This document shows, piece by piece, positions 1-64,000 of a DNA stretch of 64,000 nucleotides. Numbering within the stretch: position 1 is the stretch's first letter; every line of letters starts with the position of its first letter. The stretch comes from Nocardiopsis eucommiae (lineage in GTDB: Bacteria > Actinomycetota > Actinomycetes > Streptosporangiales > Streptosporangiaceae), in the NCBI GenBank assembly GCA_018388625.1, contig CP074402.1, positions 744,001 through 808,000 of the forward strand, in the 5' to 3' direction. A program made the position numbers and the translations under genes. The notes under the pieces were generated by a model. The model ran no database searches. It saw only the letters and a program-made list of their open reading frames with translations, and was not told the origin of the DNA.

Positions 1-32
1 GAGCGGCCCCGGGAAGAAAGCACAGGTGACCC

Positions 33-941
33 ATGCCCTCTCGCCACTCCGACCAGCGCGTCGTCGCGGTCAAGCCCGTCGTCGTCCCCGCGCCCGGCCG
101 CGACGTCGAACTCCGGGTGAAGGTCACCGCTCCCGTGTCGGGCCGGGACCTTCCCGTCATCGTGTTCTCCCACGGCAACGCGTGGTCCATGGACGGATAC
201 GGGCCCCTCGTCGACCGGTGGGCGGCCGCCGGATTCGTCGTCGTGCAGCCCACCCACCCGGACTCCCGCCGCAACGAGCTCACTTGGGAGGACCCGCGCT
301 TCCCCACGATCTGGCGCGTGCGGATCGCGGACCTGCACGCGGTCGTCGACGGTCTCGGTGACCTCCTTCGCCAGGCGGGTGATCTGGAGGACCGCGCCGA
401 CCGGGACCGCGTCGCCGTCGTCGGCCACTCCTGGGGTGCCCAGAGCGCCGGTGCGCTCCTCGGCGCGCGGGTGCTCGACGTCGACGGCACCCCCGGGGAG
501 GACTTCTCCCATGCCGCAGTCTCGGCCGGCGCGCTCATCGCCGCGACAGGGACGGGAGACACCCTCACCCCGTTCGCCCTCGAACACCTTCCGTTCATGA
601 GGCCGGACTACTCCACGATGACCGCTCCGACCCTGGTCGTGGCGGGCGGCCGGGACGATTCCCCGCTCTCCACCCGGGGGCCGGAGTGGTTCACGGACGC
701 CTACCACCTCAGCCCCGCCCCGAAGAGCCTGCTCGACATCCCCGAGGGCGAGCACACCCTGGGTGGTCTCGCCGGTGAGGCGGTCGCGGAGACCACCGAC
801 GAGGACCCCGACCGCGTCGCCCTCGTCGCCGACGTCGTCTCGGCCTACCTCCACCACGCCCTCAGGCTCGACGACGCCGCTTGGACCGCGCTCAACGACG
901 CGGCCGAAGGCGACGGCACGTGGGACATCACCAGCAAGTGA
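33..941 (+). CDS. alpha/beta hydrolase (chlorophyllase/PAF-acetylhydrolase-like)
   Basis: A 302-residue protein with the outline of an alpha/beta hydrolase. An oxyanion-type strand-loop VIVFSHGNAWS lies near residues 41-51 and the nucleophile elbow GHSWG near residue 135. A late GGRDD and a GEHTLGG segment can supply the acid and the histidine. The fold resembles chlorophyllase-like or dienelactone-hydrolase-like esterases that act on small esters. There is no signal peptide, so it is probably cytoplasmic. It sits alone on this strand; the convergent neighbour starts beyond a gap of about 90 bases. The substrate cannot be named from sequence. The fold call is firm, the specificity unknown. 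Confidence 0.8.
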   Translation: MPSRHSDQRVVAVKPVVVPAPGRDVELRVKVTAPVSGRDLPVIVFSHGNAWSMDGYGPLVDRWAAAGFVVVQPTHPDSRRNELTWEDPRFPTIWRVRIADLHAVVDGLGDLLRQAGDLEDRADRDRVAVVGHSWGAQSAGALLGARVLDVDGTPGEDFSHAAVSAGALIAATGTGDTLTPFALEHLPFMRPDYSTMTAPTLVVAGGRDDSPLSTRGPEWFTDAYHLSPAPKSLLDIPEGEHTLGGLAGEAVAETTDEDPDRVALVADVVSAYLHHALRLDDAAWTALNDAAEGDGTWDITSK

Positions 942-1028
942 ACCCGACGGCCCGCCGCGGCGCCGGACCGGGCGCACGCGGTGGCGGCGTGGTCTCCGTG
1001 TGGGACGTCCGAGGGCCGGGACGGAGCC

Positions 1029-2093
1029 TCAGGGGCCGAGGACCGGGGTCGAGGCCTCGGACGGCACCGCGGCCTCGGGCGGCGGGCGGTCGTTGGCGTA
1101 CTTGACCGACCGGTAGTAGTCGACCGCGCCCGGGTGCAGGGGCACCGGCAGGGTCGAGATCGCCGAGCGCGGGTGCAGGTGCAGCGCCACCGGGTGGATC
1201 TCGACCAGGTCCGCCTGGAACTCGAAGAGCAACCGCGTGAACTCCTCGGCCTGGTGGTCGGGCATCGCGGAGTTCACCACCAGCAGGCTCGGCACCCCGA
1301 TCGTCCGCACCGCCGGAACGTCCGCGTAGGTCCCGGCGGGGACCGGCAGCTCCGTGAAGTACTCCCCGTACCGCTCGGTCAGGGCCGGGACCTGGTCGGC
1401 CAGGTCCAGCAGGCGCACCGGAACCCGCTCCGCGAGGTCCCCGACCGCCTGGGTCGGTATCCCGCCGGACCAGAAGAACGCGTCCACCCGGCCCTCCTCC
1501 AGCGCCCGCGCCGAGTCACCTATGGACAGCTGGAGCCGCTCCACCTCACCGGCCGCGCCGGGGCGCTTCCCCTCGGCCACCGCTGTCAGACCGGACAGGT
1601 CCAGGAGCCGGTCCGCCATCATCTCGGTGCCCGAACCGGCCGAACCCACCGACACCGTCCCCCCGGCCAGATCAGCGATCGCGTTCACCGGGGAATCCGC
1701 GCGAACCACCACGTGCGTGTGGTTGTCATACAGGCGGGCGATGGCGGAGATCGGCAGCGGCTCCTCGAAGGGCTCCTCGCCGTCCACGGCCAGCGCGGCC
1801 ACGTCGGAGAGGGTGAACGCCACGTCCAGCGAGCCGTCCGCGACGAGCAGGTTGTTCTCCACGCTCGCGGCGGTCGTCAACGCGGTGATCCAGGTGTCCT
1901 GCCGGGAGGCGGTGACCTCAGCCAGTCCGCTGCCGTACACGTGGTAGACCCCGCCCGCGCCGCCGGTTCCGACGGAGAGCCGCAGCGGGGCCGGGTGCAG
2001 GGGAGACGCGCAGGTGAGCACCGTCGCCACGACCGCGCACGCGGCCGTGAACCGGGTGACGCTCCAGAGAGGCTGGGGGACGGACGACGCCAT
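1029..2093 (-). CDS. TAXI-family TRAP transporter solute-binding protein (divergent paralogue)
   Basis: A 354-residue extracytoplasmic binding protein of the TAXI family. It has an N-terminal hydrophobic signal segment (about residues 11-30), then the family start LSVGTGGAGGVYHVYG and the later VSVGSAGSGTEMMA and HPGAVDYYRS blocks. ATG at 2093 is chosen because TATCGT (2105-2100, minus strand) lies six bases upstream, as expected for a leaderless transcript. It is divergent from a second TAXI protein that belongs to a TRAP operon. It may serve the same permease with another ligand, or act as a sensor component. It has no clear lipobox, unlike its neighbour. Confidence 0.82.
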   Translation of the reverse strand: MASSVPQPLWSVTRFTAACAVVATVLTCASPLHPAPLRLSVGTGGAGGVYHVYGSGLAEVTASRQDTWITALTTAASVENNLLVADGSLDVAFTLSDVAALAVDGEEPFEEPLPISAIARLYDNHTHVVVRADSPVNAIADLAGGTVSVGSAGSGTEMMADRLLDLSGLTAVAEGKRPGAAGEVERLQLSIGDSARALEEGRVDAFFWSGGIPTQAVGDLAERVPVRLLDLADQVPALTERYGEYFTELPVPAGTYADVPAVRTIGVPSLLVVNSAMPDHQAEEFTRLLFEFQADLVEIHPVALHLHPRSAISTLPVPLHPGAVDYYRSVKYANDRPPPEAAVPSEASTPVLGP

Positions 2094-2330
2094 GGGCGAA
2101 CGATACCAACGAGTGTGAAACCTCAGAAGAGGCTCAAATACCTTCTCGGGTCCTGCGGGTTTCGACGTGATGGCGGTTACGTTGCCAGCGGCGGCGGGGC
2201 GGGGGCCACGACTGCGTCCCGCGGCCCGCGTGCCGGAGCCGGACCCGGGTTCCGGGCACGGCAGGCGGGTATCCCCCGACTCTCCCGCGCCCCCTGACGC
2301 ACGAAGCACCTCGAGAGGACCCCCACAACC

Positions 2331-3404
2331 ATGCGACGCTCCACACTGTCTTTGGTCGCCATCCCCGCCAGCGTGCTCATGCTGGCCGCCTGCTCGCAGC
2401 CCGCCGAGCAGGCCGCCGAGGACATCGAGCTCGGTGGCGGTGAAGTCCAGAACAACCTCAGCATCGTCACCGGCGGCACGACCGGTGTGTACTACCCCAT
2501 CGGCGGCGCCCTGCGCGGCATCATCGGTGACAACCTCGAGGGCCAGTCCGCCTCCGTCGAGGCCACCGGCGCCTCCGTCGAGAACATCCGCCTCCTCGGC
2601 TCCGGCGAGAGCCACCTGGCCATCGTCCAGGGTGACGCCGCCGACCAGGGCTTCACCGGCACCGGTGACTTCGAGGGCGACCCCGTCGAGACGTACTCGC
2701 TCGCGGTCCTGTACCCGAACGTCTTCCACGCGGTGACGCTCCAGAGCATCAAGGAGCGCGAGGGCTTCGACTGCTTCTACGACATCATCGGCAACCGCTA
2801 CTCCGTCGGTGACATCGGCAGCGGCAACGAGGCCACCACCAACCAGGTCTTCGACTCGCTGGAGATCGGCCCGAGCGAGGTCGAGATCCAGCAGCTGGGC
2901 TACGCGGAGACCGCGAACGCCCTGACCAACAACCAGCTCGACGCCGGTTCCTGGGTCGTCGGTGAGGGCCACTCCGGCATCACCGAGCTCGGCACCACCG
3001 AGGACATCGCGCTCATCGAGATGTGCGACGACGAGCGCGACGCCATCGTCAGCGGCTACGGCGGCTACACCGAGCACGTCGTCAAGGGCGGCACCTACCC
3101 GGGGATCGACGACGACGTGTCGACGATCGCCGTCTGGAACGCGCTGGTCGTGCCCGGCACCTTCAACGAGGACCAGGCCTACGAGATCACCAAGGCGATG
3201 TTCGACAACATCGACCAGGTGATCGGCGTGTACGCCCCGGGCGAGGAGTACCTGGTCCCGGAGACGATCGAGAACAGCCCGGTCCCCGTCCACCCGGGCG
3301 CCATCCGCTTCTACGAGGAGCAGGGCGTCGAGATCCCCGAGGACCTGCGCCCCGAGGGCACCGAGGCGGGCGACAGCGCCGCCGAGGACACCGACGAAGA
3401 GTAG
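2331..3404 (+). CDS. TAXI-family TRAP transporter solute-binding lipoprotein
   Basis: A 357-residue secreted lipoprotein. The signal peptide ends in the lipobox LAAC (Cys about residue 21). The mature part has the TAXI signatures IVTGGTTGVYYPIGGAL near the start, VGDIGSGNEATTNQ in the middle and HPGAIRFYEE near the end. The C-terminus is acidic and low in complexity. It captures a ligand for the tripartite ATP-independent periplasmic-type permease encoded downstream. In this family ligands are often C4-dicarboxylates, glutamate or similar anions, but none can be assigned here. It is the first gene of an apparent operon with the DUF1850 and permease genes. Confidence 0.9.
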   Translation: MRRSTLSLVAIPASVLMLAACSQPAEQAAEDIELGGGEVQNNLSIVTGGTTGVYYPIGGALRGIIGDNLEGQSASVEATGASVENIRLLGSGESHLAIVQGDAADQGFTGTGDFEGDPVETYSLAVLYPNVFHAVTLQSIKEREGFDCFYDIIGNRYSVGDIGSGNEATTNQVFDSLEIGPSEVEIQQLGYAETANALTNNQLDAGSWVVGEGHSGITELGTTEDIALIEMCDDERDAIVSGYGGYTEHVVKGGTYPGIDDDVSTIAVWNALVVPGTFNEDQAYEITKAMFDNIDQVIGVYAPGEEYLVPETIENSPVPVHPGAIRFYEEQGVEIPEDLRPEGTEAGDSAAEDTDEE

Positions 3405-3417
3405 GTCGCACACACCG

Positions 3418-3993
3418 ATGGAACCGACCGCGGTGGGACGATCCGCGGACGCCGAACCCCGGCGTCCGCGGATCTCCGCGCTCCGCCGCGCCGGCCTGTG
3501 GCTCGGCGCCGGACTCGGCGCGGCCCTGCTCGTCGGCGCGCTCCTCCCCGTGTGGCCCGCGCTGCGCCTGAGCGTGGACGGCGACCGCCTCGGCCACCTG
3601 CCGCTGGCCGAGGGCGAGCAGTTCACCGTCTCCTACGTGCACTCGATCGACCACCTGCCGATCGAGGAGAACATCGAGGTCCGTGACGGCGAACTGGTCG
3701 CCGACTCGACCCGCCTGCGCCAGTTCGGCGCGGGCATGGGCCAGATCCCCGGTCAGGGAACCGGCCGCGCCGACGGCGAGTGGTGGGTCATCGAGGACAT
3801 GAACCGCCACGTCGGTCCGGAGCTCGCGATCCGTGTGGGCACGGCCTCCGTGGACCACCGGCTGCGCACTCCCGACACCGAGGTACGGCTCTCCCCGTGC
3901 CTCACCTCCCGCAGGGTGGCCGTCGAGCCCGCCCGGATCTCCACCCTCGTCCTGCTGATCGGCCGCTCACCGCAGCCGGTCTGTGACGAGTAG
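3418..3993 (+). CDS. DUF1850 protein, TRAP-TAXI accessory
   Basis: A 191-residue protein with one N-terminal membrane segment (about residues 25-47, LWLGAGLGAALLVGALLPVW) and a DUF1850 core. The core includes FTVSYVHSIDHLPIEE and an aromatic patch around WWVIEDM. It starts 13 bases after the TAXI lipoprotein and ends about 100 bases before the fused permease. DUF1850 proteins are known to occur between TAXI binding proteins and their permeases; their biochemical role is not established. It probably acts at the outer membrane face as an accessory of the transporter. The family assignment is from the conserved segment and context. Confidence 0.75.
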   Translation: MEPTAVGRSADAEPRRPRISALRRAGLWLGAGLGAALLVGALLPVWPALRLSVDGDRLGHLPLAEGEQFTVSYVHSIDHLPIEENIEVRDGELVADSTRLRQFGAGMGQIPGQGTGRADGEWWVIEDMNRHVGPELAIRVGTASVDHRLRTPDTEVRLSPCLTSRRVAVEPARISTLVLLIGRSPQPVCDE

Positions 3994-4091
3994 CAGTCCC
4001 TCAGGTCCTCCCCCGCCTGAAGCACCCTCCGCCGCGTGGTCACCGTGTTCTCACGCACCGCGCGGTCCATCCGTCGAACCCGAGGAAGAAC

Positions 4092-6383
4092 ATGGCTGAG
4101 AAACCACAGGTGCGGGGTGACGCGCCCCCGACGCCGGAGGAAACCGAGCGGGACGGTCGTGACGACACCGCCACCTCCGCCGCCGAGGAGTCGTCCGAGG
4201 TCGGCTTCGGCAAGGGCGGCCGCAGGACCGGGACCTCCGCCGACGCCCTGCCGGACGTCGACGGGCTCGGGGACGACGCCCCGCCGTTCTGGCGCCGGAT
4301 CGCCGCCGAGCGCTGGGGCGAGGGCCGGTTCGGGCTCGCCATGGGCGGGATCATCCTGCTCCTGGGCATCGCCCTGACCGCCTTCCAGCTCTGGATCGCC
4401 CTGCGTTCCGGTCTGGACGCCCGTCAGCAGCGGCTCATGCACCTCATGCTGGTCATGCTGATGGTCTTCATCATCATGCCGCCGTTCAAGAAGTCCACGG
4501 TGGAGGGGAACCCGGTCGCGTACGTGGCGGGGGCCGTCCTCGACCTCGTCATGGTCGTCGCGACCGTCGTGGTCAGCTTCTACCCGATCGTGTACCAGGC
4601 GGAGCTCGCCCGCCGCGCGGGCGCCTACACCGACCTGGACTGGATCATGGGTCTGGTCGCCATCGTGGTCCTGTTGGAGGCCACCCGGCGCTCCGTCGGC
4701 CTGATCATGGTCCTGCTGGTGGCGGCGTTCATCTACTACGCCTGGATCGGCCCGCTGATCCCCGGCGACTTCGGCCACTCCGGCGTCACGATCCAGCGCA
4801 TCTCCACCCACGCCTACCTGGGCAACGACGGCATCTACGGGCTCACACTCGGGGTCGTCGTCACGTTCGTGTTCGTCTTCATCCTCTTCGGCGCGCTGCT
4901 GTCCAAGACCGGCGGCGGCAACTTCTTCGTCGGCCTGGCCTACGTCCTCACCGGACGCATGGTGGGCGGCCCGGCCAAGGGCGCGGTGCTCGGCAGCGCC
5001 CTGATGGGTTCGGTCTCCGGCAGCGCCATCGCCAACGTGGTCACCACCGGCCCCTTCACCATCCCGCTGATGAAGAAGGTCGGCTACAAGAAGCACGACG
5101 CGGCCGGTGTGGAGGCCGCCGCCTCCACCGGCGGCCAGGTCCTGCCGCCCATCATGGGCGCGGGCGCGTTCCTCATGGCGGAGCGGCTGGGCATCCCCTA
5201 CGCCGACATCGTCAAGGTCGCGATCATCCCCGCGATCATGTACTTCGCCCTGATGTTCCTGTTCGTGGACATCCTCGCCCGCAAGAACAACATCCGGCCG
5301 ATGGAGGGGGACGAGATCCCCACCTTCGCCATCGTGATGCGGGCGGGCTGGCACTTCATGGCCCCGCTGATCCTGCTGATCGTCCTGCTGCTCAACTACG
5401 TGCCGCCGACGCAGGCCGGCCTGGCCGCCTGCGGCGCCCTGCTCGTGGTGGCCATGCTGCGCGCGAGCAGCCGCCTCAGCCTCAAGGACTTCCTGGAGGT
5501 GTTCGTGATGGCGGCCCGCAGCACCCTGCCGGTCTCCGTGGCGTGCGCCGTGGCGGGCATCATCGTCGGCATGGTCGGCCTCACCGGCCTGGGCCTGGTC
5601 TTCTCCGACGTCCTGGTCAACGCCTTCGCGGGCAACCTCTTCATGACCCTGGTGATGGTGGCCCTGGCCTCCCTGATCCTGGGCATCGGCCTGCCGGTGA
5701 CCGCGTCCTACGTGGTGCTGGTGATCCTGGCCGGTCCGGCGCTGGAGCAGCTCGGCCTGGCGCTGATCGTCGCGCACATGATCGTGTACTGGCTCAGCCA
5801 GGACTCCAACGTCACCCCGCCGGTGGCCTTCGCGGCCTTCGCGGCGGCGGGCATCGCGAACTCCAGTCCGATGCGCTCGGGCGTGTCCTCGTGGAAGTTC
5901 GCCAAGGGTCTGTACCTGATCCCGCTGCTCATGGCCTACTCGGCGCTCATGGAGGTGGACGGTCCGGTCATCGACCTGGTGATGGCGATCGCCACCGGAT
6001 CGGTCGCGTTGGCGGCCGGTGCCATGGCGATCGAGGGCTTCTTCCTGCGCCGCACCCTGCTGGGCGAGCGCATCGCGCTGGGACTCTCCGCCGCCCTGGT
6101 CCTGATCGCCCCCGAGTGGAGCGGGTGGACCGAGTCGCTGCTGTCCGTCCAGGTCTCGCCGGACTGGTTCATCGGCGCCGGTACCGTCGCGGGCATCGTG
6201 CTCATCACCCTCCAGGTGGTCAACCACCGCCGTGACAAGGCGAAGGGCCTGGTCGCCCCGCTCGGACAGGAGCAGCCGAAGGCCGGGCAGACCGTCGGGA
6301 CCGCGCCCGAGGAGTCCTCGAAGGACGTCGAGTCCTCGAAGGACGCCGAGGCCGCGGAGACCACGGAGTCCACGAAGGCCTAG
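4092..6383 (+). CDS. TRAP transporter permease, fused 4TM/12TM subunit
   Basis: A 763-residue integral membrane protein in which the small (DctQ-like) and large (DctM-like) TRAP subunits are joined. An acidic hydrophilic N-terminus of about 75 residues precedes multiple membrane segments. Family landmarks include the GGGNFFVGLAY region, GSVSGSAIANVVTTGPFTIP, EAAASTGGQVLPPIMGAGAF and QDSNVTPPVAFAAFAAAG. The C-terminal tail is charged, with repeated SSKD. It imports an organic solute using a cation gradient with the TAXI lipoprotein upstream. ATG follows a GAGGAAG ribosome-binding site. A perfect 16-bp hairpin just downstream ends the operon. Confidence 0.92.
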   Translation: MAEKPQVRGDAPPTPEETERDGRDDTATSAAEESSEVGFGKGGRRTGTSADALPDVDGLGDDAPPFWRRIAAERWGEGRFGLAMGGIILLLGIALTAFQLWIALRSGLDARQQRLMHLMLVMLMVFIIMPPFKKSTVEGNPVAYVAGAVLDLVMVVATVVVSFYPIVYQAELARRAGAYTDLDWIMGLVAIVVLLEATRRSVGLIMVLLVAAFIYYAWIGPLIPGDFGHSGVTIQRISTHAYLGNDGIYGLTLGVVVTFVFVFILFGALLSKTGGGNFFVGLAYVLTGRMVGGPAKGAVLGSALMGSVSGSAIANVVTTGPFTIPLMKKVGYKKHDAAGVEAAASTGGQVLPPIMGAGAFLMAERLGIPYADIVKVAIIPAIMYFALMFLFVDILARKNNIRPMEGDEIPTFAIVMRAGWHFMAPLILLIVLLLNYVPPTQAGLAACGALLVVAMLRASSRLSLKDFLEVFVMAARSTLPVSVACAVAGIIVGMVGLTGLGLVFSDVLVNAFAGNLFMTLVMVALASLILGIGLPVTASYVVLVILAGPALEQLGLALIVAHMIVYWLSQDSNVTPPVAFAAFAAAGIANSSPMRSGVSSWKFAKGLYLIPLLMAYSALMEVDGPVIDLVMAIATGSVALAAGAMAIEGFFLRRTLLGERIALGLSAALVLIAPEWSGWTESLLSVQVSPDWFIGAGTVAGIVLITLQVVNHRRDKAKGLVAPLGQEQPKAGQTVGTAPEESSKDVESSKDAEAAETTESTKA

Positions 6384-6407
6384 CGGTCGGCGTACTCCGG
6401 TTCCCCT

Positions 6408-6443
6408 GACGGGGCGCGGTGGCACCCGCCACCGCGCCCCGTC
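6408..6443 (+). terminator. intrinsic terminator after the TRAP operon
   Basis: A perfect 16-bp inverted repeat, GACGGGGCGCGGTGGC and its complement, with a 4-base loop lies 24 bases after the permease stop codon. Confidence 0.75.
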
Positions 6444-6477
6444 CGTGTTCCCCTCCGCATGTCCTAACCTCGCTGGC

Positions 6478-7511
6478 ATGTGGCGATTCGGATGGAAACC
6501 GGGGCGGGGCCTCCAGGGCACCGACCTGGAGGCGGTGCTGGTGTCGGCCTCCTACGGAACGGACCCCCTGGTGCGCGCCGCCTGTGAGGCGGTACGCGAG
6601 GGCGACGCGGAGGCGGGCGCGACCCTGCTCGTGGAGACCAGGGAGGACCCCGAGGCCCGTACCTACCAGGCGGAGGCCCTGGGCCGGGCCGCCGTGGACC
6701 GCCCCGACGAGATCGCGGGGCTGGTCGGTGAGGGCGCCGACCCCGCCGACGCCATGCTCTGGCTCGGCCACGCCCTGCTCGCCCGCGCCGTGACCCTGCC
6801 CTCCGGCGGGGCCGGTGCCGGTCAGGCCGACCGCAAGGCCTTCGAGGCCGCCCTGCACGAGGCTCGCGACCCCCTCCGGGAGTCCGCTCGGCTCAACCCC
6901 GACGACGCCGCCCCCTGGGCCGCGCTCCAGACCGTCGCGATGGGGCTGGGGAGCACCCGGAACGGGAGGAGGCCTGGACCGAGTCGGTCTCCCGGGCGCC
7001 GCACCTGTACCCGGCGCACGTGACTCGGGTCCGCTCGCTGGCCCCCTCCCGAGGAGGGTCGGCGGAGGAGATGTTCGCCGCCGCGGGGGCGGCCGCGGAC
7101 ACCGCGCCCGAGGGCAGCCCGCTGCCGTCCGTCCTCGCCCTGGCCCACGCCGAGTACCTGCGGGGCGAGCAGCGCCGCCTCGTCCGGGAGGGCAACAGCG
7201 CGTACATCAGCTCCATGGCGATGGGGCGCCTGCACGGAGACGCCGTCCGCGAGCTGTTCGAGCTCGCCCAGGGGTGGGCGTCGGCGGCCGTGCCGCACGT
7301 GCGGGACGTCCAGGCCCACCACCTGTTCGGCTGGGCCTTCCACCGGGCGGGAGAGGCGGACCTGGCCCGCTGGCACCTGGGCATGGTCGGCCGGTACGTC
7401 TGCGATGTGCCCTGGGCCTTCTTCGGCTCCCCGCGCACCGAGGCCGCCCTGGCCATGTCCGAGCTCGGGGTGGACCCGCGCCCCACGCCCGGGGACGACG
7501 TCACCCGGTGA
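6478..7511 (+). CDS. hypothetical protein, interrupted by one frameshift
   Basis: A conserved-looking gene of unknown function. ATG at 6478 opens a frame (MWRFGWKPGRGLQ...) rich in alpha-helical Ala/Glu/Leu. It loses its frame at the GGGG run 6948-6951 and resumes one frame over to the stop at 7511 (about 344 residues if one base is restored). Helical repeat-like pairs (AHAEYLRGEQ..., HHLFGWAFHRAGEADLARWH) suggest a TPR-like solenoid. No catalytic motif is visible. It stands alone between the TRAP terminator and a small membrane gene. The restored protein reads smoothly through the junction (GLGEHPEREEAWTESV), so a missing G is more likely than a true pseudogene. Confidence 0.6.
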
Positions 7512-7628
7512 CCCGGGCGGGCCGGGACCGGGTCGGGCGTTCCGCCCCATGGGAGCACGGAACGGGCGTCGCACGGGGTGAGTAGGAGTACTCATGCGGT
7601 GCGGGTGGCGGCGGCACAGACTGGTGAC

Positions 7629-8110
7629 ATGACGAAGACGACCCCCGAAGCGATCTCCCCGCTCCGCGCCGCACTCCTCGGCCTCGCCGCGGGCGCGGGC
7701 GCGGCACTCCTGGCCGAGGGCCTCGGCTTCCTGGTCAGCACCCTCCTCGTCGCGGTCCAGTCCGACGAGGTGGTCGGGGCCAACATCGGCGCCGGGCTCG
7801 CCGCCGGGGCCGTGACCCTGCTCATCGCCCCCGCCCTGGCCCTGCTCCTGCTGAGACTGACGCGCGTGCCCCGCCCCCTCGCCGTCGTCCTGTACTCCCT
7901 GCCCCTCTACCTGGTCCTGAGCGTGGCCGCCTCCAGCGGGGCCATCGTCCTGGAGACCTGGCTGTGGGACCGGTTCCCGGACCTCGCCGACCTCACCAGC
8001 CCGTGGGTGCCCTGGTACCTCCTGACCCTGGTCTCCCTCCCCTGCCGGTCGCCCTCGCCGCGCTGCTGACCACCCGTTCCCGGGGCACCCGGGACACCGC
8101 CGGGGTCTGA
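7629..8110 (+). CDS. small integral membrane protein, frame broken near its end
   Basis: A hydrophobic protein of about 160 residues with four likely membrane segments and no recognisable family. ATG at 7629 is preceded by GGTGAC. The frame as given ends at 8069 with an untypical polar tail (CRSPSPRC). Adding one C in the CCCC run 8039-8042 instead continues the last membrane segment (SLPLPVALAALLTTRSRG) to the stop at 8110. The gene lies between an unknown gene and hen1. Function unknown. Confidence 0.55.
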
Positions 8111-8173
8111 CCCCGTACCCGACCGGACCGAAAAGCACTGGTCGGTACCGGCCCGGTCGGAAACAATGCACGG

Positions 8174-9693
8174 GTGCTACTGACGATCACCACCACGGCC
8201 CAGCCGGCGACGGACCTCGGACACCTGCTGCACAAGCACCCCGACAAGGCGCAGAGCTTCGAGCAGTCCTTCGGGACGGCGCACGTCTTCTACCCCGAGG
8301 CCACCGACGAACGCTGCACGGCCGCGCTCCTCCTGGAGGTGGACCCGCGGGCGCTGCTGCGCTCGCGGACGTCGGTGAGCACCCCGGACTTCGCCCTCGC
8401 CCAGTACGTGAACGACCGCCCCTACGCCTCCTCCTCGCTGTTCACGGTGGCGCTGGGCCGGGTGCTGCGGTCCGCGATCCGGGGGACGAGCGAGCGGCGC
8501 CCCGAACTGGCCCGCACACCCCTCCCGCTGGTCCTGCACCTGCCCGCCGTGCCCTGCCGCCCCGGCCCCGAGAGGGCGCGGGCACTCTTCGAGCCCCTGG
8601 GCTGGACGGTGGAGGCCGTTCCGGTCCCGCTCGACCCCGGACTGCCCGGGTGGGGAGACTCGCACTACCTGTCGCTCACCCTGACCGGCACCCTGCGGCT
8701 GTCCGAGGCGCTGAGCCACCTGTACGTGCTGCTGCCCGCGATGGAGGGGGCCACAAGCACTACTGGGTCGACTCCACCGAGATCGACAAGCTCCTGCGGG
8801 CGGGCGGCGCACCGGTCGACGGGGTCGTCGGAGAGGACGGCCCGGGCTGGCTGGCCGGACACCCCGAGCGCGCCTGGATCTCCCGTCGCTTCCTCGCCCG
8901 CAGGGAGAGGTACGCGCGTACCGCCCTGGCGCGCCTGGAGGAGGCCGGAGACCTCGAACCAGGGCCGGACGACGAGGACGCCACCGCCGAGGCGCCCGGC
9001 GCCGCCACGGTCCCGCGCGACCCGGCCGTCGAGGAGCGCGAGCCCTCCCTGGCCGACCAGCGCGCGGGCGCGGTCACGGCGGCCCTGGGCGCCGAACGGG
9101 CCACCAGCGTCATCGACCTCGGCTGCGGCGGGGGCAGGCTGCTGGAGCGTCTGGTCCGCGACCGCTCCCTGGAGCGCGTCACCGGTGTGGACGTCCACCT
9201 CGGCAGCCTGGAGGCCGCCCACCGCAGGCTCTGCGGGGGCTGCCACCCGGGCGGCGGCGGGCGCCACCGGCCGCTCCTCGCCGACGCCCACGAGGACCGC
9301 TCGGCGCCCGGGGCCCGCCCCGAACTGCTGCTGGGCTCCGTCGTCTACCGGGACCGGCGCTTCCGGGGCCACGACGCGGCGGTGCTCATGGAGGTCGTCG
9401 AGCACCTCGACCCCTCCCGGCTGCCCGCCATGGAACAGGTCGTCTTCGGTGACGCCGCACCCCGGGTCGTCGTGGTCACCACGCCCAACGCCGAGTACAA
9501 CCGCCACTACGAGGGACTGGCCGAGGGGGAGTTCCGGCACGCCGACCACCGCTTCGAGTGGACCCGCGCCGAGTTCGCCGCCTGGACCGACCGGGTCGCC
9601 GCCGCGCACGGCTACGCCGTCCGCCGCCTCCCGGTGGGTCCCGAACACCCCGAGACCGGCGCACCGACCCAGATGGGAGTCTTCACCAAGTGA
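8174..9693 (+). CDS. hen1: 3'-terminal RNA ribose 2'-O-methyltransferase Hen1 (one frameshift)
   Basis: Bacterial Hen1 marks the 3'-terminal ribose of a cleaved RNA with a 2'-O-methyl group before ligation, so the repaired site resists a second cut. The N-terminal Hen1 domain (MLLTITTTAQPATDLGHLL...) interacts with Pnkp in known systems. The C-terminal methyltransferase domain shows the SAM motif VIDLGCGGGRLL and the metal-binding EVVEHLDPSRLP region followed by TTPNAEYN. GTG start at 8174. The frame breaks at the GGGGG run 8746-8750; one added base rejoins LLPAMEGG to the family hallmark HKHYWV and gives about 506 residues. The stop overlaps the GTG of pnkp, so the two are translationally coupled. 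Confidence 0.88.
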
Positions 9694-12281
9694 ACGAGCC
9701 GAACGACGAGGGCCGCGAGCCCCGCGTGCTCGGCGTGCCCCGGATGGGGCTCGTCCTGCTGGTCGGGGTCTCCGGCTCGGGCAAGTCCACCTTCGCCGCC
9801 CGGCACTTCGAGCCCACGCAGGTGATCGGCTCCGACTTCTGCCGGGGCGTGGTCAGCGACGACGAGAACGACCAGAGCGCCACCGCCGACGCCTTCGCCC
9901 TGCTGGGCACGATCGTGGGCATCCGGCTGCGGCGCGGTCTGCTCACCGTGGTGGACGCCACCAACGTCCAGCGCCGGGCCCGTGACCAGCTCGTCCGTAT
10001 CGCGAAGGACAACGACGTCCTCACCACGGCGATCGTCCTCGACGTGCCGGAGTCGGTGGCGCGCGAACGCAACCGCGCGCGCCCCGACCGCGACTTCGGG
10101 GACCACGTGATCCGCCGCCAGCGCCGCGACCTCAGGGAGGGCCTCAAGCGGATGTCCCGTGAGGGGATCCGGCGGACGTACGTGCTCAAGGGGCAGGAGG
10201 AGATCGACGCCGTCCGGATCGAGCTGGAGCGCCCCTGGCCGGAGCGGACCGAGCTCACCGGCCCCTTCGACATCGTCGGTGACGTCCACGGCTGCCGTGC
10301 CGAACTGGAGAGTCTGCTGGCGGAGCTCGGCTACACGCTGCGCCGCGACGACCGGGGCCGACCGGTCGGCGCCCGGCACCCCGACGGCCGCACGGCGGTG
10401 TTCGTCGGTGACCTCGTGGACCGGGGCCCCGACAGCCCCGGCGTCCTGCGCCTGGTCATGGGAATGGTCGCCGACGGCGACGCCCTCTGCGTGCCCGGCA
10501 ACCACGAGAACAAGCTGGTCCGCTACCTCAGGACGGGCAAGGGCCGCCTCACCCACGGCCTGGCCGAGACCGTGGAGCAGCTGGGCCGCGAGAGCGAGGA
10601 GTTCCGCAAGGAGGTCCTGGAGTTCTGCGACGGCCTGGTCAGCCACCTGGTGCTGGACGGCGGCGACCTGGTGGTCGCGCACGCCGGACTCAAGGAGGAG
10701 TACCACAACCGCGCCTCGGGCCGGCTGCGCTCCTTCGCGCTGTACGGCGAGACCACCGGCGAGACCGACGAGTTCGGCCTGCCGATCCGCCTGCCCTGGG
10801 CCCGCGACTACCGGGGCCGGGCCACCGTGGTCTACGGTCACGTGCCCACGCACAGGGCCGAGTGGGTCAACCGCACCCTCTGCCTGGACACCGGCTGCGT
10901 GTTCGGCGGCAGGCTCACCGCGCTGCGCTACCCCGAGCGGGAGATCGTTGACGTGGACGCCGAGCGCACCTGGTACGCACCCGTGCGGCCCCTGGTGGAG
11001 TCCCCGCCCGAGCCCGTCGAGCGCGGCAGCGGCCAGGTCATCGACATCGGGGACGTCGGCGCGAGCGACTCCCACGCCGGGCTCTCCGTCGAGACCGGGT
11101 TCGGCACCGTGCGCGCCTCACCCGAGAGCACCATGGCCGCACTGGAGGTCATGAGCCGGTTCTCGGTGGACCCCCGCTGGCTGGTGTACCTGCCGCCGAC
11201 CATGGCCCCGGCGCCGACCGCCGCCGACCCCGAGCTGCTGGAGCACCCGGACGAGGCCTTCACCGCCTATCTGGGCTCCGGTATCGGTGAGGTGGTCTGC
11301 CAGGAGAAGCACATGGGCTCGCGGGCGGTGGCGGTGCTGTGCCGCGACCAGGCCGCGGCCGCGCGCCGCTTCGTCCCCGGTGAACTCGGTACCGTGTACA
11401 CCCGCACCGGGCGCCCCTTCTTCCGGGACCCCGAGGTCCAGGGCGAGGTGGTGGACCGACTGCGTCGGGCGGTGACCGAGGCCGGGCTCTGGGACCGGCT
11501 CGGTACCGACTGGCTGGCCCTGGACGGCGAGATGCTGCCCTGGTCCGCCAAGGCGCACACCCTCATCCGGGAGCAGTACGCCTCCGTGGGGGCCGCCGCT
11601 CGGGCCTCCCTGCCCGCCGCCTCCGCCGCCCTCACGGCGGCGACGGCCCAGGGCGTGGACGTCGCCGGGCTCGCCGCGACCATCGACCGCCGCACCGAGC
11701 AGACCGAGGCGTTCAGCGAGGTCTACCGCCGCCACACCTGGGACACCGAGGGCGCGGACGGGCTGCGCTACGCCCCCTTCGCGCTCCTGGCCACTGAGGG
11801 GAAGGAGTACGGCGACGCCGACCACCTCTGGCACATGGGCGTGGCCGAGCAGATCGCCGGGGACGGAGGGATGGTCCGGGCCACCCGCTACCGGGTCGTG
11901 GACACCACCGACCCGGCCTCCCGCGCGGCGGCCGCCGCCTGGTGGCGCGAGATGGTCGACCACGGTGGCGAGGGCATGGTGGTCAAGCCCCTGCTCGGCC
12001 CCCGCGCGAAGGGCCGCAAGGGGCTCGCTCAGCCGGGCCTGAAGGTGCGTGGCCCCGAGTACCTGCGGATCGTCTACGGGGCCGACTACACCGACCCGGG
12101 GCGGATCGCGGTGCTGAAGGACCGCGGGCTCGGCCGCAAGAACGGGCTGGCCATGCGCGAGCACAAGCTCGGGCTGGAGGCCCTGACCCGCCTGGCCGCA
12201 GGCGAACCGCTGTGGCGGGTGCACCAACCGGTCTTCGCGGTGCTCGCCCTGGAGACCGAGCCGGTCGACCCTCGGCTCTAG
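9690..12281 (+). CDS. pnkp: polynucleotide kinase-phosphatase-ligase Pnkp (RNA repair)
   Basis: An 863-residue three-domain RNA end-healing and sealing enzyme. The N-terminal kinase has the P-loop GVSGSGKST (residues 26-34). The central metallophosphoesterase has GDVHGC (about 197), GDLVDRGPDS (about 240) and GNHEN (about 270). The C-terminal ligase-type adenylyltransferase has the motif EKHMGSRAV, with the predicted AMP-accepting Lys near residue 540. Length matches the roughly 870-residue bacterial family. In known systems Pnkp needs Hen1 to ligate, which fits the overlapping hen1 upstream. It likely repairs tRNA or rRNA cut by ribotoxins. No separate Rnl subunit gene is adjacent. Confidence 0.95.
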   Translation: MNEPNDEGREPRVLGVPRMGLVLLVGVSGSGKSTFAARHFEPTQVIGSDFCRGVVSDDENDQSATADAFALLGTIVGIRLRRGLLTVVDATNVQRRARDQLVRIAKDNDVLTTAIVLDVPESVARERNRARPDRDFGDHVIRRQRRDLREGLKRMSREGIRRTYVLKGQEEIDAVRIELERPWPERTELTGPFDIVGDVHGCRAELESLLAELGYTLRRDDRGRPVGARHPDGRTAVFVGDLVDRGPDSPGVLRLVMGMVADGDALCVPGNHENKLVRYLRTGKGRLTHGLAETVEQLGRESEEFRKEVLEFCDGLVSHLVLDGGDLVVAHAGLKEEYHNRASGRLRSFALYGETTGETDEFGLPIRLPWARDYRGRATVVYGHVPTHRAEWVNRTLCLDTGCVFGGRLTALRYPEREIVDVDAERTWYAPVRPLVESPPEPVERGSGQVIDIGDVGASDSHAGLSVETGFGTVRASPESTMAALEVMSRFSVDPRWLVYLPPTMAPAPTAADPELLEHPDEAFTAYLGSGIGEVVCQEKHMGSRAVAVLCRDQAAAARRFVPGELGTVYTRTGRPFFRDPEVQGEVVDRLRRAVTEAGLWDRLGTDWLALDGEMLPWSAKAHTLIREQYASVGAAARASLPAASAALTAATAQGVDVAGLAATIDRRTEQTEAFSEVYRRHTWDTEGADGLRYAPFALLATEGKEYGDADHLWHMGVAEQIAGDGGMVRATRYRVVDTTDPASRAAAAAWWREMVDHGGEGMVVKPLLGPRAKGRKGLAQPGLKVRGPEYLRIVYGADYTDPGRIAVLKDRGLGRKNGLAMREHKLGLEALTRLAAGEPLWRVHQPVFAVLALETEPVDPRL

Positions 12282-12312
12282 CCGGGGCGGCAGCCGGGCC
12301 GAGCCGGTCGAG

Positions 12313-12353
12313 GACGCGGGGCGCGCGGGAAAACCCCTTGCGCGCCCCGCGTC
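12313..12353 (+). terminator. intrinsic terminator after pnkp
   Basis: A perfect 14-bp stem (GACGCGGGGCGCGC and complement) with a 13-base loop lies 31 bases after pnkp. It separates the RNA-repair pair from the translation-GTPase gene. Confidence 0.7.
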
Positions 12354-12468
12354 CGTGTCCGCATGCTTTCCCTGATCAGAACCGACGACAGAGAGGCCGG
12401 CGGCATGCGGCGATCCCACGGAAGCTCCGAGACCACCATCCGGATCGAACCACTCCTGGGAACCGCAC

Positions 12469-14487
12469 GTGACCACCCTGAACATCGGAATCCTCGCGCA
12501 CGTCGACGCGGGTAAGACCAGCCTCACCGAGCGCCTGCTCTTCGACGCCGGTGCCACCGACCGGCTCGGCGGCGTCGACACCGGCGACACCCAGACCGAC
12601 ACCGGCCGGATCGAACGCGAACGCGGCATCACCGTGCGCACCGCCGTGGCGTCCTTCCGAGCCGGCCCCGTCCAGGTCAACCTGATCGACACCCCCGGCC
12701 ACACCGACTTCGTCGCGGAGGTCGAACGCGCCCTCGCCGTGCTCGACGGCGCCGTCCTGGTGTTGTCCGCCGTGGAGGGCGTGCAACCCCACACCCGCAT
12801 GCTCATGCGGGTGCTGCGCCAGATGCGCCTGCCGGTGCTGCTGTTCGTCAACAAGATCGACCGGGGCGCCGCCGCGCCCGGGCGCGTGTTCGAGGAGATC
12901 CGGCACCGCCTCACCGACCGCGCCCTCGCCCTGGACTCCGTCACGGACGCGGGATCCGCCCGCGCGCGGGTGCGCGCCCACGACCCGGACGACCCCGGAC
13001 ACGCCGCCCGCACGGCGGAGTTCCTCGCCGAACACGACGACGCGCTCCTGGCCGCCGTGGTCGAGGACCGGCCGCTCCCGGGCCCCGCCGCCCTGCGCGC
13101 CACCCTGCGCTCCCAGGTCCTGCGCGGCCTCGCGCACCCGGTGCTGTCGGGTTCCGCGATCACCGGGGAGGGGGTCCCCGAGCTCACGTCGGCCCTCACG
13201 GACCTGCTGCCCGCCCACCCCGGGCCCGACCTCGTCGGAGGCGACTGCCACGGCACCGCGCGGGAGGACGCCGCCGAGGAGCCCAGGGGCACCGTGTTCG
13301 CGATCGAGCGCTCACCGACCGGCGAGAAGACCGGCTACCTGCGGCTGTACGAAGGAGCCCTGCGCGCTCGGGACCGGGTGAGGTTCGAGCGCGCCCATCC
13401 CGCCGACGGGGCACCGCACGAGGGACGCCTCACACGGCTGGAGGTGGTCGGGTCCGAGGGCGAGCGGGACCGGCCCCTCACCGCCGGTGGAATCGGCCGG
13501 ATCCGGGGCCTGCCCGGGTTGCGGGTCGGTGACCGGATCGGTCGGCCCACCCACGCCCCGCCCCTGGCCCGGCCGGCGCTGGAGTCGGTGGTCCGGCCGG
13601 TCCGTCCGGAGGACGCGAACCGACTCCACTCGGCCCTGGCCGCGCTCTCGGACCAGGACCCACTGATCCGGCTGCGCACGGTGCCGGGGGAGGGGCTGTC
13701 CGTCCTGCTCCACGGCGAGGTGCAGAAGGAGGTCGTGGCCGCCACCCTGTCCGAGGACTTCCGGGTCGAGGCGGTCTTCGCGCCCAGCGACGTGGTGCAC
13801 ACCGAACGCCCGTGCGGCTCCGGCACCGCGGTCGAACCGGTCGACCTCGCCCGGGAGATCGGTGGCCCGGTCACCGTCGGGCTGCGTGTGGAACCGGGCG
13901 AGGACGGCTCCGGTGTGGTGTTCCGGCGTGAGACGGAACTGGGGGCGCTGCTGCCCGCCTACGACCGGGCGGTGGAGGACGCCGTGCGCGGCGCCCTCGG
14001 GCAGGGGCTCCACGGGTGGCCGGTGACCGACTGCGTGGTGACGCTGGTGCGGAGCGGCTACGTCGCCCCGCTCACGGAGGCGGCCCACTTCCGTCACCTG
14101 GTGCCGATGGTGACCCTGCGGGCCCTGGAACGCGCGGGGAGCCGCGTGTTCGCTCCGGTGCACGCGTTCGAGCTGTCGGTGCCCGCCACCGAGCTCAGCG
14201 CCGTGCTCTCCCTGCTCGGCGGGCACGGGGCCCGGGTCCGGGAGACCGAGGCCGAGGGGGACACCTGGCGGGTGACCGGCGAGGTCGGGGCGGGCGAGGC
14301 CCACACCGTCGGCGCGGCGCTCGCGGGGGCCACCCGGGGCGAGGGCGCCTGGGTGAGCCGACCGGCGGGTGACCGGCTGGTCCGGGGGCGGCCCCCGCGC
14401 CGGAACCGCACCGACGGCAACCCGCTGGACCCCGACGCGTACCTGGTGCACCTGAACAACGCGGGCCGCGCCGGGACCGGCGGGTAG
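12469..14487 (+). CDS. Otr(A)/Tet(M)-type ribosomal-protection translation GTPase
   Basis: A 672-residue EF-G-like GTPase. The N-terminus MTTLNIGILAHVDAGKTSLT carries the G1 P-loop. RGITVRTAV (switch I), DTPGHTDF (G3) and NKIDRG (G4) follow, and the overall domain order is that of Tet(M)/Otr(A) rather than EF-G. Proteins of this class remove tetracyclines from the ribosome; in actinomycetes chromosomal copies are common and may serve intrinsic tolerance or another ribosome function. GTG start. It stands alone after a terminator and ends before another hairpin. The class is clear, actual resistance is not proven. Confidence 0.85.
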   Translation: MTTLNIGILAHVDAGKTSLTERLLFDAGATDRLGGVDTGDTQTDTGRIERERGITVRTAVASFRAGPVQVNLIDTPGHTDFVAEVERALAVLDGAVLVLSAVEGVQPHTRMLMRVLRQMRLPVLLFVNKIDRGAAAPGRVFEEIRHRLTDRALALDSVTDAGSARARVRAHDPDDPGHAARTAEFLAEHDDALLAAVVEDRPLPGPAALRATLRSQVLRGLAHPVLSGSAITGEGVPELTSALTDLLPAHPGPDLVGGDCHGTAREDAAEEPRGTVFAIERSPTGEKTGYLRLYEGALRARDRVRFERAHPADGAPHEGRLTRLEVVGSEGERDRPLTAGGIGRIRGLPGLRVGDRIGRPTHAPPLARPALESVVRPVRPEDANRLHSALAALSDQDPLIRLRTVPGEGLSVLLHGEVQKEVVAATLSEDFRVEAVFAPSDVVHTERPCGSGTAVEPVDLAREIGGPVTVGLRVEPGEDGSGVVFRRETELGALLPAYDRAVEDAVRGALGQGLHGWPVTDCVVTLVRSGYVAPLTEAAHFRHLVPMVTLRALERAGSRVFAPVHAFELSVPATELSAVLSLLGGHGARVRETEAEGDTWRVTGEVGAGEAHTVGAALAGATRGEGAWVSRPAGDRLVRGRPPRRNRTDGNPLDPDAYLVHLNNAGRAGTGG

Positions 14488-14528
14488 ACCGCGCCGCCCA
14501 CGGCCGTGGACCGGACCAGTGGGGCGAG

Positions 14529-14571
14529 GGCGGCCCGGACCTTGGAGGATCACACCGGGGTCCGGGCCGCC
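14529..14571 (+). terminator. hairpin terminator after the translation GTPase
   Basis: A perfect 13-bp inverted repeat, GGCGGCCCGGACC and complement, with a 17-base loop sits 41 bases downstream of the stop codon. Confidence 0.55.
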
Positions 14572-14702
14572 GATCGTGGTGGGATCACAACAATCGGACA
14601 CCGGGACGCCTTCATTTCACGCGCACTCCTTCAAGCGGACACCCGTGACGGCGATGATGTGGCCGCACAGATCCCCCGATCCCCGCAGAAACCGGAGCAG
14701 GC

Positions 14703-17161
14703 GTGTCCCCAACCCCCTCCAGAGCCACGGTCCCGGTCCGCCGGAGAACCCTCGCCTCCGCCGCCGCGCTCGCGGCCGCCGCCCTGGGCGCCAGCCTCGT
14801 GGCCCCGCTGCCCGCCCTCGCCGCCGCCGACACCCCCGTGATCAGCGAGGTCTACGGTGGTGGCGGCAACAGCGGCGCGCAGCTGCGCCACGACTTCGTC
14901 GAGCTGGGCAACCCCACCGCCGCCGACGTCGACATCACCGGGTGGAGCGTGCAGTACCTGCCCGCGCGCCCCGGCCCGAACACCCGGGTCCAGGTGACCC
15001 CGCTCAGCGGCGCCGTCGCCGCAGGTGAGCACCACCTCATCCGCCAGGCGGCGGGCACGGGCGGCACCACCGACCTCCCCACCCCCGACGACACCGGCAA
15101 CACCAACATGTCGGCCTCCGCCGGGGCCGTGCTCCTGGTGGAGGGCACCGACCCCGTCGAGTGCCGCACCGCCGTCACCTGCGCCGAGGACGGCACGATC
15201 GTCGACGTCGTCGGGTACGGCGACGCCGTGGTCCACGCCGGGGCACCCGCGCCCGGGACCGGCAACACCACCTCCGCCTCCCGGGACGGGGCGTTCACCC
15301 ACTCCGGGAACAACTCCGCCGACTTCACCGTGGGCGAGCCGACCCCCACCAACAGCGCGGGCGAGACGGTCGAGGGCCCCGGCGGGGAGAGCCCGAGGAG
15401 CCGGTCGAGCCCGGTGACCTGCGCATCCACGACGTCCAGGGCACCACCCGCACCTCCCCGTACGCCGGGGAGCAGGTGACCGGCCTGCCCGGCGTGGTCA
15501 CCGCCGTCAACGCCTTCGGCAGCGCCCGCGGGTTCTGGTTCCAGGACACCGAGGGCGACGGCGACCCGCGCACCAGTGAGGCCCTCTTCGTCCTCACCGG
15601 ATCCACCACCCCCGACGTCGCGGTCGGTGACGAGGTCCTGGCCGCCGGACAGGTGGGCGAGTACCGCCCCCAGGCGGGCGCACAGACCACGACTCAGCTG
15701 GAGAAGGCCCGCTGGACCACGCTCTCCCGGGGCAACGACCTGCCCGAGGCGGTCCTGCTCGACGCCGACACGATCCCCGAGGCCCTCGCCCCCGACCACG
15801 GCGGCGACGTCACCGAGCTCGAACTCCGGCCCGACGAGTACGCCCTGGACTTCTGGGCCGCCCACGAGCACATGACCGTCCGGGTGGAGGACGCCCCCGT
15901 CGTCGGGGCCACCGACGGCTACCACGCCCTGTGGGTGACCACCCGGCCCGACCGGAACCCCACCCCCAACGGCGGCGTGCACTACGGCTCCTACGACGAC
16001 CCCAACACCGGCCGCGTGAAGATCGAGTCGCTGCTCGACCGCGACGTGCGCCCCTTCCCGAAGGCCGACGTCGGTGACACCCTCGCGGGCGTCACCGAGG
16101 GCCCCGTCTCCTACAGCCGGTTCGGTGGCTACCTGATCCGCGCCACCAGCCTGGGCGAGCACGTCCCCGGCGACCTGGAGCGCGTCCCGGTCCGCGACAC
16201 CGCGCGGCACGAGATCGGCGTGGCCACCTACAACGTCGAGAACCTCGGCGGCGCGGACGACCAGGCCGACTTCGACGCCCTCGCGGAGGGGTTCGTGAGC
16301 TACCTGGGCTCGCCGGACATCGTCGGACTGGAGGAGATCCAGGACAACAGCAGTGAGACCGACGACGGCGTCGTGGCCGCCGACGTCACCCTGGACCGCC
16401 TGGTCGACGCCATCGCGGCGGCGGGCGGTCCCGCCTATGAGTGGCGGGAGATCAGCCCCGAGGACAAGAAGGACGGCGGAGTGCCCGGCGGGAACATCCG
16501 CAACGCCTTCCTCTTCGACCCCGCCAGGGTCCAGTTCGTGGACGTCGAGGGCGGCGACGCCACCACCCCAGTGGAGGTGGTGGAGGGCGAGCGCGGCGTC
16601 GGCCTGTCCGTCTCCCCGGGCCGGATCGCGCCGACGGACGAGGCCTGGAACTCCAGCCGCAAGCCCCTGGTCGGCCACTTCCGCGCGCTCAACCGCGACG
16701 TGTACGTGGTCACCAACCACTTCAACGCCAAGGGCGGCGACGAATCCCTGCACGGCGTCAACCAGCCGCCCCGCCGGACCAGCGAGACCCAGCGCCACCG
16801 GCAGGCCACCCTGGTCCGCGAGTTCGCCGACGACCTCCTCGCCGCCGACCCCGACGCCAACCTCGTGGTGATGGGCGACCTGAACGACTTCCAGTTCTCG
16901 ACCACCCTGGACATCCTCACCGGCGACGGCACGCTCACCAACCCCATGGTGGACCTGCTGGGCGAGGGCGAGGGCTACAACTACGTCTTCGACGGCAACT
17001 CCCAGGCCCTCGACCACATCCTGGTCAACGGTGCCCTGGCCGGACGGGTCGACTACGAGATCGCCCGGATCAACTCCGAGTTCCACGACCAGGTCAGCGA
17101 CCACGACCCGCAGGTCCTGCGGATCGACACCCGGCGCAGCACCTCTCCGGGCCGGAGGTGA
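14703..17161 (+). CDS. secreted LTD/ExeM-NucH-type endonuclease/phosphatase (one frameshift)
   Basis: A secreted nuclease of about 819 residues when one base is restored at the GGGG run 15384-15387. A signal peptide (RRTLASAAALAAAALGASLV...ALA, first about 40 residues) precedes a lamin-tail domain (VISEVYGGGGNSG, HDFVELGNP). An OB-like segment (GLPGVVTAV...FWFQD) follows. The C-terminal endonuclease/exonuclease/phosphatase domain has VATYNVENL, DIVGLEEIQD, VVTNHFNAKGG, VVMGDLND and VSDHDPQVL, the metal and catalytic motifs. It probably degrades extracellular DNA or releases phosphate. It is a single-gene unit with a hairpin terminator downstream. Confidence 0.87.
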
Positions 17162-17178
17162 CCACCCCCTGACACGAC

Positions 17179-17208
17179 GGGGCGGGCACCGGAGACGGTG
17201 CCCGCCCC
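17179..17208 (+). terminator. intrinsic terminator after the secreted nuclease
   Basis: GGGGCGGGCACC and its perfect complement flank a 6-base loop, 17 bases after the nuclease stop. Confidence 0.7.
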
Positions 17209-17311
17209 CGTGCACCCGGGGTGGTCCGACACGTCGCGAGGGTCCTCCCGCCCGGTCGCACCGCGCCCCTATCCTGGGAGGGTCCGCACCGCCCACCCCA
17301 GGGAAGCGATG

Positions 17312-18324
17312 ATGAACGTACTGCTCACCGGTGGCGCCGGGTACATCGGCACCCACACCGCGGTCGCACTCCTCGAAGCCGGGCACGGTGTCGTGGTCGT
17401 CGACTCCCTCGTGAACAGCCACGAGGAGGCCGTCCGCCGCGTCGAGCGGATCACGGGCCGCACGGTCGCCTTCCACCGGGTGGACTGCACCGACCCCGGG
17501 GCCATGCGCGCGGTGTTCGCGGAGCACGAGATCGACGCCGTCATCCACCTGGCCGGGTTCAAGGCGGTGGGCGAGTCCGTCGAGCAGCCCCTGCGCTACT
17601 ACCGCAACAACCTCGACGCCCTGCTGACCCTCTGCGAGGTCATGGACGAGGCCGGGGTGCGCGACCTCGTCCTCAGCTCCTCCGCCACGGTCTACGGCGA
17701 CCCCCGGCGCGTACCCATCCCGGAGGACGCCGAGCTGTCGACCACCAACCCCTACGGCAACACCAAGCTGTTCGCGGAGCGCGTCCTCGACGACCTCGCC
17801 ACCGCGGACCGGCGGTGGCGGATCATCTCCCTGCGCTACTTCAACCCGATCGGCGCCCACCCCAGCGGCCTGATCGGTGAGGACCCCAGGGCGTCCCGAA
17901 CAACCTCTTCCCGTACATCGCCCAGGTCGCCGCCGGTCGCCGTGAGCGGCTCCACGTGTACGGGGACGACTACGACACCCCGGACGGCACCGGAGTGCGC
18001 GACTACCTGCACGTGGTGGACCTGGCCGGGGGCCACCTGGCCGCCGTGGACCACCTCGCCGACGCACCGGGCCACCGCGTCTACAACCTCGGCACCGGCC
18101 AGGGCACCTCGGTCATGGAGAGCCTGCGCGCCTTCGAGCGCGCCACCGGGTCGCCGGTCCCGTACGCGGTCACCGCGCGGCGCCCCGGCGACATCGCCGT
18201 CTGCTACGCCGACCCCTCGGCCGCCTCCCGTGACCTGGGCTGGAAGGCGGAGCTGACCGTGGACGACGCCTGCCGCGACACCTGGCGCTGGCAGTCCGCC
18301 AACCCCGGAGGGTTCGCGGGCTGA
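17312..18324 (+). CDS. galE: UDP-glucose 4-epimerase GalE (one frameshift)
   Basis: Interconverts UDP-glucose and UDP-galactose. The N-terminal NAD-binding motif [14 protein letters not shown] opens a Rossmann fold. LSSSATVYG and the catalytic Tyr in NPYGNTK follow, then [17 protein letters not shown]. The frame breaks at the CCCC run 17884-17887; one added C gives the family-typical [11 protein letters not shown] and continues to [11 protein letters not shown], giving 337 residues, the normal length. Two adjacent ATG codons exist (17309, 17312); the second has better spacing from AGGGAAG. It may supply UDP-sugars for cell-surface glycans made elsewhere in the window. Confidence 0.92.
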
Positions 18325-18453
18325 GCCGCGCCGGACACCTGGTCCGGACACCCGGTCCGCGTGCGGGGAGGCACACCTTTCGTTGCGTCCCGACCGTGGT
18401 GAACGGCCTAGACTGGACGGACATCCACATTTTTCTGCGGAAGGTCCTCCGTC

Positions 18454-20034
18454 GTGTCCGTTGGTGCTGACAGCACGTTCGACACCGTCCTCGTCGTCGA
18501 CTTCGGTGCGCAGTACGCGCAGCTGATCGCCCGACGGGTCCGGGAATGCCACGTGCACAGCGAGATCGTGCCCTCGACCATGCCGGTCGAGGAGATGCTC
18601 GCCAAGAAACCCAAGGCCATCATCCTCTCGGGCGGCCCCTCCTCGGTGTACGCCGAGGGCGCCCCGAGCGTGGGGGCCGAGCTGTTCGAGACCGGGGTCC
18701 CGACCTTCGGTATCTGCTACGGCTTCCAGGCCATGACCCGCGCCCTGGGCGGGGTCGTGGACCGCACCGACCTGAGCGAGTTCGGCCGCACCGCGCTGAC
18801 CGCCAGCGCCGACTCCGTGCTGTTCGAGGGCCTGCCCGAGGACCTGAGCGTGTGGATGTCGCACGGCGACTCCGTGGTCCAGGCCCCGGCCGGGTTCAAG
18901 AGCACCGCCAGCACCGCCGGTGCCCCGGTGGCCGCCTTCGAGGACACCGAGCGCCGCCTGTTCGGCGTCCAGTTCCACCCCGAGGTCATGCACACCGAGC
19001 ACGGCCAGGACCTGATGCGCCGCTTCCTCTACGAGGGTGCGGGCTGCCGCCCCACCTGGACGATGGTGAACATCGTCGAGGAGCAGCTGGAGCGCATCCG
19101 CGAGCAGATCGGCGACAAGCGCGTGATCTGCGCGCTCAGCGGCGGGGTCGACTCCGCCGTGGCCGGAGCCCTGGTGCAGCGCGCCGTGGGCGACCAGCTC
19201 ACCTGCGTGTTCGTGGACCACGGCCTGCTCCGCAAGGGTGAGGCCGACCAGGTCGAGAAGGACTTCGTCGCGATCACGGGCGCCAAGCTCAAGGTGGTCG
19301 ACGCCGAGGAGCAGTTCCTGTCGGAGCTGGCCGGGGTGACCGACCCCGAGGAGAAGCGCAAGATCATCGGCCGCGAGTTCATCCGCGTCTTCGAGCAGGC
19401 GGCCCGCGAGGTCGTCGCGGAGAGCGGTGAGGACGGCGCCGAGGTCGAGTTCCTGGTCCAGGGCACCCTGTACCCGGACGTCGTGGAGTCCGGCGGCGGT
19501 ACCGGCACCGCGAACATCAAGTCGCACCACAACGTGGGCGGCCTGCCCGACGACCTCCAGTTCACGCTGGTGGAGCCGTTGCGCGAGCTGTTCAAGGACG
19601 AGGTCCGCAAGGTCGGTGAGGAGCTGGGCCTGCCGCCCGAGATGGTGTGGCGCCAGCCCTTCCCCGGCCCCGGACTGGGCATCCGGATCATCGGTGAGGT
19701 GAACCGCGAGCGCCTGGAGATCCTGCGCGAGGCCGACGCGATCGCCCGCGAGGAGCTCTCCCGCGCCGGGCTGGACCGCGACATCTGGCAGTGCCCCGTC
19801 GTGCTGCTGGCCGACGTCCGCTCGGTGGGCGTCCAGGGTGACGGCCGCACCTACGGCCACCCCGTGGTCCTGCGCCCGGTGAGCAGCGAGGACGCGATGA
19901 CCGCCGACTGGTCGCGCGTGCCCTACGACGTACTCGCCCGCATCTCCAACCGCATCACCAACGAGGTGCGCGAGATCAACCGGGTGACGCTGGACGTGAC
20001 CAGCAAGCCTCCGGGCACCATCGAGTGGGAGTAG
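18454..20034 (+). CDS. guaA: GMP synthase (glutamine-hydrolysing)
   Basis: A 526-residue enzyme converting XMP to GMP with ATP and glutamine. The N-terminal class I amidotransferase domain has [12 protein letters not shown], the nucleophile in FGICYG and the [11 protein letters not shown] histidine-glutamate pair. The ATP-pyrophosphatase domain has the PP-loop [10 protein letters not shown], and the C-terminal dimerisation domain ends in PPGTIEWE, the typical terminus. GTG start. TAGACT about 40 bases upstream resembles an actinobacterial -10 element. A strong convergent terminator separates it from the kinase gene on the other strand. Housekeeping, full length. Confidence 0.97.
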
Positions 20035-20059
20035 CCGCGCGGCGCTCCCCTGACGTGAT

Positions 20060-20090
20060 CGGGCCCGGCACACGGTGTGTGCCGGGCCCG
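20060..20090. terminator. bidirectional terminator between guaA and the kinase gene
   Basis: A 14-bp perfect stem, CGGGCCCGGCACAC and complement, with a 3-base loop GGT. It lies between the convergent stops of guaA and the Ser/Thr kinase. Confidence 0.8.
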
Positions 20091-20127
20091 ACCCGTCTCC
20101 GCGGCCCCGTGGTCCGGGGGCTCCGCG

Positions 20128-22005
20128 TCAGTCCTGGGTGACGAACACGTTGATCGCCGTGTCGTCGGCGTCCTCGGAGTGGGTGAGGACCAGCATGGAG
20201 GGCTCCTCGCCCGACCTCACGCTGAACACCAGGTCACCGCTGGCCTCCTCGCCCGGGGCGACCGGTTCCCAGAGAGTGCCCTTCTTCTCCTCGGACGTGG
20301 GGGTGTCGGCGGTGATCCAACGGTTGCTGTCGGTGACCAGTCGCTGCTCGGCCGAGCTGAACACGATCTCGTCGCCGCCGAGGTTCTCCAACGCCAGGTC
20401 GGCCACGCAGTACACCCCGCCCTCGATGCTCGACCGTCCCGGGATGGCGTCCAGGCAGCGCACCTCGACGCTGTACCGGACCCTGCCGTCATCGGACACC
20501 GCGTTCCCGTCGGTGTTGGTGGGCTCGGGCATCTCCGGGTCCATGTTGCCGAGGCCGTCGTCGGGCACGTTCGGGTCCGGGGCGGGATCCTCCCGTCCCT
20601 GGTTGGCGGGCGGGGTGCTCTGGTCGCTTCCGCCGGACCCGGGCCGGTTGAGGACGAGGACGGTCACGACCACCAGCAGCACGGCCAGCGCGATACCGCC
20701 CGCGAGCAGGCCCCAGAACAGGCCGCCCCTCCTGCTGGGGGTGGCGGGCCGGTGCGGGGGCGGCGGCACCGGCGGCACGTACGGCTGGGGGCCCCGCTGC
20801 TGCTGCTGCTGCTCGGCCGGGGCCGGAACCATCGGGATGGGCCCGGTGGCGGCCGGGTGCTGCGCCGGGGGCGGTCCCGCCGGGGCGGGGCGCTGCTGCT
20901 GGCCGTGGGTGACCGGGTGCGGCCCCGCCGGGTGACCGGCGACGGGGTGGCCCGGCGGCGGGACGTGCTGCGACCGGGTGTAGTTGCCGGTCTGGTGCGC
21001 GGGCGGCGGCATCTGCGGCGGCGGCTGCTGGTAGTGGCCGGGCGCAGGATGGCGCATGCCCGTCATGGTCTGGTGCGCGGGGTGCGGCATCCCCGGCGGC
21101 ATCGGGGGCAGGTTGGGCCGCCACGACTGGTGCAGGGCGTGCGAGACCATGTCGTTGGGGTTGCTGGTGTCCTCGCCGCCCGCGAGCTCCAGAAGCAGGT
21201 CCTGGGCGGTGGGGCGGCGGCCGGGCTCCTTGGCCAGGGCGCGGGTCACCAGGCGGTCCAGCGGACTGTCCAGGTTGCCGATCTGCGGCTCGGCGAAGAG
21301 CACCCGCTTGCCCAGCGTCATGGCGTCGCCGTTGCCGAAGGGGTGCGTGCCGTTGCCCGCGAACGCCACCAGACAGCCCCAGGCGAAGATGTCCGCCGAG
21401 GTGGTGACCTTCTCCTCCAGCAACTGCTCGGGCGCCATCCAGCCGGGGCTGCCCATGACGATGCCGGTCTGGGTGTGGTTGGTCGCGGTGTTCATCGCCC
21501 GCGCGATGCCGAAGTCGATCACCCGGGGGCCGGAGAGCGACAGCAGGACGTTGGCGGGCTTGAGGTCACGGTGGACCAGCCCGGTGCGGTGGATCGCGGC
21601 GAGCGCGGCGGCCACGCCGAGGGCGAAGCCGTGCAGCGTGGAGGAGTCCAGCGGCCCGTGCTCGGCGATGTGCTCGGCCAGGGCCGTGCCCGCGATGTAC
21701 TCGGTCACCATGTAGGGACGGTTCTCGAACGTCCCGTGGTCGAGCACCTTGGCGGTGCAGAAGGAGGCGACCTTGCGGGCGTTCTCCATCTCGTCGCGGA
21801 AGCGCGCCCGGGTCTGCTCGTCGAAGGCGAGCTCCGGACGGATGACCTTGATGGCTACCTGGTTGTTCTTCTCCGGCGTACTGCCCAGGTAGACGGTGCC
21901 CATGCCGCCACTGCCCAGCTTCCCGGACAGCACGTAGGGACCGATGGTGGCCGGATCTCCGGCGGCCAGCGGTTCCAGGTTCTTCGGGAGCCCATCCGAC
22001 GGCAA
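20128..22005 (-). CDS. transmembrane serine/threonine protein kinase (PknB-like)
   Basis: A eukaryotic-type kinase. The catalytic domain has LGSGGMGTVYLG (glycine loop), the AIKV lysine, HRDLKPANVLL, DFGIA and MAPEQL. A Pro/Gln/His-rich linker of about 150 residues, including a poly-Gln stretch, leads to one membrane segment (FWGLLAGGIALAVLLVVVTVLVL) and an extracellular domain of about 170 residues resembling DUF4352-like sensor modules. TTG at 22005 is preferred because GGGGAGGG lies at proper spacing; a TTG 24 bases earlier (22029) is the alternative. Its partner and signal are unknown; no phosphatase or FHA gene is adjacent. Confidence 0.9.
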   Translation of the reverse strand: MPSDGLPKNLEPLAAGDPATIGPYVLSGKLGSGGMGTVYLGSTPEKNNQVAIKVIRPELAFDEQTRARFRDEMENARKVASFCTAKVLDHGTFENRPYMVTEYIAGTALAEHIAEHGPLDSSTLHGFALGVAAALAAIHRTGLVHRDLKPANVLLSLSGPRVIDFGIARAMNTATNHTQTGIVMGSPGWMAPEQLLEEKVTTSADIFAWGCLVAFAGNGTHPFGNGDAMTLGKRVLFAEPQIGNLDSPLDRLVTRALAKEPGRRPTAQDLLLELAGGEDTSNPNDMVSHALHQSWRPNLPPMPPGMPHPAHQTMTGMRHPAPGHYQQPPPQMPPPAHQTGNYTRSQHVPPPGHPVAGHPAGPHPVTHGQQQRPAPAGPPPAQHPAATGPIPMVPAPAEQQQQQRGPQPYVPPVPPPPHRPATPSRRGGLFWGLLAGGIALAVLLVVVTVLVLNRPGSGGSDQSTPPANQGREDPAPDPNVPDDGLGNMDPEMPEPTNTDGNAVSDDGRVRYSVEVRCLDAIPGRSSIEGGVYCVADLALENLGGDEIVFSSAEQRLVTDSNRWITADTPTSEEKKGTLWEPVAPGEEASGDLVFSVRSGEEPSMLVLTHSEDADDTAINVFVTQD

Positions 22006-22264
22006 GCGACCCTCCCCGACGGTGTCCAAACCCCGCCTTGCCCCAAGGTAGCGGGGTTTGTGCCCTGATTCCCACTCACGGACCGGATCGGGTCGTTCGG
22101 GGGTCGGGCGGTAGCTGACATGACAGTGGTGACGAACCCTGGATCAAGGGGACCCGCCCTCCCGGGCGCGGAGGTCCGCGCCGGTGGGAGGCGGTGAACA
22201 CGGCGCGCCCCGTGGAGGGGTCTGTGTTCACGCAAGGTGGGGGTTCCTTTACGATTGGGGACTC

Positions 22265-23215
22265 GTGACCGTTGATACCACCGTAACCGTGCGGGTCCCC
22301 GCGAAGGTGAACCTCCAGTTGGCGGTGGGGCCCAGACGCGAGGACGGTTTCCACGCCCTCGTGAACGTGTTCCACGCCGTCTCGCTGTTCGATGAGGTTA
22401 CCGTCAAGGCGGCGTCGCCGCGTCGGCCGCGTGCCCTCACCGCGTTGACCGCCACCGGGCGGTCCGAGTCCCACCTGGCCAGGGTGCCGCTGGACGAGGG
22501 CAACCTCGCGGCGCGCGCCGCCCTCCTGCTGGCCGAGGAGACGGGCGCGGGCTTCCCCGTGGACATCCACCTCGACAAGCGCATCCCGGTGGCGGGCGGC
22601 ATGGCCGGGGGCAGCGCGGACGCCGCCGCCGCGCTGGTGGCCTGCGACCGCCTGTGGGGCTGTGACCTGTCTCGGGAGCGGCTCCTCGACCTCGCCGCCC
22701 GGCTCGGCAGCGACGTGGCCTTCGGGCTGGTCGGTGACACGGCGGTGGGGACCGGTCGCGGTGAGCTCCTCGAACCGATGGCCAGCCCCGGGCGGTACCG
22801 GTGGGTGTTCGCCCTCTCCCCGCGCGGCCTGTCCACCGCCGACGTGTTCGGTGAGTACGACCGGCTGCGCCCCGACGCCCCGGAACCGCGTCTGGACACC
22901 GCCCTGGAGAAGGCACTGGCCAGCGGCGACGCGGTGGCCCTGGGCGCCTCCCTCAGCAACGACCTCCAGCCCGCGGCGCTCTCGCTGCTGCCCGAGCTGC
23001 GGCGCACCCTGGACGCGGGCCGCGGTGCCGGTGCGCTCGGTGCCCTGGTGTCCGGATCCGGGCCCACGTGCGCGTTCCTGGTCGGGGGCGGGGCAGAGGA
23101 CCCGGGCGCGGTCGCGGAGCGGGAGGCCGGAGTGGTGGCCGCGCTGCGCGCCACCGGCCTGTGCGAGCAGGTCATCGCGGCCGACGGCGACGTCCCGGGA
23201 ACCACCGTCGTGTGA
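22265..23215 (+). CDS. ispE: 4-diphosphocytidyl-2-C-methyl-D-erythritol kinase
   Basis: A GHMP kinase of the non-mevalonate isoprenoid pathway, phosphorylating CDP-methylerythritol. The N-terminus VRVPAKVNLQLAVGPRREDGFH is the family start. The ATP loop is PVAGGMAGGSADAAAAL, and the C-terminal motif GALVSGSGPTCAFL is intact. 316 residues from GTG at 22265, normal length. It is the sole isoprenoid gene here. The following transketolase pair uses the same class of sugar-phosphate chemistry but is separated by its own promoter. Confidence 0.95.
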   Translation: MTVDTTVTVRVPAKVNLQLAVGPRREDGFHALVNVFHAVSLFDEVTVKAASPRRPRALTALTATGRSESHLARVPLDEGNLAARAALLLAEETGAGFPVDIHLDKRIPVAGGMAGGSADAAAALVACDRLWGCDLSRERLLDLAARLGSDVAFGLVGDTAVGTGRGELLEPMASPGRYRWVFALSPRGLSTADVFGEYDRLRPDAPEPRLDTALEKALASGDAVALGASLSNDLQPAALSLLPELRRTLDAGRGAGALGALVSGSGPTCAFLVGGGAEDPGAVAEREAGVVAALRATGLCEQVIAADGDVPGTTVV

Positions 23216-23220
23216 CGTAT

Positions 23221-23230
23221 ATCACGTGAT
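23221..23230. promoter_or_regulatory. 10-bp palindrome ATCACGTGAT
   Basis: A perfect palindrome within an A/T-rich patch just after the ispE stop and about 30 bases upstream of the -35 element of the transketolase promoter. Possible activator or repressor site; the factor is unknown. Confidence 0.3.
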
Positions 23231-23260
23231 TTTGTGTCCGGATTCTGGGCGTCCTCGCCG

Positions 23261-23291
23261 TTGACCTCAACCATGGTTGAGGAAGAAGACT
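23261..23291 (+). promoter_or_regulatory. MerR/SoxR-type promoter of the split transketolase
   Basis: TTGACC (23261-23266) and AAGACT (23286-23291) are separated by 19 bases, the stretched spacing typical of MerR-family targets. The spacer region holds the perfect 18-bp palindrome CCTCAACCATGGTTGAGG (23265-23282), whose outer CCTCAA/TTGAGG equals the known SoxR box ends. The -10 lies six bases before ATG 23298, so the transcript would be leaderless. No MerR-type gene is in the window. Confidence 0.55.
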
Positions 23292-23297
23292 GGTGGC

Positions 23298-24008
23298 ATG
23301 ACGACGCCAGCCACCTTCTCCAGGTACGCCGACCTCCCCGCGCTGATCGGGCTCATGGAGGGTGACGAGAAGCACAACGCCGCCGCTCACTCCACCCTCG
23401 ACGTTCTCTGGGTCCTCTACGACCGGGTCCTCGCCGTCTCCCCGGAGACCGCCGAGGACCCGGCGCGGGACCGCTTCCTCCTCTCCAAGGGCCACGGTCC
23501 TGCCGCCTTCTACGCCGTCCTCGCTGCCAAGGGCTTCCTCGACGTGCCCACCCTGCGCGGTTGGACCGCCTTCGACTCTCCGCTCGGCCACCACCCCGAC
23601 CGCGTCCTGGTGCCCGGAGCGGAGATCGGCAGCGGTTCCCTCGGCCACGGCCTGCCGCTGGGTCTGGGCACCGCCCTCGGGCTGCGGGCCCAGGGGACAC
23701 GCCGCGCGGACGGCACCGCACCCCGCGTGGTGGTGCTGGTCGGAGACGGCGAACTCGACGAGGGCAGCAACCACGAGGCCATCGCGGCCGCCGCGCGCCT
23801 GGGCGCCGACAACCTCACCGTCGTGGTGATCGACAACGCCTCCGCCACCCACGGCTGGCCCGGCGGTGTCGGACGCCGGTTCGAGGTGGAGGGCTGGGAG
23901 ACCCGCGAGGTCGGCGGCCGCGACCACGACGCCCTCCAGGACGCCTTCACCCGCCCGACCACCGGACGGCCGCTGGCCGTCGTCGCCCGCGTCCGCAACG
24001 GAAACTGA
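23298..24008 (+). CDS. transketolase, N-terminal (TPP-binding) subunit
   Basis: A 236-residue split transketolase half. The thiamine-diphosphate motif is VVVLVGDGELDEGSNHEA followed by VVVIDNAS. SKGHGPAAFYA and the active-site GSGSLGHGLPLGLG loop are also present. With the next gene it forms the full enzyme that moves two-carbon units between sugar phosphates. ATG at 23298 fits the promoter (leaderless); an upstream TTG at 23277 lies inside the operator and is less likely. The C-terminal subunit starts 14 bases after the stop. In such split enzymes the physiological role often lies outside the core pentose pathway. Confidence 0.88.
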   Translation: MTTPATFSRYADLPALIGLMEGDEKHNAAAHSTLDVLWVLYDRVLAVSPETAEDPARDRFLLSKGHGPAAFYAVLAAKGFLDVPTLRGWTAFDSPLGHHPDRVLVPGAEIGSGSLGHGLPLGLGTALGLRAQGTRRADGTAPRVVVLVGDGELDEGSNHEAIAAAARLGADNLTVVVIDNASATHGWPGGVGRRFEVEGWETREVGGRDHDALQDAFTRPTTGRPLAVVARVRNGN

Positions 24009-24022
24009 AAGCGAGCCCGGTC

Positions 24023-24922
24023 ATGCGTGACACCTTCGCCGCCGCCACCCACGAGGCACTCGACCGCGACCCCCGGACCGCGCTGGTCCTCGCCGCCATC
24101 TCCGCGGGCATGTTCCGCCGCGCCGCCGCCCGACACCCGGGCCGGGTGATCGACCTCGGCATCCGCGAACAGGCGATGATCGGCGTCGCCGGGGGCCTGG
24201 CCCTCACCGGCATGCGCCCCATCGTGCACAGCTACACGCCGTTCCTGGTCGAGCGGCCCTTCGAGCAGATCAAGATCTCCCTCGGCCACCAGGACGTGGG
24301 CGCGATCCTGGTGAGCATCGGCGCCTCCCACGACACCTCGGCCGAGGGGCGCACCCACCAGGCACCCGAGGACGTGGCGCTCCTGGACACTCTCCCCGGC
24401 TGGACCGTGCACGTGCCGGGCCACCCCGACGAGGTGCGGACCCTGATGGAGAGGGCGGTGCCCGGGGACGACCTCGTGTACCTGCGGCTGTCCACCCACA
24501 CCAACAGGGCGGCCCTGCCCGTCGGTCCGCGCCTCAACGTGCTGCGCACCGGTTCGTCCCGCTCCGCCGGGGTGGTGGTGGCGGTCGGACCCATGCTGGA
24601 CCGGGTGCTGGAGGCCACGGCGGGCCTCGACGTCACCGTCGCCCACACCTCCACCGTCCGGCCCTTCGACCACGAGGGGCTCAGCGCGCTCGCCGGGGCG
24701 GCGGGTAACGCCGACGTGCTGATCGTGGAGCCCTACCTCAAGGGCACCTCCGCCCACGAGGTGGCCGAGGCCCTGGCCGACCGGCGCCACCGCCAGGCGT
24801 CCCTGGGGGTGTCCCGCCGCGCCGAGGTCCGCGCCTACGGCACCGCCGCCGACCACGACCGGCTCCACGGCCTGGACGTCGAGGGGATCGCCAAGTCCGC
24901 CCGGGACTTCTTCCTGGTGTAG
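24023..24922 (+). CDS. transketolase, C-terminal subunit
   Basis: A 299-residue partner of the preceding subunit. It carries the pyrimidine-binding domain with the conserved glutamate in VIDLGIREQAMIGVAGGLAL, the segment PFLVERPFEQIKISLGHQ, HQAPEDVALL, and the C-terminal domain (VGPMLDRVLEA, VEPYLKGTSAHEVAEAL). ATG at 24023, 14 bases after the first subunit, indicates an operon. A 10-bp perfect hairpin follows the stop. Assembled length of the two subunits is shorter than the classical one-chain enzyme, as usual for split forms. Confidence 0.88.
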   Translation: MRDTFAAATHEALDRDPRTALVLAAISAGMFRRAAARHPGRVIDLGIREQAMIGVAGGLALTGMRPIVHSYTPFLVERPFEQIKISLGHQDVGAILVSIGASHDTSAEGRTHQAPEDVALLDTLPGWTVHVPGHPDEVRTLMERAVPGDDLVYLRLSTHTNRAALPVGPRLNVLRTGSSRSAGVVVAVGPMLDRVLEATAGLDVTVAHTSTVRPFDHEGLSALAGAAGNADVLIVEPYLKGTSAHEVAEALADRRHRQASLGVSRRAEVRAYGTAADHDRLHGLDVEGIAKSARDFFLV

Positions 24923-24929
24923 CGAACCC

Positions 24930-24960
24930 GCCCGGGGCCTCGCGTGGTGCGGCCCCGGGC
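24930..24960. terminator. bidirectional terminator after the transketolase pair
   Basis: A 10-bp perfect stem (GCCCGGGGCC and complement) with an 11-base loop between convergent genes. Confidence 0.65.
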
Positions 24961-24968
24961 GACCCCTC

Positions 24969-25478
24969 CTAACAGGCGTACGTTCTGCCGTCCGCCGCCT
25001 TGCCCCAGTTACAGCTGCTCAGCGTGCCCGCGGCCTTGTTGTCGTCCTTGCTGCCGGGCTTCTTCAACCGGAGGTCGGGGTTGCGGCCGCTTCCGTCGTT
25101 GGGCAGTACGTGGCGCGCGTAGCCCCGGTACACGTGGTGCGTGCCCTTCGCGTCCCGGTGGTTCGTTCCGGAGCCGGTGTGCACGTGGACGACGGCCCCC
25201 GCCGGGAGGTTGTACGAGGGCAGCGCCCGGCCGTAGGTGTTCGAGGTGATGTCCGGGACGTGGCCCCGGAGGTTGACGGTCTTCTTCGACACGTTCTTCA
25301 CGACGAAGTACTCGCCGTTGAGATTGGTCTGCTTGTTGTTCTTCACGTCGGCCCCGGCGGCGTTGGGCCGCACGTGGGTGATCATCAGGGCGCCCGTGGT
25401 GGACGCGGCGTGCGCCGGGACGGGCACGAGGAACGCGGTGAGGAGTACGGCCGCGACGGCGGCACGGACGGAGCGCAT
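24969..25478 (-). CDS. small secreted lamin-tail-domain protein
   Basis: A 169-residue protein. Its signal peptide is RAAVAAVLLTAFLVPVPAHAA, cleaved about residue 26. It then has a single lamin-tail domain: LNGEYFVVKNVSKKTVNLRGH, LPSYNLPAGAVVHVHTGSG, HVYRGYARHVLPNDG and a basic C-terminus with two cysteines (SSCNWGK...YAC) that may pair. LTD domains bind DNA, protein or wall components in larger enzymes; here there is no enzyme domain. ATG at 25478 has a GGGGAGCCC ribosome-binding region. It is transcribed divergently from the ABC-F gene. Function unknown. Confidence 0.8.
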   Translation of the reverse strand: MRSVRAAVAAVLLTAFLVPVPAHAASTTGALMITHVRPNAAGADVKNNKQTNLNGEYFVVKNVSKKTVNLRGHVPDITSNTYGRALPSYNLPAGAVVHVHTGSGTNHRDAKGTHHVYRGYARHVLPNDGSGRNPDLRLKKPGSKDDNKAAGTLSSCNWGKAADGRTYAC

Positions 25479-25674
25479 GGGCTCCCCTTTCGGTTCACGC
25501 CGTCCTGCGATGCGGGCCTCCGGGGGTGGCGCGCAAGCGGGGTGCCGAGGACAGGGCAGAAGATTAGCCTGTCCGCGCCGAGGACGGGGCCGAAAGGAAC
25601 CGATACGCGAAAAGTGTCGTCCCCGGCGGTCAGCCGGTCCGTTCACCGTCGCGGGGGCAGCACAATGGAAGGTG

Positions 25675-27453
25675 ATGACGAATCTGGTCAACCTTCAGGA
25701 CGTGTCCCTGGCCTACGGGCCGCTCGTACTCCTCGACAAGGTGTCCCTTGGCGTGGACGAGGGCGAACGCATCGGCGTGGTCGGCCGCAACGGCGGTGGC
25801 AAGTCCACGATGATCTCCGTGCTCGCGGGGCGGACCGAGCCCGACTCCGGCCGGGTCGTGCACAACCGCGGGCTGCGGGTCGGCTTCCTGCACCAGCGGG
25901 ACGACTTCCCCGACAGCACCGTCGGTGAGTTCGTGCTGGGCGGACGGGCCGAGCACGAGTGGGCGGGGGACGCGCGCATCCGCGACATCCTCCGGGGCCT
26001 GCTCGGCGGCTGGGACCTCGACGTGCCCATGTCCGGGCTGTCCGGCGGCGAGCGCCGCCGCTCCGGGCTGGCGCGGCTGCTGGTGGACGACCACGACCTC
26101 GTCATCCTGGACGAGCCCACCAACCACCTCGACATCGAGGGCATCGCGTGGCTGGCCGAGCACCTGCGCGGCCGTCCGGAGTCGCTCGTGGTCGTCACCC
26201 ACGACCGGTGGTTCCTGGACGCCGTGACCACCCGCACCTGGGAGGTCGGGCGCGGCACCGTCGAGAGGTACGAGGGCGGGTACGCGGCCTACGTGCTGGC
26301 CAAGGCCGAGCGCGACCGCCAGGCCGCGGCCGAGGAGGACCGCCGCCAGAACCTCATGCGCAAGGAACTGGCCTGGCTGCGCAGGGGAGCGCCCGCGCGC
26401 ACCTCCAAGCCCAAGTTCCGCATCGAGGCGGCCAACCAGCTCATCGCGAACGAGCCGCCGGTGCGCGACTCCGTGGAGCTGGTCCGCTTCGCCAGCTCAC
26501 GGCTGGGCAAGACCGTCATCGACCTCAAGAAGGTCTCGGTCGCCATCCCCGACCGCACGCTCCTGGACGAGCTCACCTGGCAGCTGGGCCCCGGCGACCG
26601 GGTCGGGCTGGTCGGCGTGAACGGCGCGGGCAAGTCCACCCTCCTCAAGATCCTCGCGGAGGAGCGGGAGCCCGACTCCGGCACCGTGCGCACCGGCCGG
26701 ACCGTCAAGCTGGCGCACCTGTCCCAGAACGTCGCGGAACTCGACCCCACCGCCCGGCCCCTCCAGGCCGTCATGGACGTGCGCGAGCACATCACCATCG
26801 GCAAGCGCGACTACACCGCCAGCCAGATGCTGGAGAAGTTCGGCTTCCGGGGCGAGCGCCAGTGGACGCCGATCGGTGACCTGTCCGGCGGCGAGAAGCG
26901 TCGGCTCCAGCTGCTGCGGCTGCTCATGGACGAGCCCAACGTGCTGCTGCTGGACGAGCCCACCAACGACCTCGACATCGAGACCCTGACCGAGCTGGAG
27001 GACCTCCTCGACGGATGGCCGGGCTCCCTCGTGCTGGTCAGCCACGACCGGTACTTCCTGGAGCGGATCACCGACCGGGTGCTCGCCCTGATGGGCGACG
27101 GCGGCCTGGCGTTCCTGCCCGGAGGGGTGGACGAGTACCTGGAGCGCCGGGAGGCCAGCGCCGGCGAGGTCACCGTGCCGCTGGGCGCCTCCGAGACCGC
27201 CGTCCAGGAGCCCGCGGCCACCCCGGCCGTGTCCCAGGCCGAGCGCCGCGCCGCCCAGAAGGAGATGCAGCGCGTCGAGCGGCGGATGGACAAGATCGCC
27301 AAGCGCGAGGAACAGCTCCACGAGCAGATGGCCGCCGCCGCCGAGGACTACACCCGGCTCGCGGACCTCGATGCCGAGGCCCGGACCCTCGCCTCCGAGA
27401 AGGAGGAGCTGGAGATGGTCTGGCTGGAGCAGGCCGAGCTGATCGGGGACTGA
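25675..27453 (+). CDS. ABC-F family ATP-binding protein (Uup-like)
   Basis: A 592-residue soluble protein with two ABC domains and no membrane segment. Walker A motifs are GRNGGGKST and GVNGAGKST; signatures are LSGGERRRSGLARLL and LSGGEKRRLQLLRLL; Walker B motifs are DLVILDEPTNHLD and NVLLLDEPTNDLD. The linker between domains and a C-terminal coiled coil (about residues 515-590, RVERRMDKIAKREEQLHEQM) match the Uup branch. ABC-F proteins act on ribosomes, resolving stalls or protecting from antibiotics. ATG at 25675 after GGAAGGTG. Single gene; whether it gives resistance cannot be seen. Confidence 0.92.
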   Translation: MTNLVNLQDVSLAYGPLVLLDKVSLGVDEGERIGVVGRNGGGKSTMISVLAGRTEPDSGRVVHNRGLRVGFLHQRDDFPDSTVGEFVLGGRAEHEWAGDARIRDILRGLLGGWDLDVPMSGLSGGERRRSGLARLLVDDHDLVILDEPTNHLDIEGIAWLAEHLRGRPESLVVVTHDRWFLDAVTTRTWEVGRGTVERYEGGYAAYVLAKAERDRQAAAEEDRRQNLMRKELAWLRRGAPARTSKPKFRIEAANQLIANEPPVRDSVELVRFASSRLGKTVIDLKKVSVAIPDRTLLDELTWQLGPGDRVGLVGVNGAGKSTLLKILAEEREPDSGTVRTGRTVKLAHLSQNVAELDPTARPLQAVMDVREHITIGKRDYTASQMLEKFGFRGERQWTPIGDLSGGEKRRLQLLRLLMDEPNVLLLDEPTNDLDIETLTELEDLLDGWPGSLVLVSHDRYFLERITDRVLALMGDGGLAFLPGGVDEYLERREASAGEVTVPLGASETAVQEPAATPAVSQAERRAAQKEMQRVERRMDKIAKREEQLHEQMAAAAEDYTRLADLDAEARTLASEKEELEMVWLEQAELIGD

Positions 27454-27539
27454 CCGGTCACCGCGACAGGCGGGCCCGCTGGTCGGCCTCCACCGGCAGT
27501 AGGCTGCCCGTACGGTTCCGAACCTCAGGAGGAGACGCC

Positions 27540-28030
27540 ATGGCTGGCCTGGACGAGATTCCGGTGACCATGATCGACGGCCGGGAGACCACCTTCGGTG
27601 AGTGGTCCGGGAAGGTGCGCCTGGTGGTGAACGTGGCGTCCCGCTGCGGGCTCACCCCGCAGTACGGGGCGCTGGAGGAGCTCCAGAAGCGCTACGAGGA
27701 CCGGGGGTTCACCGTGATCGGCCTCCCCAGCAACCAGTTCCTCCAGGAGTTCGGCGGCGAGGAGAAGATCGCGGAGTACTGCTCGATGACCTGGGGCGTG
27801 ACCTTCCCGATGACCGAGAAGGTGAAGGTCAACGGGCGCGGCCAGCACCCCTGTACGCGGAGCTCACCCAGGCGTCCGACGCCGAGGGCCACGCCGGACG
27901 GGTCAAGTGGAACTTCGAGAAGTTCCTGGTGCTCCCCGACGGCGAGGTGCACCGGTTCCGCCCGGCCACCGTCCCGGACGCCCCGGAGATCGTGGAGCTC
28001 ATCGAGCGCTCCCTGCCCGAGGCCGCCTGA
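27540..28030 (+). CDS. glutathione-peroxidase-family thiol peroxidase (one frameshift)
   Basis: A Cys-type GPx-family peroxidase that reduces hydroperoxides, in actinomycetes probably with thioredoxin or mycothiol. It shows VNVASRCGLTPQYGALEEL with the peroxidatic Cys, GLPSNQFLQEFGGEE with the catalytic Gln, and KWNFEKFLV with the Trp-Asn pair. ATG at 27540 follows a strong AGGAGG. The frame breaks at the CCCC run 27848-27851; one added base gives HPLYAELTQ and 163 residues, the standard length. It is alone between the ABC-F gene and a convergent SGNH lipoprotein. Confidence 0.88.
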
Positions 28031-28111
28031 CCGCTCAGCCCGTTCCGCAGTCGACGTAGTCCTCGATGCTCTCCAGGAACTCCTCCCGAGGCGTCCGCGG
28101 CGTTCCGTGTT

Positions 28112-29014
28112 CTAGCGGATCCGGGCCTGGAAGACGTCCGCGATGGCCTGGGCGCCGGCGAGGTTGGTGTGGATGTCCGGGCCCCGGGCCGTGTCGCACA
28201 TCCAGGTGAGGTCGCAGATCCGCTGGAGGTTGACCGGCATGCCCGAGGCACTGTCGGCGGGGACCTCGGTGTCCGAGCCGTCGAAGGCGGCGTCCACGTC
28301 GGCCACGTCGATCCCGGCGGCCTCGTAGGAGGCGGTCAGTGACGCGTTCACCTGGTCGAGGATCTCCACGGTCCGGGCGGACAGGCTCGTCTCGCCGGAG
28401 GCGTCGGGGTCCTCCAGCAGGGCGAGGGCCAGGAACGGGTTGTAGTAGGTCATCCCGACGATCCGGGTGCTCGGGTCCGCCGCGTCGACCAGCCGTTCCG
28501 CGATCACCGGCACCTCGGTCTCCAGGCGCTCCAGGCCGTCCGCCACGCAGGCCTCGTCGACGCTGATCCCGTCGATGCCGAGCGCCTCCTCGTGGACGCC
28601 CTCGACGCACCCGGTGAAGTTGTTGCCCCCGATGGTGAGGGTGACCAGGTCGACCTCGTCGCCGTGCTCCCGCAGGAACTCCTCGGCCTGGTCGAGCTGG
28701 GCGCCCTCCTCGTAACGGTCGTCGCACCCGGGGATGCCGCCGCCGACGAAGGTCGTGGTGTCCTCGCCGCCGCAGCCCATGCGCTCGTGCCGGAGGGAGG
28801 AGTCGGTGTCCTTCAGCGAGCGGTACAGGACGTCGGTGTACCCCTCCGAGGTCTCCCGGCCCCGACCCCGCTCGTCGGGCTGCACCCCCACGGTCAGGGA
28901 GTCGCCCAGGGACAGGTAGTGGTTCGGCGCCGGAGCGGGTTCCCCGGCCTCCTCAGCGGAGCAGCCCGCGACGACGAGGGTCGCGGCGACGGCGGCCATC
29001 CAACGGATTCTCAA
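28112..29014 (-). CDS. SGNH/GDSL hydrolase lipoprotein
   Basis: A 300-residue secreted esterase or lipase. The signal peptide ends in the lipobox VAGC (about residue 18). Block I is YLSLGDSLTVG with the nucleophile serine, block III is TIGGNNFTG with the oxyanion Asn, and the C-terminal block DIHTNLAGAQ supplies Asp-X-X-His. Several cysteines (MGCGG, PGCDD, ICDLTWMCD) probably form disulfides outside the cell. Family members cleave lipids or acetylated polysaccharides; the substrate is not evident. It is divergent in function from the regulators upstream and transcribed as a single gene. Confidence 0.87.
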   Translation of the reverse strand: MRIRWMAAVAATLVVAGCSAEEAGEPAPAPNHYLSLGDSLTVGVQPDERGRGRETSEGYTDVLYRSLKDTDSSLRHERMGCGGEDTTTFVGGGIPGCDDRYEEGAQLDQAEEFLREHGDEVDLVTLTIGGNNFTGCVEGVHEEALGIDGISVDEACVADGLERLETEVPVIAERLVDAADPSTRIVGMTYYNPFLALALLEDPDASGETSLSARTVEILDQVNASLTASYEAAGIDVADVDAAFDGSDTEVPADSASGMPVNLQRICDLTWMCDTARGPDIHTNLAGAQAIADVFQARIR

Positions 29015-29042
29015 CGTGCTCTCCCACGGGCCCGGACGGTTC

Positions 29043-29552
29043 TCACCCCTGCGGGCCGGACGGGCTCCTGTCGAGGGGTGCGAGAAGGCTTCTCAGTAAC
29101 GATGCCAGCTGTTCGCGCTCGGCGGCGGGCATCGGGGCCAGAAGGGTCTCCTCGTAGCTGAGGAGTGAGGCCAGTGCGGCGTCGATCCGCTCGGCGCCCC
29201 TCGCGGTGAGCCGGACCAGCACGCCGCGTTTGTCGGCGGGGTCGGGGCGGCGGCGCACGAGATCGGCGGCGGCCAGCCGGTCCACGCGGTTGGTCATGGT
29301 CCCGGAGGTGACCAGGGTGGCGCGCAGCAGGCGCCCGGGGCTGAGCTCGTAGGGCGGGCCGGAGCGGCGGAGCTCGGCCAGGACGTCGAACTCCCAGGGC
29401 TCCAGCGCGTGCTCGGTGAAGACGGTGCGTCGGGCACGGTCGAGGTGGCGGGCGAGCCGGGACACCCGGCTGAACACCTCCAGGGGCGTCACGTCCACGT
29501 CCGGCCGCTCGGAGCGCCACGCCTCGATCAGCCCATCCACCTCATCGCGCAT
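29043..29552 (-). CDS. MarR-family transcriptional regulator
   Basis: A winged-helix regulator of about 169 residues. The DNA-binding region is FDVLAELRRSGPPYELSPGRLLRATLVTSGTMTNRVDRL followed by the wing PDPADKRGVLVRLT. ATG at 29552 is chosen because two earlier candidate ATGs (29564, 29576) lie within or next to a perfect operator-like palindrome. MarR proteins typically repress their own promoter and release DNA on binding phenolic or oxidised ligands. A downstream target gene is not obvious; the next gene in the same direction is the SGNH lipoprotein, about 28 bases away, and may be co-transcribed. Confidence 0.88.
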   Translation of the reverse strand: MRDEVDGLIEAWRSERPDVDVTPLEVFSRVSRLARHLDRARRTVFTEHALEPWEFDVLAELRRSGPPYELSPGRLLRATLVTSGTMTNRVDRLAAADLVRRRPDPADKRGVLVRLTARGAERIDAALASLLSYEETLLAPMPAAEREQLASLLRSLLAPLDRSPSGPQG

Positions 29553-29567
29553 GGCACCCAGCATATC

Positions 29568-29581
29568 TCTTGACATCAAGA
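29568..29581. promoter_or_regulatory. MarR operator TCTTGA-CA-TCAAGA
   Basis: A perfect 6-bp inverted repeat with a 2-base spacer, the TTGA/TCAA type known for many MarR regulators. It lies 15 bases upstream of the marR start, suggesting autoregulation. Confidence 0.65.
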
Positions 29582-29583
29582 TA

Positions 29584-29613
29584 GTGGGGCGGGTATACGA
29601 ATACCCGCCCCAC
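29584..29613 (-). terminator. terminator of the desaturase-tetR unit
   Basis: A perfect 13-bp stem, GTGGGGCGGGTAT and complement, with loop ACGA. It lies 27 bases past the tetR stop and just upstream of the marR operator. Confidence 0.75.
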
Positions 29614-29640
29614 TGCTGCCACCCGTGTCCGGGGCTCGGC

Positions 29641-30291
29641 TCAACGCTTGCGGCGCGTGTCCAGCCTCGGCTTGGACTCCAGCGCGGAGAGCCCGTTCCA
29701 GGCCAGGTTGACCAGGTGCGCCGCCACCACCTCACGCTTGGGCTTGCGCACCTCCAGCCACCACTGTCCGGTCAGCGCCCACATGCCCACCAGGGCCTGC
29801 GCGTACATCGGGGCGAGCGCCGGGTCGTAGCCGCGTTCGGAGAACTCGTCCGCCATGATGTGCTCCACCTGGCTGGCGATGTCGTTGATCAGGCCAGCGA
29901 AACTGCCGGTCCCGGAGGCCACGTGCGAGTCGCGGGTGAGCACCCGGAACCCGACGCTGTCCTCCTCGACGTAGCGCAGCAGGGCCAGGGCCGCCTTCTC
30001 GATCTTGCTGCGGGCGTGGTCCGCGGTGAGGGCCTCGCCCATCATGCCCAGGAGCGTGCGCATCTCCCGGTCCACGACGACGGCGTAGATGCCCTCCTTG
30101 CCGCCGAAGTGCTCGTAGACCACGGGCTTGGACACCCCGGCCCGCGCGGCGATCTCCTCAACGGAGGTCGCGTCGAACCCGCGTTCGGCGAACAGCTCCC
30201 GGCCGATCTCCAACAGCTGTTGCCGACGCTCCTTGCCCGTCATGCGCTTGCGGCGCACGCGGGTCCTCTGCTCGCTGTCGGCTGCTCCCAT
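29641..30291 (-). CDS. TetR-family transcriptional regulator
   Basis: A 216-residue regulator. The N-terminal helix-turn-helix spans about residues 20-66 (RRQQLLEIGRELFAERGF, SVEEIAARAGVSKPVVYEHFGGKEGIY); the C-terminal ligand domain is all-helical and ends in a basic RRKR. The gene starts 14 bases after the stop of the acyl-CoA desaturase and ends before a strong terminator, so the two form an operon. By analogy with desaturase-linked TetR proteins it may sense acyl-CoA and repress the operon through a palindrome upstream of the desaturase; this is inference. Confidence 0.9.
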   Translation of the reverse strand: MGAADSEQRTRVRRKRMTGKERRQQLLEIGRELFAERGFDATSVEEIAARAGVSKPVVYEHFGGKEGIYAVVVDREMRTLLGMMGEALTADHARSKIEKAALALLRYVEEDSVGFRVLTRDSHVASGTGSFAGLINDIASQVEHIMADEFSERGYDPALAPMYAQALVGMWALTGQWWLEVRKPKREVVAAHLVNLAWNGLSALESKPRLDTRRKR

Positions 30292-30305
30292 GATGGTTAC
30301 TGATC

Positions 30306-31300
30306 CTAGACCTTGACCCGCTTGGCAGCGAGCCGTTCGTTGTTGGGCCAGCGCACCTTGGTGGCCCAGCCGAACTTCTCGAAGACCCAGATGACCCGGG
30401 CGGAGATGTCGATCTGGCCCTTGAGCACACCGTGGCGGGCGCAGGTGGGGTCGGCGTGGTGCAGGTTGTGCCAGGACTCACCGAAGGACGGGATGGCCAG
30501 CCACCACACGTTGCGGGAGCGGTCGCGGACCTCGAAGTTCTCCTCGCCGATGGTGTGGCAGATCGAGTTGATCGACCAGGTCACGTGGTGCAGCAGCGCG
30601 ACGCGGACCAGGCTCGCCCAGAAGAACGCGGTGACCGCGCCCCAGACGGACATGGTGACCAGGCCGCCGATGACGGCGGGGGCGAAGAGCGAGAAGAGCA
30701 CGATCGGCAGGAACAGCTTGTCGACGAGGACGACGTCCTTGTCCTTGAGCAGGTCCGGGGTGAAGCGGCGGGGGAGGTCTTCTTCTCGTCCAGGTACATC
30801 CACGCCATGTGGGCGTAGTACATGCCCTTGGCCACGGACTTCCAGTCGTCCCCGAAGCGCCACGGCGAGTGCGGGTCGCCCTCGGCGTCCGCGTACTTGT
30901 GGTGGCGGCGGTGGTCGGCCACCCACTTGATGACGCTGCCCTCGATGGCCATGGAGCCCGCGATCGCCAGCGCGATCCGCAGCGGGCGGTTGGCCTTGAA
31001 GGAACCGTGGGTGAAGTGGCGGTGGAAGCCGACGGTGATGCCCAGGCCGCTGATCACGTAGAAGACCGTGGCGATGGCGATGTCGAGCAGCGACAGGCCC
31101 CAGCCCCAGAAGAAGGGCACCGCGGCGAGCAGCGCGATCAGGGGCACGAACACGAACGCGAAGACGGTGTAGCGCTCGGCCTTGCCACGCAGCTCGGGCT
31201 CGTACTCGGGGATCGCCTCGCGCTTGGGAGCGGCGGTGGCGGTGGCGGTGCCGGTGGGCTTCTCGGCGCCTTCGGTCGGCACCTCTGGGGCAGCGGTCAT
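30306..31300 (-). CDS. acyl-CoA/stearoyl-CoA desaturase (one frameshift)
   Basis: A membrane di-iron desaturase introducing a double bond into fatty acyl chains. Histidine boxes GFHRHFTHGSF, WVADHRRHHKYAD and SWHNLHHADP are present, with four hydrophobic segments. ATG at 31300. The frame breaks at the 5-base G run 30770-30774 (C run on the coding strand); one added base rejoins EKKTSPRRFTPDLLKD and gives about 331 residues. The tetR gene follows 14 bases later. The promoter region contains a palindrome near 31404-31423. Confidence 0.9.
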
Positions 31301-31403
31301 GGGTCTTGCACACCTCGTCACGGAGAACGTCGTCACCGGTCGGGACGGCGTCACGGGTACGAGGCACCCGCCGAGACGGCCCAACCTATTCCTACGTAAC
31401 CGT

Positions 31404-31423
31404 AACCTACGACCCCGTAGGTT
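31404..31423. promoter_or_regulatory. candidate operator AACCTACG-N4-CGTAGGTT
   Basis: A perfect 8-bp inverted repeat, about 105 bases upstream of the desaturase ATG and inside an A/T-richer patch that also has CCTACG at 31391-31396. It is the best candidate site for the TetR protein of the same operon. It also abuts the -35 of the tRNA-Gln promoter. Confidence 0.45.
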
Positions 31424-31452
31424 TGGCAAGCCCCGGGTGGAGGCGCTATGTT
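31423..31452 (+). promoter_or_regulatory. promoter of tRNA-Gln
   Basis: TTGGCA (31423-31428), an 18-base spacer, then TATGTT (31447-31452), ending 33 bases before the tRNA 5' end. Confidence 0.45.
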
Positions 31453-31485
31453 GGTGTCGAGCGTCCGGGCGAGCGTCCGGAACGT

Positions 31486-31557
31486 TCCCGGATGATGTAA
31501 TCGGCAGCATCTGGGGTTTTGGTCCCCATCGTCCAGGTTCGAGCCCTGGTCCGGGAG
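31486..31557 (+). tRNA. tRNA-Gln (anticodon TTG)
   Basis: A 72-base cloverleaf. The acceptor TCCCGGA pairs with TCCGGGA, and the discriminator base is G. The anticodon stem TGGGG/CCCCA encloses the loop TTTTGGT with TTG in the anticodon position. The T arm is CCAGG-TTCGAGC-CCTGG. CCA is not encoded (CAA follows). It lies in the gap between the desaturase and glmU. Confidence 0.9.
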
Positions 31558-31714
31558 CAACCCCGCCGTCGCGCGACCGCCCCCTCCGAGGGGCGGGACG
31601 CACCCCGTGCGGGACACGGGAGAGGGACGGCGGCACAACTCACACCGGCGTCCGGCTGGCCCGCCCCTGCGGGAGTCCGCCGGGCGCCGCGCGCGGCGCC
31701 CCCTCACGCGCCTG

Positions 31715-31735
31715 ATGTGTGCCGGTGTCACACAT
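31715..31735. promoter_or_regulatory. inverted repeat ATGTGTG-N7-CACACAT upstream of glmU
   Basis: Perfect 7-bp arms about 115 bases before the glmU start, in the only A/T-rich part of the tRNA-glmU gap. Could be an operator or a small hairpin; no factor is recognised. Confidence 0.25.
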
Positions 31736-31851
31736 GTATCCTTCCCATGTCGGCCGCTGGTCATCCGACGGCCGCCCGCGCGGCATGCGGGTCGCGCCGC
31801 CGAAGGGTGAGCCGACGTTCATATGCCAGCTATCACGAGGGGTCTCCTCCA

Positions 31852-33318
31852 GTGAGCGTGAACCGTCCGGCTGCCGTGATCATCCTCGCGGCGGGTGAGG
31901 GCACCCGAATGAAGTCGAAGCTTCCCAAGGTCCTTCACGAACTCAACGGCCGCAGCATGCTCGGCCACGTGCTCCACGCGTCCAGAGAACTCGAACCCGG
32001 CAACACCGTGGTGGTCGTGGGCCACGCCCGGGACCAGGTGCGAGCCCACCTGGCCGAGGTCGCCCCCGAAGCCGTCACGGCGGTGCAGGAGGAACAGAAC
32101 GGCACCGGGCACGCCGTGCGCATGGCGGTCGAGGACCTCGCCGCCCAGAGCGTCGATCTCTCCGGAACCGTCGTCCTGACCTGCGGGGACACGCCCCTGC
32201 TGCGCGGCGAGACACTCGCGTCGCTGGTCGGGGCACATGAGAAGGAGGGCAACGCGGTCACCGTGCTGTCCGCCCGCGTCCCCGACCCCCACGGCTACGG
32301 ACGCATCGTGCGTGACGCCGACGGCTCCTTCACGGAGATCGTCGAACACGCCGACGCCACGCCCGAGCAGCACCTCGTGGACGAGATCAACTCCGGGATG
32401 TACGCCTTCGACGGCGCCCTCCTGAGCAAGGTCGTCCAGCGCCTGTCCACGGACAACGCCAAGGGCGAGGAGTACATCACCGACGCGGTCGGCCTGCTCC
32501 GCGCCGACGGCCACCGGGTGGACGCCTGGAGCGCCGAGGACTGGAACGAGGTCCAGGGCGTCAACAACCGCGTGCAGCTCTCCGAGGCGCGCCGCGTCCT
32601 GAACGACCGCCTCCTGACCGGGCACATGCTCTCCGGCGTGACCATCGTGGACCCCGCGACGACCTGGGTGGACGCCGGGGTCAGCATCGGCGCGGACACC
32701 GTGGTCCACCCGAACAGCCGCCTCTACGGCACCACGAGCATCGGTGAGGACGCCGAGGTCGGCCCCGGCGCCGACCTGCGCGACACCCTCGTCGGTGACG
32801 GCGCGAAGGTCCGCGAGACCACCGCGGACGGGGCGGAGATCGGCCCCTGGGCCACCGTCGGCCCCTACACCTACCTGCGGCCGGGCACCCGCCTGGCCGA
32901 GCGGACCAAGGCCGGAGCCTTCGTCGAGGTCAAGAACTCGAACGTCGGCACCGGCTCGAAGATCCCGCACCTGACCTACGTCGGGGACGCGGACATCGGC
33001 GTGGGCAGCAACATCGGCTGCTCCTCGGTGTTCGTCAACTACGACGGGGTCACCAAGTCCCGGAGCACCATCGGCGACCACGTCCGCATCGGCAGCGACA
33101 ACACCATCGTCGCTCCCGTGACCGTGGGCGACGGAGCCTATTCCGGGGCCGGGACCGTGGTCCGCGACGATGTCCCGCCCGGTGCCCTGGCGATCTCCGA
33201 AGGACACCGGCAGCGTAACGTCGAGGGCTGGACGCGGCGCAAGCGTCCGGGAACTCCGCCCGCCGAGGCGGCGGAGCAGGCGGAACGGCACAGAGCCGAC
33301 GCCGCTAACAAGCAGTGA
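31852..33318 (+). CDS. glmU: bifunctional GlcNAc-1-P uridyltransferase / GlcN-1-P acetyltransferase
   Basis: Makes UDP-GlcNAc for peptidoglycan and surface glycans. The N-terminal nucleotidyltransferase has VIILAAGEGTRMKSKLPKVLHEL and TCGDTPLL. The C-terminal half is a left-handed beta-helix of hexapeptide repeats with the acetyltransferase histidine/lysine region YTYLRPGT...KAGAFVEVKNS and NYDGVTK. 488 residues with a charged C-terminal tail (QAERHRADAANKQ) typical of actinobacteria. GTG at 31852. Its stop overlaps the upstream alternative start of prs, so the two are co-transcribed. Confidence 0.97.
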   Translation: MSVNRPAAVIILAAGEGTRMKSKLPKVLHELNGRSMLGHVLHASRELEPGNTVVVVGHARDQVRAHLAEVAPEAVTAVQEEQNGTGHAVRMAVEDLAAQSVDLSGTVVLTCGDTPLLRGETLASLVGAHEKEGNAVTVLSARVPDPHGYGRIVRDADGSFTEIVEHADATPEQHLVDEINSGMYAFDGALLSKVVQRLSTDNAKGEEYITDAVGLLRADGHRVDAWSAEDWNEVQGVNNRVQLSEARRVLNDRLLTGHMLSGVTIVDPATTWVDAGVSIGADTVVHPNSRLYGTTSIGEDAEVGPGADLRDTLVGDGAKVRETTADGAEIGPWATVGPYTYLRPGTRLAERTKAGAFVEVKNSNVGTGSKIPHLTYVGDADIGVGSNIGCSSVFVNYDGVTKSRSTIGDHVRIGSDNTIVAPVTVGDGAYSGAGTVVRDDVPPGALAISEGHRQRNVEGWTRRKRPGTPPAEAAEQAERHRADAANKQ

Positions 33319-33335
33319 CTGTGGGGGAGAAACAC

Positions 33336-34304
33336 GTGACCGGCATGAAGGCCACCGGCCAGAAACAACTGATGCTGTTCTCGGGGCGTACGCACCCGGC
33401 CCTGGCCGAGGAGGTGGCGAAGGAACTGGGGATCGAGGTGGTCCCCACCCGGTTCGACACCTTCGCCAACGGCGAGATCTTCATGCGGTACCTGGAGTCG
33501 GTGCGCGGCAGCGACGCGTTCGTCATCCAGAGCCACGCCGACCCGGTCAACGAGTCGATCATGGAGCAGCTGATCATGGTGGACGCGCTCAAGCGCGCCT
33601 CCGCCAAGCGGATCACCGTGGTCACCCCGATCCTGGGCTACGCCCGCCAGGACAAGAAGCACCGGGGCCGCGAGCCCATCTCCTCGCGCCTGGTCACCGA
33701 CCTCTTCCGGACCGCGGGGGCGGACCGGATGATGGCGGTGGACCTGCACACCGACCAGATCCAGGGCTTCTTCGACGGCCCGGTCGACCACCTCTTCGCG
33801 CTGCCGATCCTGGCCGACCACATCGCCAGCCAGGTCGACCACGCCGAGATCACCGTGGTCTCCCCGGACGCCGGGCGCGTGCGCACCGCCGACCGCTGGG
33901 CGGACCGTCTGGGTGCCCCTCTGGCCATCATCCACAAGCGCCGTGACCCCGACGTCGCCAACCAGGTGAAGGTCCACGAGGTCGTCGGTGAGGTCAAGGA
34001 CCGCGTGTGCGTCCTGGTCGACGACATGATCGACACCGGCGGCACCATCGTGAAGGCCTCCGAGGCCCTCTTCGAGCAGGGCGCCAAGAAGGTCCTGGTC
34101 GCCGCCACGCACGGTGTGCTGTCCGGTCCGGCCGCCGACCGCCTCCAGAACTCGCGCATCTCCGAGGTGGTCATCACCAACACGCTCCCCGTCCCCGAGG
34201 AGCGCGCCTTCGAGAAGCTCACGCAGCTCTCGATCGCCCCGCTGGTCGCCCGCGCGATCAACGAGGTCTTCACCGACGGTTCGGTCACGAGCCTGTTCGA
34301 CTAG
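33336..34304 (+). CDS. prs: ribose-phosphate pyrophosphokinase
   Basis: Forms PRPP from ribose 5-phosphate and ATP for nucleotides, His and Trp. It shows LMLFSGRTHPALAEEVA at the N-terminus, PILGYARQDKKHRGREPIS (ATP-binding flexible loop), DLHTDQIQGFFD, and the PRPP signature VCVLVDDMIDTGGTI. GTG at 33336 is preferred: GGGGGAGA lies seven bases upstream and the start MTGMKATGQKQLM matches actinobacterial homologues. A GTG at 33315 that overlaps the glmU stop is the alternative. A strong 11-bp hairpin ends the transcript. Confidence 0.95.
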   Translation: MTGMKATGQKQLMLFSGRTHPALAEEVAKELGIEVVPTRFDTFANGEIFMRYLESVRGSDAFVIQSHADPVNESIMEQLIMVDALKRASAKRITVVTPILGYARQDKKHRGREPISSRLVTDLFRTAGADRMMAVDLHTDQIQGFFDGPVDHLFALPILADHIASQVDHAEITVVSPDAGRVRTADRWADRLGAPLAIIHKRRDPDVANQVKVHEVVGEVKDRVCVLVDDMIDTGGTIVKASEALFEQGAKKVLVAATHGVLSGPAADRLQNSRISEVVITNTLPVPEERAFEKLTQLSIAPLVARAINEVFTDGSVTSLFD

Positions 34305-34315
34305 TCGCTGTCGCC

Positions 34316-34340
34316 GGCACCCGCGCACGGCGCGGGTGCC
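34316..34340 (+). terminator. intrinsic terminator after prs
   Basis: A perfect 11-bp stem (GGCACCCGCGC and complement) with loop ACG, 12 bases after the prs stop. Confidence 0.7.
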
Positions 34341-34660
34341 CCGGCCGGGGCCGGAGCCGGTCCCGGGGCGGGCCATGTACGGAGTCGTCACCAGAGACAG
34401 TAGACTTGGCCGAGTGTCCCCGTGTCCGGGTGGTTTCCTTTCGTGTCTCCGCCTGGAAACAACGCGGGCAGGGGTGCGCGACGAGCGTTCCCGGGCCGGA
34501 CGGGTCCGGTGACGGCTCGCCGGGCACGCCTGGAACCAGGGCGGTCGAGTCCTCAGCGAGCTGGGTGACCCCGTCGCAATTCTTCGCCGAGGGCGAGAAT
34601 CGTTCGTACTACTGGAGTCGTGTTCCCCGTACTGCGGGGTTGAACCCGAGGAGTTTTGTC
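34341..34660. other. prs-rplY intergenic region / rplY leader
   Basis: About 320 bases with no convincing gene. GACAGTAGACTTGG near 34395-34408 contains TAGACT, an actinobacterial -10-like hexamer. The remaining 250 bases would form a long 5' leader for rplY; short frames in it have no family resemblance. It may hold an expression control element, but I see no known riboswitch class. Confidence 0.35.
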
Positions 34661-35260
34661 GTGTCCGAGGTACGTATCGCTGCCGAGCCCCGCACGGAAT
34701 TCGGCAAGGGCGCCTCCCGTCGCGCCCGCCGCGCGGGTAAGGTGCCGGCCGTCCTCTACGGCCACGGCACCGAGCCCCGCCACCTGAACCTGCCGGGCCA
34801 CGAGCTCATGCTCGCCCTGAAGACCCCGAACGTCCTGATTCGCCTCGACGGCCTGGACAAGGACAACCTTGCCCTCCCCAAGAGCGTGCAGCGCGACGCC
34901 ATCAAGGGCTTCCTGGAGCACGTCGACCTGCTCGTCGTCTCCAAGGGTGAGAAGGTCGAGGTCGAGATCAGCGTCTCCCTCACCGGTGAGGTCAAGGCTC
35001 CCGGCGTGCTCAACCAGGAGCTCGTCACCGTGACCGTGGAGGCCGAGGCCACCCGCATCCCCGAGGGTGTCGAGTTCGACATCAACGGCCTGGAGGTCGG
35101 CGCCACCCCGACCGCCGGCGACCTGAAGCTGCCCGCGGGCGTTTCCCTGGTCACCGACCCCGAGTCGATCCTGCTCACCGTCTCCGCGCCGCGCGTGGAG
35201 GAGGAGCCGGAGACCAGCACCGAGGCCGCCGGGGCCGCTGAGGAGGCCGCCGCCGAGTAG
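34661..35260 (+). CDS. rplY: 50S ribosomal protein L25/general stress protein Ctc
   Basis: A 199-residue CTC-type L25, which binds 5S rRNA. The N-terminal L25 domain is VRIAAEPRTEFGKGASRRARRAGKVPAVLYGHG; the C-terminal TL5-like beta domain has VSLTGEVKAPGVLNQELVTV. An acidic Ala/Glu tail ends the protein. GTG at 34661 follows CGAGGAG. The order glmU-prs-rplY-pth is the usual one in actinomycetes. A 13-bp hairpin separates it from pth. Confidence 0.96.
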   Translation: MSEVRIAAEPRTEFGKGASRRARRAGKVPAVLYGHGTEPRHLNLPGHELMLALKTPNVLIRLDGLDKDNLALPKSVQRDAIKGFLEHVDLLVVSKGEKVEVEISVSLTGEVKAPGVLNQELVTVTVEAEATRIPEGVEFDINGLEVGATPTAGDLKLPAGVSLVTDPESILLTVSAPRVEEEPETSTEAAGAAEEAAAE

Positions 35261-35290
35261 GCGCGGTCCCCAGCCCCACACGGCTCTGAG

Positions 35291-35319
35291 CGCGCGGTCC
35301 CCGATCCGGGGGCCGCGCG
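35291..35319 (+). terminator. terminator/attenuator between rplY and pth
   Basis: A 13-bp stem with one T-G pair (CGCGCGGTCCCCG / CGGGGGCCGCGCG) and a 3-base loop, 31 bases after the rplY stop. Confidence 0.6.
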
Positions 35320-35419
35320 TTCGTCGTGCGGGGGCGTGCTCCGGGTGCCGATAGTGTCGGTCGGCATGTGGAGTCTGTTGAGCAGGTTGGGTATCCGGAA
35401 GAGCGGGGACGGCGAGGAC

Positions 35420-36001
35420 ATGGCCGAGGCGGAGCGCTGGCTGGTGGTCGGGTTGGGCAACCCGGGCCCCAAGTACGCGGGCAACCGGCACAACGCCGGT
35501 TTCATGGTCGTGGACGCCCTGGCCGCCGAGAAGGGCGAGCGCTGGAAGGTCCACAAGGCGCACGCCGAGGTCGTGGAGACCCGGATCGAGGGCGCCCCCG
35601 TGGTGCTGGCGAAGCCGCGCACCTTCATGAACGTCTCCGGCGGCCCGATCGCGGGGCTGGCGAAGTTCTACAAGGTCCCGATGGAGCGGATCATCGTCGT
35701 GCACGACGAGATGGACATCGACTACGGGGCGCTCAAGCTCAAGAAGGGCGGCGGGTCGGGCGGTCACAACGGGCTGAAGTCCACCACCGCCTCCCTGTCC
35801 GGCCCGGACTACCTGCGGGTCCGCTTCGGTGTGGGCCGCCCGCCCGGGCGTATGGACCCGGCCGCGTACGTGCTGCGGGACTTCTCCTCGACCGAGGCCC
35901 CCGAGCTGGACCTGAACGTGGAGCGCGCCGCCGACGCGGTGCGCACCATCCTCAAGGACGGTCTGGGCCGGGCGCAGAACATCTTCCACACCGCAGCCTG
36001 A
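35420..36001 (+). CDS. pth: peptidyl-tRNA hydrolase
   Basis: Releases peptides from prematurely dropped peptidyl-tRNA. It shows [24 protein letters not shown] with the active-site His, [44 protein letters not shown] and [10 protein letters not shown]. 193 residues from ATG at 35420 (GGCGAGG just upstream). An ATG at 35366 would add 18 residues ([13 protein letters not shown]...) without a clear ribosome-binding site and cannot be excluded. Housekeeping and full length; the last gene of the glmU-pth block. Confidence 0.95.
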
Positions 36002-36027
36002 CCCGCACGCCCGACCCGCACGCCTGA

Positions 36028-36049
36028 CCGGCCCCGTACAGGGGGCCGG
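36028..36049 (+). terminator. terminator after pth
   Basis: An 8-bp perfect stem CCGGCCCC/GGGGCCGG with a 6-base loop, 26 bases after pth. Confidence 0.45.
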
Positions 36050-36380
36050 AGGCGAGGGCTCCGGCTCCCGGCCCCCGCCCGCTGGAGCCGGTCACGTTCT
36101 GCTTCGGATTTCGGTCAGGGCGGATCCCGGCCCCGCCGTGTCCCCTTCGAAAGGGCCCGGGCGGTCTCGGGACAGACACATTCTTGGTGGGATTGGGACT
36201 TCTTCCCCAACAGTCCGCGACCCACAGCGACTTTTCCACTACTTTTGGTTACTGTTCGGGTGGGCGGACGTCGTTTCGCGCCCGGAGAGAACCCATCCCT
36301 GCCCTTCGCTGAGGTAGCGCGCGCCCAGGGGTGGTCACCCATCGTGAGCATTCGCGGCCGTCAGTGGTCTTGGGGGAAAC
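36050..36380. other. intergenic region, probable promoter of the polysaccharide locus
   Basis: About 330 bases without a supported gene. Base composition drops toward the end (CTTTTCCACTACTTTTGG near 36231-36248, GTTACTGTTC after it), as expected for a promoter driving the sugar-transferase/cys genes. No clear operator is visible. Confidence 0.35.
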
Positions 36381-37904
36381 GTGGTCACAACCAGTGGGAT
36401 CGTCCAGGGACAGCCCTCGGCGCGGCGACGGGAGCATCAGGTTCGGCCGGGCACGCCGGTCCGGGGGATCCGGCGGATTCCGGTCAACACCGGACCCCGG
36501 GCCGAGGCCTGGCTCCGTCCCTACGTCCTCGGCCTGGTCGCGCTGGACCTCACCGCCGCCGTCGTGGCGACCCTGGCCGGGAGCGCGGTCCGGTTCAACG
36601 ACGCCCTTCTGGCCGGAACCACCACGCCCTACCTGCTGCTCTCCCTGGTCCTGCCGCCGGTGTGGGTCCTGTTCGTCCGGCTCGGCGGCGGATACGAACG
36701 CCGCTTCCTGGGGATCGGCACCGAGGAGTACCGCAGGGTCGCGGTGGCCGGAGCGTTCCTTGCCGCGACCGTGGCGGTCGGCGCCTACGCCGTCAAGTTC
36801 GACCTCGCGCGCGGCTACGTGCTCATCGCCCTGCCGCTGATCGTCCTGCTCTCCCTCAGCCTGCGCTACGCGCGCCGCAAGGCGCTGCACCGTCGGCGCC
36901 GCTCCGGGGCCTGTATGAGCGGGGTCGTGATCGTCGGCCACAGCGTCGGCGCCGGCGACCTCATCCGGCGGTTCCGCGACGAGATCTACCACGGCATGCG
37001 GGTGGTGGGCGTGTGCCTGCCCGCCCACGAATCGGACGTCACCGAGGTGGAGGGCTGTCCGGTCCTGGGGTCCTTCACCGACGCCGCCGACGCCGCCGCG
37101 CTGGTCGGTGCCGACTCGGTCGCGGTCCTGGCCTGCCCGGAGATGGACGGGGTGGAACTGCGCCGACTCGCCTGGGAGCTGGAGAAGACCGGCACCGACC
37201 TCACCGTGGCCTCGGCCCTCATGGAGGTGGCCGGACCCCGCACCACCATCCGTCCCGTGGCGGGCCTGCCCCTGCTGCACGTGGAGCACCCCGAGCTGGA
37301 GGGCACCCGCCGCGTGGTCAAGGGCGCCTTCGACCGCTGCGCCGCCGCGCTGGCGCTGGTCCTGCTCTCGCCCCTCTTCCTCGTCCTGAGCGTTCTGATC
37401 CGCTCGGAGGGCGGCGGACCCGCCTTCTTCCGGCAGACGCGCGTGGGCCGGGGTGGCGCCGAGTTCACCGTGTACAAGTTCCGTACGATGGTGGTCGGAG
37501 CGGACGCCCTCAAGGCGATCCTCCAAGCCCGGAACGAGCACGACGGTGTGCTCTTCAAGATGCGTAGGGACCCCAGGGTCACGTCCGTGGGGGCGTGGCT
37601 GCGCCGCTACTCGCTCGACGAGCTTCCCCAGCTCGTCAACGTGGTGCGCGGCGAGATGTCGCTCGTCGGTCCGAGGCCCCCGCTGCCGGAGGAGGTCGCC
37701 CAGTACGGGCACGACGTCCGCCGCCGGTTGGTGGTCAAACCGGGGATGACGGGCCTGTGGCAGGTCAGCGGCCGATCCGACCTCTCCTGGGAGGAATCGG
37801 TCCGTCTGGATCTGCGGTACGTGGAAAACTGGTCGCTGACATTGGACATCCAGATCCTGTGGAAGACGTGGTCAGCGGTGATCCGTGGGGCGGGAGCATA
37901 CTAG
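36381..37904 (+). CDS. polyprenyl-phosphate sugar-1-phosphate transferase (WbaP/WcaJ type)
   Basis: A 507-residue initiating enzyme of exopolysaccharide synthesis. It transfers a sugar 1-phosphate to undecaprenyl phosphate at the inner membrane face. The N-terminus has four or five membrane segments (about residues 45-170) and a CoA-binding-like domain (GVVIVGHSVGAGDLIRRF). Another membrane segment (ALALVLLSPLFLVLSVLI) leads to the catalytic domain with FFRQTRVGRGGAEFTVYKFRTM, LRRYSLDELPQLVNVVRGEMSLVGPRPPLP and GMTGLWQVSGRS. GTG start. It is followed after three bases by cysQ and opens the locus. Confidence 0.93.
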   Translation: MVTTSGIVQGQPSARRREHQVRPGTPVRGIRRIPVNTGPRAEAWLRPYVLGLVALDLTAAVVATLAGSAVRFNDALLAGTTTPYLLLSLVLPPVWVLFVRLGGGYERRFLGIGTEEYRRVAVAGAFLAATVAVGAYAVKFDLARGYVLIALPLIVLLSLSLRYARRKALHRRRRSGACMSGVVIVGHSVGAGDLIRRFRDEIYHGMRVVGVCLPAHESDVTEVEGCPVLGSFTDAADAAALVGADSVAVLACPEMDGVELRRLAWELEKTGTDLTVASALMEVAGPRTTIRPVAGLPLLHVEHPELEGTRRVVKGAFDRCAAALALVLLSPLFLVLSVLIRSEGGGPAFFRQTRVGRGGAEFTVYKFRTMVVGADALKAILQARNEHDGVLFKMRRDPRVTSVGAWLRRYSLDELPQLVNVVRGEMSLVGPRPPLPEEVAQYGHDVRRRLVVKPGMTGLWQVSGRSDLSWEESVRLDLRYVENWSLTLDIQILWKTWSAVIRGAGAY

Positions 37905-37907
37905 CCG

Positions 37908-38732
37908 GTGAACAACATCCGAAACGATCATGAGGTGGCTCGGGACCTGGCGAGCGAGGCCGGACAGCTGTTGCTGCGCCTGCGCGCCCGCCACGGATTC
38001 GACGAGCCCGAGGTCCTGCGCACCCTGGGTGACCGCACCTCGCACGAGTTCCTCTTCTCCGCGCTCGGGAGGCTGCGGCCCAGCGACGCGGTGCTCTCCG
38101 AGGAGGGCGCCGACGACCAGTCGCGGTTGAGGGCCAGGCGGGTGTGGATCATCGACCCGCTGGACGGGACCCGCGAGTTCTCCGAGGCCGGTCGTACCGA
38201 CTGGGCGGTGCACGTGGCGCTGTGGGAGAACGGCGACCTGGTCGCCGGTGCGGTCGCGCTGCCCGCCCAGGGCAGCTGCCTGTCCACGGTCGACCCGCCG
38301 TGGCTGCCGGAGGAGCGCCCCGAGGGGCAGCGGCTGCGCATCACGGCCAGCCGGACCCGGCCCCCGGCGTTCGTCCAGCGCATGGCGACCCAGATGGGCG
38401 CCGAGGTGATCCCGATGGGGTCGGCGGGCGCCAAGATCTGCGCCGTCCTGCTGGGGATCGCCGACATCTACGTGCACGCGGGCGGCCAGTACGAGTGGGA
38501 CAGCGCCGCGCCGGTGGCGGTCGCGCGCGCGGCGGGCCTGCACACGTCGCGGATCGACGGTTCGGAGCTGCGCTACAACGTAGCCGACCCGCTACTCCCC
38601 GATGTCCTTGTATGCCGATCGGAATTGTCGGGTATGTTGTTGGCAAGCATCCGCGACGGCGCGGACCTTGACAGCGCCGGTCCGCACGCGGGGGCTGAAC
38701 CGCAGCACCCACCGCCGCGGAACCGGACGTGA
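37908..38732 (+). CDS. cysQ: 3'(2'),5'-bisphosphate nucleotidase CysQ
   Basis: Hydrolyses PAP, the product left by sulfotransferases, to AMP, or PAPS to APS. It is a metal-dependent inositol-monophosphatase-fold enzyme with the motifs EEG (about residue 66), WIIDPLDGTREF and YEWDSAAPVAVARAAGL. 274 residues from GTG 37908, only three bases after the sugar-transferase stop. The last residues overlap an alternative start of cysD. Its place between a polysaccharide-initiating enzyme and cysDN, with two sulfotransferase genes downstream, points to sulfation rather than cysteine synthesis. Confidence 0.92.
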   Translation: MNNIRNDHEVARDLASEAGQLLLRLRARHGFDEPEVLRTLGDRTSHEFLFSALGRLRPSDAVLSEEGADDQSRLRARRVWIIDPLDGTREFSEAGRTDWAVHVALWENGDLVAGAVALPAQGSCLSTVDPPWLPEERPEGQRLRITASRTRPPAFVQRMATQMGAEVIPMGSAGAKICAVLLGIADIYVHAGGQYEWDSAAPVAVARAAGLHTSRIDGSELRYNVADPLLPDVLVCRSELSGMLLASIRDGADLDSAGPHAGAEPQHPPPRNRT

Positions 38733-38758
38733 GTGTCGGTATTTCTAAGGCGGATTCC

Positions 38759-39691
38759 ATGGGTCAGGCGAGTCAGCAGGCGCTCGGGCGCTACCAGCTC
38801 TCCCAGCTGGACGTCCTCGAAGCCGAGGCGATCTTCATCATGCGCGAGGTGGCGGCGGAGTTCGAGCGGCCCGTGCTGCTCTTCTCCGGCGGCAAGGACT
38901 CCATCGTGATGCTGCGCCTGGCGGAGAAGGCCTTCTGGCCCGCCCCGATCCCGTTCCCCGTCATGCACGTGGACACCGGGCACAACTTCGACGAGGTCAT
39001 CGAGTTCCGGGACCGACGCGTCGCCCAGGCCGGGGTCCGGCTGGTGGTGGCCTCGGTCCAGGAGCAGATCGACGCGGGCAAGGTCACCGAGCCCACCGGC
39101 CGCTGGGCCAGCCGCAACCGCCTCCAGACCTCGGCGCTGCTGGAGGCCATCGAGGAGAACGGCTTCACCGCGGCCTTCGGGGGCGCCCGCCGCGACGAGG
39201 AGAAGGCCCGGGCCAAGGAACGGGTCTTCTCCTTCCGCGACGAGTTCGGCCAGTGGGACCCCAAGAACCAGCGCCCCGAACTCTGGAACGTGTTCAACAC
39301 CCGGATCAACCGCGACGAGCACATCCGGGTCTTCCCCATCTCCAACTGGACCGAGCTCGACGTGTGGGGCTACATCCAGCGTGAGGAGCTGGAACTGCCC
39401 TCGATCTACTTCGCCCACGAGCGGAGCGTGTTCGAGCGCGACGGCATCCTGCTCGCGGACTCACCGCTCATCCAGCGCGACGAGACCGAGGTCCCCTTCA
39501 CCGAGACCGTGCGCTACCGCACCGTCGGCGACCTCACCTGCACCGGGGCGGTCAAGTCCTCGGCCGTGGAACTGGACGACATCATCGCGGAGATCGCCGC
39601 GACCCGGATCACCGAGCGCGGGCAGACCCGCGCCGACGACCGGGCCAGCGAGGCCGCCATGGAGGACCGCAAGCGCGAGGGCTACTTCTAG
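38759..39691 (+). CDS. cysD: sulfate adenylyltransferase small subunit CysD
   Basis: The ATP-pyrophosphatase subunit of ATP sulfurylase, forming APS from sulfate and ATP. It has the PP-loop LLFSGGKDSIVMLRL, PVMHVDTGHNFDEVIEFRD and FGGARRDEEKARAKER. ATG at 38759 follows TAAGGCGG with five-base spacing; a GTG at 38729 overlapping the cysQ stop is the alternative. About 310 residues, normal length. Co-transcribed with cysN 63 bases downstream. Confidence 0.96.
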   Translation: MGQASQQALGRYQLSQLDVLEAEAIFIMREVAAEFERPVLLFSGGKDSIVMLRLAEKAFWPAPIPFPVMHVDTGHNFDEVIEFRDRRVAQAGVRLVVASVQEQIDAGKVTEPTGRWASRNRLQTSALLEAIEENGFTAAFGGARRDEEKARAKERVFSFRDEFGQWDPKNQRPELWNVFNTRINRDEHIRVFPISNWTELDVWGYIQREELELPSIYFAHERSVFERDGILLADSPLIQRDETEVPFTETVRYRTVGDLTCTGAVKSSAVELDDIIAEIAATRITERGQTRADDRASEAAMEDRKREGYF

Positions 39692-39754
39692 CCCCCGCCC
39701 ACTCGTCCCCACGGTTGTTGAACCGCCCCACACTTCGCGCATTGGACAGGCAAC

Positions 39755-41023
39755 ATGAGCAACGACATCCTGCGGTTCGCCACGGCGGGCTCGGTCGACG
39801 ACGGCAAGAGCACGCTGATCGGGCGCCTGCTGTACGACTCCAAGTCCATCTTCGAGGACCAGCTCGACGCGGTGGAGCGCACCAGCGTCGCCCGGGGTGA
39901 GGAGCACACCAACCTGGCGCTGCTCACCGACGGACTGCGCGCCGAGCGCGAGCAGGGCATCACCATCGACGTGGCGTACCGCTACTTCGCCACGCCCCGG
40001 CGCACCTTCATCATCGCGGACACCCCCGGGCACATCCAGTACACCCGGAACATGGTCACCGGTGCCTCCACCGCCGACCTCGCGATCATCCTGGTGGACG
40101 CCCGCAAGGGCCTCCAGGAGCAGAGCCGCCGCCACGCCTTCCTCACCACCCTGCTCCAGGTGCCGCACCTGGTGCTCGCGGTGAACAAGATGGACCTGGT
40201 CGACTACTCCCAGGACCGCTTCGAGGAGATCAAGTCCGAGTTCGCGGAGTTCGCCGCCAAGCTGGACGCGCGCGACCTCACGTTCGTGCCGATCTCCGCC
40301 CTGCACGGCGACAACGTGGTCAGCCAGTCCGAGAACATGCCCTGGTACACGGGCGGCTCCCTGCTGCACCACCTGGAGAACGTGCACATCGCCTCGGACC
40401 GCAACCTGATCGACGCCCGTTTCCCGGTGCAGTACGTGATCCGGCCGCACCGCTCGGACGACCCCGAACTGCACGACTACCGGGGCTACGCGGGCCAGCT
40501 CGCGGGCGGCGTCCTCAAGCCCGGCGACGAGGTCACCCACCTGCCCTCCGGTCTGTCCACGCGCATCGCGAAGATCCGCACGGCGGACGGGGAGGTCGCG
40601 GAGGCGTTCTCGCCCATGTCCGTCACCCTCCTGCTGGAGGACGAGATCGACATCTCCCGGGGCGACATGATCTGCCGCCCCAACAACACCCCCACGGTGT
40701 CGCAGGACATCGAGGCGATGGTGTGCTGGATGACGGACGCGCGCAAGCTCACGCCGCGTTCCAGGCTCCTCGTCAAGCACACGACCAGGACCGCGAAGGT
40801 GGTGGTCAAGGACCTGCGCTACCGGTTGGACGTGAACTCGCTGCACCGGGACGAGGCCGCCGACCACCTCGCGCTGAACGAGATCGGGCGGGTGCGGCTG
40901 CGCTCCACCCAGCCCCTGTTCGTGGACGAGTACGCCAAGAACCGGCAGACGGGCGGGTTCATCCTCATCGACGAGGCCACCAACACCACGGTGGGTGCGG
41001 GAATGGTCGTCAAAGCTGACTAG
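39755..41023 (+). CDS. cysN: sulfate adenylyltransferase GTPase subunit CysN
   Basis: The GTPase that drives APS synthesis by CysD. It has the G1 loop GSVDDGKSTLIGRLL, REQGITIDVAYRYF, DTPGHIQYTRNM, and NKMDLVDYS, followed by EF-Tu-like beta domains. 422 residues: there is no C-terminal CysC (APS kinase) extension as in NodQ-type fusions, so PAPS formation must rely on a kinase encoded elsewhere. No cysH, cysI or sulfate-transport gene is adjacent. A hairpin with a T-rich tail follows. Confidence 0.96.
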   Translation: MSNDILRFATAGSVDDGKSTLIGRLLYDSKSIFEDQLDAVERTSVARGEEHTNLALLTDGLRAEREQGITIDVAYRYFATPRRTFIIADTPGHIQYTRNMVTGASTADLAIILVDARKGLQEQSRRHAFLTTLLQVPHLVLAVNKMDLVDYSQDRFEEIKSEFAEFAAKLDARDLTFVPISALHGDNVVSQSENMPWYTGGSLLHHLENVHIASDRNLIDARFPVQYVIRPHRSDDPELHDYRGYAGQLAGGVLKPGDEVTHLPSGLSTRIAKIRTADGEVAEAFSPMSVTLLLEDEIDISRGDMICRPNNTPTVSQDIEAMVCWMTDARKLTPRSRLLVKHTTRTAKVVVKDLRYRLDVNSLHRDEAADHLALNEIGRVRLRSTQPLFVDEYAKNRQTGGFILIDEATNTTVGAGMVVKAD

Positions 41024-41054
41024 ACGTACCCGCTGAATAGCCAAACATTCCTCA

Positions 41055-41078
41055 CGGGGTCGCCTTTCGGCGGCCCCG
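41055..41078 (+). terminator. intrinsic terminator after cysN
   Basis: A 10-bp stem (CGGGGTCGCC/GGCGGCCCCG, one G-T pair), loop TTTC, followed by TTTCGTGT. Confidence 0.75.
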
Positions 41079-41082
41079 TTTC

Positions 41083-41486
41083 GTGTGTTCTGAGAGGGGT
41101 GACCGAGTGGGTCCGACCGGACCACTCGGGTCGCGGTTTCTTACGCGCACATTTCAGGTTGTGAATCCTCGGAGCACTTTTTCTGGTCCTCGGTGCCGAT
41201 TGGTTCCGGGTCAATGGTGTGTCTGGAGGAGCTCAAGTTACCCGGCGTTAGGGCCGTGTGCAGGGGTGGAGACCAAGCAGAGTGTCACCTCGAACGGAGC
41301 GATTCTGGCCTATCGGCTAGGAGTGCGGAGGGTGATCGTTGAGAAAAATTCTCTCAGCCTCTGGCAATCCGGGGTCAAGTCTGCCTAAAGTGTGCGAATC
41401 GCGTACAGCGTCGCAATCGGGCCAATACGCACGGTTATGACCTGTCGCGTACTCCCACTATGGAAACCCCCACAAGGAGGAACCGC
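41083..41486. other. intergenic region upstream of the subtilisin gene
   Basis: About 400 bases of lower G+C without a supported gene. CCGAGTGGGTCC (41103-41114) pairs with GGACCACTCGG (41119-41129) around a bulge and is followed by TTTCTTA, a possible second terminator. Further on, GAGAA-N3-TTCTC at 41341-41353 and A/T-rich stretches up to 41450 suggest a regulated promoter for the secreted protease. Confidence 0.35.
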
Positions 41487-42644
<1,158 letters not shown>

Positions 42645-42703
42645 CCCGGCCGGGTTGTGGGGTCCCCGCGCGTCCACACCCAGCGGATCTGACGAGAGAA
42701 GGA

Positions 42704-42741
42704 CGGCCCCGGGCCGGGAGTACACCTCCCGCCCGGGGCCG
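42704..42741 (+). terminator. terminator after the subtilisin gene
   Basis: A stem of about 16 bp with one bulged base (CGGCCCCGGGCCGGGAG against CTCCCGCCCGGGGCCG) and loop TACAC, followed by TTCC. Confidence 0.7.
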
Positions 42742-42812
42742 TTCCCGTGCGCCCCCGACAGTGGAGTCACTGTGTGTGCATCAGGCATCACCAAAGGTCA
42801 TATCCTGGGGTC

Positions 42813-43737
42813 GTGGATGGATATCGTCTGGTGTTCGTCGGCGGGATGGGCCGTTCCGGTTCCACGCTGATCGAACGCCTTCTTGGTGAGCTGCCCGGGT
42901 TCTGCTCCGTCGGTGAGGTCGTGCACCTGTGGCGCCGGGGGCTGGTGGAGAACGAGCGCTGCGGGTGCGGTCTGCCCTTCGCCGACTGCGGCTTCTGGAG
43001 CGAGGTCGGCAAGCGGGGGTTCGGCGGCTGGGAGCGCTTGGACGTGGAGGCGCTGCTGCGCCTCAAGGACGGTGTCGACCGGACCCGCTACCTCCCGGGG
43101 CTGCTCCAGGGTTCCGCGGGGAGGGCGCGCTCGCGGCCCGGAGCGCGCGCTACACCGAGTTCTACCACCGGCTCTACTCGGCCGTCGCCGAGGTCAGCGG
43201 GGCCCGGGTGATCGTGGACGCGAGTAAACACGCCTCCCTGGCCGCCTGCCTGCGCTGGCGGTACGGCTCTGGTATGCGCCTCCTGCACGTCGTGCGCGAC
43301 CCCGGGCGGTGGCGCACTCCTGGAGCAAGCGGGTGGCCCGGCCGGACGCCGCTCCGGGCAGCTCCGAACCGGAGATGGCGCGCTACTCGGCGGGGCGCGC
43401 GGCCGTGCAGTGGATGACCCAGAACTCCACGCTGGACGAGCTCGCCCGCCAGGGGCTCCCGACCCTGAGGGTGCGGTACGAGGACTTCGTGGCCGACCCG
43501 GAGGGCGAGTTCGGGCGCGTCGCGGCCTTCGCCGGGCACGCGGGGGCCCCGCTCCGTCTGGGCGAGGGCGGGGTGGAGCTCGCGGAGGGGCACGCCGTCT
43601 CCGGGAACCCGATGCGCTTCCAGGCGGGCCCCGTGGGCGTCCGGGCCGACCATGGCTGGCGGCGTGACCTGGCCCCCTGGCGCCGGTGTCTGGTCGAGGC
43701 GGTCACCGCCCCCACGCGCGGTCGCTATGGGTACTGA
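42813..43737 (+). CDS. PAPS-dependent sulfotransferase (two frameshifts)
   Basis: A carbohydrate-type sulfotransferase of about 308 residues. It has the 5'-phosphosulfate loop FVGGMGRSGSTLIERLLGE at the N-terminus and the 3'-phosphate site RDPRAVAHSW in the middle, the latter seen only when one base is restored in the CCCC run 43300-43303. A first break lies in the GGGG run 43118-43121; restored, the chain reads GSAGEGALAARSARYTEFYHRLYSA. GTG at 42813 follows CTGGGG. It would transfer sulfate from PAPS to a glycan and yield PAP for CysQ encoded nearby. Confidence 0.85.
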
Positions 43738-43841
43738 TGTCCGCTACCTGGTTCCCAGGGTGTTGCACGGGGGATACATAACGTATTGTCATTACGTGAA
43801 CACTCTGGGTTGTCATCGGGGAAGCTAGGGGGCGGTTGACC

Positions 43842-44966
43842 ATGGTGGGCGGACCGGTACGAGGTATGGCGGCGACGGGGGCGGTTCTGCTCGCCCTGGG
43901 GCTGACGAGCGTGGGTGACGGCCCGACCGAGGCCGCGGCACCGGCGGAGGACCGGCCTCGGCAGAGCCCCTCCGTGCCGAACTCGGCGTCGTTCCTCGGC
44001 CTGCCCTCCACCGTCGAGACCCAGTGCACGGTCTCGGACATCCTCGAACCCTCCTGCGGCGTCTGGTGGGGCGCCAGCCCCGACGGCGACGACGTGGCGG
44101 CGCTGGAGGCGGCGGTCGACCGCGACATGGACATCGTCTACACCTGGCGCGGTATCGACCAGGCCGACGTCCCCGGCGACCGCGAGCGGCGCATGATCGC
44201 CGAGGGCCGCTTCGTGCACACCAACATCGAGGCCCGCCGCTTCACCCAGGGGCGCTCCGACATCGCCTACCGCGACATCATCGCGGGCGAGTTCGACTCC
44301 TCGCTGCGGTCCCAGGCGCGGGCCATCGCGGAACTCGACGTCCCGTACTTCGTCACCTTCGACCACGAGGCCGACGGCAAGGCCCGGTACAACAACCGGG
44401 GGACCCCGGAGGAGTTCGTGAGCTCCTGGCGGCACATCGTCGACCTCTACCGCTCGGAGGGCGCGGACAACGCGATCTGGGTCTGGAACGTGACCGGGTG
44501 GCCCGGCAACCTGGACCGGCTCCCGGGCCTGTGGCCCGGCAACGACTACGTCGACTGGATCAGCTGGGAGGCGTACAACATGACCGGCTGCGAGAAGATG
44601 AACGACTGGAACCACGTCGACTCCTTCGAGGACGCCCTCGCCCCGACCTACGAGTGGATCCAGCAGGAGGGCCCCAAGCACGGCATCGACCCCCGGAAGC
44701 CGGTCATGATCGGGGAGATGGGGACCACCGACATCGGCGCCAGCGCGACCACCAAGTGGTACACCGACGTCCCGGACGTCCTCAGGCGCTACGAGCGGGT
44801 GCGGGCCGTCAAGCTGTGGGACAGCGAGGTCGGCGCCGACTGCGACTTCCGGATCCTGGCCAACGAGCACGCCCGGCGCGGGTTCGCGCAGGCGGGCAAG
44901 GACCCCTACGTGAACCTCCCCGAGCGGGTCCGGCGCCTGGCGGAGTACGCGGTGACCCGCGACTGA
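43842..44966 (+). CDS. secreted GH26-like glycoside hydrolase
   Basis: A 374-residue exported protein. The N-terminal hydrophobic segment (MAATGAVLLALGLTSVG) is a signal peptide. The body is a (beta/alpha)8-type glycanase of the GH26/endo-mannanase-like group: WWGASPDGDD, ARAIAELDVPYFVTFDHEADGKA (probable acid/base Glu), IWVWNVTGWPGN, YVDWISWEAYNM and KPVMIGEMGTTD (probable nucleophile Glu). ATG at 43842 follows TAGGGGGCGG. In a polysaccharide locus it may trim or release the polymer; that role is inferred from position only. Confidence 0.78.
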   Translation: MVGGPVRGMAATGAVLLALGLTSVGDGPTEAAAPAEDRPRQSPSVPNSASFLGLPSTVETQCTVSDILEPSCGVWWGASPDGDDVAALEAAVDRDMDIVYTWRGIDQADVPGDRERRMIAEGRFVHTNIEARRFTQGRSDIAYRDIIAGEFDSSLRSQARAIAELDVPYFVTFDHEADGKARYNNRGTPEEFVSSWRHIVDLYRSEGADNAIWVWNVTGWPGNLDRLPGLWPGNDYVDWISWEAYNMTGCEKMNDWNHVDSFEDALAPTYEWIQQEGPKHGIDPRKPVMIGEMGTTDIGASATTKWYTDVPDVLRRYERVRAVKLWDSEVGADCDFRILANEHARRGFAQAGKDPYVNLPERVRRLAEYAVTRD

Positions 44967-45009
44967 GCGCGGCCGGGCCGTCCCGGTGCCACCGGGGCGG
45001 CCCCGCGCC

Positions 45010-45593
45010 TCAGCCGCCCACCGGCCTGGACATCGACCAGGTGTGCGGTCCGCCGTCGGGCAGGTCGTACTCCGCGGTGACCACGAACCCCAGCGACTCG
45101 TACAGCCGGACGTTCTCGGGCGTCGCCGTCTCCAGGAAGGCGGGCACCCCGCGGCGTCCGCCTCACGCAGACCGGCGCGGATCACCGCACGTCCCAGCCC
45201 CCGGCCCCGGGCCCGGGGCCGTACCCCCACGGTGCCCAGGAACCAGACCGGCTCCTTCGGCCGGTGCGCCTCCATGGCCTTCTCCGCCGAGGCGTAGGCG
45301 TCGGCACGGTCGCCCGCGAGGTTGACCAGCGTGGGCAGCAGCCCGGCCACGACCCCGTCGGCCCCGCCCGAGCCGGGCGTGGACCAGACGGCCACGGCCG
45401 ACAGGTCGTCGCTCACCCACACCCGGCCGTGCGGCAGGCCGACCTCGGCCAGGAAGAGCCGCTGGAACTCGCGGAGGCGGGCGAGGTGGTCGTCTGCGGA
45501 GATCGTGTGCCGGGTGAAGGGGTAGTCCCGGAAGGCCTCGGTGAGGGTCTCGGCCGCCCCGGCCACGTCCTCGCTGACGGCCTCCCTGATCAC
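45010..45593 (-). CDS. GNAT-family N-acetyltransferase (one frameshift)
   Basis: A GNAT acyltransferase of about 194 residues. The CoA-binding signature VRPRARGRGLGRAVIRAGL is followed by the family end ENVRLYESLGFVVTAEYDLPDGGP. The latter appears only after restoring one base in the CCCC run 45147-45150. GTG at 45593 (VIREAVSEDVAGAAETL); no convincing earlier start. The substrate is unknown. It is separated from the glycosyltransferase operon by about 240 bases that contain nothing recognisable. Confidence 0.82.
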
Positions 45594-45834
45594 GGGTCCT
45601 CCGGTCGTGTCGGCTTCGAAGATGGCGTCCCCCCGGTGTCGTGTGCTCGCCCCGACCCCGTGCGGGGCACGGGGAGAGGCTATCGGTCGGGCCGGACCGC
45701 CCGCCCTGGGAGAGGAGGTCCGGGCCACCGCCGGGACCGTCGCTCGGTCGGCACCGGACCTGAGGGGGAGCGGGCACCCGGACGGCCCTCCGGGTCGTCC
45801 GCGCTCGGAAACGAGGACGACCCGGGGGCACGTC

Positions 45835-47370
45835 TCAGACCCCCTTGCCGCGCAGGTGGAGCAGGCGGAGGATCCACGCGGGCGGCATCCCGCACACCAC
45901 CAGTAGGGCCAGGTACGCGCGGGCCTCCAACGGTCGGCTGCGCAGGGTCCGGCCGATCCACCGCAGAGCCCGGCCGCGCCGTTTGGCCGAGGCCTCCGCG
46001 AAGGCGATCTGTCCCGCGATCCTCGCGTACCCGCGTGGCACCAGCGCGAACTCGGGGTAGCGCTCCAACAGCCAGCGCAGGGCGGTGGAGATGGTCTGCC
46101 AGCGCTCCGAGAAGAACGACTTGCGGTGCCACAGCACCCGCACGCCGGGCTCGGGGATGTTGCGGATCGGACCCCGCCGGGCCAGCCTCAGCAGGAGTTC
46201 GTAGTCCTCCGCGTAGCTTCCGGGGATCTCCTCGCTCACGGTTCCGCAGCCGTCGATCATGGCCCGGCGCCGGATCAGGAAGGTGGACGGGTGCAGTTCG
46301 GTCAGACGCGAACGCAGCAGGTCGGAGAAGGTGACGCTGGTCCGCTCCAGGATCCGCTCGGACTCGACCCGGTCGTAGACCACCTGGATGCCGCAGCACA
46401 CCATGTCCGTGTCCGGCTCCTCGCGCATGATCTCCACCTGGGCCCTCAGCTTCTCGGGCATCCAGGTGTCGTCGTCGTCGCAGAAGGCCACGAGCTCCGT
46501 GTCGGCGCCGAGCACCCCGGTGTTGCGCGCCCCGGCCAGCCCCGGTGTGAGCGTGTTGGTCACCACACGGACCGGACGGTCCCCCTCACCGTGGGTGAGG
46601 GTGGGGTCCGGCTGGTCGTTGTCGAACACCACGATGGTGGTGATGCGCCCCGGGTAGTCCTGCTCGACGATCGCGCGCAGGGTGCGCCGCAGCAGCTCGG
46701 GCCGGTCCCGGGTGGGCACCACCACGGTCACGGCGGGCCAGGTGTCGCCCGGCACCTCGGCCGTCACCCGGGAACCCGTGTCCCGCCGGGCGCCCTCCTC
46801 GACCCCGTCGGCACCGTCCCGGTCGTCGGTGAGCAGGTCGATCAGCTCGCCGGCGCGCCGGGCGGCCCGGTCGGGACCGTCCTCGGCGGCGGGGTCCACG
46901 CGGAAGTCCTCGGGGGACTCCCGGGCCTTGTCGATGAAGGCGTGCAGCTGCTGGGCGGTGGCGCAGGCACGCACCCGTCCCGCGTCCTCGACCCGGCGGA
47001 CGAACAGCAGCTGGTGCTCGTCCACGTGCTCGTCCAGCTCGGGGTCGCGGGCCACCACGACGGGCAGGTGTCCGGCGGCCCGCGCCTGGGTGATGGTTCC
47101 GGGGCCCCCGTGTGTGACGACCACGGAGGCCGCGCGCATCGCCTCGGACAGCTCCTCTCCGGACAGGAACGGGGTGCCCGAGGCCTTCTCCGGGGCCCGG
47201 CTGTGCCCGTGCTGGACCAGGACGCGCAGGTCGGGGTTGCGCCGGGCGTAGTCGTCGACCCACCTCACGAGGCGGTCGAAGGAGTGGTGGTCGGTGCCGA
47301 GGCTGACGACCACGTCGGCGTGGTCGCTGCCCTCGGGGCTCTGGGTGGGACGTGTGGTCTGTTCGGTCAC
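45835..47370 (-). CDS. glycosyltransferase fusion: Alg13/PssE-like GT28 C-domain plus GT2
   Basis: A 511-residue two-part protein. The N-terminal half (about residues 15-185) looks like an Alg13/PssE/EpsF nucleotide-sugar-binding domain: VVVSLGTDHHSFDRLVRWVDD, VLVQHGHS, VVVTHGGPGTITQARAAG. The C-terminal half is a family 2 glycosyltransferase: VTVVVPTRDRPELLRRTLRAI, NTGVLGADTELVAFCDDDDTWMP with the DXD-type acidic cluster, and AEDYELLLRLARRG. GTG at 47370 overlaps the stop of the Alg14-like gene. The two genes would form a PssDE-type transferase and the GT2 part adds a further sugar. Confidence 0.85.
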   Translation of the reverse strand: MTEQTTRPTQSPEGSDHADVVVSLGTDHHSFDRLVRWVDDYARRNPDLRVLVQHGHSRAPEKASGTPFLSGEELSEAMRAASVVVTHGGPGTITQARAAGHLPVVVARDPELDEHVDEHQLLFVRRVEDAGRVRACATAQQLHAFIDKARESPEDFRVDPAAEDGPDRAARRAGELIDLLTDDRDGADGVEEGARRDTGSRVTAEVPGDTWPAVTVVVPTRDRPELLRRTLRAIVEQDYPGRITTIVVFDNDQPDPTLTHGEGDRPVRVVTNTLTPGLAGARNTGVLGADTELVAFCDDDDTWMPEKLRAQVEIMREEPDTDMVCCGIQVVYDRVESERILERTSVTFSDLLRSRLTELHPSTFLIRRRAMIDGCGTVSEEIPGSYAEDYELLLRLARRGPIRNIPEPGVRVLWHRKSFFSERWQTISTALRWLLERYPEFALVPRGYARIAGQIAFAEASAKRRGRALRWIGRTLRSRPLEARAYLALLVVCGMPPAWILRLLHLRGKGV

Positions 47371-47825
47371 AGGAGCGGTCCTACGGTGATGGCGGTCGGC
47401 ATGAACGAGCGCTGTTCCTCCCACTGGGCGAGGTACAGCCGGGTGAACGGCTTGCAGAGCCGGGCGGTGAGGGTGGGGGTGTCGATGCGGTCGTACACCT
47501 CGATGTAGACGGTGGGGATCCGCATCAGCCAGCCCAGGACGAAGAACGGCAGGGCCACCCCGGCGCCGGTGCTGACCACGGCGGCGGGGCGCAGCGCCCG
47601 CATCGTCCGCAGGGCCAGGCCGGTGTTGCGGAGCAGGTTGCCGAGGTGGCGGGTGGTGGGGTGGTGCGCCCAGCGCACCGACTCGTCGGTGAGCGCGGAC
47701 TCGGCGTCGGGGGTGCGGAAGGTGACCCACACGCGCTCCCTCCCACGCCACCAGGGGCGTAGGGACCGCAGCTGGGTGAGGTGGCCGCCGCTGGAGGCCA
47801 CCAGGAGAACCGGTCGTTCAGACAT
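47367..47825 (-). CDS. Alg14/PssD/EpsE-like glycosyltransferase subunit
   Basis: A 152-residue membrane-anchoring partner of Alg13-type transferases. It has VLLVASSGGHLTQLRSLRPWW at the N-terminus, VVSTGAGVALPFFVLGWLM (membrane-associated hydrophobic patch) and TVYIEVYDRIDTPTLTARL. ATG at 47825. The stop overlaps the GTG of the next gene, whose N-terminal domain is the expected Alg13-like catalytic partner. Together they probably add the second sugar to the lipid-linked unit. Confidence 0.88.
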   Translation of the reverse strand: MSERPVLLVASSGGHLTQLRSLRPWWRGRERVWVTFRTPDAESALTDESVRWAHHPTTRHLGNLLRNTGLALRTMRALRPAAVVSTGAGVALPFFVLGWLMRIPTVYIEVYDRIDTPTLTARLCKPFTRLYLAQWEEQRSFMPTAITVGPLL

Positions 47826-47896
47826 ACGGTGATCAGTCCATTGCTCTGGGTGTTGGCTTGTGGGTGTCGTGCGCACGGTGGGCGGGCGGACCGGGT

Positions 47897-49453
47897 TCAC
47901 CTCCGCAGTTCGAGGCGGTCGCGCAGCCGCCAGACCGTGCCGAGGTGCCCGAGGGCCCCCACCAGCACCGCCGCCGCCAGGACCGGCACTCCGCCGCCGG
48001 TCACCGCGTCCAGGAACAGCGGCAGGGCGCCGAACCACACCAGCGCGCTGCCCGTGGCGGCCAGCACCGGGCGGCTCACCGGGTGCAGGACCACCAGGGA
48101 CCGCAGCTGCCACAGGGGCAGGAGTTTGCGGACCAGCGCGGCGGCCACCAGGGCGACGGCCGCTCCCGCGGCCCCGTACGCGGGTACCAGGAGCACGCAC
48201 ACCGCCACGTTGGCCAGCAGTGACATCACGTTGTTGAGCAGGTTCAGCCCGGTGCGGCCGGTCATCGTCAGGACGAGGTCTCCCATGCCCAGCACCTGGG
48301 CGGTCAGCTGGCCCGCGCACACGATCACCAGTGCCAGGACCCCGGCCTCGTAGCCGTCCCCGAACAGCCGCATCACCTCGGGGGCGAACACCAGCGCGGT
48401 CAGGTACAGCGGCCAGTTCAGGCACACCAGCCAGGCCGTCCCCGCCTGGTACAGCGAACGCACGGCCGCGTGGTCGCGCGCGGCCAGGAGCTCGGCGAAG
48501 CGCGGCTGGGCCGCGTAGAGCACGGCCTGGGTGCCGAACTGGCCGACGACCATGATCCGTGTCGCGGCCGTGAAGACCGCCGCCCCGCTCAGCCCGTTCA
48601 GCAGCGCCACCATCACCACTCCGCCGCGCTGCACCCCCATCTGGGCGACCCCGCCCAGGGCGCGGGGCAGCGCGAACGACCAGAACACCGCCGGGGTGAC
48701 CCGCTCGTCGCGGTCCTCGGCGCCGACCGGTGACCGGTCGGCGCCCGTCGTTTCGGTCCCCGCCGGTTCGGCCGGTGTCCCTTCGGCGGGTGCCGGGTCG
48801 TCCGGACCGGCGCGGCGCACGATCCGCCCCAGCCAGAACCAGGCCAGCACCGCCGCCGGGAGGTACGGACCGGCCCAGGCCAGGGCCAGCAGCCCGGCCG
48901 AACCGGACAGCGCGATCATCCCCACCAGCCCCAGCTGGGCCAGCGGACGGCCCACCTTGTCCACCACGACCGTCACCGACATGTCGTGGTGGGCGCGGGT
49001 CGCCGCCAGCGCGGAGTCGGTGAGCACGGCGAAGGGCAGGAAGAGCGCCAGGGTCCGCAGGTAGGCGGCAGCCTCCTCCGAGCCCAGCGCCTCGGCCAGC
49101 GGTCCGGCGAAGACCATCAGTCCGGCCGCGACCAGGCAGGACGCCAGCACTGCGGGTCCCAGCGCCAGGCGCAGCAGCACCGGCACGCCCTCGGGGCGGC
49201 CGAACACCCGCATCCGGGCGATGAAGTACACCAGCCCGTCCGGGGCGCCCGCGTTGGCCACCGCCGCCATGATCAGGAACACCGAGGTGGCGGAGAACAG
49301 CAGTCCGGCCGTGTCCTGCGAGAAGGCCCGGGTGATCGCCACGATCAGCGCGAGGTTGAGCGCGGCGCTCACCACCGCCCCGGCCATGTTCACCACACCG
49401 CCGCGCAGGACCCGGCCCAGGCCGTTCCCGCGCCGTGTCCCCGTGGGGGTCAC
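47897..49453 (-). CDS. Wzx-type oligosaccharide flippase
   Basis: A polytopic membrane protein of the MOP superfamily, about 518 residues with 12-14 membrane segments and a hydrophilic loop near residues 230-255 (EGTPAEPAGTETTG). Landmarks are NMAGAVVSAALNLALIVAI, GLVYFIARM, PRALGGVAQMGVQRGGVVMVALL and RIMVVGQFGTQAVLYAAQPRFAELLA. It moves lipid-linked repeat units across the membrane. GTG at 49453 is chosen because it overlaps the restored stop of the upstream sulfotransferase (GTGA); GTG at 49462 is possible. Confidence 0.9.
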   Translation of the reverse strand: MTPTGTRRGNGLGRVLRGGVVNMAGAVVSAALNLALIVAITRAFSQDTAGLLFSATSVFLIMAAVANAGAPDGLVYFIARMRVFGRPEGVPVLLRLALGPAVLASCLVAAGLMVFAGPLAEALGSEEAAAYLRTLALFLPFAVLTDSALAATRAHHDMSVTVVVDKVGRPLAQLGLVGMIALSGSAGLLALAWAGPYLPAAVLAWFWLGRIVRRAGPDDPAPAEGTPAEPAGTETTGADRSPVGAEDRDERVTPAVFWSFALPRALGGVAQMGVQRGGVVMVALLNGLSGAAVFTAATRIMVVGQFGTQAVLYAAQPRFAELLAARDHAAVRSLYQAGTAWLVCLNWPLYLTALVFAPEVMRLFGDGYEAGVLALVIVCAGQLTAQVLGMGDLVLTMTGRTGLNLLNNVMSLLANVAVCVLLVPAYGAAGAAVALVAAALVRKLLPLWQLRSLVVLHPVSRPVLAATGSALVWFGALPLFLDAVTGGGVPVLAAAVLVGALGHLGTVWRLRDRLELRR

Positions 49454-50324
49454 GCGCACCACGAGGGGTGCGCCCCCACCAGGTGGCCAGCCGGGCGTCG
49501 CTGTCCGCGAAACGCGAGGTGAGCTCGGCGCGCAGGGTCTCGGGCATCACCGCGCGCTTGCGGGCGTTGTGCCGCCCCAGGGAGAGGTCCGGCCCCGGTG
49601 GAAGGCCGAGGAAGTCCAGGATCCCGGCCAGCGCGCGGGGACCGCCGTCGAACAGGTCCGCGTAGTCCACCACGTGCATGCGCTCACGACCCACCGCCGC
49701 CTCCATCCGCTCCAGCTGGTCCGCGTAGCGGCCCCGCGCCACGTACCCGTGGTGCTGGTGCGAGTGGGAGTGGTGGCCAGGGTCCTCCACCAGCCGTTCC
49801 TCGGTCCCGGCCAACCGCCGCTCCTCCAGTTCGAGGGCGCGCGCGAACGGCTCGGTCTCGAACCCCCGCGCGGTCTCGTGGGCGTGCGCCGAGTAGGCCC
49901 GCTCGACGGGGTCGCGCAGGATCACCACGATCCGCGCCTCCGGCAGCTCCTTGGCGATCCGCTCGGCGGAGAGCGGGTGGAACAGGTAGTAGGGGCTGGA
50001 CTCGAACACCCGGACCCGGGGCCGCCCCCACCGGGGACGCAGGGACGCGCGCAGCGGGAAGTGCGAGCGGTACCAGTCCGGTCCGCGGTGGTGGCCGGTG
50101 TCGAAGTAGTGCACGCCCTTGCGCAGGACCGGCCCGGTCGCCCCCGGATGCTGGGACAGGGCCTTGAAGAGCGAGGTGGTGCCCGAACGCTGGGCTCCGC
50201 AGATGAGGAAGTCGGGCACGGCCCGGGCGGCGCTGGTGACACCGCCCAGGCCGTCCGCGAGCGGCAGCAGGGCGCGCCGTGCCGGGACGGCCAGGCGGTT
50301 CAGGGGCGAGGTGGCCCGGGGCAT
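49450..50324 (-). CDS. PAPS-dependent sulfotransferase (frame broken near its end)
   Basis: About 291 residues. The 5'-phosphosulfate loop FLICGAQRSGTTSLFKAL, VHYFDTGHHRGPDWYRSHF (substrate side) and the 3'-phosphate site VILRDPVERAYSAHAHE identify a heparan/NodH-like sulfotransferase. ATG at 50324. As given, the frame runs on past WWGR; one added base in the CCCCC run 49473-49477 gives an end at 49450 overlapping the flippase GTG. It is the second sulfotransferase of the locus, so at least two positions of the polymer could be sulfated. Confidence 0.9.
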
Positions 50325-50444
50325 GGGCGAGCTCCTTGTGTGCGTGGCCCCCGTCCGGGGACGGGGGCCGGGCTGATGTCGGCCAGCCGCGGAGCGGCGC
50401 GGCTGCTACTGCGTGGCGTGCGCCGGGGCGGTCCGGCACGGCCG

Positions 50445-51668
50445 TCAGACGGGGCGGACGGCCTCGTGGGCCGCCCTCTCCTGGAGCCCGTCCAACGCGG
50501 GCAGCAGCCAGTCGTCGACGGCGGCCATGCCGCTGCCGGACTCCGCCTGGCGGTCGTGCAGGTAACGCGTGGCGAGGTCGATCAGGTACAGGGCCATCAC
50601 CGTGGACACGGTGTGGTCCCGCAGTCCGAACCCCGCCAGCATCGGATCGCGGAGCAGCCGGGTACCGCTGTCCAGCCACCGGTGGACACCCGGGTGCACC
50701 CCGGCCTGCACGCACTCGTTGAGGTCGAAGTGCAGGGCGTCGAACCCCGCTGGTGCGTCCATGGTGAGGCGCTCCCAGTCCCAAACGAAGGCACGACGCG
50801 CCGTGCTCGCGATGTTCCACCTGGTCAGGTCGCCGTGCCAGGCCCCGAAGGGCAGGGACACGTCGGGCAGCCGGTGCAGCGCGGTACGCAGGGGCGTGGC
50901 CTCGGGACGCGCGCCGAGCCGGGCGATCCGCTCGTCCAGGGACCTCCGGTAGGGGCTCTCCGAGAGTCTGCGCTCGCGCACCTCGGAGATCCCCACGATC
51001 TGGGTGACACAGCGCAGCAGCTGGTGCCGGGTGGGCCGGTCCGTCTGGTGGCCGACCGGCAGCGCCTCCTGCACCAGCATCGGGTGGCCGTTCCACTCGC
51101 CGTCGTAGAGCGGGCGGGGCACGGTCACGTCCCGCAGCCGGGCCCGCGACAGGCGGTGCAGGGCCCGCGTCTCGGCGCGCACCAAGCGGGCGGTGAGGTC
51201 GTTGACGCCCACCTTGGCGTAGCCGATGGTGCGCCCGCCCGGGGTGAGCAGGAGCAGGACCGGTTTGCGGTTGGCACGCGGCGGGCCCACGTGGATCGCG
51301 ATGGCCAGCTCGCGGTCCAGGGCGGTGGTGAGCGCGTGCTCGATCCCCGGCCCCGCGCCGACGAAGAGCCGGTCGCGCAGGAGCAGCGGAGCCACCCCGG
51401 TGGCGAAGGCGCTGGTCAGCATCAGGGTCCGCAGCCGCTCGCGCAGGGAGTGCCCCTGGGCGAAGGAGGTGATCCCCCGCGTGGCCGCCGAGCGGTTGTG
51501 CGCGGGCAGGATCACCCGGGGGTTGTGGGCGTTGGGCACCGGTAGGTACTGGTTGCCCCGGTTGCGGTACGCCATGCGCCGCACCGCCCCGTCACCCGTG
51601 CCGAGCAGGCCCCCGCAGGGCCACAACACCGCCGCGAGGTCGGTCAGATAGGTGGTCTCGCTGTTCAC
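50445..51668 (-). CDS. phosphotransferase-fold (choline/aminoglycoside kinase-like) protein
   Basis: A 407-residue protein. The C-terminal half has the kinase-like catalytic Brenner motif FGAWHGDLTRWNIA and the metal-binding VWDWERL, as in APH/choline-kinase folds. The N-terminal half (first about 150 residues) is not recognised and includes an ATP-lobe-like strand TIGYAKVG. GTG at 51668 overlaps the stop of the polymerase gene, so it is part of the same operon. It may phosphorylate or decorate a sugar or lipid; position suggests a role in glycan modification but the substrate is unknown. Confidence 0.75.
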   Translation of the reverse strand: MNSETTYLTDLAAVLWPCGGLLGTGDGAVRRMAYRNRGNQYLPVPNAHNPRVILPAHNRSAATRGITSFAQGHSLRERLRTLMLTSAFATGVAPLLLRDRLFVGAGPGIEHALTTALDRELAIAIHVGPPRANRKPVLLLLTPGGRTIGYAKVGVNDLTARLVRAETRALHRLSRARLRDVTVPRPLYDGEWNGHPMLVQEALPVGHQTDRPTRHQLLRCVTQIVGISEVRERRLSESPYRRSLDERIARLGARPEATPLRTALHRLPDVSLPFGAWHGDLTRWNIASTARRAFVWDWERLTMDAPAGFDALHFDLNECVQAGVHPGVHRWLDSGTRLLRDPMLAGFGLRDHTVSTVMALYLIDLATRYLHDRQAESGSGMAAVDDWLLPALDGLQERAAHEAVRPV

Positions 51669-53075
51669 CAGGCACCCCCGCCGGTGTGCGCGGTCCCGCG
51701 TCGCCGGAGCACCGGTTCCTCGCCGCGCCAGAGCAGGGCGACGGCGATCATGGTGACGGCGAGGGGGACATCAGCGCGACGTAGAAGAACATGTACCAGA
51801 ACAGAAGCAGGACGGTCAGCAGTGCTCCCTGACCGACCGGAGTGGACGCGGCGCGGTAGCGCCAGGCCACCCAGGCGAAGAACCCGAAGAGCAGGACGGT
51901 GCCCACCCAGCCGCTGGAGATCAGGGTGATCCACAGCTGCCCGGCGTTGCCGATCACGTGCTGCCCGCAGCCGGGGCAGTCGGCCGTGGGGCCGATCGCG
52001 ATGGAGTCGGAGCTGCCCAGCGCCTCCCGGGTGGTGCCCCAGCCGTTGACCGGGGACAGATGGGCGGCCTCGACGGACGCGGCGTTGGTGGCCGCCCGCC
52101 CGTTGTCGCTGTGCGGGTTGTCCGCCCGGGCGCGGACCACGTCCGCGAGCGGCGACAGGGCCAGGGCGATCAGCACCGCGACCACGGCCACCGCCCCGGC
52201 GCCGACCAGGACGACGCGGCCCCGGCGCACCGCCTGCACCGCGCCGAACGCCAGGGAGAGCGCCAGCCCGGCCCACAGAGCGCGGTTGAGGGAGTGCACG
52301 ACCGGGGCCACGGACACGGCGACCAGGGCCAGGGCGCCCAGCCGGGTCCACCCGGACCCCTGGACGAACCAGCCGACCACGACCCACACCAGCAGCAGGG
52401 ACAGCATGTAGCCCCACACGTTGGTGTACTCCCACGGCGCCTTCGGGCGGGCCGACTCGACCCCGCCGAACACGTCCATGACCTGGGCGGACGCCGGATG
52501 GATCAGCGTCTGCATGTAGGGGTCCTTCGCCAGTGACCCCGGGACCAGGTACTCCAGCGGAGCCGTGAACTCGAAGCGGGGCGCGAGCATGCCGAGGTAG
52601 CCCCCGGCGACCGTCACCACGCACAGCACCGCCAGCGCCCACACCACGACGCGGACCGGGAGCTCACGCTCGGTCAGGTTGCCCACGTAGAGGAGCAGCA
52701 CCGTGAGCACGAGGTAGTTGATCACCCGGAGCAGGGCGCCCGGGTAGCCGCCGCTCTCCGGAACCGTCCCGGGCATCTCCAACGGGACCAGGGCCAGGCC
52801 CAGGACCGTCCACACCAGGAAGAGCCCCCACAGCCAGAAGCCGGGCGGGACCCGCAGCCCGACCGTCCGGTGTCGGCGGACCAGTTCGGCCAGCATGGGG
52901 ACGGCGAAGAGCCAGTAGGCGAACTGGCCCATTCCCAGCGCCCACCACAGCGGGTACCCGGCCAGCAGCCACACCAGCGGGTTCCCGGTGACCGGGGCGC
53001 CCCGCGTCGCGGAGCGACCTCCCAGGCCGAACCGTGCACGTCTCGGCCGCCGACGGCGGCGCCCCGGCCGGTCAA
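51665..53075 (-). CDS. O-antigen ligase/Wzy-like polymerase (two frameshifts)
   Basis: A membrane protein of about 470 residues with ten or more hydrophobic segments. A large outer loop carries NRALWAGLALSLAFG and SVEAAHLSPVNGWGTTREALGSS; the WaaL/Wzy core also includes PWEYTNVWGYMLSLLLVW. TTG at 53075 overlaps the stop of the Wzz-kinase gene. One break is near 52994-53003 (GGGG/CCCC runs), the other in the GGGGG run 51763-51767, which restores LAVTMIAVALLWRG and the stop at 51665. It polymerises or ligates the flipped repeat units. Confidence 0.8.
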
Positions 53076-55230
53076 CGCCGTGACCGCGCTGCCGCGGGCC
53101 TGTGCTTGGTCGACTTCTTCTTCGCGGACGCGGTGGCCTTGCCCTTGGCGGGTCCGCCGTTCGACCCCGCCGGAACCTCGGCCCCGGTCTGGTCGGCCTC
53201 GGCGGTCTCGACGGCCTCAGCAGGCTCGGAGGTCTCCGTGCCCTCGTCCGCCCCATCGGCCCCGGAGGCCACGGCAGCCTCGGGGGCTTCCGAGCCCCGG
53301 TCGCCCTGGTGTTCCCGGCGGCAGCAGCAGTACCGGTGTCCTCGGAAGTCCCGGCAGACTCAGCAATCCCGGCAGCCGCGACGGTCCCGGTGCCCCCGGC
53401 TGTCTCCTTGCCCTCAGCGGCAGCAGTACCACCGCCACCCGTCGCGGCGGAGTCAGCGGCCTTGGCGGTCGCGGCGGCCTTGCCGACCCCGGCGCCCACC
53501 TCAGCGGTCTCGACAGTTTCAGTGGCCCCGGTGGACGTGATGGTCGCGGTGTCCCCGGCGGCCCCGACAGTCTCAGCGGAACTGGTGGACTCCGTGCCCT
53601 CGGCAGCCTCGTTGGCCCCGGTGGTCGCGGCAGCCCCGGTGGTCGCGGCGTCGTCGGACCCCTGCGGCGTCGCCGCGGGCCCCGGCTCCGGCTGGCGGGG
53701 CACGGTGACGACGCCCGGGACGGTCACCCCGAACCGCGCACCGGCGGCGACCAGGGCGGTCAGGTCGGCACGGCGGGTCCGGCCCAGCTCGACCACGGGA
53801 AGCAGGAGGTCGGCGGACCCGGCCAGGGCGTGGGCGTCGGCGCTCTCCACCACGGAGGCGGTCACGACCACCACGAACGCGGCGCGCGGACGCAGCAGCT
53901 CCACCAGTTCGGCGGCGCCGCCCTGGATCGGGGCGACGGTCCCGGGGCGTCCGTGGCGGAGCACGCTCAGACGCGGCACGGCGGTGGGGCGGGCCTCCAG
54001 GTCGGCGGGGTCCTCCCCGTCCACCAGGACCTCGGTGAGTCCGGGCCCCGGTGGCAGGTCGAGGAGCACCTCGGCGGCGTCGGTGCGTGGGTCGGCGCAG
54101 ACCAGCAGCGTCGGGGAACCGGTCCGGGCCAGGGCGGCGGCCAGGTTCACGGCGGCGGCGGTGCCCGCGCGTCCCGGGGTGGTCCCGGCGACCACGAGCA
54201 CGTGCCCAGGGACCGGCCCGTCGTCGGCGTCGTCACCGGTGTCGGTTACGGGGAGGCCCCGGAAAGACGGGCGCGGGCCAGGTGCGCGAACTCGTTGGCG
54301 TGCTGGCCGCCGGGGTCAGTGTCGGTGAGCAGCCCCGGGGCGGGGGCGGAGCGGTCGGCCGTCCGCGCGGTGGACAGGTCCAGCAGGACGGGGACGGTGC
54401 CCACGCGGGCGGTGTCCTCGGCGTCGTGCACGCGCGGGTCCAGGCGGTCGCGGACCACGGCCGCCAGCAACCCGGAGAGCAGACCGAGGGCGACCCCGGC
54501 GACCAGCCACAGCGCGGGCACGGGGAGGAGGGGGACTCGGGCAGTTCGGCGGGGGTGATCACCTGGCCGGGGGAGAAGGTCTCCAGCAGGGCGCTGAGCG
54601 GGCTGATGCCGTTGCCGAGGTCGCTGATCTCCTGGCGCAGCCCGTCCGCCTGGGCGTCGGCGCTCGCCTGCGCGGGGCCCGATCCGCCTGAGTCGAGCTC
54701 GGACAGCCGCTCGTACAGGGCGTCCTGCTCGTCGCGCAGGGCGTCCAGCCGTCCGTCGATCAGGGCGCGGGTCCGCTCCGCCCGGTGCTCCAGGTAGGCG
54801 GTGGCGAGGGCGTCGGCGCCGTCCCGGGCCGCCTCCGGGGAGCGGGCGGAGTAGTGGAGTTCGAGGATGTTGCTGTTGGAGGGGACGGTGACCTCGATCC
54901 GCTCCCGCAGGTCGGCGGGGAGGGGTCACCGGGAAGCGCCGCCGCCATTCCACGGGTGACCTGGTCGGAGACGACCACCTGGGCCTCGCTGTCGAGGTTG
55001 ACGTCCCCGGTCAGGCGGCCGGACCGCTCGCCGGTGAACTCGGCCATCTCGGTCGGCTGGACCTGCACGGCCGCCACGGAGGTGTAGGTCGACGGAACCG
55101 CGAACAGACCGGCGGTGGCGAGGACCAGCCCGCCGAGCACCCCGGCGCCCACCAGGCGCCAGCGGCGCCTCAGCAGCGCGGTGTACTCCTTCAGTTCCGG
55201 TCCGGACGGGCCTGGGACGTCGGTGTCCAT
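53072..55230 (-). CDS. Wzz-type chain-length protein fused to a degenerate BY-kinase domain (four frameshifts)
   Basis: About 720 residues when one base is restored at each of four G/C runs (54922-54925, 54530-54534, 54250-54260, 53295-53298). The N-terminal Wzz domain begins ELKEYTALLRRRWRLVGAGV with the first membrane segment; a coiled-coil periplasmic part (TRALIDGRLDALRDEQDALYERL) and a second segment (ALWLVAGVALGLLSGLLAAVV) follow. The cytoplasmic domain has VLVVAGTTPGRAGTAAAVNLAAALA, a BY-kinase Walker A in which the Lys is missing, and LLVCADPRTD for the A' motif. A long Ala/Thr/Gly-rich tail ends in KKKSTKH. ATG 55230 follows GAGAGGA. It likely controls chain length, probably without kinase activity. 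Confidence 0.75.
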
Positions 55231-55408
55231 CGGGTCCTCTCCACACAGACATGGCAGCACTTTTAGTGAACGATTGCATACTAAGTGTAATCCCTTTGGC
55301 TGCGGCTGGTGGTTTGGGAAACCACGCATTTCCCATGTGGTGATGTCCGCAAACCGGCTATGACGTGGGACGATCCACCCAGAGTCGGGCGAAGGCACCC
55401 GAAACGAC

Positions 55409-55444
55409 GGAGGGGGCGGTGGGGTCTCCCCCACCGCCCCCTCC
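55409..55444. terminator. intrinsic terminator after the DUF4190 gene
   Basis: A 16-bp perfect stem, GGAGGGGGCGGTGGGG and complement, with a 4-base loop. It lies 21 bases past the stop of the minus-strand gene and upstream of the polysaccharide operon promoter. Confidence 0.7.
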
Positions 55445-55464
55445 ATGGAGCGCCGTCGTTTCGG

Positions 55465-55857
55465 CTAGCCGCCGAGGATCACCGGGGGCAGCCCGGTGTT
55501 CGATTCCCACGCCTCGTCGCAGTCCTTCTGGGTGGACACCGTGTGGGATCTGGCCGAGCAGGCGCGGTACTCCGCGGCCTGGTCCTGGTAGACGAACAGG
55601 ACCGAGAGCATGGCCGAGGACACGACGATCCCGATCACGCCCAGGGCCACGCTCATCAGCGCGCCCGGAGCCTGCGACCCGTGCGAACGCGCGGCGCGTC
55701 GGGCACGGAACCCCTGCACCACACCGAACACGGACAGCACGACGCCGTAGGGCGGGAAGAGCAGACCCGCCAGACCCAGGAACAGCCCCCACAGGCCTCC
55801 TCGCTCGACCCTGGGCGGCTGGCCGTCGGCACGGGGCTCCGGGCTGTTGTCGGTCAC
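55465..55857 (-). CDS. DUF4190-like small membrane protein
   Basis: A 130-residue protein with a short polar N-terminus, two membrane helices (GLWGLFLGLAGLLFPPYGVVLSVFGVVQGF and ALMSVALGVIGIVVSSAMLSVLFV) and a short outer tail with two cysteines (YRACS, KDCDEAW). This double-helix layout matches DUF4190 proteins common in actinomycetes. Function unknown. GTG at 55857, preceded by GGAGTGAACCT. It is a single gene between purN and the polysaccharide operon. Confidence 0.75.
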   Translation of the reverse strand: MTDNSPEPRADGQPPRVERGGLWGLFLGLAGLLFPPYGVVLSVFGVVQGFRARRAARSHGSQAPGALMSVALGVIGIVVSSAMLSVLFVYQDQAAEYRACSARSHTVSTQKDCDEAWESNTGLPPVILGG

Positions 55858-56152
55858 AGGTTCACTCCTTTGGGGACGCCCCGCACCATGGGGCGCCGTG
55901 GTCCGCTCGCCCGAGCGGATCGCGTGGCGTTGGTGAGACGGGACCGCGCACCCCTCCGAGGCCTCCACCGGAGGCGGAGACGGCCCGGTCCGCGTGAGGT
56001 AGACGCTACCCGGCCCGATAGGGTGGGAACGCGGACGGGCCGACGAGGCCCAGGCCTGGCGTCCGTACCAGGCGTACGCGCATCCCGGATGCTGTGCCGT
56101 CCCCCGGCGCCCCCGGGAGTGGGGACCCGGTCCCCGCACCGTTCTTCTACAC

Positions 56153-56794
56153 ATGAGGGAGACGCACGCTTTGTCCGCGCGAGTGGTGGTTCTCATATCG
56201 GGGACGGGCAGCAACATGGCCGCCCTGACGGAAGCCGCGAAGGACCCCTCCTACGGGGCCGAGATCGTCGCAGTGGGAACGGACCGCGAGGGAACACGGG
56301 GCGTGGAGGTCGCTGACGCGGCCGGAATCCCCACCTTCGTCGTCCCCTTCCGCTCCTTCTCCGACAGGTCCGCCTGGGACGCGGCCATGTCCGACCGGAT
56401 CGCGGAGCACGAGCCCGACCTCGTGGTCTCCGCCGGGTTCATGCGCATCCTCGGGCCCGCCGTGATCGGCCGTCACCAGGCCGTCAACATCCACCCGGCC
56501 CTGCTGCCCTCCTTCCCCGGCGCGCACGCCGTGCGTGACGCGCTGGCCCACGGTGTCCGCGTCACCGGCACCACCATCCACTTCCTCGACGAGGGCGTCG
56601 ACTCCGGTCCGATCATCGACCAGGTCGCGGTGCCCGTCGAGGACGGCGACGACGAGTCCAGCCTCCACGAGCGGATCAAGGTCGTGGAGCGGCGGATGCT
56701 GGTCGACACGGTCGGCCGCCTCGCCCGCGAGGGCTGGACCATCGACGGCAGGCACGTGCGGTTCGGCCGCACCGACACGAAGGAGTCCCGGTGA
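56153..56794 (+). CDS. purN: phosphoribosylglycinamide formyltransferase
   Basis: Adds the first formyl group in purine synthesis, using 10-formyl-tetrahydrofolate. It has [27 protein letters not shown], the catalytic [17 protein letters not shown] (Asn-His) and [18 protein letters not shown] with the catalytic Asp. 213 residues from ATG 56153; a TTG at 56171 (LSARVVVL) preceded by GAGGGA is a realistic alternative start. The stop overlaps the GTG of purH, and folD follows, so the three folate/purine genes form an operon. Confidence 0.95.
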
Positions 56795-58353
56795 CCCAGC
56801 AGGCCATCAGGCGTGCGTTGATCAGCGTCTACGACAAGACCGGCCTGGAGGAGCTCGGCCTCGGCCTGGCTGAGGCCGGAGTGGAGATCGTCTCCACCGG
56901 CTCCACCGCCGCCCGCCTCACCGAGGCCGGCGTCCCCGTCACCCCCGTCGAGGACGTCACGGGCTTCCCGGAGATCATGGAGGGCCGGGTCAAGACCCTG
57001 CACCCCTCCGTGCACGGCGGTCTCCTCGCCGACCAGAACAACCCCGACCACGTCGCGAAGATCCGCGAACTGGGCATCGCCCCCTTCGACCTGGTCGTGG
57101 TCAACCTCTACCCCTTCTCCGACACCGTCGCCTCCGGTGCCTCCGAGGCCGACTGCATCGAGAAGATCGACATCGGCGGACCCGCCATGGTGCGCGCCTC
57201 GGCCAAGAACCACGGCAGCGTGGCGATCGTGGTCGACCCCGCCAGCTACGGAGCGACCCTCGAAGCGGTCCGCGCGGGCGGCTACACCCTCGACGAGCGC
57301 AAGGGCCTGGCCGGGCTGGCCTTCCAGCACACCGCCGCCTACGACGCCGCCGTCGCCGACTGGTTCGCGGGCACCTACGCCCCCGACACTGAGGCCGAGA
57401 GCACCGGCTGGCCCGCCTTCCGCGCCTCCGTGCACACCCGCCAGGCGGCCCTGCGGTACGGGGAGAACCCGCACCAGAAGGCGGCCCTGTACACCGAGGC
57501 CACGCCCGGTGGCCTGGCCGGGGCCGAGCAGCTGCACGGCAAGGCGATGTCGTACAACAACTACGTCGACGCCGACGCCGCCCTGCGCGCCGCCCACGAC
57601 TTCGACGAGCCGTGCGTGGCGATCATCAAGCACGCCAACCCGTGCGGGATCGCCGTGGGCGCCGACAACGCCGAGGCGCACCGCAAGGCGCACGCCAGCG
57701 ACCCGGTCTCCGCGTTCGGCGGCGTGATCGCCACCAACCGCGAGGTCGGCGCCGCGTTGGCCGAGCAGATCTCCGAGGTCTTCACCGAGGTGGTCGTCGC
57801 CCCCGGCTTCACCCCCGAAGCCGTCGAGACGCTGTCCCGCAAGAAGAACATCCGCCTGCTGGTGGTCTCCCAACCCGACCGGGGTCCGCGTGTGGAGACC
57901 CGCCAGATCAGCGGCGGCCTGCTGGTCCAGGACACTGACGTCATCGACGCCGAGGGCGACGACCCGGCCGCGTGGACGCTGGCCACCGGGGCGCCCGCCG
58001 ACGCGGAGCTCCTCGCCGACCTCGTGTTCGCCTGGAAGGCGGTGCGCGCGGTCAAGTCCAACGCGATCCTGCTCGCCTCCGACGGCGCGACCGTGGGCGT
58101 CGGCATGGGTCAGGTGAACCGGGTCGACTCCGCCGGTCTCGCGGTCTCCCGCGCCGGGGAGCGCGTGCGGGGTTCCGTGGCCGCCAGCGACGCCTTCTTC
58201 CCGTTCGCGGACGGTCTGGAGATCCTCACCAAGGCCGGGGTCCGCGCCGTGGTCCAGCCCGGTGGGTCGGTCCGCGACGCCGAGGTGATCGCCGCCGCCG
58301 AGGCGGCCGGGGTCACCATGTACCTCACCGGCACCCGCCACTTCTTCCACTAA
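56791..58353 (+). CDS. purH: bifunctional AICAR transformylase / IMP cyclohydrolase
   Basis: Performs the last two steps of IMP synthesis. The N-terminal IMP cyclohydrolase has [38 protein letters not shown]. The C-terminal transformylase has [13 protein letters not shown], the catalytic [24 protein letters not shown] and TGTRHFFH at the end. 520 residues, full length. GTG at 56791 overlaps the purN stop (GTGA). folD follows 22 bases later, supplying 10-formyl-tetrahydrofolate for both enzymes. Confidence 0.97.
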
Positions 58354-58374
58354 CCAGTCAGCGAGGAGCTACGC

Positions 58375-59231
58375 ATGAGCGCGACCGTTCTGGACGGCAA
58401 GGCCACCGCCAAGGCCATCAGGGAGGAACTGGCGGAGCGGGTGGCGAAGCTGCACGCCAAGGGCGTCGTCCCCGGTCTGGGCACCGTCCTGGTCGGTGAC
58501 GACCCGGGCAGCCACTCCTACGTGCGCGGCAAGCACCGTGACTGCGCCCAGGTGGGGATCGCCAGCATCCGCCGCGACCTGCCCGCCGACGCGACCCAGG
58601 AACAGGTGGAGCAGGCCGTCCGCGAGCTCAACGAGGACCCGGCCTGCACGGGGTACATCGTGCAGCTGCCGCTTCCCCGGGGTCTGGACGAGAACCGGGT
58701 GCTCGGGTTGATCGACCCGGACAAGGACGCGGACGGGCTCCAGCCGGTCAACCTGGGCAAGCTCGTCCTCATGGAGAAGGCGCCGCTGCCGTGCACGCCG
58801 CGCGGCATCGTGGAGCTGCTGAACCGCTACGAGGTGCCGATCAAGGGCGCCGAGGTCGTCGTGGTGGGACGGGGGTGACCGTGGGGCGTCCCCTGGGTCT
58901 GCTGCTCACGCGTCGGTCGGAGAACGCCACCGTCACCCTGTGCCACACGGGTACCCGTGACCTGGCCGAGCACACGCGCCGGGCGGACATCGTCGTGGCC
59001 GGTGCGGGTGTTCCGGGGATCATCACCAAGGACATGGTCAAGCCGGGTGCGGCCGTCCTGGACGTGGGTGTCTCGCGCACCGAGGAGGGTCTGGTCGGGG
59101 ATGTCGCGCTCGACGTTCCCGAGGTCGCGGGGCACGTGTCGCCCAACCCCGGTGGAGTGGGCCCGATGACCCGGGCGATGCTCCTGGTCAACGTGGTCGA
59201 GGCCGCCGAACGCCAGGCCGCCGGGCTCTAG
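58375..59231 (+). CDS. folD: methylenetetrahydrofolate dehydrogenase/cyclohydrolase FolD (one frameshift)
   Basis: Makes 10-formyl-tetrahydrofolate for PurN and PurH. The N-terminal part has [24 protein letters not shown] with the catalytic Lys and [14 protein letters not shown]. The Rossmann motif [18 protein letters not shown] and [15 protein letters not shown] follow. The frame breaks in the GGGGG run 58871-58875 exactly inside the NAD(P) motif; one added base restores a 285-residue protein of standard length. ATG 58375 after GAGGAGC. Ends the purine operon. Confidence 0.92.
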
Positions 59232-59244
59232 GCTCAGGTTTGTG

Positions 59245-59276
59245 GAGGGGGCGGTCCCGGGCGGGGCCGCTCCCTC
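59245..59276 (+). terminator. terminator of the purN-purH-folD operon
   Basis: GAGGGGGCGG (59245-59254) pairs with CCGCTCCCTC (59267-59276) with one mismatch, 13 bases after folD. Confidence 0.5.
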
Positions 59277-59438
59277 AGCTGACGGGCTCGCGCTGGCTGG
59301 AGCAAGGCAATCCGAACGACGCGGCCTGGGAGAGCATTGAGCCTTATGGCGACTACGGGAGGAATGTTCCCAGTGTCCGTATTTCGAGAAGTTGGAAAAA
59401 CGACCACTTGCCGCTGGTAAGTTGCCAGGTCAAAGAGT
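59277..59438 (+). promoter_or_regulatory. probable CRISPR leader
   Basis: About 160 bases without a gene between the folD terminator and the first CRISPR repeat. The final 100 bases are A/T-richer (GAAGTTGGAAAAACGACC near 59388-59405, then GTTGCCAGGTCAAAGAGT up to the first repeat). It is placed on the leader side because the opposite end of the array holds the degenerate repeats. Confidence 0.5.
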
Positions 59439-60003
59439 CTGCTCCCCGCGCACGCGGGGATGGACCCAGGTACACCAGCCCACTCGAGGTCTACTACACC
59501 TGCTCCCCGCGCACGCGGGGATGGACCCACCGGCCCAGCCCCCTGACAGGGGGCTGGGCCTGCTCCCCGCGCACGCGGGGATGGACCCCGGCGCCTGACC
59601 GCCACCGTGCGGCGTGTGATCTGCTCCCCGCGCACGCGGGGATGGACCCATCCCGGTCACCTGCACCTCCCACTTCGGGATCTGCTCCCCGCGCACGCGG
59701 GGATGGACCCTTGAAGTACAACCAGGAGGACCCGAGCGACCGCTGCTCCCCGCGCACGCGGGGATGGACCCAGGGTGAGCTGGTCCTGCGGCTCGGTGAC
59801 GTCCTGCTCCCCGCGCACGCGGGGATGGACCCCGGAAAGGTGCACAGCCACACAGGCGGCTTGCTGCTCCCCGCGCACGCGGGGATGGACCCGGCACCCT
59901 CACCGACGTCGAAGACCAGGATCGCTGCTCCCCGCGCACGCGGGGATGGTCCCTATTCGCAGGTCAGAAGCGGGGTCAGATTGAACTGCTCCCCGCGCAC
60001 GCA
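59439..60003 (+). CRISPR. type I-E-like CRISPR array, 10 repeats and 9 spacers, no cas genes nearby
   Basis: Repeat unit 29 bp, beginning CTGCTCCCCGCG and ending GCGGGGATGGACCC, with internal palindrome CCCCGCG/CGCGGGG of the I-E kind. Repeats start at 59439, 59500, 59560, 59621, 59682, 59743, 59804, 59864, 59925 and 59986. Spacers are 32 bases, except two of 31 (59529-59559 and 59833-59863). Repeats 1-8 are identical; the ninth has one change (GATGGTCCC) and the tenth keeps only about 17 bases before diverging. That decay marks the distal end and implies rightward transcription. Peptide-like frames across the array are artefacts of the repeat. Confidence 0.97.
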
Positions 60004-60027
60004 GGTCGGGGCCGTTTCTCGTATCGG

Positions 60028-60675
60028 TCAGAACTGGTCCGAGCCAACTGCCTGGCCGATGGGGAAGGTGTGTCGGGTGGCGGCGCAGATCGTCTCCAGC
60101 GCATGGATCGGTACGTCCTTGGTCGAGTAGCTGATGCGGAGAACCTGCACCACCCACTCACCCGGGATGTCGAGAAGGTCGGCCTCGTAGGGTGTGGGCG
60201 GCCGGGCCGTCAGAGTCTCCGAGGCATGCCCGAACTCGTGCCCCAGGTCCTCGATGGCGGCTTGGAGTGTTGGCAGGACGAAGCCTTCTCCATCCAGTCG
60301 GGTGTTCTCGCCTACGTCCACCCGGAAGTAGGAGGTCGAGATCCTGACCGGAACCTCGTTGGCCCAGAACATCTTCCGCCTCGCGATCACGGGCGCACCG
60401 GGCTCCACCCGAAGACCCAGGGCGACATGCTCGTTCGCGGGTTCCTGTCCGACGAACAGCATCTTCCGCTCTGGCGTCAGACCTTGCTGTTGGGCCTCTG
60501 TGAGGTAGAGGCTCTTGGACCCCCGTGTGCTCGGCGGAGTCGGCAGCGCCCTCTGCACCAACACTCGAGGGCGTGGGTCCACGGGTCCTGTCGGCGCCTT
60601 GTGCGCTGAGTCGGCACCTGCCTTCTTTATCTGGGGGCCTCCGGTGGGGGTGAGGGCACTGACTGACTCATGCAC
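60028..60675 (-). CDS. UTRA-domain protein, GntR/HutC regulator lacking its DNA-binding domain
   Basis: About 215 residues. From residue 40 on it is a UTRA ligand-binding domain: GLTPERKMLFVGQEPANEHVALGLRVEPGAPVIARRKMFWANEVPVRISTSYF, then ARPPTPYEADLLDIP and VLRISYSTKDVPIHALE. The first 40 residues (KKAGADSAHKAPTGPVDPRPRV) have no winged helix-turn-helix, and none is visible in any frame of the 150 bases upstream. Full GntR/HutC proteins are about 240-260 residues with the HTH first. Either a truncated remnant or a free ligand-binding protein. It ends about 25 bases from the CRISPR array. Confidence 0.7.
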   Translation of the reverse strand: MHESVSALTPTGGPQIKKAGADSAHKAPTGPVDPRPRVLVQRALPTPPSTRGSKSLYLTEAQQQGLTPERKMLFVGQEPANEHVALGLRVEPGAPVIARRKMFWANEVPVRISTSYFRVDVGENTRLDGEGFVLPTLQAAIEDLGHEFGHASETLTARPPTPYEADLLDIPGEWVVQVLRISYSTKDVPIHALETICAATRHTFPIGQAVGSDQF

Positions 60676-60797
60676 AGTCCTGCCCGCTTCTACACCTCGC
60701 GCCCAAAAGAGAACGTCCCGATCCCCTGTCCTGCTATGACAGACGGGTCCTGATTCCAGCCCGCAGGCCTGCTGGATAGCAGAATTGGAAAGAACGC

Positions 60798-60828
60798 GAG
60801 GGCCCTGACCGCCGCGGTCAAGGCCCTC
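60798..60828 (-). terminator. terminator of the XRE-DUF397 operon
   Basis: 14-bp arms with one mismatch (GAGGGCCCTGACCG against CGGTCAAGGCCCTC) and loop CCG. It lies 14 bases past the DUF397 stop, and the minus strand continues with GCGTTCTTTCC. Confidence 0.6.
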
Positions 60829-60842
60829 ATCCGCACAGCTGG

Positions 60843-61030
60843 CTACTGGTCGATGCGAGCGGAGCTAAGCAGGGCTGCCCACTCCGTTCCAGGGAAGGAC
60901 AGGTGACCCAGCTCGCGGTTCTGGGTGTCGCGGACAGCTGACCCCCGTCGAAGTCTGCGACCTCGACACAATCCCTGGTGGTGCTGCTGAAACTAGACTT
61001 ACGAAAGTGCAGGTCAGTGGGTGAATGCAT
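60843..61030 (-). CDS. DUF397 (BldB-like) protein, one frameshift
   Basis: A small protein of about 62 residues. It starts with the family signature LHFRKSSFSSTTRDCVEVADFDGG. The frame breaks in the CCCCC run 60942-60946; with one base added it continues SAVRDTQNRELGHLSFPGTEWAALL, the typical DUF397 end, to the stop at 60843. DUF397 proteins accompany XRE-DUF5753 regulators in actinomycetes, as in the BldB/WhiJ families that control development and secondary metabolism. The gene begins ten bases after the XRE stop. Confidence 0.85.
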
Positions 61031-61040
61031 GGTCAGCTTC

Positions 61041-61898
61041 CTAGTCGGTGAGCATCTTTTTCATCAAACGGAGTGACTCCGCCTGCGACAGAGCAGTCAC
61101 CTGGAGATGGTCGAAGACAAGGCGGTATTCGTTCACCTCCGGTGGCTCTTCCAGAAACAGGCCTTCGGTGCGGGACTCCAGGAACACGAGCGGAGCGTCC
61201 AGTTCGTCCTGGAAGTCGAGCAGTACGAAAGGCCCCGAGATCCCAGGGTGAAGACCGGCCCGGAACGGGAGCACCTGAATCGTGACGTGATTGTCCGGGT
61301 TCTCAGCGAGACCCAACAAATGGGCGAGCTGGCCACGCGCTACACCGCCCTCGCGGGGAAGTCGGTGGAGCACAGACTCATCGATGACAGCCCAAACCGT
61401 CGGCGGCTGATCCCCAACAAGCACTTCCTGTCGAGCCATACGAGCTTCGACGATCCTGTCCACCTCGGCAGCCGGGCGGGCGAGTGCGGCTCTAGCACTC
61501 GCAGCCGCGTACTTCTCCGTCTGGAGTAGCCCAGGAACCACGACCGGCTGCCAGGTCGAGACGACCGAGGCCTCAGACTCGAACCCGACCAGTGATCCAG
61601 ACTCAAACGCGTCCTTGTACTGCTTCGTCCACCATCCGCGCTCTCGAGACTGGCGAGCCAGATCCAGAGTCGCTTCGCGGGTCTTGGTGTCCGTGACCTC
61701 GTAGTAGTCAAGAAGCTGACGGACGTTCCCCAAGTCGGGGCGGACCCATTTGTTCCCCTCCATGTGAGCCAGCCTGCCGCGCGACCATTCCAAGTCGGCG
61801 GTGACGGCCTCCAACGTCGCCCCCTTCGCGCGCCGGAGCTGGCGGAGTACAGCAGACAGACGTCGCCTACGCACAGTGGGGCTGATTCTCCTGCTCAT
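61041..61898 (-). CDS. XRE-family HTH regulator with DUF5753 domain (WhiJ-like)
   Basis: A 285-residue regulator. The N-terminal helix-turn-helix spans about residues 13-70 (LRQLRRAKGATLEAVTADLEWSRGRLAHMEGNKWVRP). The C-terminal DUF5753 domain has VPGLLQTEKYAAAS, ARQEVL, VIDESVLHRL, HVTIQVLPFRAGLHPGISGPFVLLDF and VVFLES-type strands. Co-transcribed with a DUF397 gene and divergent from an operon with HATPase proteins; this trio is a recurrent actinobacterial regulatory set. Several GATTCC elements in the divergent promoter are candidate binding sites. ATG 61898. Confidence 0.92.
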   Translation of the reverse strand: MSRRISPTVRRRRLSAVLRQLRRAKGATLEAVTADLEWSRGRLAHMEGNKWVRPDLGNVRQLLDYYEVTDTKTREATLDLARQSRERGWWTKQYKDAFESGSLVGFESEASVVSTWQPVVVPGLLQTEKYAAASARAALARPAAEVDRIVEARMARQEVLVGDQPPTVWAVIDESVLHRLPREGGVARGQLAHLLGLAENPDNHVTIQVLPFRAGLHPGISGPFVLLDFQDELDAPLVFLESRTEGLFLEEPPEVNEYRLVFDHLQVTALSQAESLRLMKKMLTD

Positions 61899-61962
61899 GG
61901 GCCTCTCCCTGGGGGTCTCGTGCTGCCGATCGTATGGGGATCTTCACAAACGGGCATCTTTC

Positions 61963-62011
61963 GGAATCCTGGGATCGGATTCCTTTGATTCCCTTGCAAA
62001 GATTAGATTCC
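61963..62011. promoter_or_regulatory. GATTCC element cluster in the divergent promoter
   Basis: GGAATCC-N7-GGATTCC (61963-61983) is a perfect 7-bp inverted repeat. Further GATTCC copies lie at 61987-61992 and 62006-62011. The patch is unusually A/T-rich for the window and lies between the XRE gene and the opposite operon. Confidence 0.5.
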
Positions 62012-62075
62012 TAAGTTCATCATAGGAGAGACATTCAAGCCGCCCTCATCCTGCGGCATCTCGTACCGGAGGTGT

Positions 62076-62327
62076 GTGCCCGTGGCGCCCCGTTTCCTGA
62101 ATCTCTCCGCGCTGGCATGTGTGTGCCATCTCGTGTCCGTGGCGTTCTATCGCCGTCGTCCCAGGCAGGCCGCGCGTGTGCGAGCCTTCGCCACGAACCC
62201 CCGCACCACCACGTCTCGCTCTCGCGGACCGTTGATCCCCTCACCCCGAAGGCCGATCGACTCCGCACCCATGCAGGTCCTGGAGGTCGTCCTGTCCGGG
62301 CTGCGGCGGTTGGCGGTGGCCTCGTGA
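62076..62327 (+). CDS. small basic protein coupled to the HATPase gene (tentative)
   Basis: An 83-residue frame from GTG 62076, rich in Arg (FYRRRPRQAARVRAF, PRTTTSRSRG) and ending MQVLEVVLSGLRRLAVAS. Nothing is recognised. The GTG of the following HATPase gene overlaps its TGA stop, which suggests real translation and coupling. Its Arg-rich composition is also common in chance G/C-rich frames, so I am unsure. Confidence 0.35.
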   Translation: MPVAPRFLNLSALACVCHLVSVAFYRRRPRQAARVRAFATNPRTTTSRSRGPLIPSPRRPIDSAPMQVLEVVLSGLRRLAVAS

Positions 62328-62907
62328 GCGTGTTCTCCCCGAGCTGACCGCCCGCGAGGCAACGGTCCCCCTGGCGAGCTTCATCAAGCCGTTCCACGCC
62401 CACTACTTCTCCCGGACCGTGGGCACGCCGTTCCGTAAGCGCAAGTACGCCTTCGCTGGGCTCCCCGGTCTCATGCCGCTGGTGCGGGCGTTCTTGGACA
62501 CCAGCGCCGCCGAACGGAGCAAGGACTACCGGTTCCTGTTCACCCTCCTGGGGTCGGAGTTGGCCAACAACGCCATCGCTCACTCGCTGTCGAGTGAGCA
62601 CGGACAGACCTACTCACTCACCGTCGACCGAGGCGCGACGGGGATGACGTTGACCTGCCAGGACCAGGGCACCCGGAACCCCAGGGCCCCCGGGCCCCTC
62701 ACCGCCACCGAACTGGACACCCTCGACTCCACTACTGACCAAGGGAAAGGTCAGGGGATCGGGTTGGGGTTGGTCAACGCGTTGGCGGATCGCTGGGGCG
62801 ACAACGGCAACCCGAAGTTCCGGCAGGTCTGGTTCCACCTCTCCTACGACCTCACCCACAACCCGTGGACGCAGATCAACACCGCAGAGGACAAGGTGGA
62901 GCGCTGA
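62324..62907 (+). CDS. HATPase_c ATP-binding protein, anti-sigma-factor/AbaA-like (one frameshift)
   Basis: About 194 residues. It shows FLFTLLGSELANNAIAHS (N box), TLTCQDQGTRNP (G1 box) and GQGIGLGLVNALADRWG (G2 box), a GHKL kinase-fold as in RsbW/SpoIIAB-like anti-sigma factors. The start GTG 62324 (MSVFSP) links to the body (ELTAREATVPL) after adding one C in the CCCC run 62337-62340. It sits divergent to the XRE/DUF397 pair, the usual company of such proteins. No cognate sigma factor is visible. Confidence 0.8.
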
Positions 62908-63428
62908 TGTTGGACATCGACACCCGGGACCTGCTGGCTGTGGCCGAGGACGCCCTCACGGCACCCTGCCATCTGACCCCGGCGCAGGTGGACGTGTGGC
63001 ACAACCACACCCTGCGCAACCGCCTCCCCCTGGTCCTGGAAGCCCTGCGCATCGCCCGCGAACAGAGCGACACCGAACAGGCGATGCAGTTGATCGACCA
63101 GGCCATCCACGACCACCCCGCACCCACCCGGATACCCGGCAACAGGCCCGTGGCAGGGAAGGTTCCGAAGCAGAACAACCCGCACACGGAGTCGCTCCCG
63201 ATCCCTGAACACGTGCTCTGTGCCCTGCTGCACAAGCACTGGTCGATGACGGTGGAGGGAACGGCACCTGGCGAGGTCTACGTGGCCCGACGCCCCGTCG
63301 GATGGACCGGTGACGGGGACCCCTACGAGCGCATCACCGCACCCAACCGCACCGAACTCCTCCGACTGCTCGCCCACCGCCACCTCGGTGTTCACAAGAG
63401 CGATCCGGAACCTCCGCACGCTGCCTGA
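62907..63428 (+). CDS. hypothetical protein in the HATPase operon
   Basis: A 173-residue soluble protein starting MLDIDTRDLLAVAEDAL; helical N-terminal half (DVWHNHTLRNRLPLVLEALRIAREQ, ALQLID-like repeats) and a C-terminal part with WSMTVEGTAPGEVYVARRPVGWTGDGDPYERITA. No known family recognised. ATG 62907 shares a base with the upstream stop (TGATG), so it is translationally coupled to the HATPase gene. A role beside anti-sigma-like proteins is likely but unspecified. Confidence 0.7.
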   Translation: MLDIDTRDLLAVAEDALTAPCHLTPAQVDVWHNHTLRNRLPLVLEALRIAREQSDTEQAMQLIDQAIHDHPAPTRIPGNRPVAGKVPKQNNPHTESLPIPEHVLCALLHKHWSMTVEGTAPGEVYVARRPVGWTGDGDPYERITAPNRTELLRLLAHRHLGVHKSDPEPPHAA

Positions 63429-63517
63429 GAACACCAACGAAAAAGCTCTGGCGGGTGAGCCAACACCCCCAGAGCAGGCCGACAACCACCCCTGGTTAAA
63501 GAAAGCGAATTGCCGAC

Positions 63518-64000
63518 ATGGCCATTGTGCAGCACACCCCTGCCCTCGACCACACAAACAGCCCACCCGACGCGCCTCGGTGGGAGTGCCGCGTCTACCC
63601 CGGACAGCTCTCCCAGACCAGCCGGGTCCGCGCGGACCTCGCCGTGGACCTCGACCGCATGACCAACTTTCCCGTTGAGGCGAGGGAAGACATGGTGTTG
63701 TGTCTGAGCGAGATGTTCGCCAACGCCTGCGAACACTCCCGCTCCGGACAGGACCCCGACGGACGAGTGGTCCGCACCCTGGACCTGCCCCGGCCGGGCG
63801 CCGTGCGGATCTCGATCATCGACGACGGCACCCGCACCAACACCTCGGACTCTTCTCCGAGGGTTCCGCGCAGGCGCACAAGGAGGGAATGGGATCAGGC
63901 CGAGCGCGGCCGGGGTCTGCTGCTGCTCGGCCACCTGGCCACCCGTTGGGGGTTCCGGCCGGTTCTGGACTTTCCGTTCTGCGCGGGGCTGGGAACCGTG
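63518..64000 (+). CDS. HATPase_c ATP-binding protein, 3' end beyond window
   Basis: Open to the window edge (161 codons seen). It has PRWECRVYPGQLSQTSRVRADLAVDL at the start, then VLCLSEMFANACEHSRSG (N box), VRISIIDDGTRTN (G1 box) and AERGRGLLLLGHLATRWGF (G2 box). This is the RsbW/anti-sigma-type fold, the second of its kind in this operon. ATG 63518. The frame is uninterrupted. Confidence 0.82.
   Translation, partial: MAIVQHTPALDHTNSPPDAPRWECRVYPGQLSQTSRVRADLAVDLDRMTNFPVEAREDMVLCLSEMFANACEHSRSGQDPDGRVVRTLDLPRPGAVRISIIDDGTRTNTSDSSPRVPRRRTRREWDQAERGRGLLLLGHLATRWGFRPVLDFPFCAGLGTV

Follow-up and report, generated by a model that had tools for sequence, protein, structure and literature searches.

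Which regulator reads the stretched promoter in front of a split transketolase operon in Nocardiopsis eucommiae, and why would such an enzyme be placed under its control? The window, that is the whole stretch of 64,000 nucleotides that was analysed, comes from an assembly of 6.1 Mb in 2 contigs (completeness 84%), and contains two adjacent genes on the + strand: tktN (23298..24008), which encodes the N-terminal subunit of a split transketolase (236 aa; PF00456, 3.6e-24), and tktC (24023..24922), which encodes a C-terminal subunit of 299 aa with the Pyr and C-terminal domains (PF02779, 1.8e-29, the match to PF02780 falling just under the cut-off). The closest solved chain to TktN is the N-chain of the Carboxydothermus split transketolase (6yak, 2.2e-27), while the solved chains nearest to TktC are DXP synthases, with the Carboxydothermus C-chain 6yaj close behind. 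TktN is 91% identical to its counterparts in Nocardiopsis metallicus and N. terrae. From comparisons of sequence we consider it highly likely that the site upstream of tktN is a SoxR-dependent promoter of the tktN-tktC operon. The observations behind this reading are the geometry of the site, its conservation, the linkage and grouping of SoxR genes, and the regulon context.

The promoter has a -35 hexamer TTGACC (23261..23266, + strand) and a -10 hexamer AAGACT (23286..23291, + strand), separated by an over-long spacer of 19 bp (23267-23285) and followed by GGTGGC and the tktN ATG (23298-23300). Centred in the spacer is a perfect 18-bp dyad, CCTCAACCATGGTTGAGG (23265..23282, no strand assigned), our predicted soxbox. 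Hexamers, spacer, dyad and an ATG six bases beyond the -10 had all been reported in the first-pass annotation, and each was confirmed in the sequence. The geometry and the outer half-sites match the E. coli soxS promoter as read from NC_000913.3 (TTTACC-19-TATACT, with CCTCAA and TTGAGG in its box CCTCAAGTTAACTTGAGG), which bears out the earlier remark that the ends of the dyad are those of a SoxR box. When searched for with up to 3 mismatches, the promoter pattern has 1 match in the window, against 0.03 expected from shuffles. The palindrome on its own was rejected as proof: it is weak evidence because the 64-kb window holds 3 perfect 18-bp palindromes, the soxbox among them and the other two composed entirely of G+C.

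The stretched promoter is present in 111 of 117 distinct tktN upstream regions, a figure that applies to the better-scoring tktN matches, so that more distant ones may lack the box. The loci were drawn from named records (25 of 69 loci: L072, and 24 taken in sequence order with E no higher than 4e-73), from the family (the best 30 of 50 listed), from the genus of the Streptomyces cylindrosporus locus (the best 30 among the matches listed) and from the class (of 55 listed places all but five, G571:C19, G580, G599, G774 and G703); the 124 loci so gathered were reduced to 117 by dropping 7 duplicates, identical over a stretch of 120 bases that begins at the best-scoring site. The box score counts the -35 and the dyad only, leaving out the -10 and the position of the ATG. 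Its threshold, 15.5, which 7 of the 111 loci score exactly, was set after the shuffle control had been seen; the best score in that control was 15.0, in 1660 dinucleotide shuffles of 83 regions (somewhat shorter stretches). With a slightly different score, the opposite-side stretches of 15 minus-strand loci gave 10.5-13.5, versus 16.5-22 on the right side in 14 of the 15. The TTGA of the -35, being part of the score, is invariant in 111/111 boxed loci; A2 and T6 of the -10, outside the score, occur together at the 19-bp spacing in all 111, whereas any other spacing between 14 and 23 bp gives the pair in 0-10 of these loci. Since the -10 positions and the distance to the ATG, neither of which enters the score, agree, we regard the box as confirmed. 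It is missing from four of the 117 loci (L016, L025, L292 and L304), and in two further loci that fall under the threshold (L293 and L302) the box is weaker and of the TTGAGT type; both share the ATG spacing and have a SoxR gene in divergent orientation. Absence of the dyad from orthologous promoters had been named beforehand as the finding to look for against a MerR-type site, and the test left the proposal standing.

The gene itself is widespread. Matches to tktN with E below 1e-60 occur in 33 of 120 genomes of the family (42 at 1e-30); of the 295 genomes in the genus of the S. cylindrosporus locus, at least 155 have one below 1e-70 (at least 166 at 1e-35, the extra 11 being far weaker), and of the 394 in the class at least 53 have one at 1e-50, the genus and class counts being lower bounds in which at most 9 and 7 first-look candidates, respectively, were scored per genome.

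The position of the start codon is equally regular. An in-frame ATG is found 6-7 nt past the -10 in all 111 boxed loci (the first ATG at 6 nt in 53, at 7 nt in 57, and in one row at 1 nt with another at 7), and a motif resembling a Shine-Dalgarno sequence lies just 5' of it in only two. An in-frame stop codon is present no more than 66 nt upstream of the ATG in 102/111. Further upstream, 58 of the loci have an in-frame ATG, GTG or TTG: 46 of these have none beyond the -10, and the other 12 have one in the stretch that separates the -10 from the ATG; these codons would be outside the mRNA because the start predicted from the promoter, if right, lies 3' of them. Transcription is expected to begin 7-8 nt past a -10 hexamer, and together with the 19-bp spacer this makes the A of the tktN ATG (23298, + strand) the predicted first base of the message. 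The leaderless tktN mRNA that had been proposed is supported by the geometry, and the promoter is very probably both SoxR-controlled and leaderless. In genome G126, an ABM-like gene (L255) and a DUF4440-like gene (L269) have their start codons 37 bases from the -35, the same offset as tktN, and since they share it, tkt may not be the only gene with a leaderless soxbox arrangement.

At many of these loci a candidate regulator is encoded next to the box. Of the 111 boxed loci, 34 have within 600 bp a divergently oriented MerR gene whose product carries the [2Fe-2S] motif CxxCxCx5C; a profile search adds linked SoxR genes that the motif search missed at L028, L150, L151 and L291 (among these four the one at L291 is the most distant, some 630 bp away from its box), giving 38/111, and the two loci with boxes under the threshold, L293 and L302, bring the count to 40/117, with all 40 divergent. 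This arrangement is seen in Lentzea, Actinokineospora, several Nocardiopsis and some Streptomyces; among the Streptomyces-set boxed loci, which are best matches to the window protein and not a random sample, the motif search found no SoxR within 600 bp in 26 of 29, and one in each of the other 3. The linked SoxRs group together, both in a first tree (36 linked and 2 unlinked rows, support 98/97) and in a larger one, where all 40 linked and 4 unlinked sequences form a single 44-row clade (support 97/95), bearing in mind that the SoxR trees have few columns, a midpoint root and some long branches. This grouping suggests that the linked protein is a dedicated paralogue, which we name SoxR2, apart from the global SoxR1. 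A few fast-evolving SoxRs (L205, L212 and L316, in G124, G129 and G120) fall on a long branch inside the SoxR1 clade, and G129 and G120 hold a second, ordinary SoxR1 besides.

The boxes differ along the same division. Compared with the 16-base TTGACCTCAA/TTGAGG, boxes with a linked SoxR match at 13.7 positions on average, with 0/38 perfect, versus 15.4 and 39/73 for unlinked boxes, and an E. coli-like GTTAAC core is present in 10/38 linked boxes versus 0/73 unlinked ones. The p-value of this linked/unlinked contrast (7e-15) is overstated because the rows are related; still, the pattern suggests a joint change in box and regulator.

In the window genome no SoxR gene was found beside tkt. Its only SoxR, a SoxR1 (G000:C1:2824961-2825380), is unlinked to tkt, scores 232.9 bits against a TIGR01950 cut-off of 116.9, has the [2Fe-2S] cysteine motif CIGCGCLSLDTC and shares 64% identity with the SoxR that is linked to tkt in N. 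chromatogenes. Being the only SoxR found there, this global SoxR1 is most likely the regulator of tktNC in N. eucommiae. More generally, SoxR exceeds the TIGR01950 cut-off in 30/31 genomes (including G088, which lacks tktN) and in 24/25, some genomes recurring. No SoxR over this cut-off was found in Nocardiopsis sp. MG754419 (G046 and G123, which appear to be the same genome, with identical tkt coordinates and box), where perfect 16-of-16 soxboxes precede tkt (L010) and an ABC exporter; a draft gap is a possible reason. Overall, conservation, the linked SoxR genes and the soxS-like box support the MerR/SoxR-type stretched promoter of the first-pass annotation and probably narrow it to SoxR.

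The same box occurs in front of other genes. The exact pattern TTGACCTCAAn6TTGAGG is matched 30 times, at 29 places, and 10 of the 11 Nocardiopsis genomes searched have it; the reversed pattern gives 0 matches. By target, these places precede tkt (8), an ABC exporter (5), a Zn-dependent quinone-oxidoreductase-like protein (4), PNPOx-like (3) and SDR-like (2) proteins, one each of FMN reductase, RidA and MFS-like proteins, and single ABM-like and DUF4440-like proteins, both below the Pfam cut-off; L077 has no convincing gene 3' of the box, and the L271 site is outside the stretch checked for targets. Nine proteins, taken from these targets or from those behind weaker sites of the window genome, were checked with Pfam (FMN_red, ADH_N twice, MFS_1, ABC_membrane, Ribonuc_L-PSP, ABM, PNPOx_N and DUF4440), and the others, SDR included, were named by eye from likeness. 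The window genome itself has weaker soxbox-like sites before MFS, ABC exporter, quinone oxidoreductase and RidA genes. The first-pass annotation had called for a genome scan for the dyad with an adjoining MerR gene: soxbox-like sites do occur elsewhere, but the neighbouring regulator did not turn up, as a motif search of up to about 1.5 kb on each side found no MerR-like ORF beside the Nocardiopsis-set boxes. Among the sites listed in the own-genome and Nocardiopsis box scans, none is near the full-length transketolase gene of N. eucommiae. A RidA-family gene stands behind a soxbox-like site both in this genome (L079, 1 mismatch) and in G129 (L254), and is a possible further SoxR target. Behind two other soxbox-like sites of N. 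eucommiae (L078 and L081) the frames break early, the quinone oxidoreductase having 145 aa versus 336-337 aa in relatives and the SDR-like frame 61 aa, which reflects either indel errors (the assembly is 84% complete) or pseudogenes.

A second input to the tktN promoter is also possible. At 23211..23226 (no strand assigned) there is a CRP-like dyad, TGTGACGTATATCACG, with 1 mismatch to TGTGAn6TCACA, which we take to be the CRP consensus; it overlaps the end and stop codon of the upstream gene, presumably ispE by its sequence, which ends at 23215. It is the sole such site in the window at no more than 1 mismatch, although 6 are found at no more than 2. At the latter stringency it is present in 17 of the 19 loci from core Nocardiopsis, versus 11 of 92 other boxed loci, and in the core loci its start is nearly fixed, 47-50 bp 5' of the soxbox -35. 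The genome has 5 PF13545 matches over the cut-off, i.e. CRP/FNR-type regulators, and the site is possibly a candidate for such an input.

What the enzyme is for can be approached through its residues. In an alignment to E. coli TktA (10 rows, with the full-length transketolase of N. eucommiae left out), TktN keeps the ThDP and catalytic positions H26, H66, H100, D155, E160 and N185 in 10/10 rows and TktC keeps E411 and H473 in nearly all, and no residue of TktN aligns with H261. We take R358, S385, H461 and R520 of TktA to be the residues that hold the sugar-phosphate acceptor. Here the alignment is partly uncertain: the H461 position is Leu in 8/10 rows, and the R520 position is not conserved, with a nearly invariant Arg a few residues before it. 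The nearly invariant Arg2 of TktC may be the counterpart of R358, which is our own reading of the alignment and not the placement that it gives.

One role, plausible though tentative, is that TktNC passes its two-carbon ketol unit to a carbonyl compound or aldehyde of an unusual kind, such as a reactive electrophile or an antibiotic intermediate, and so acts in detoxification or tailoring like other actinomycete SoxR targets. The apparently altered acceptor-site residues point this way, as do reports that changes at R358, S385, D469 and R520 of E. coli TktA raise activity on aromatic aldehydes and that the Carboxydothermus split enzyme accepts phenylacetaldehyde (PMC7661550, where R358, S385 and R520 are named), and the resemblance of S. 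coelicolor SoxR targets to tailoring enzymes and transporters (PMC4146615). Nevertheless, the Carboxydothermus enzyme is reported to take bulky aldehydes without those substitutions, and the argument depends on the partly uncertain acceptor-residue alignment.

TktNC could also stand in for the pentose phosphate transketolase under stress, keeping up the supply of NADPH and of aromatic precursors once the full-length enzyme has been damaged, a role that we find conceivable but somewhat doubtful. FumC and AcnA serve as back-ups for other steps in E. coli. The N. eucommiae assembly does contain one separate full-length transketolase, the ThDP and catalytic positions of TktNC are kept, and a 1999 title cited in PMC13010160 ties transketolase to superoxide. 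On the other hand, Leu at H461 and the lack of conservation at R520 speak against it, and S. coelicolor SoxR is reported to be oxidised by redox-active compounds and not by superoxide (PMC5288332), so that superoxide itself becomes a less likely signal for tktNC. NADPH supply as the sole role is also lowered in likelihood, short of being rejected.

As for the regulator, it is improbable that the core Nocardiopsis box is read by another, non-[2Fe-2S] activator of the MerR family that shares the CCTCAAC..GTTGAGG half-sites. Such proteins could be supplied by the 27 PF13411 matches in the N. eucommiae genome, Nocardiopsis sp. MG754419 keeps the box with no SoxR over the cut-off, and the inner dyad (AACC..GGTT in core Nocardiopsis) is unlike the E. 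coli core AAGTTAACTT. However, the motif search to about 1.5 kb on each side of the Nocardiopsis-set boxes revealed no MerR-like ORF, every one of the 17 (14 + 3) MerR-like ORFs found by motif at 30 family and 30 Streptomyces tkt loci has the SoxR cluster motif, and the co-targets agree with the product types given for the SoxR regulon in PMC4146615. An ordinary sigma-70 promoter with a chance palindrome can be set aside as extremely improbable, for although perfect palindromes recur in the window, the dyad, the 19-bp spacing and the ATG distance are conserved together in 111/117 distinct loci.

Under SoxR control, a dimeric [2Fe-2S] SoxR would sit on the 18-bp dyad within the over-long spacer, and a redox-active compound (a quinone or phenazine) would oxidise its cluster, distorting the DNA so that RNA polymerase could use the -35 and -10 together; the first base to be transcribed, 7-8 nt beyond the -10, would then be the A of the tktN ATG, and the mRNA would have no leader. 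Direct oxidation of the SoxR cluster by redox-active compounds, followed by changed promoter binding and open complex formation by RNA polymerase, has been described (PMC5288332). We infer binding by SoxR at this site and, because SoxR is a redox sensor, redox induction of tktNC, the physiological role of which would be defence against redox-active metabolites. The divergent SoxR2-tkt arrangement is perhaps ancestral, and in such linked loci tkt would occupy the place that soxS has in E. coli. A possible history, which we offer with reserve, is that a leaderless tkt had a private SoxR, and that after loss of this SoxR (in core Nocardiopsis and most sampled Streptomyces) the global SoxR took over and the box moved to its consensus, the enzyme using a non-canonical acceptor in defence against, or tailoring of, redox-active metabolites. 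If the promoter is read by SoxR as proposed, a transketolase-type enzyme would be controlled directly by SoxR throughout a large group of antibiotic producers, the joint divergence of a regulator paralogue and its box would have a clear example, and the tkt loci would provide a large conserved set of leaderless promoters.

How does this compare with known systems? The likeness to E. coli soxS extends to the 19-bp spacer, the centred 18-bp dyad with CCTCAA/TTGAGG ends and, in the linked loci, the divergent soxR. In contrast, the E. coli target is a regulator whereas tkt encodes a metabolic enzyme, 47 nt separate the -10 and the ATG in E. coli whereas the tktN ATG is at the predicted start, and the SoxR of the window genome is unlinked. 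The Carboxydothermus hydrogenoformans enzyme (6yak/6yaj, PMC7661550) is likewise split into two chains, the PP domain on one and the Pyr and C-terminal domains on the other, but tktNC is found in actinomycetes, N. eucommiae also has a full-length enzyme, and the acceptor residues appear to differ. The S. coelicolor SoxR regulon, described as an ABC transporter, oxidoreductases, a monooxygenase, an epimerase and a flavoprotein reductase (PMC4146615), resembles the Nocardiopsis box targets in that redox enzymes and exporters are under direct soxbox control, the two sets being largely similar when product types, not S. coelicolor sequences, are compared; it differs in that no transketolase is among its six targets. 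A footnote to Table 4 of the same paper does, however, place a putative SoxR site upstream of SAV_1623, a putative S. avermitilis transketolase that may correspond to tktN. The first-pass statement that no such control of transketolase was known in actinomycetes is corrected by this footnote, and otherwise no report was found. Neither the leaderless geometry, nor its breadth, nor a dedicated SoxR for tkt was recognised in the literature searched, which mostly excluded subscription papers. The kind of control is already known, and what appears to be new is tkt as a conserved SoxR target and the SoxR dedicated to it.
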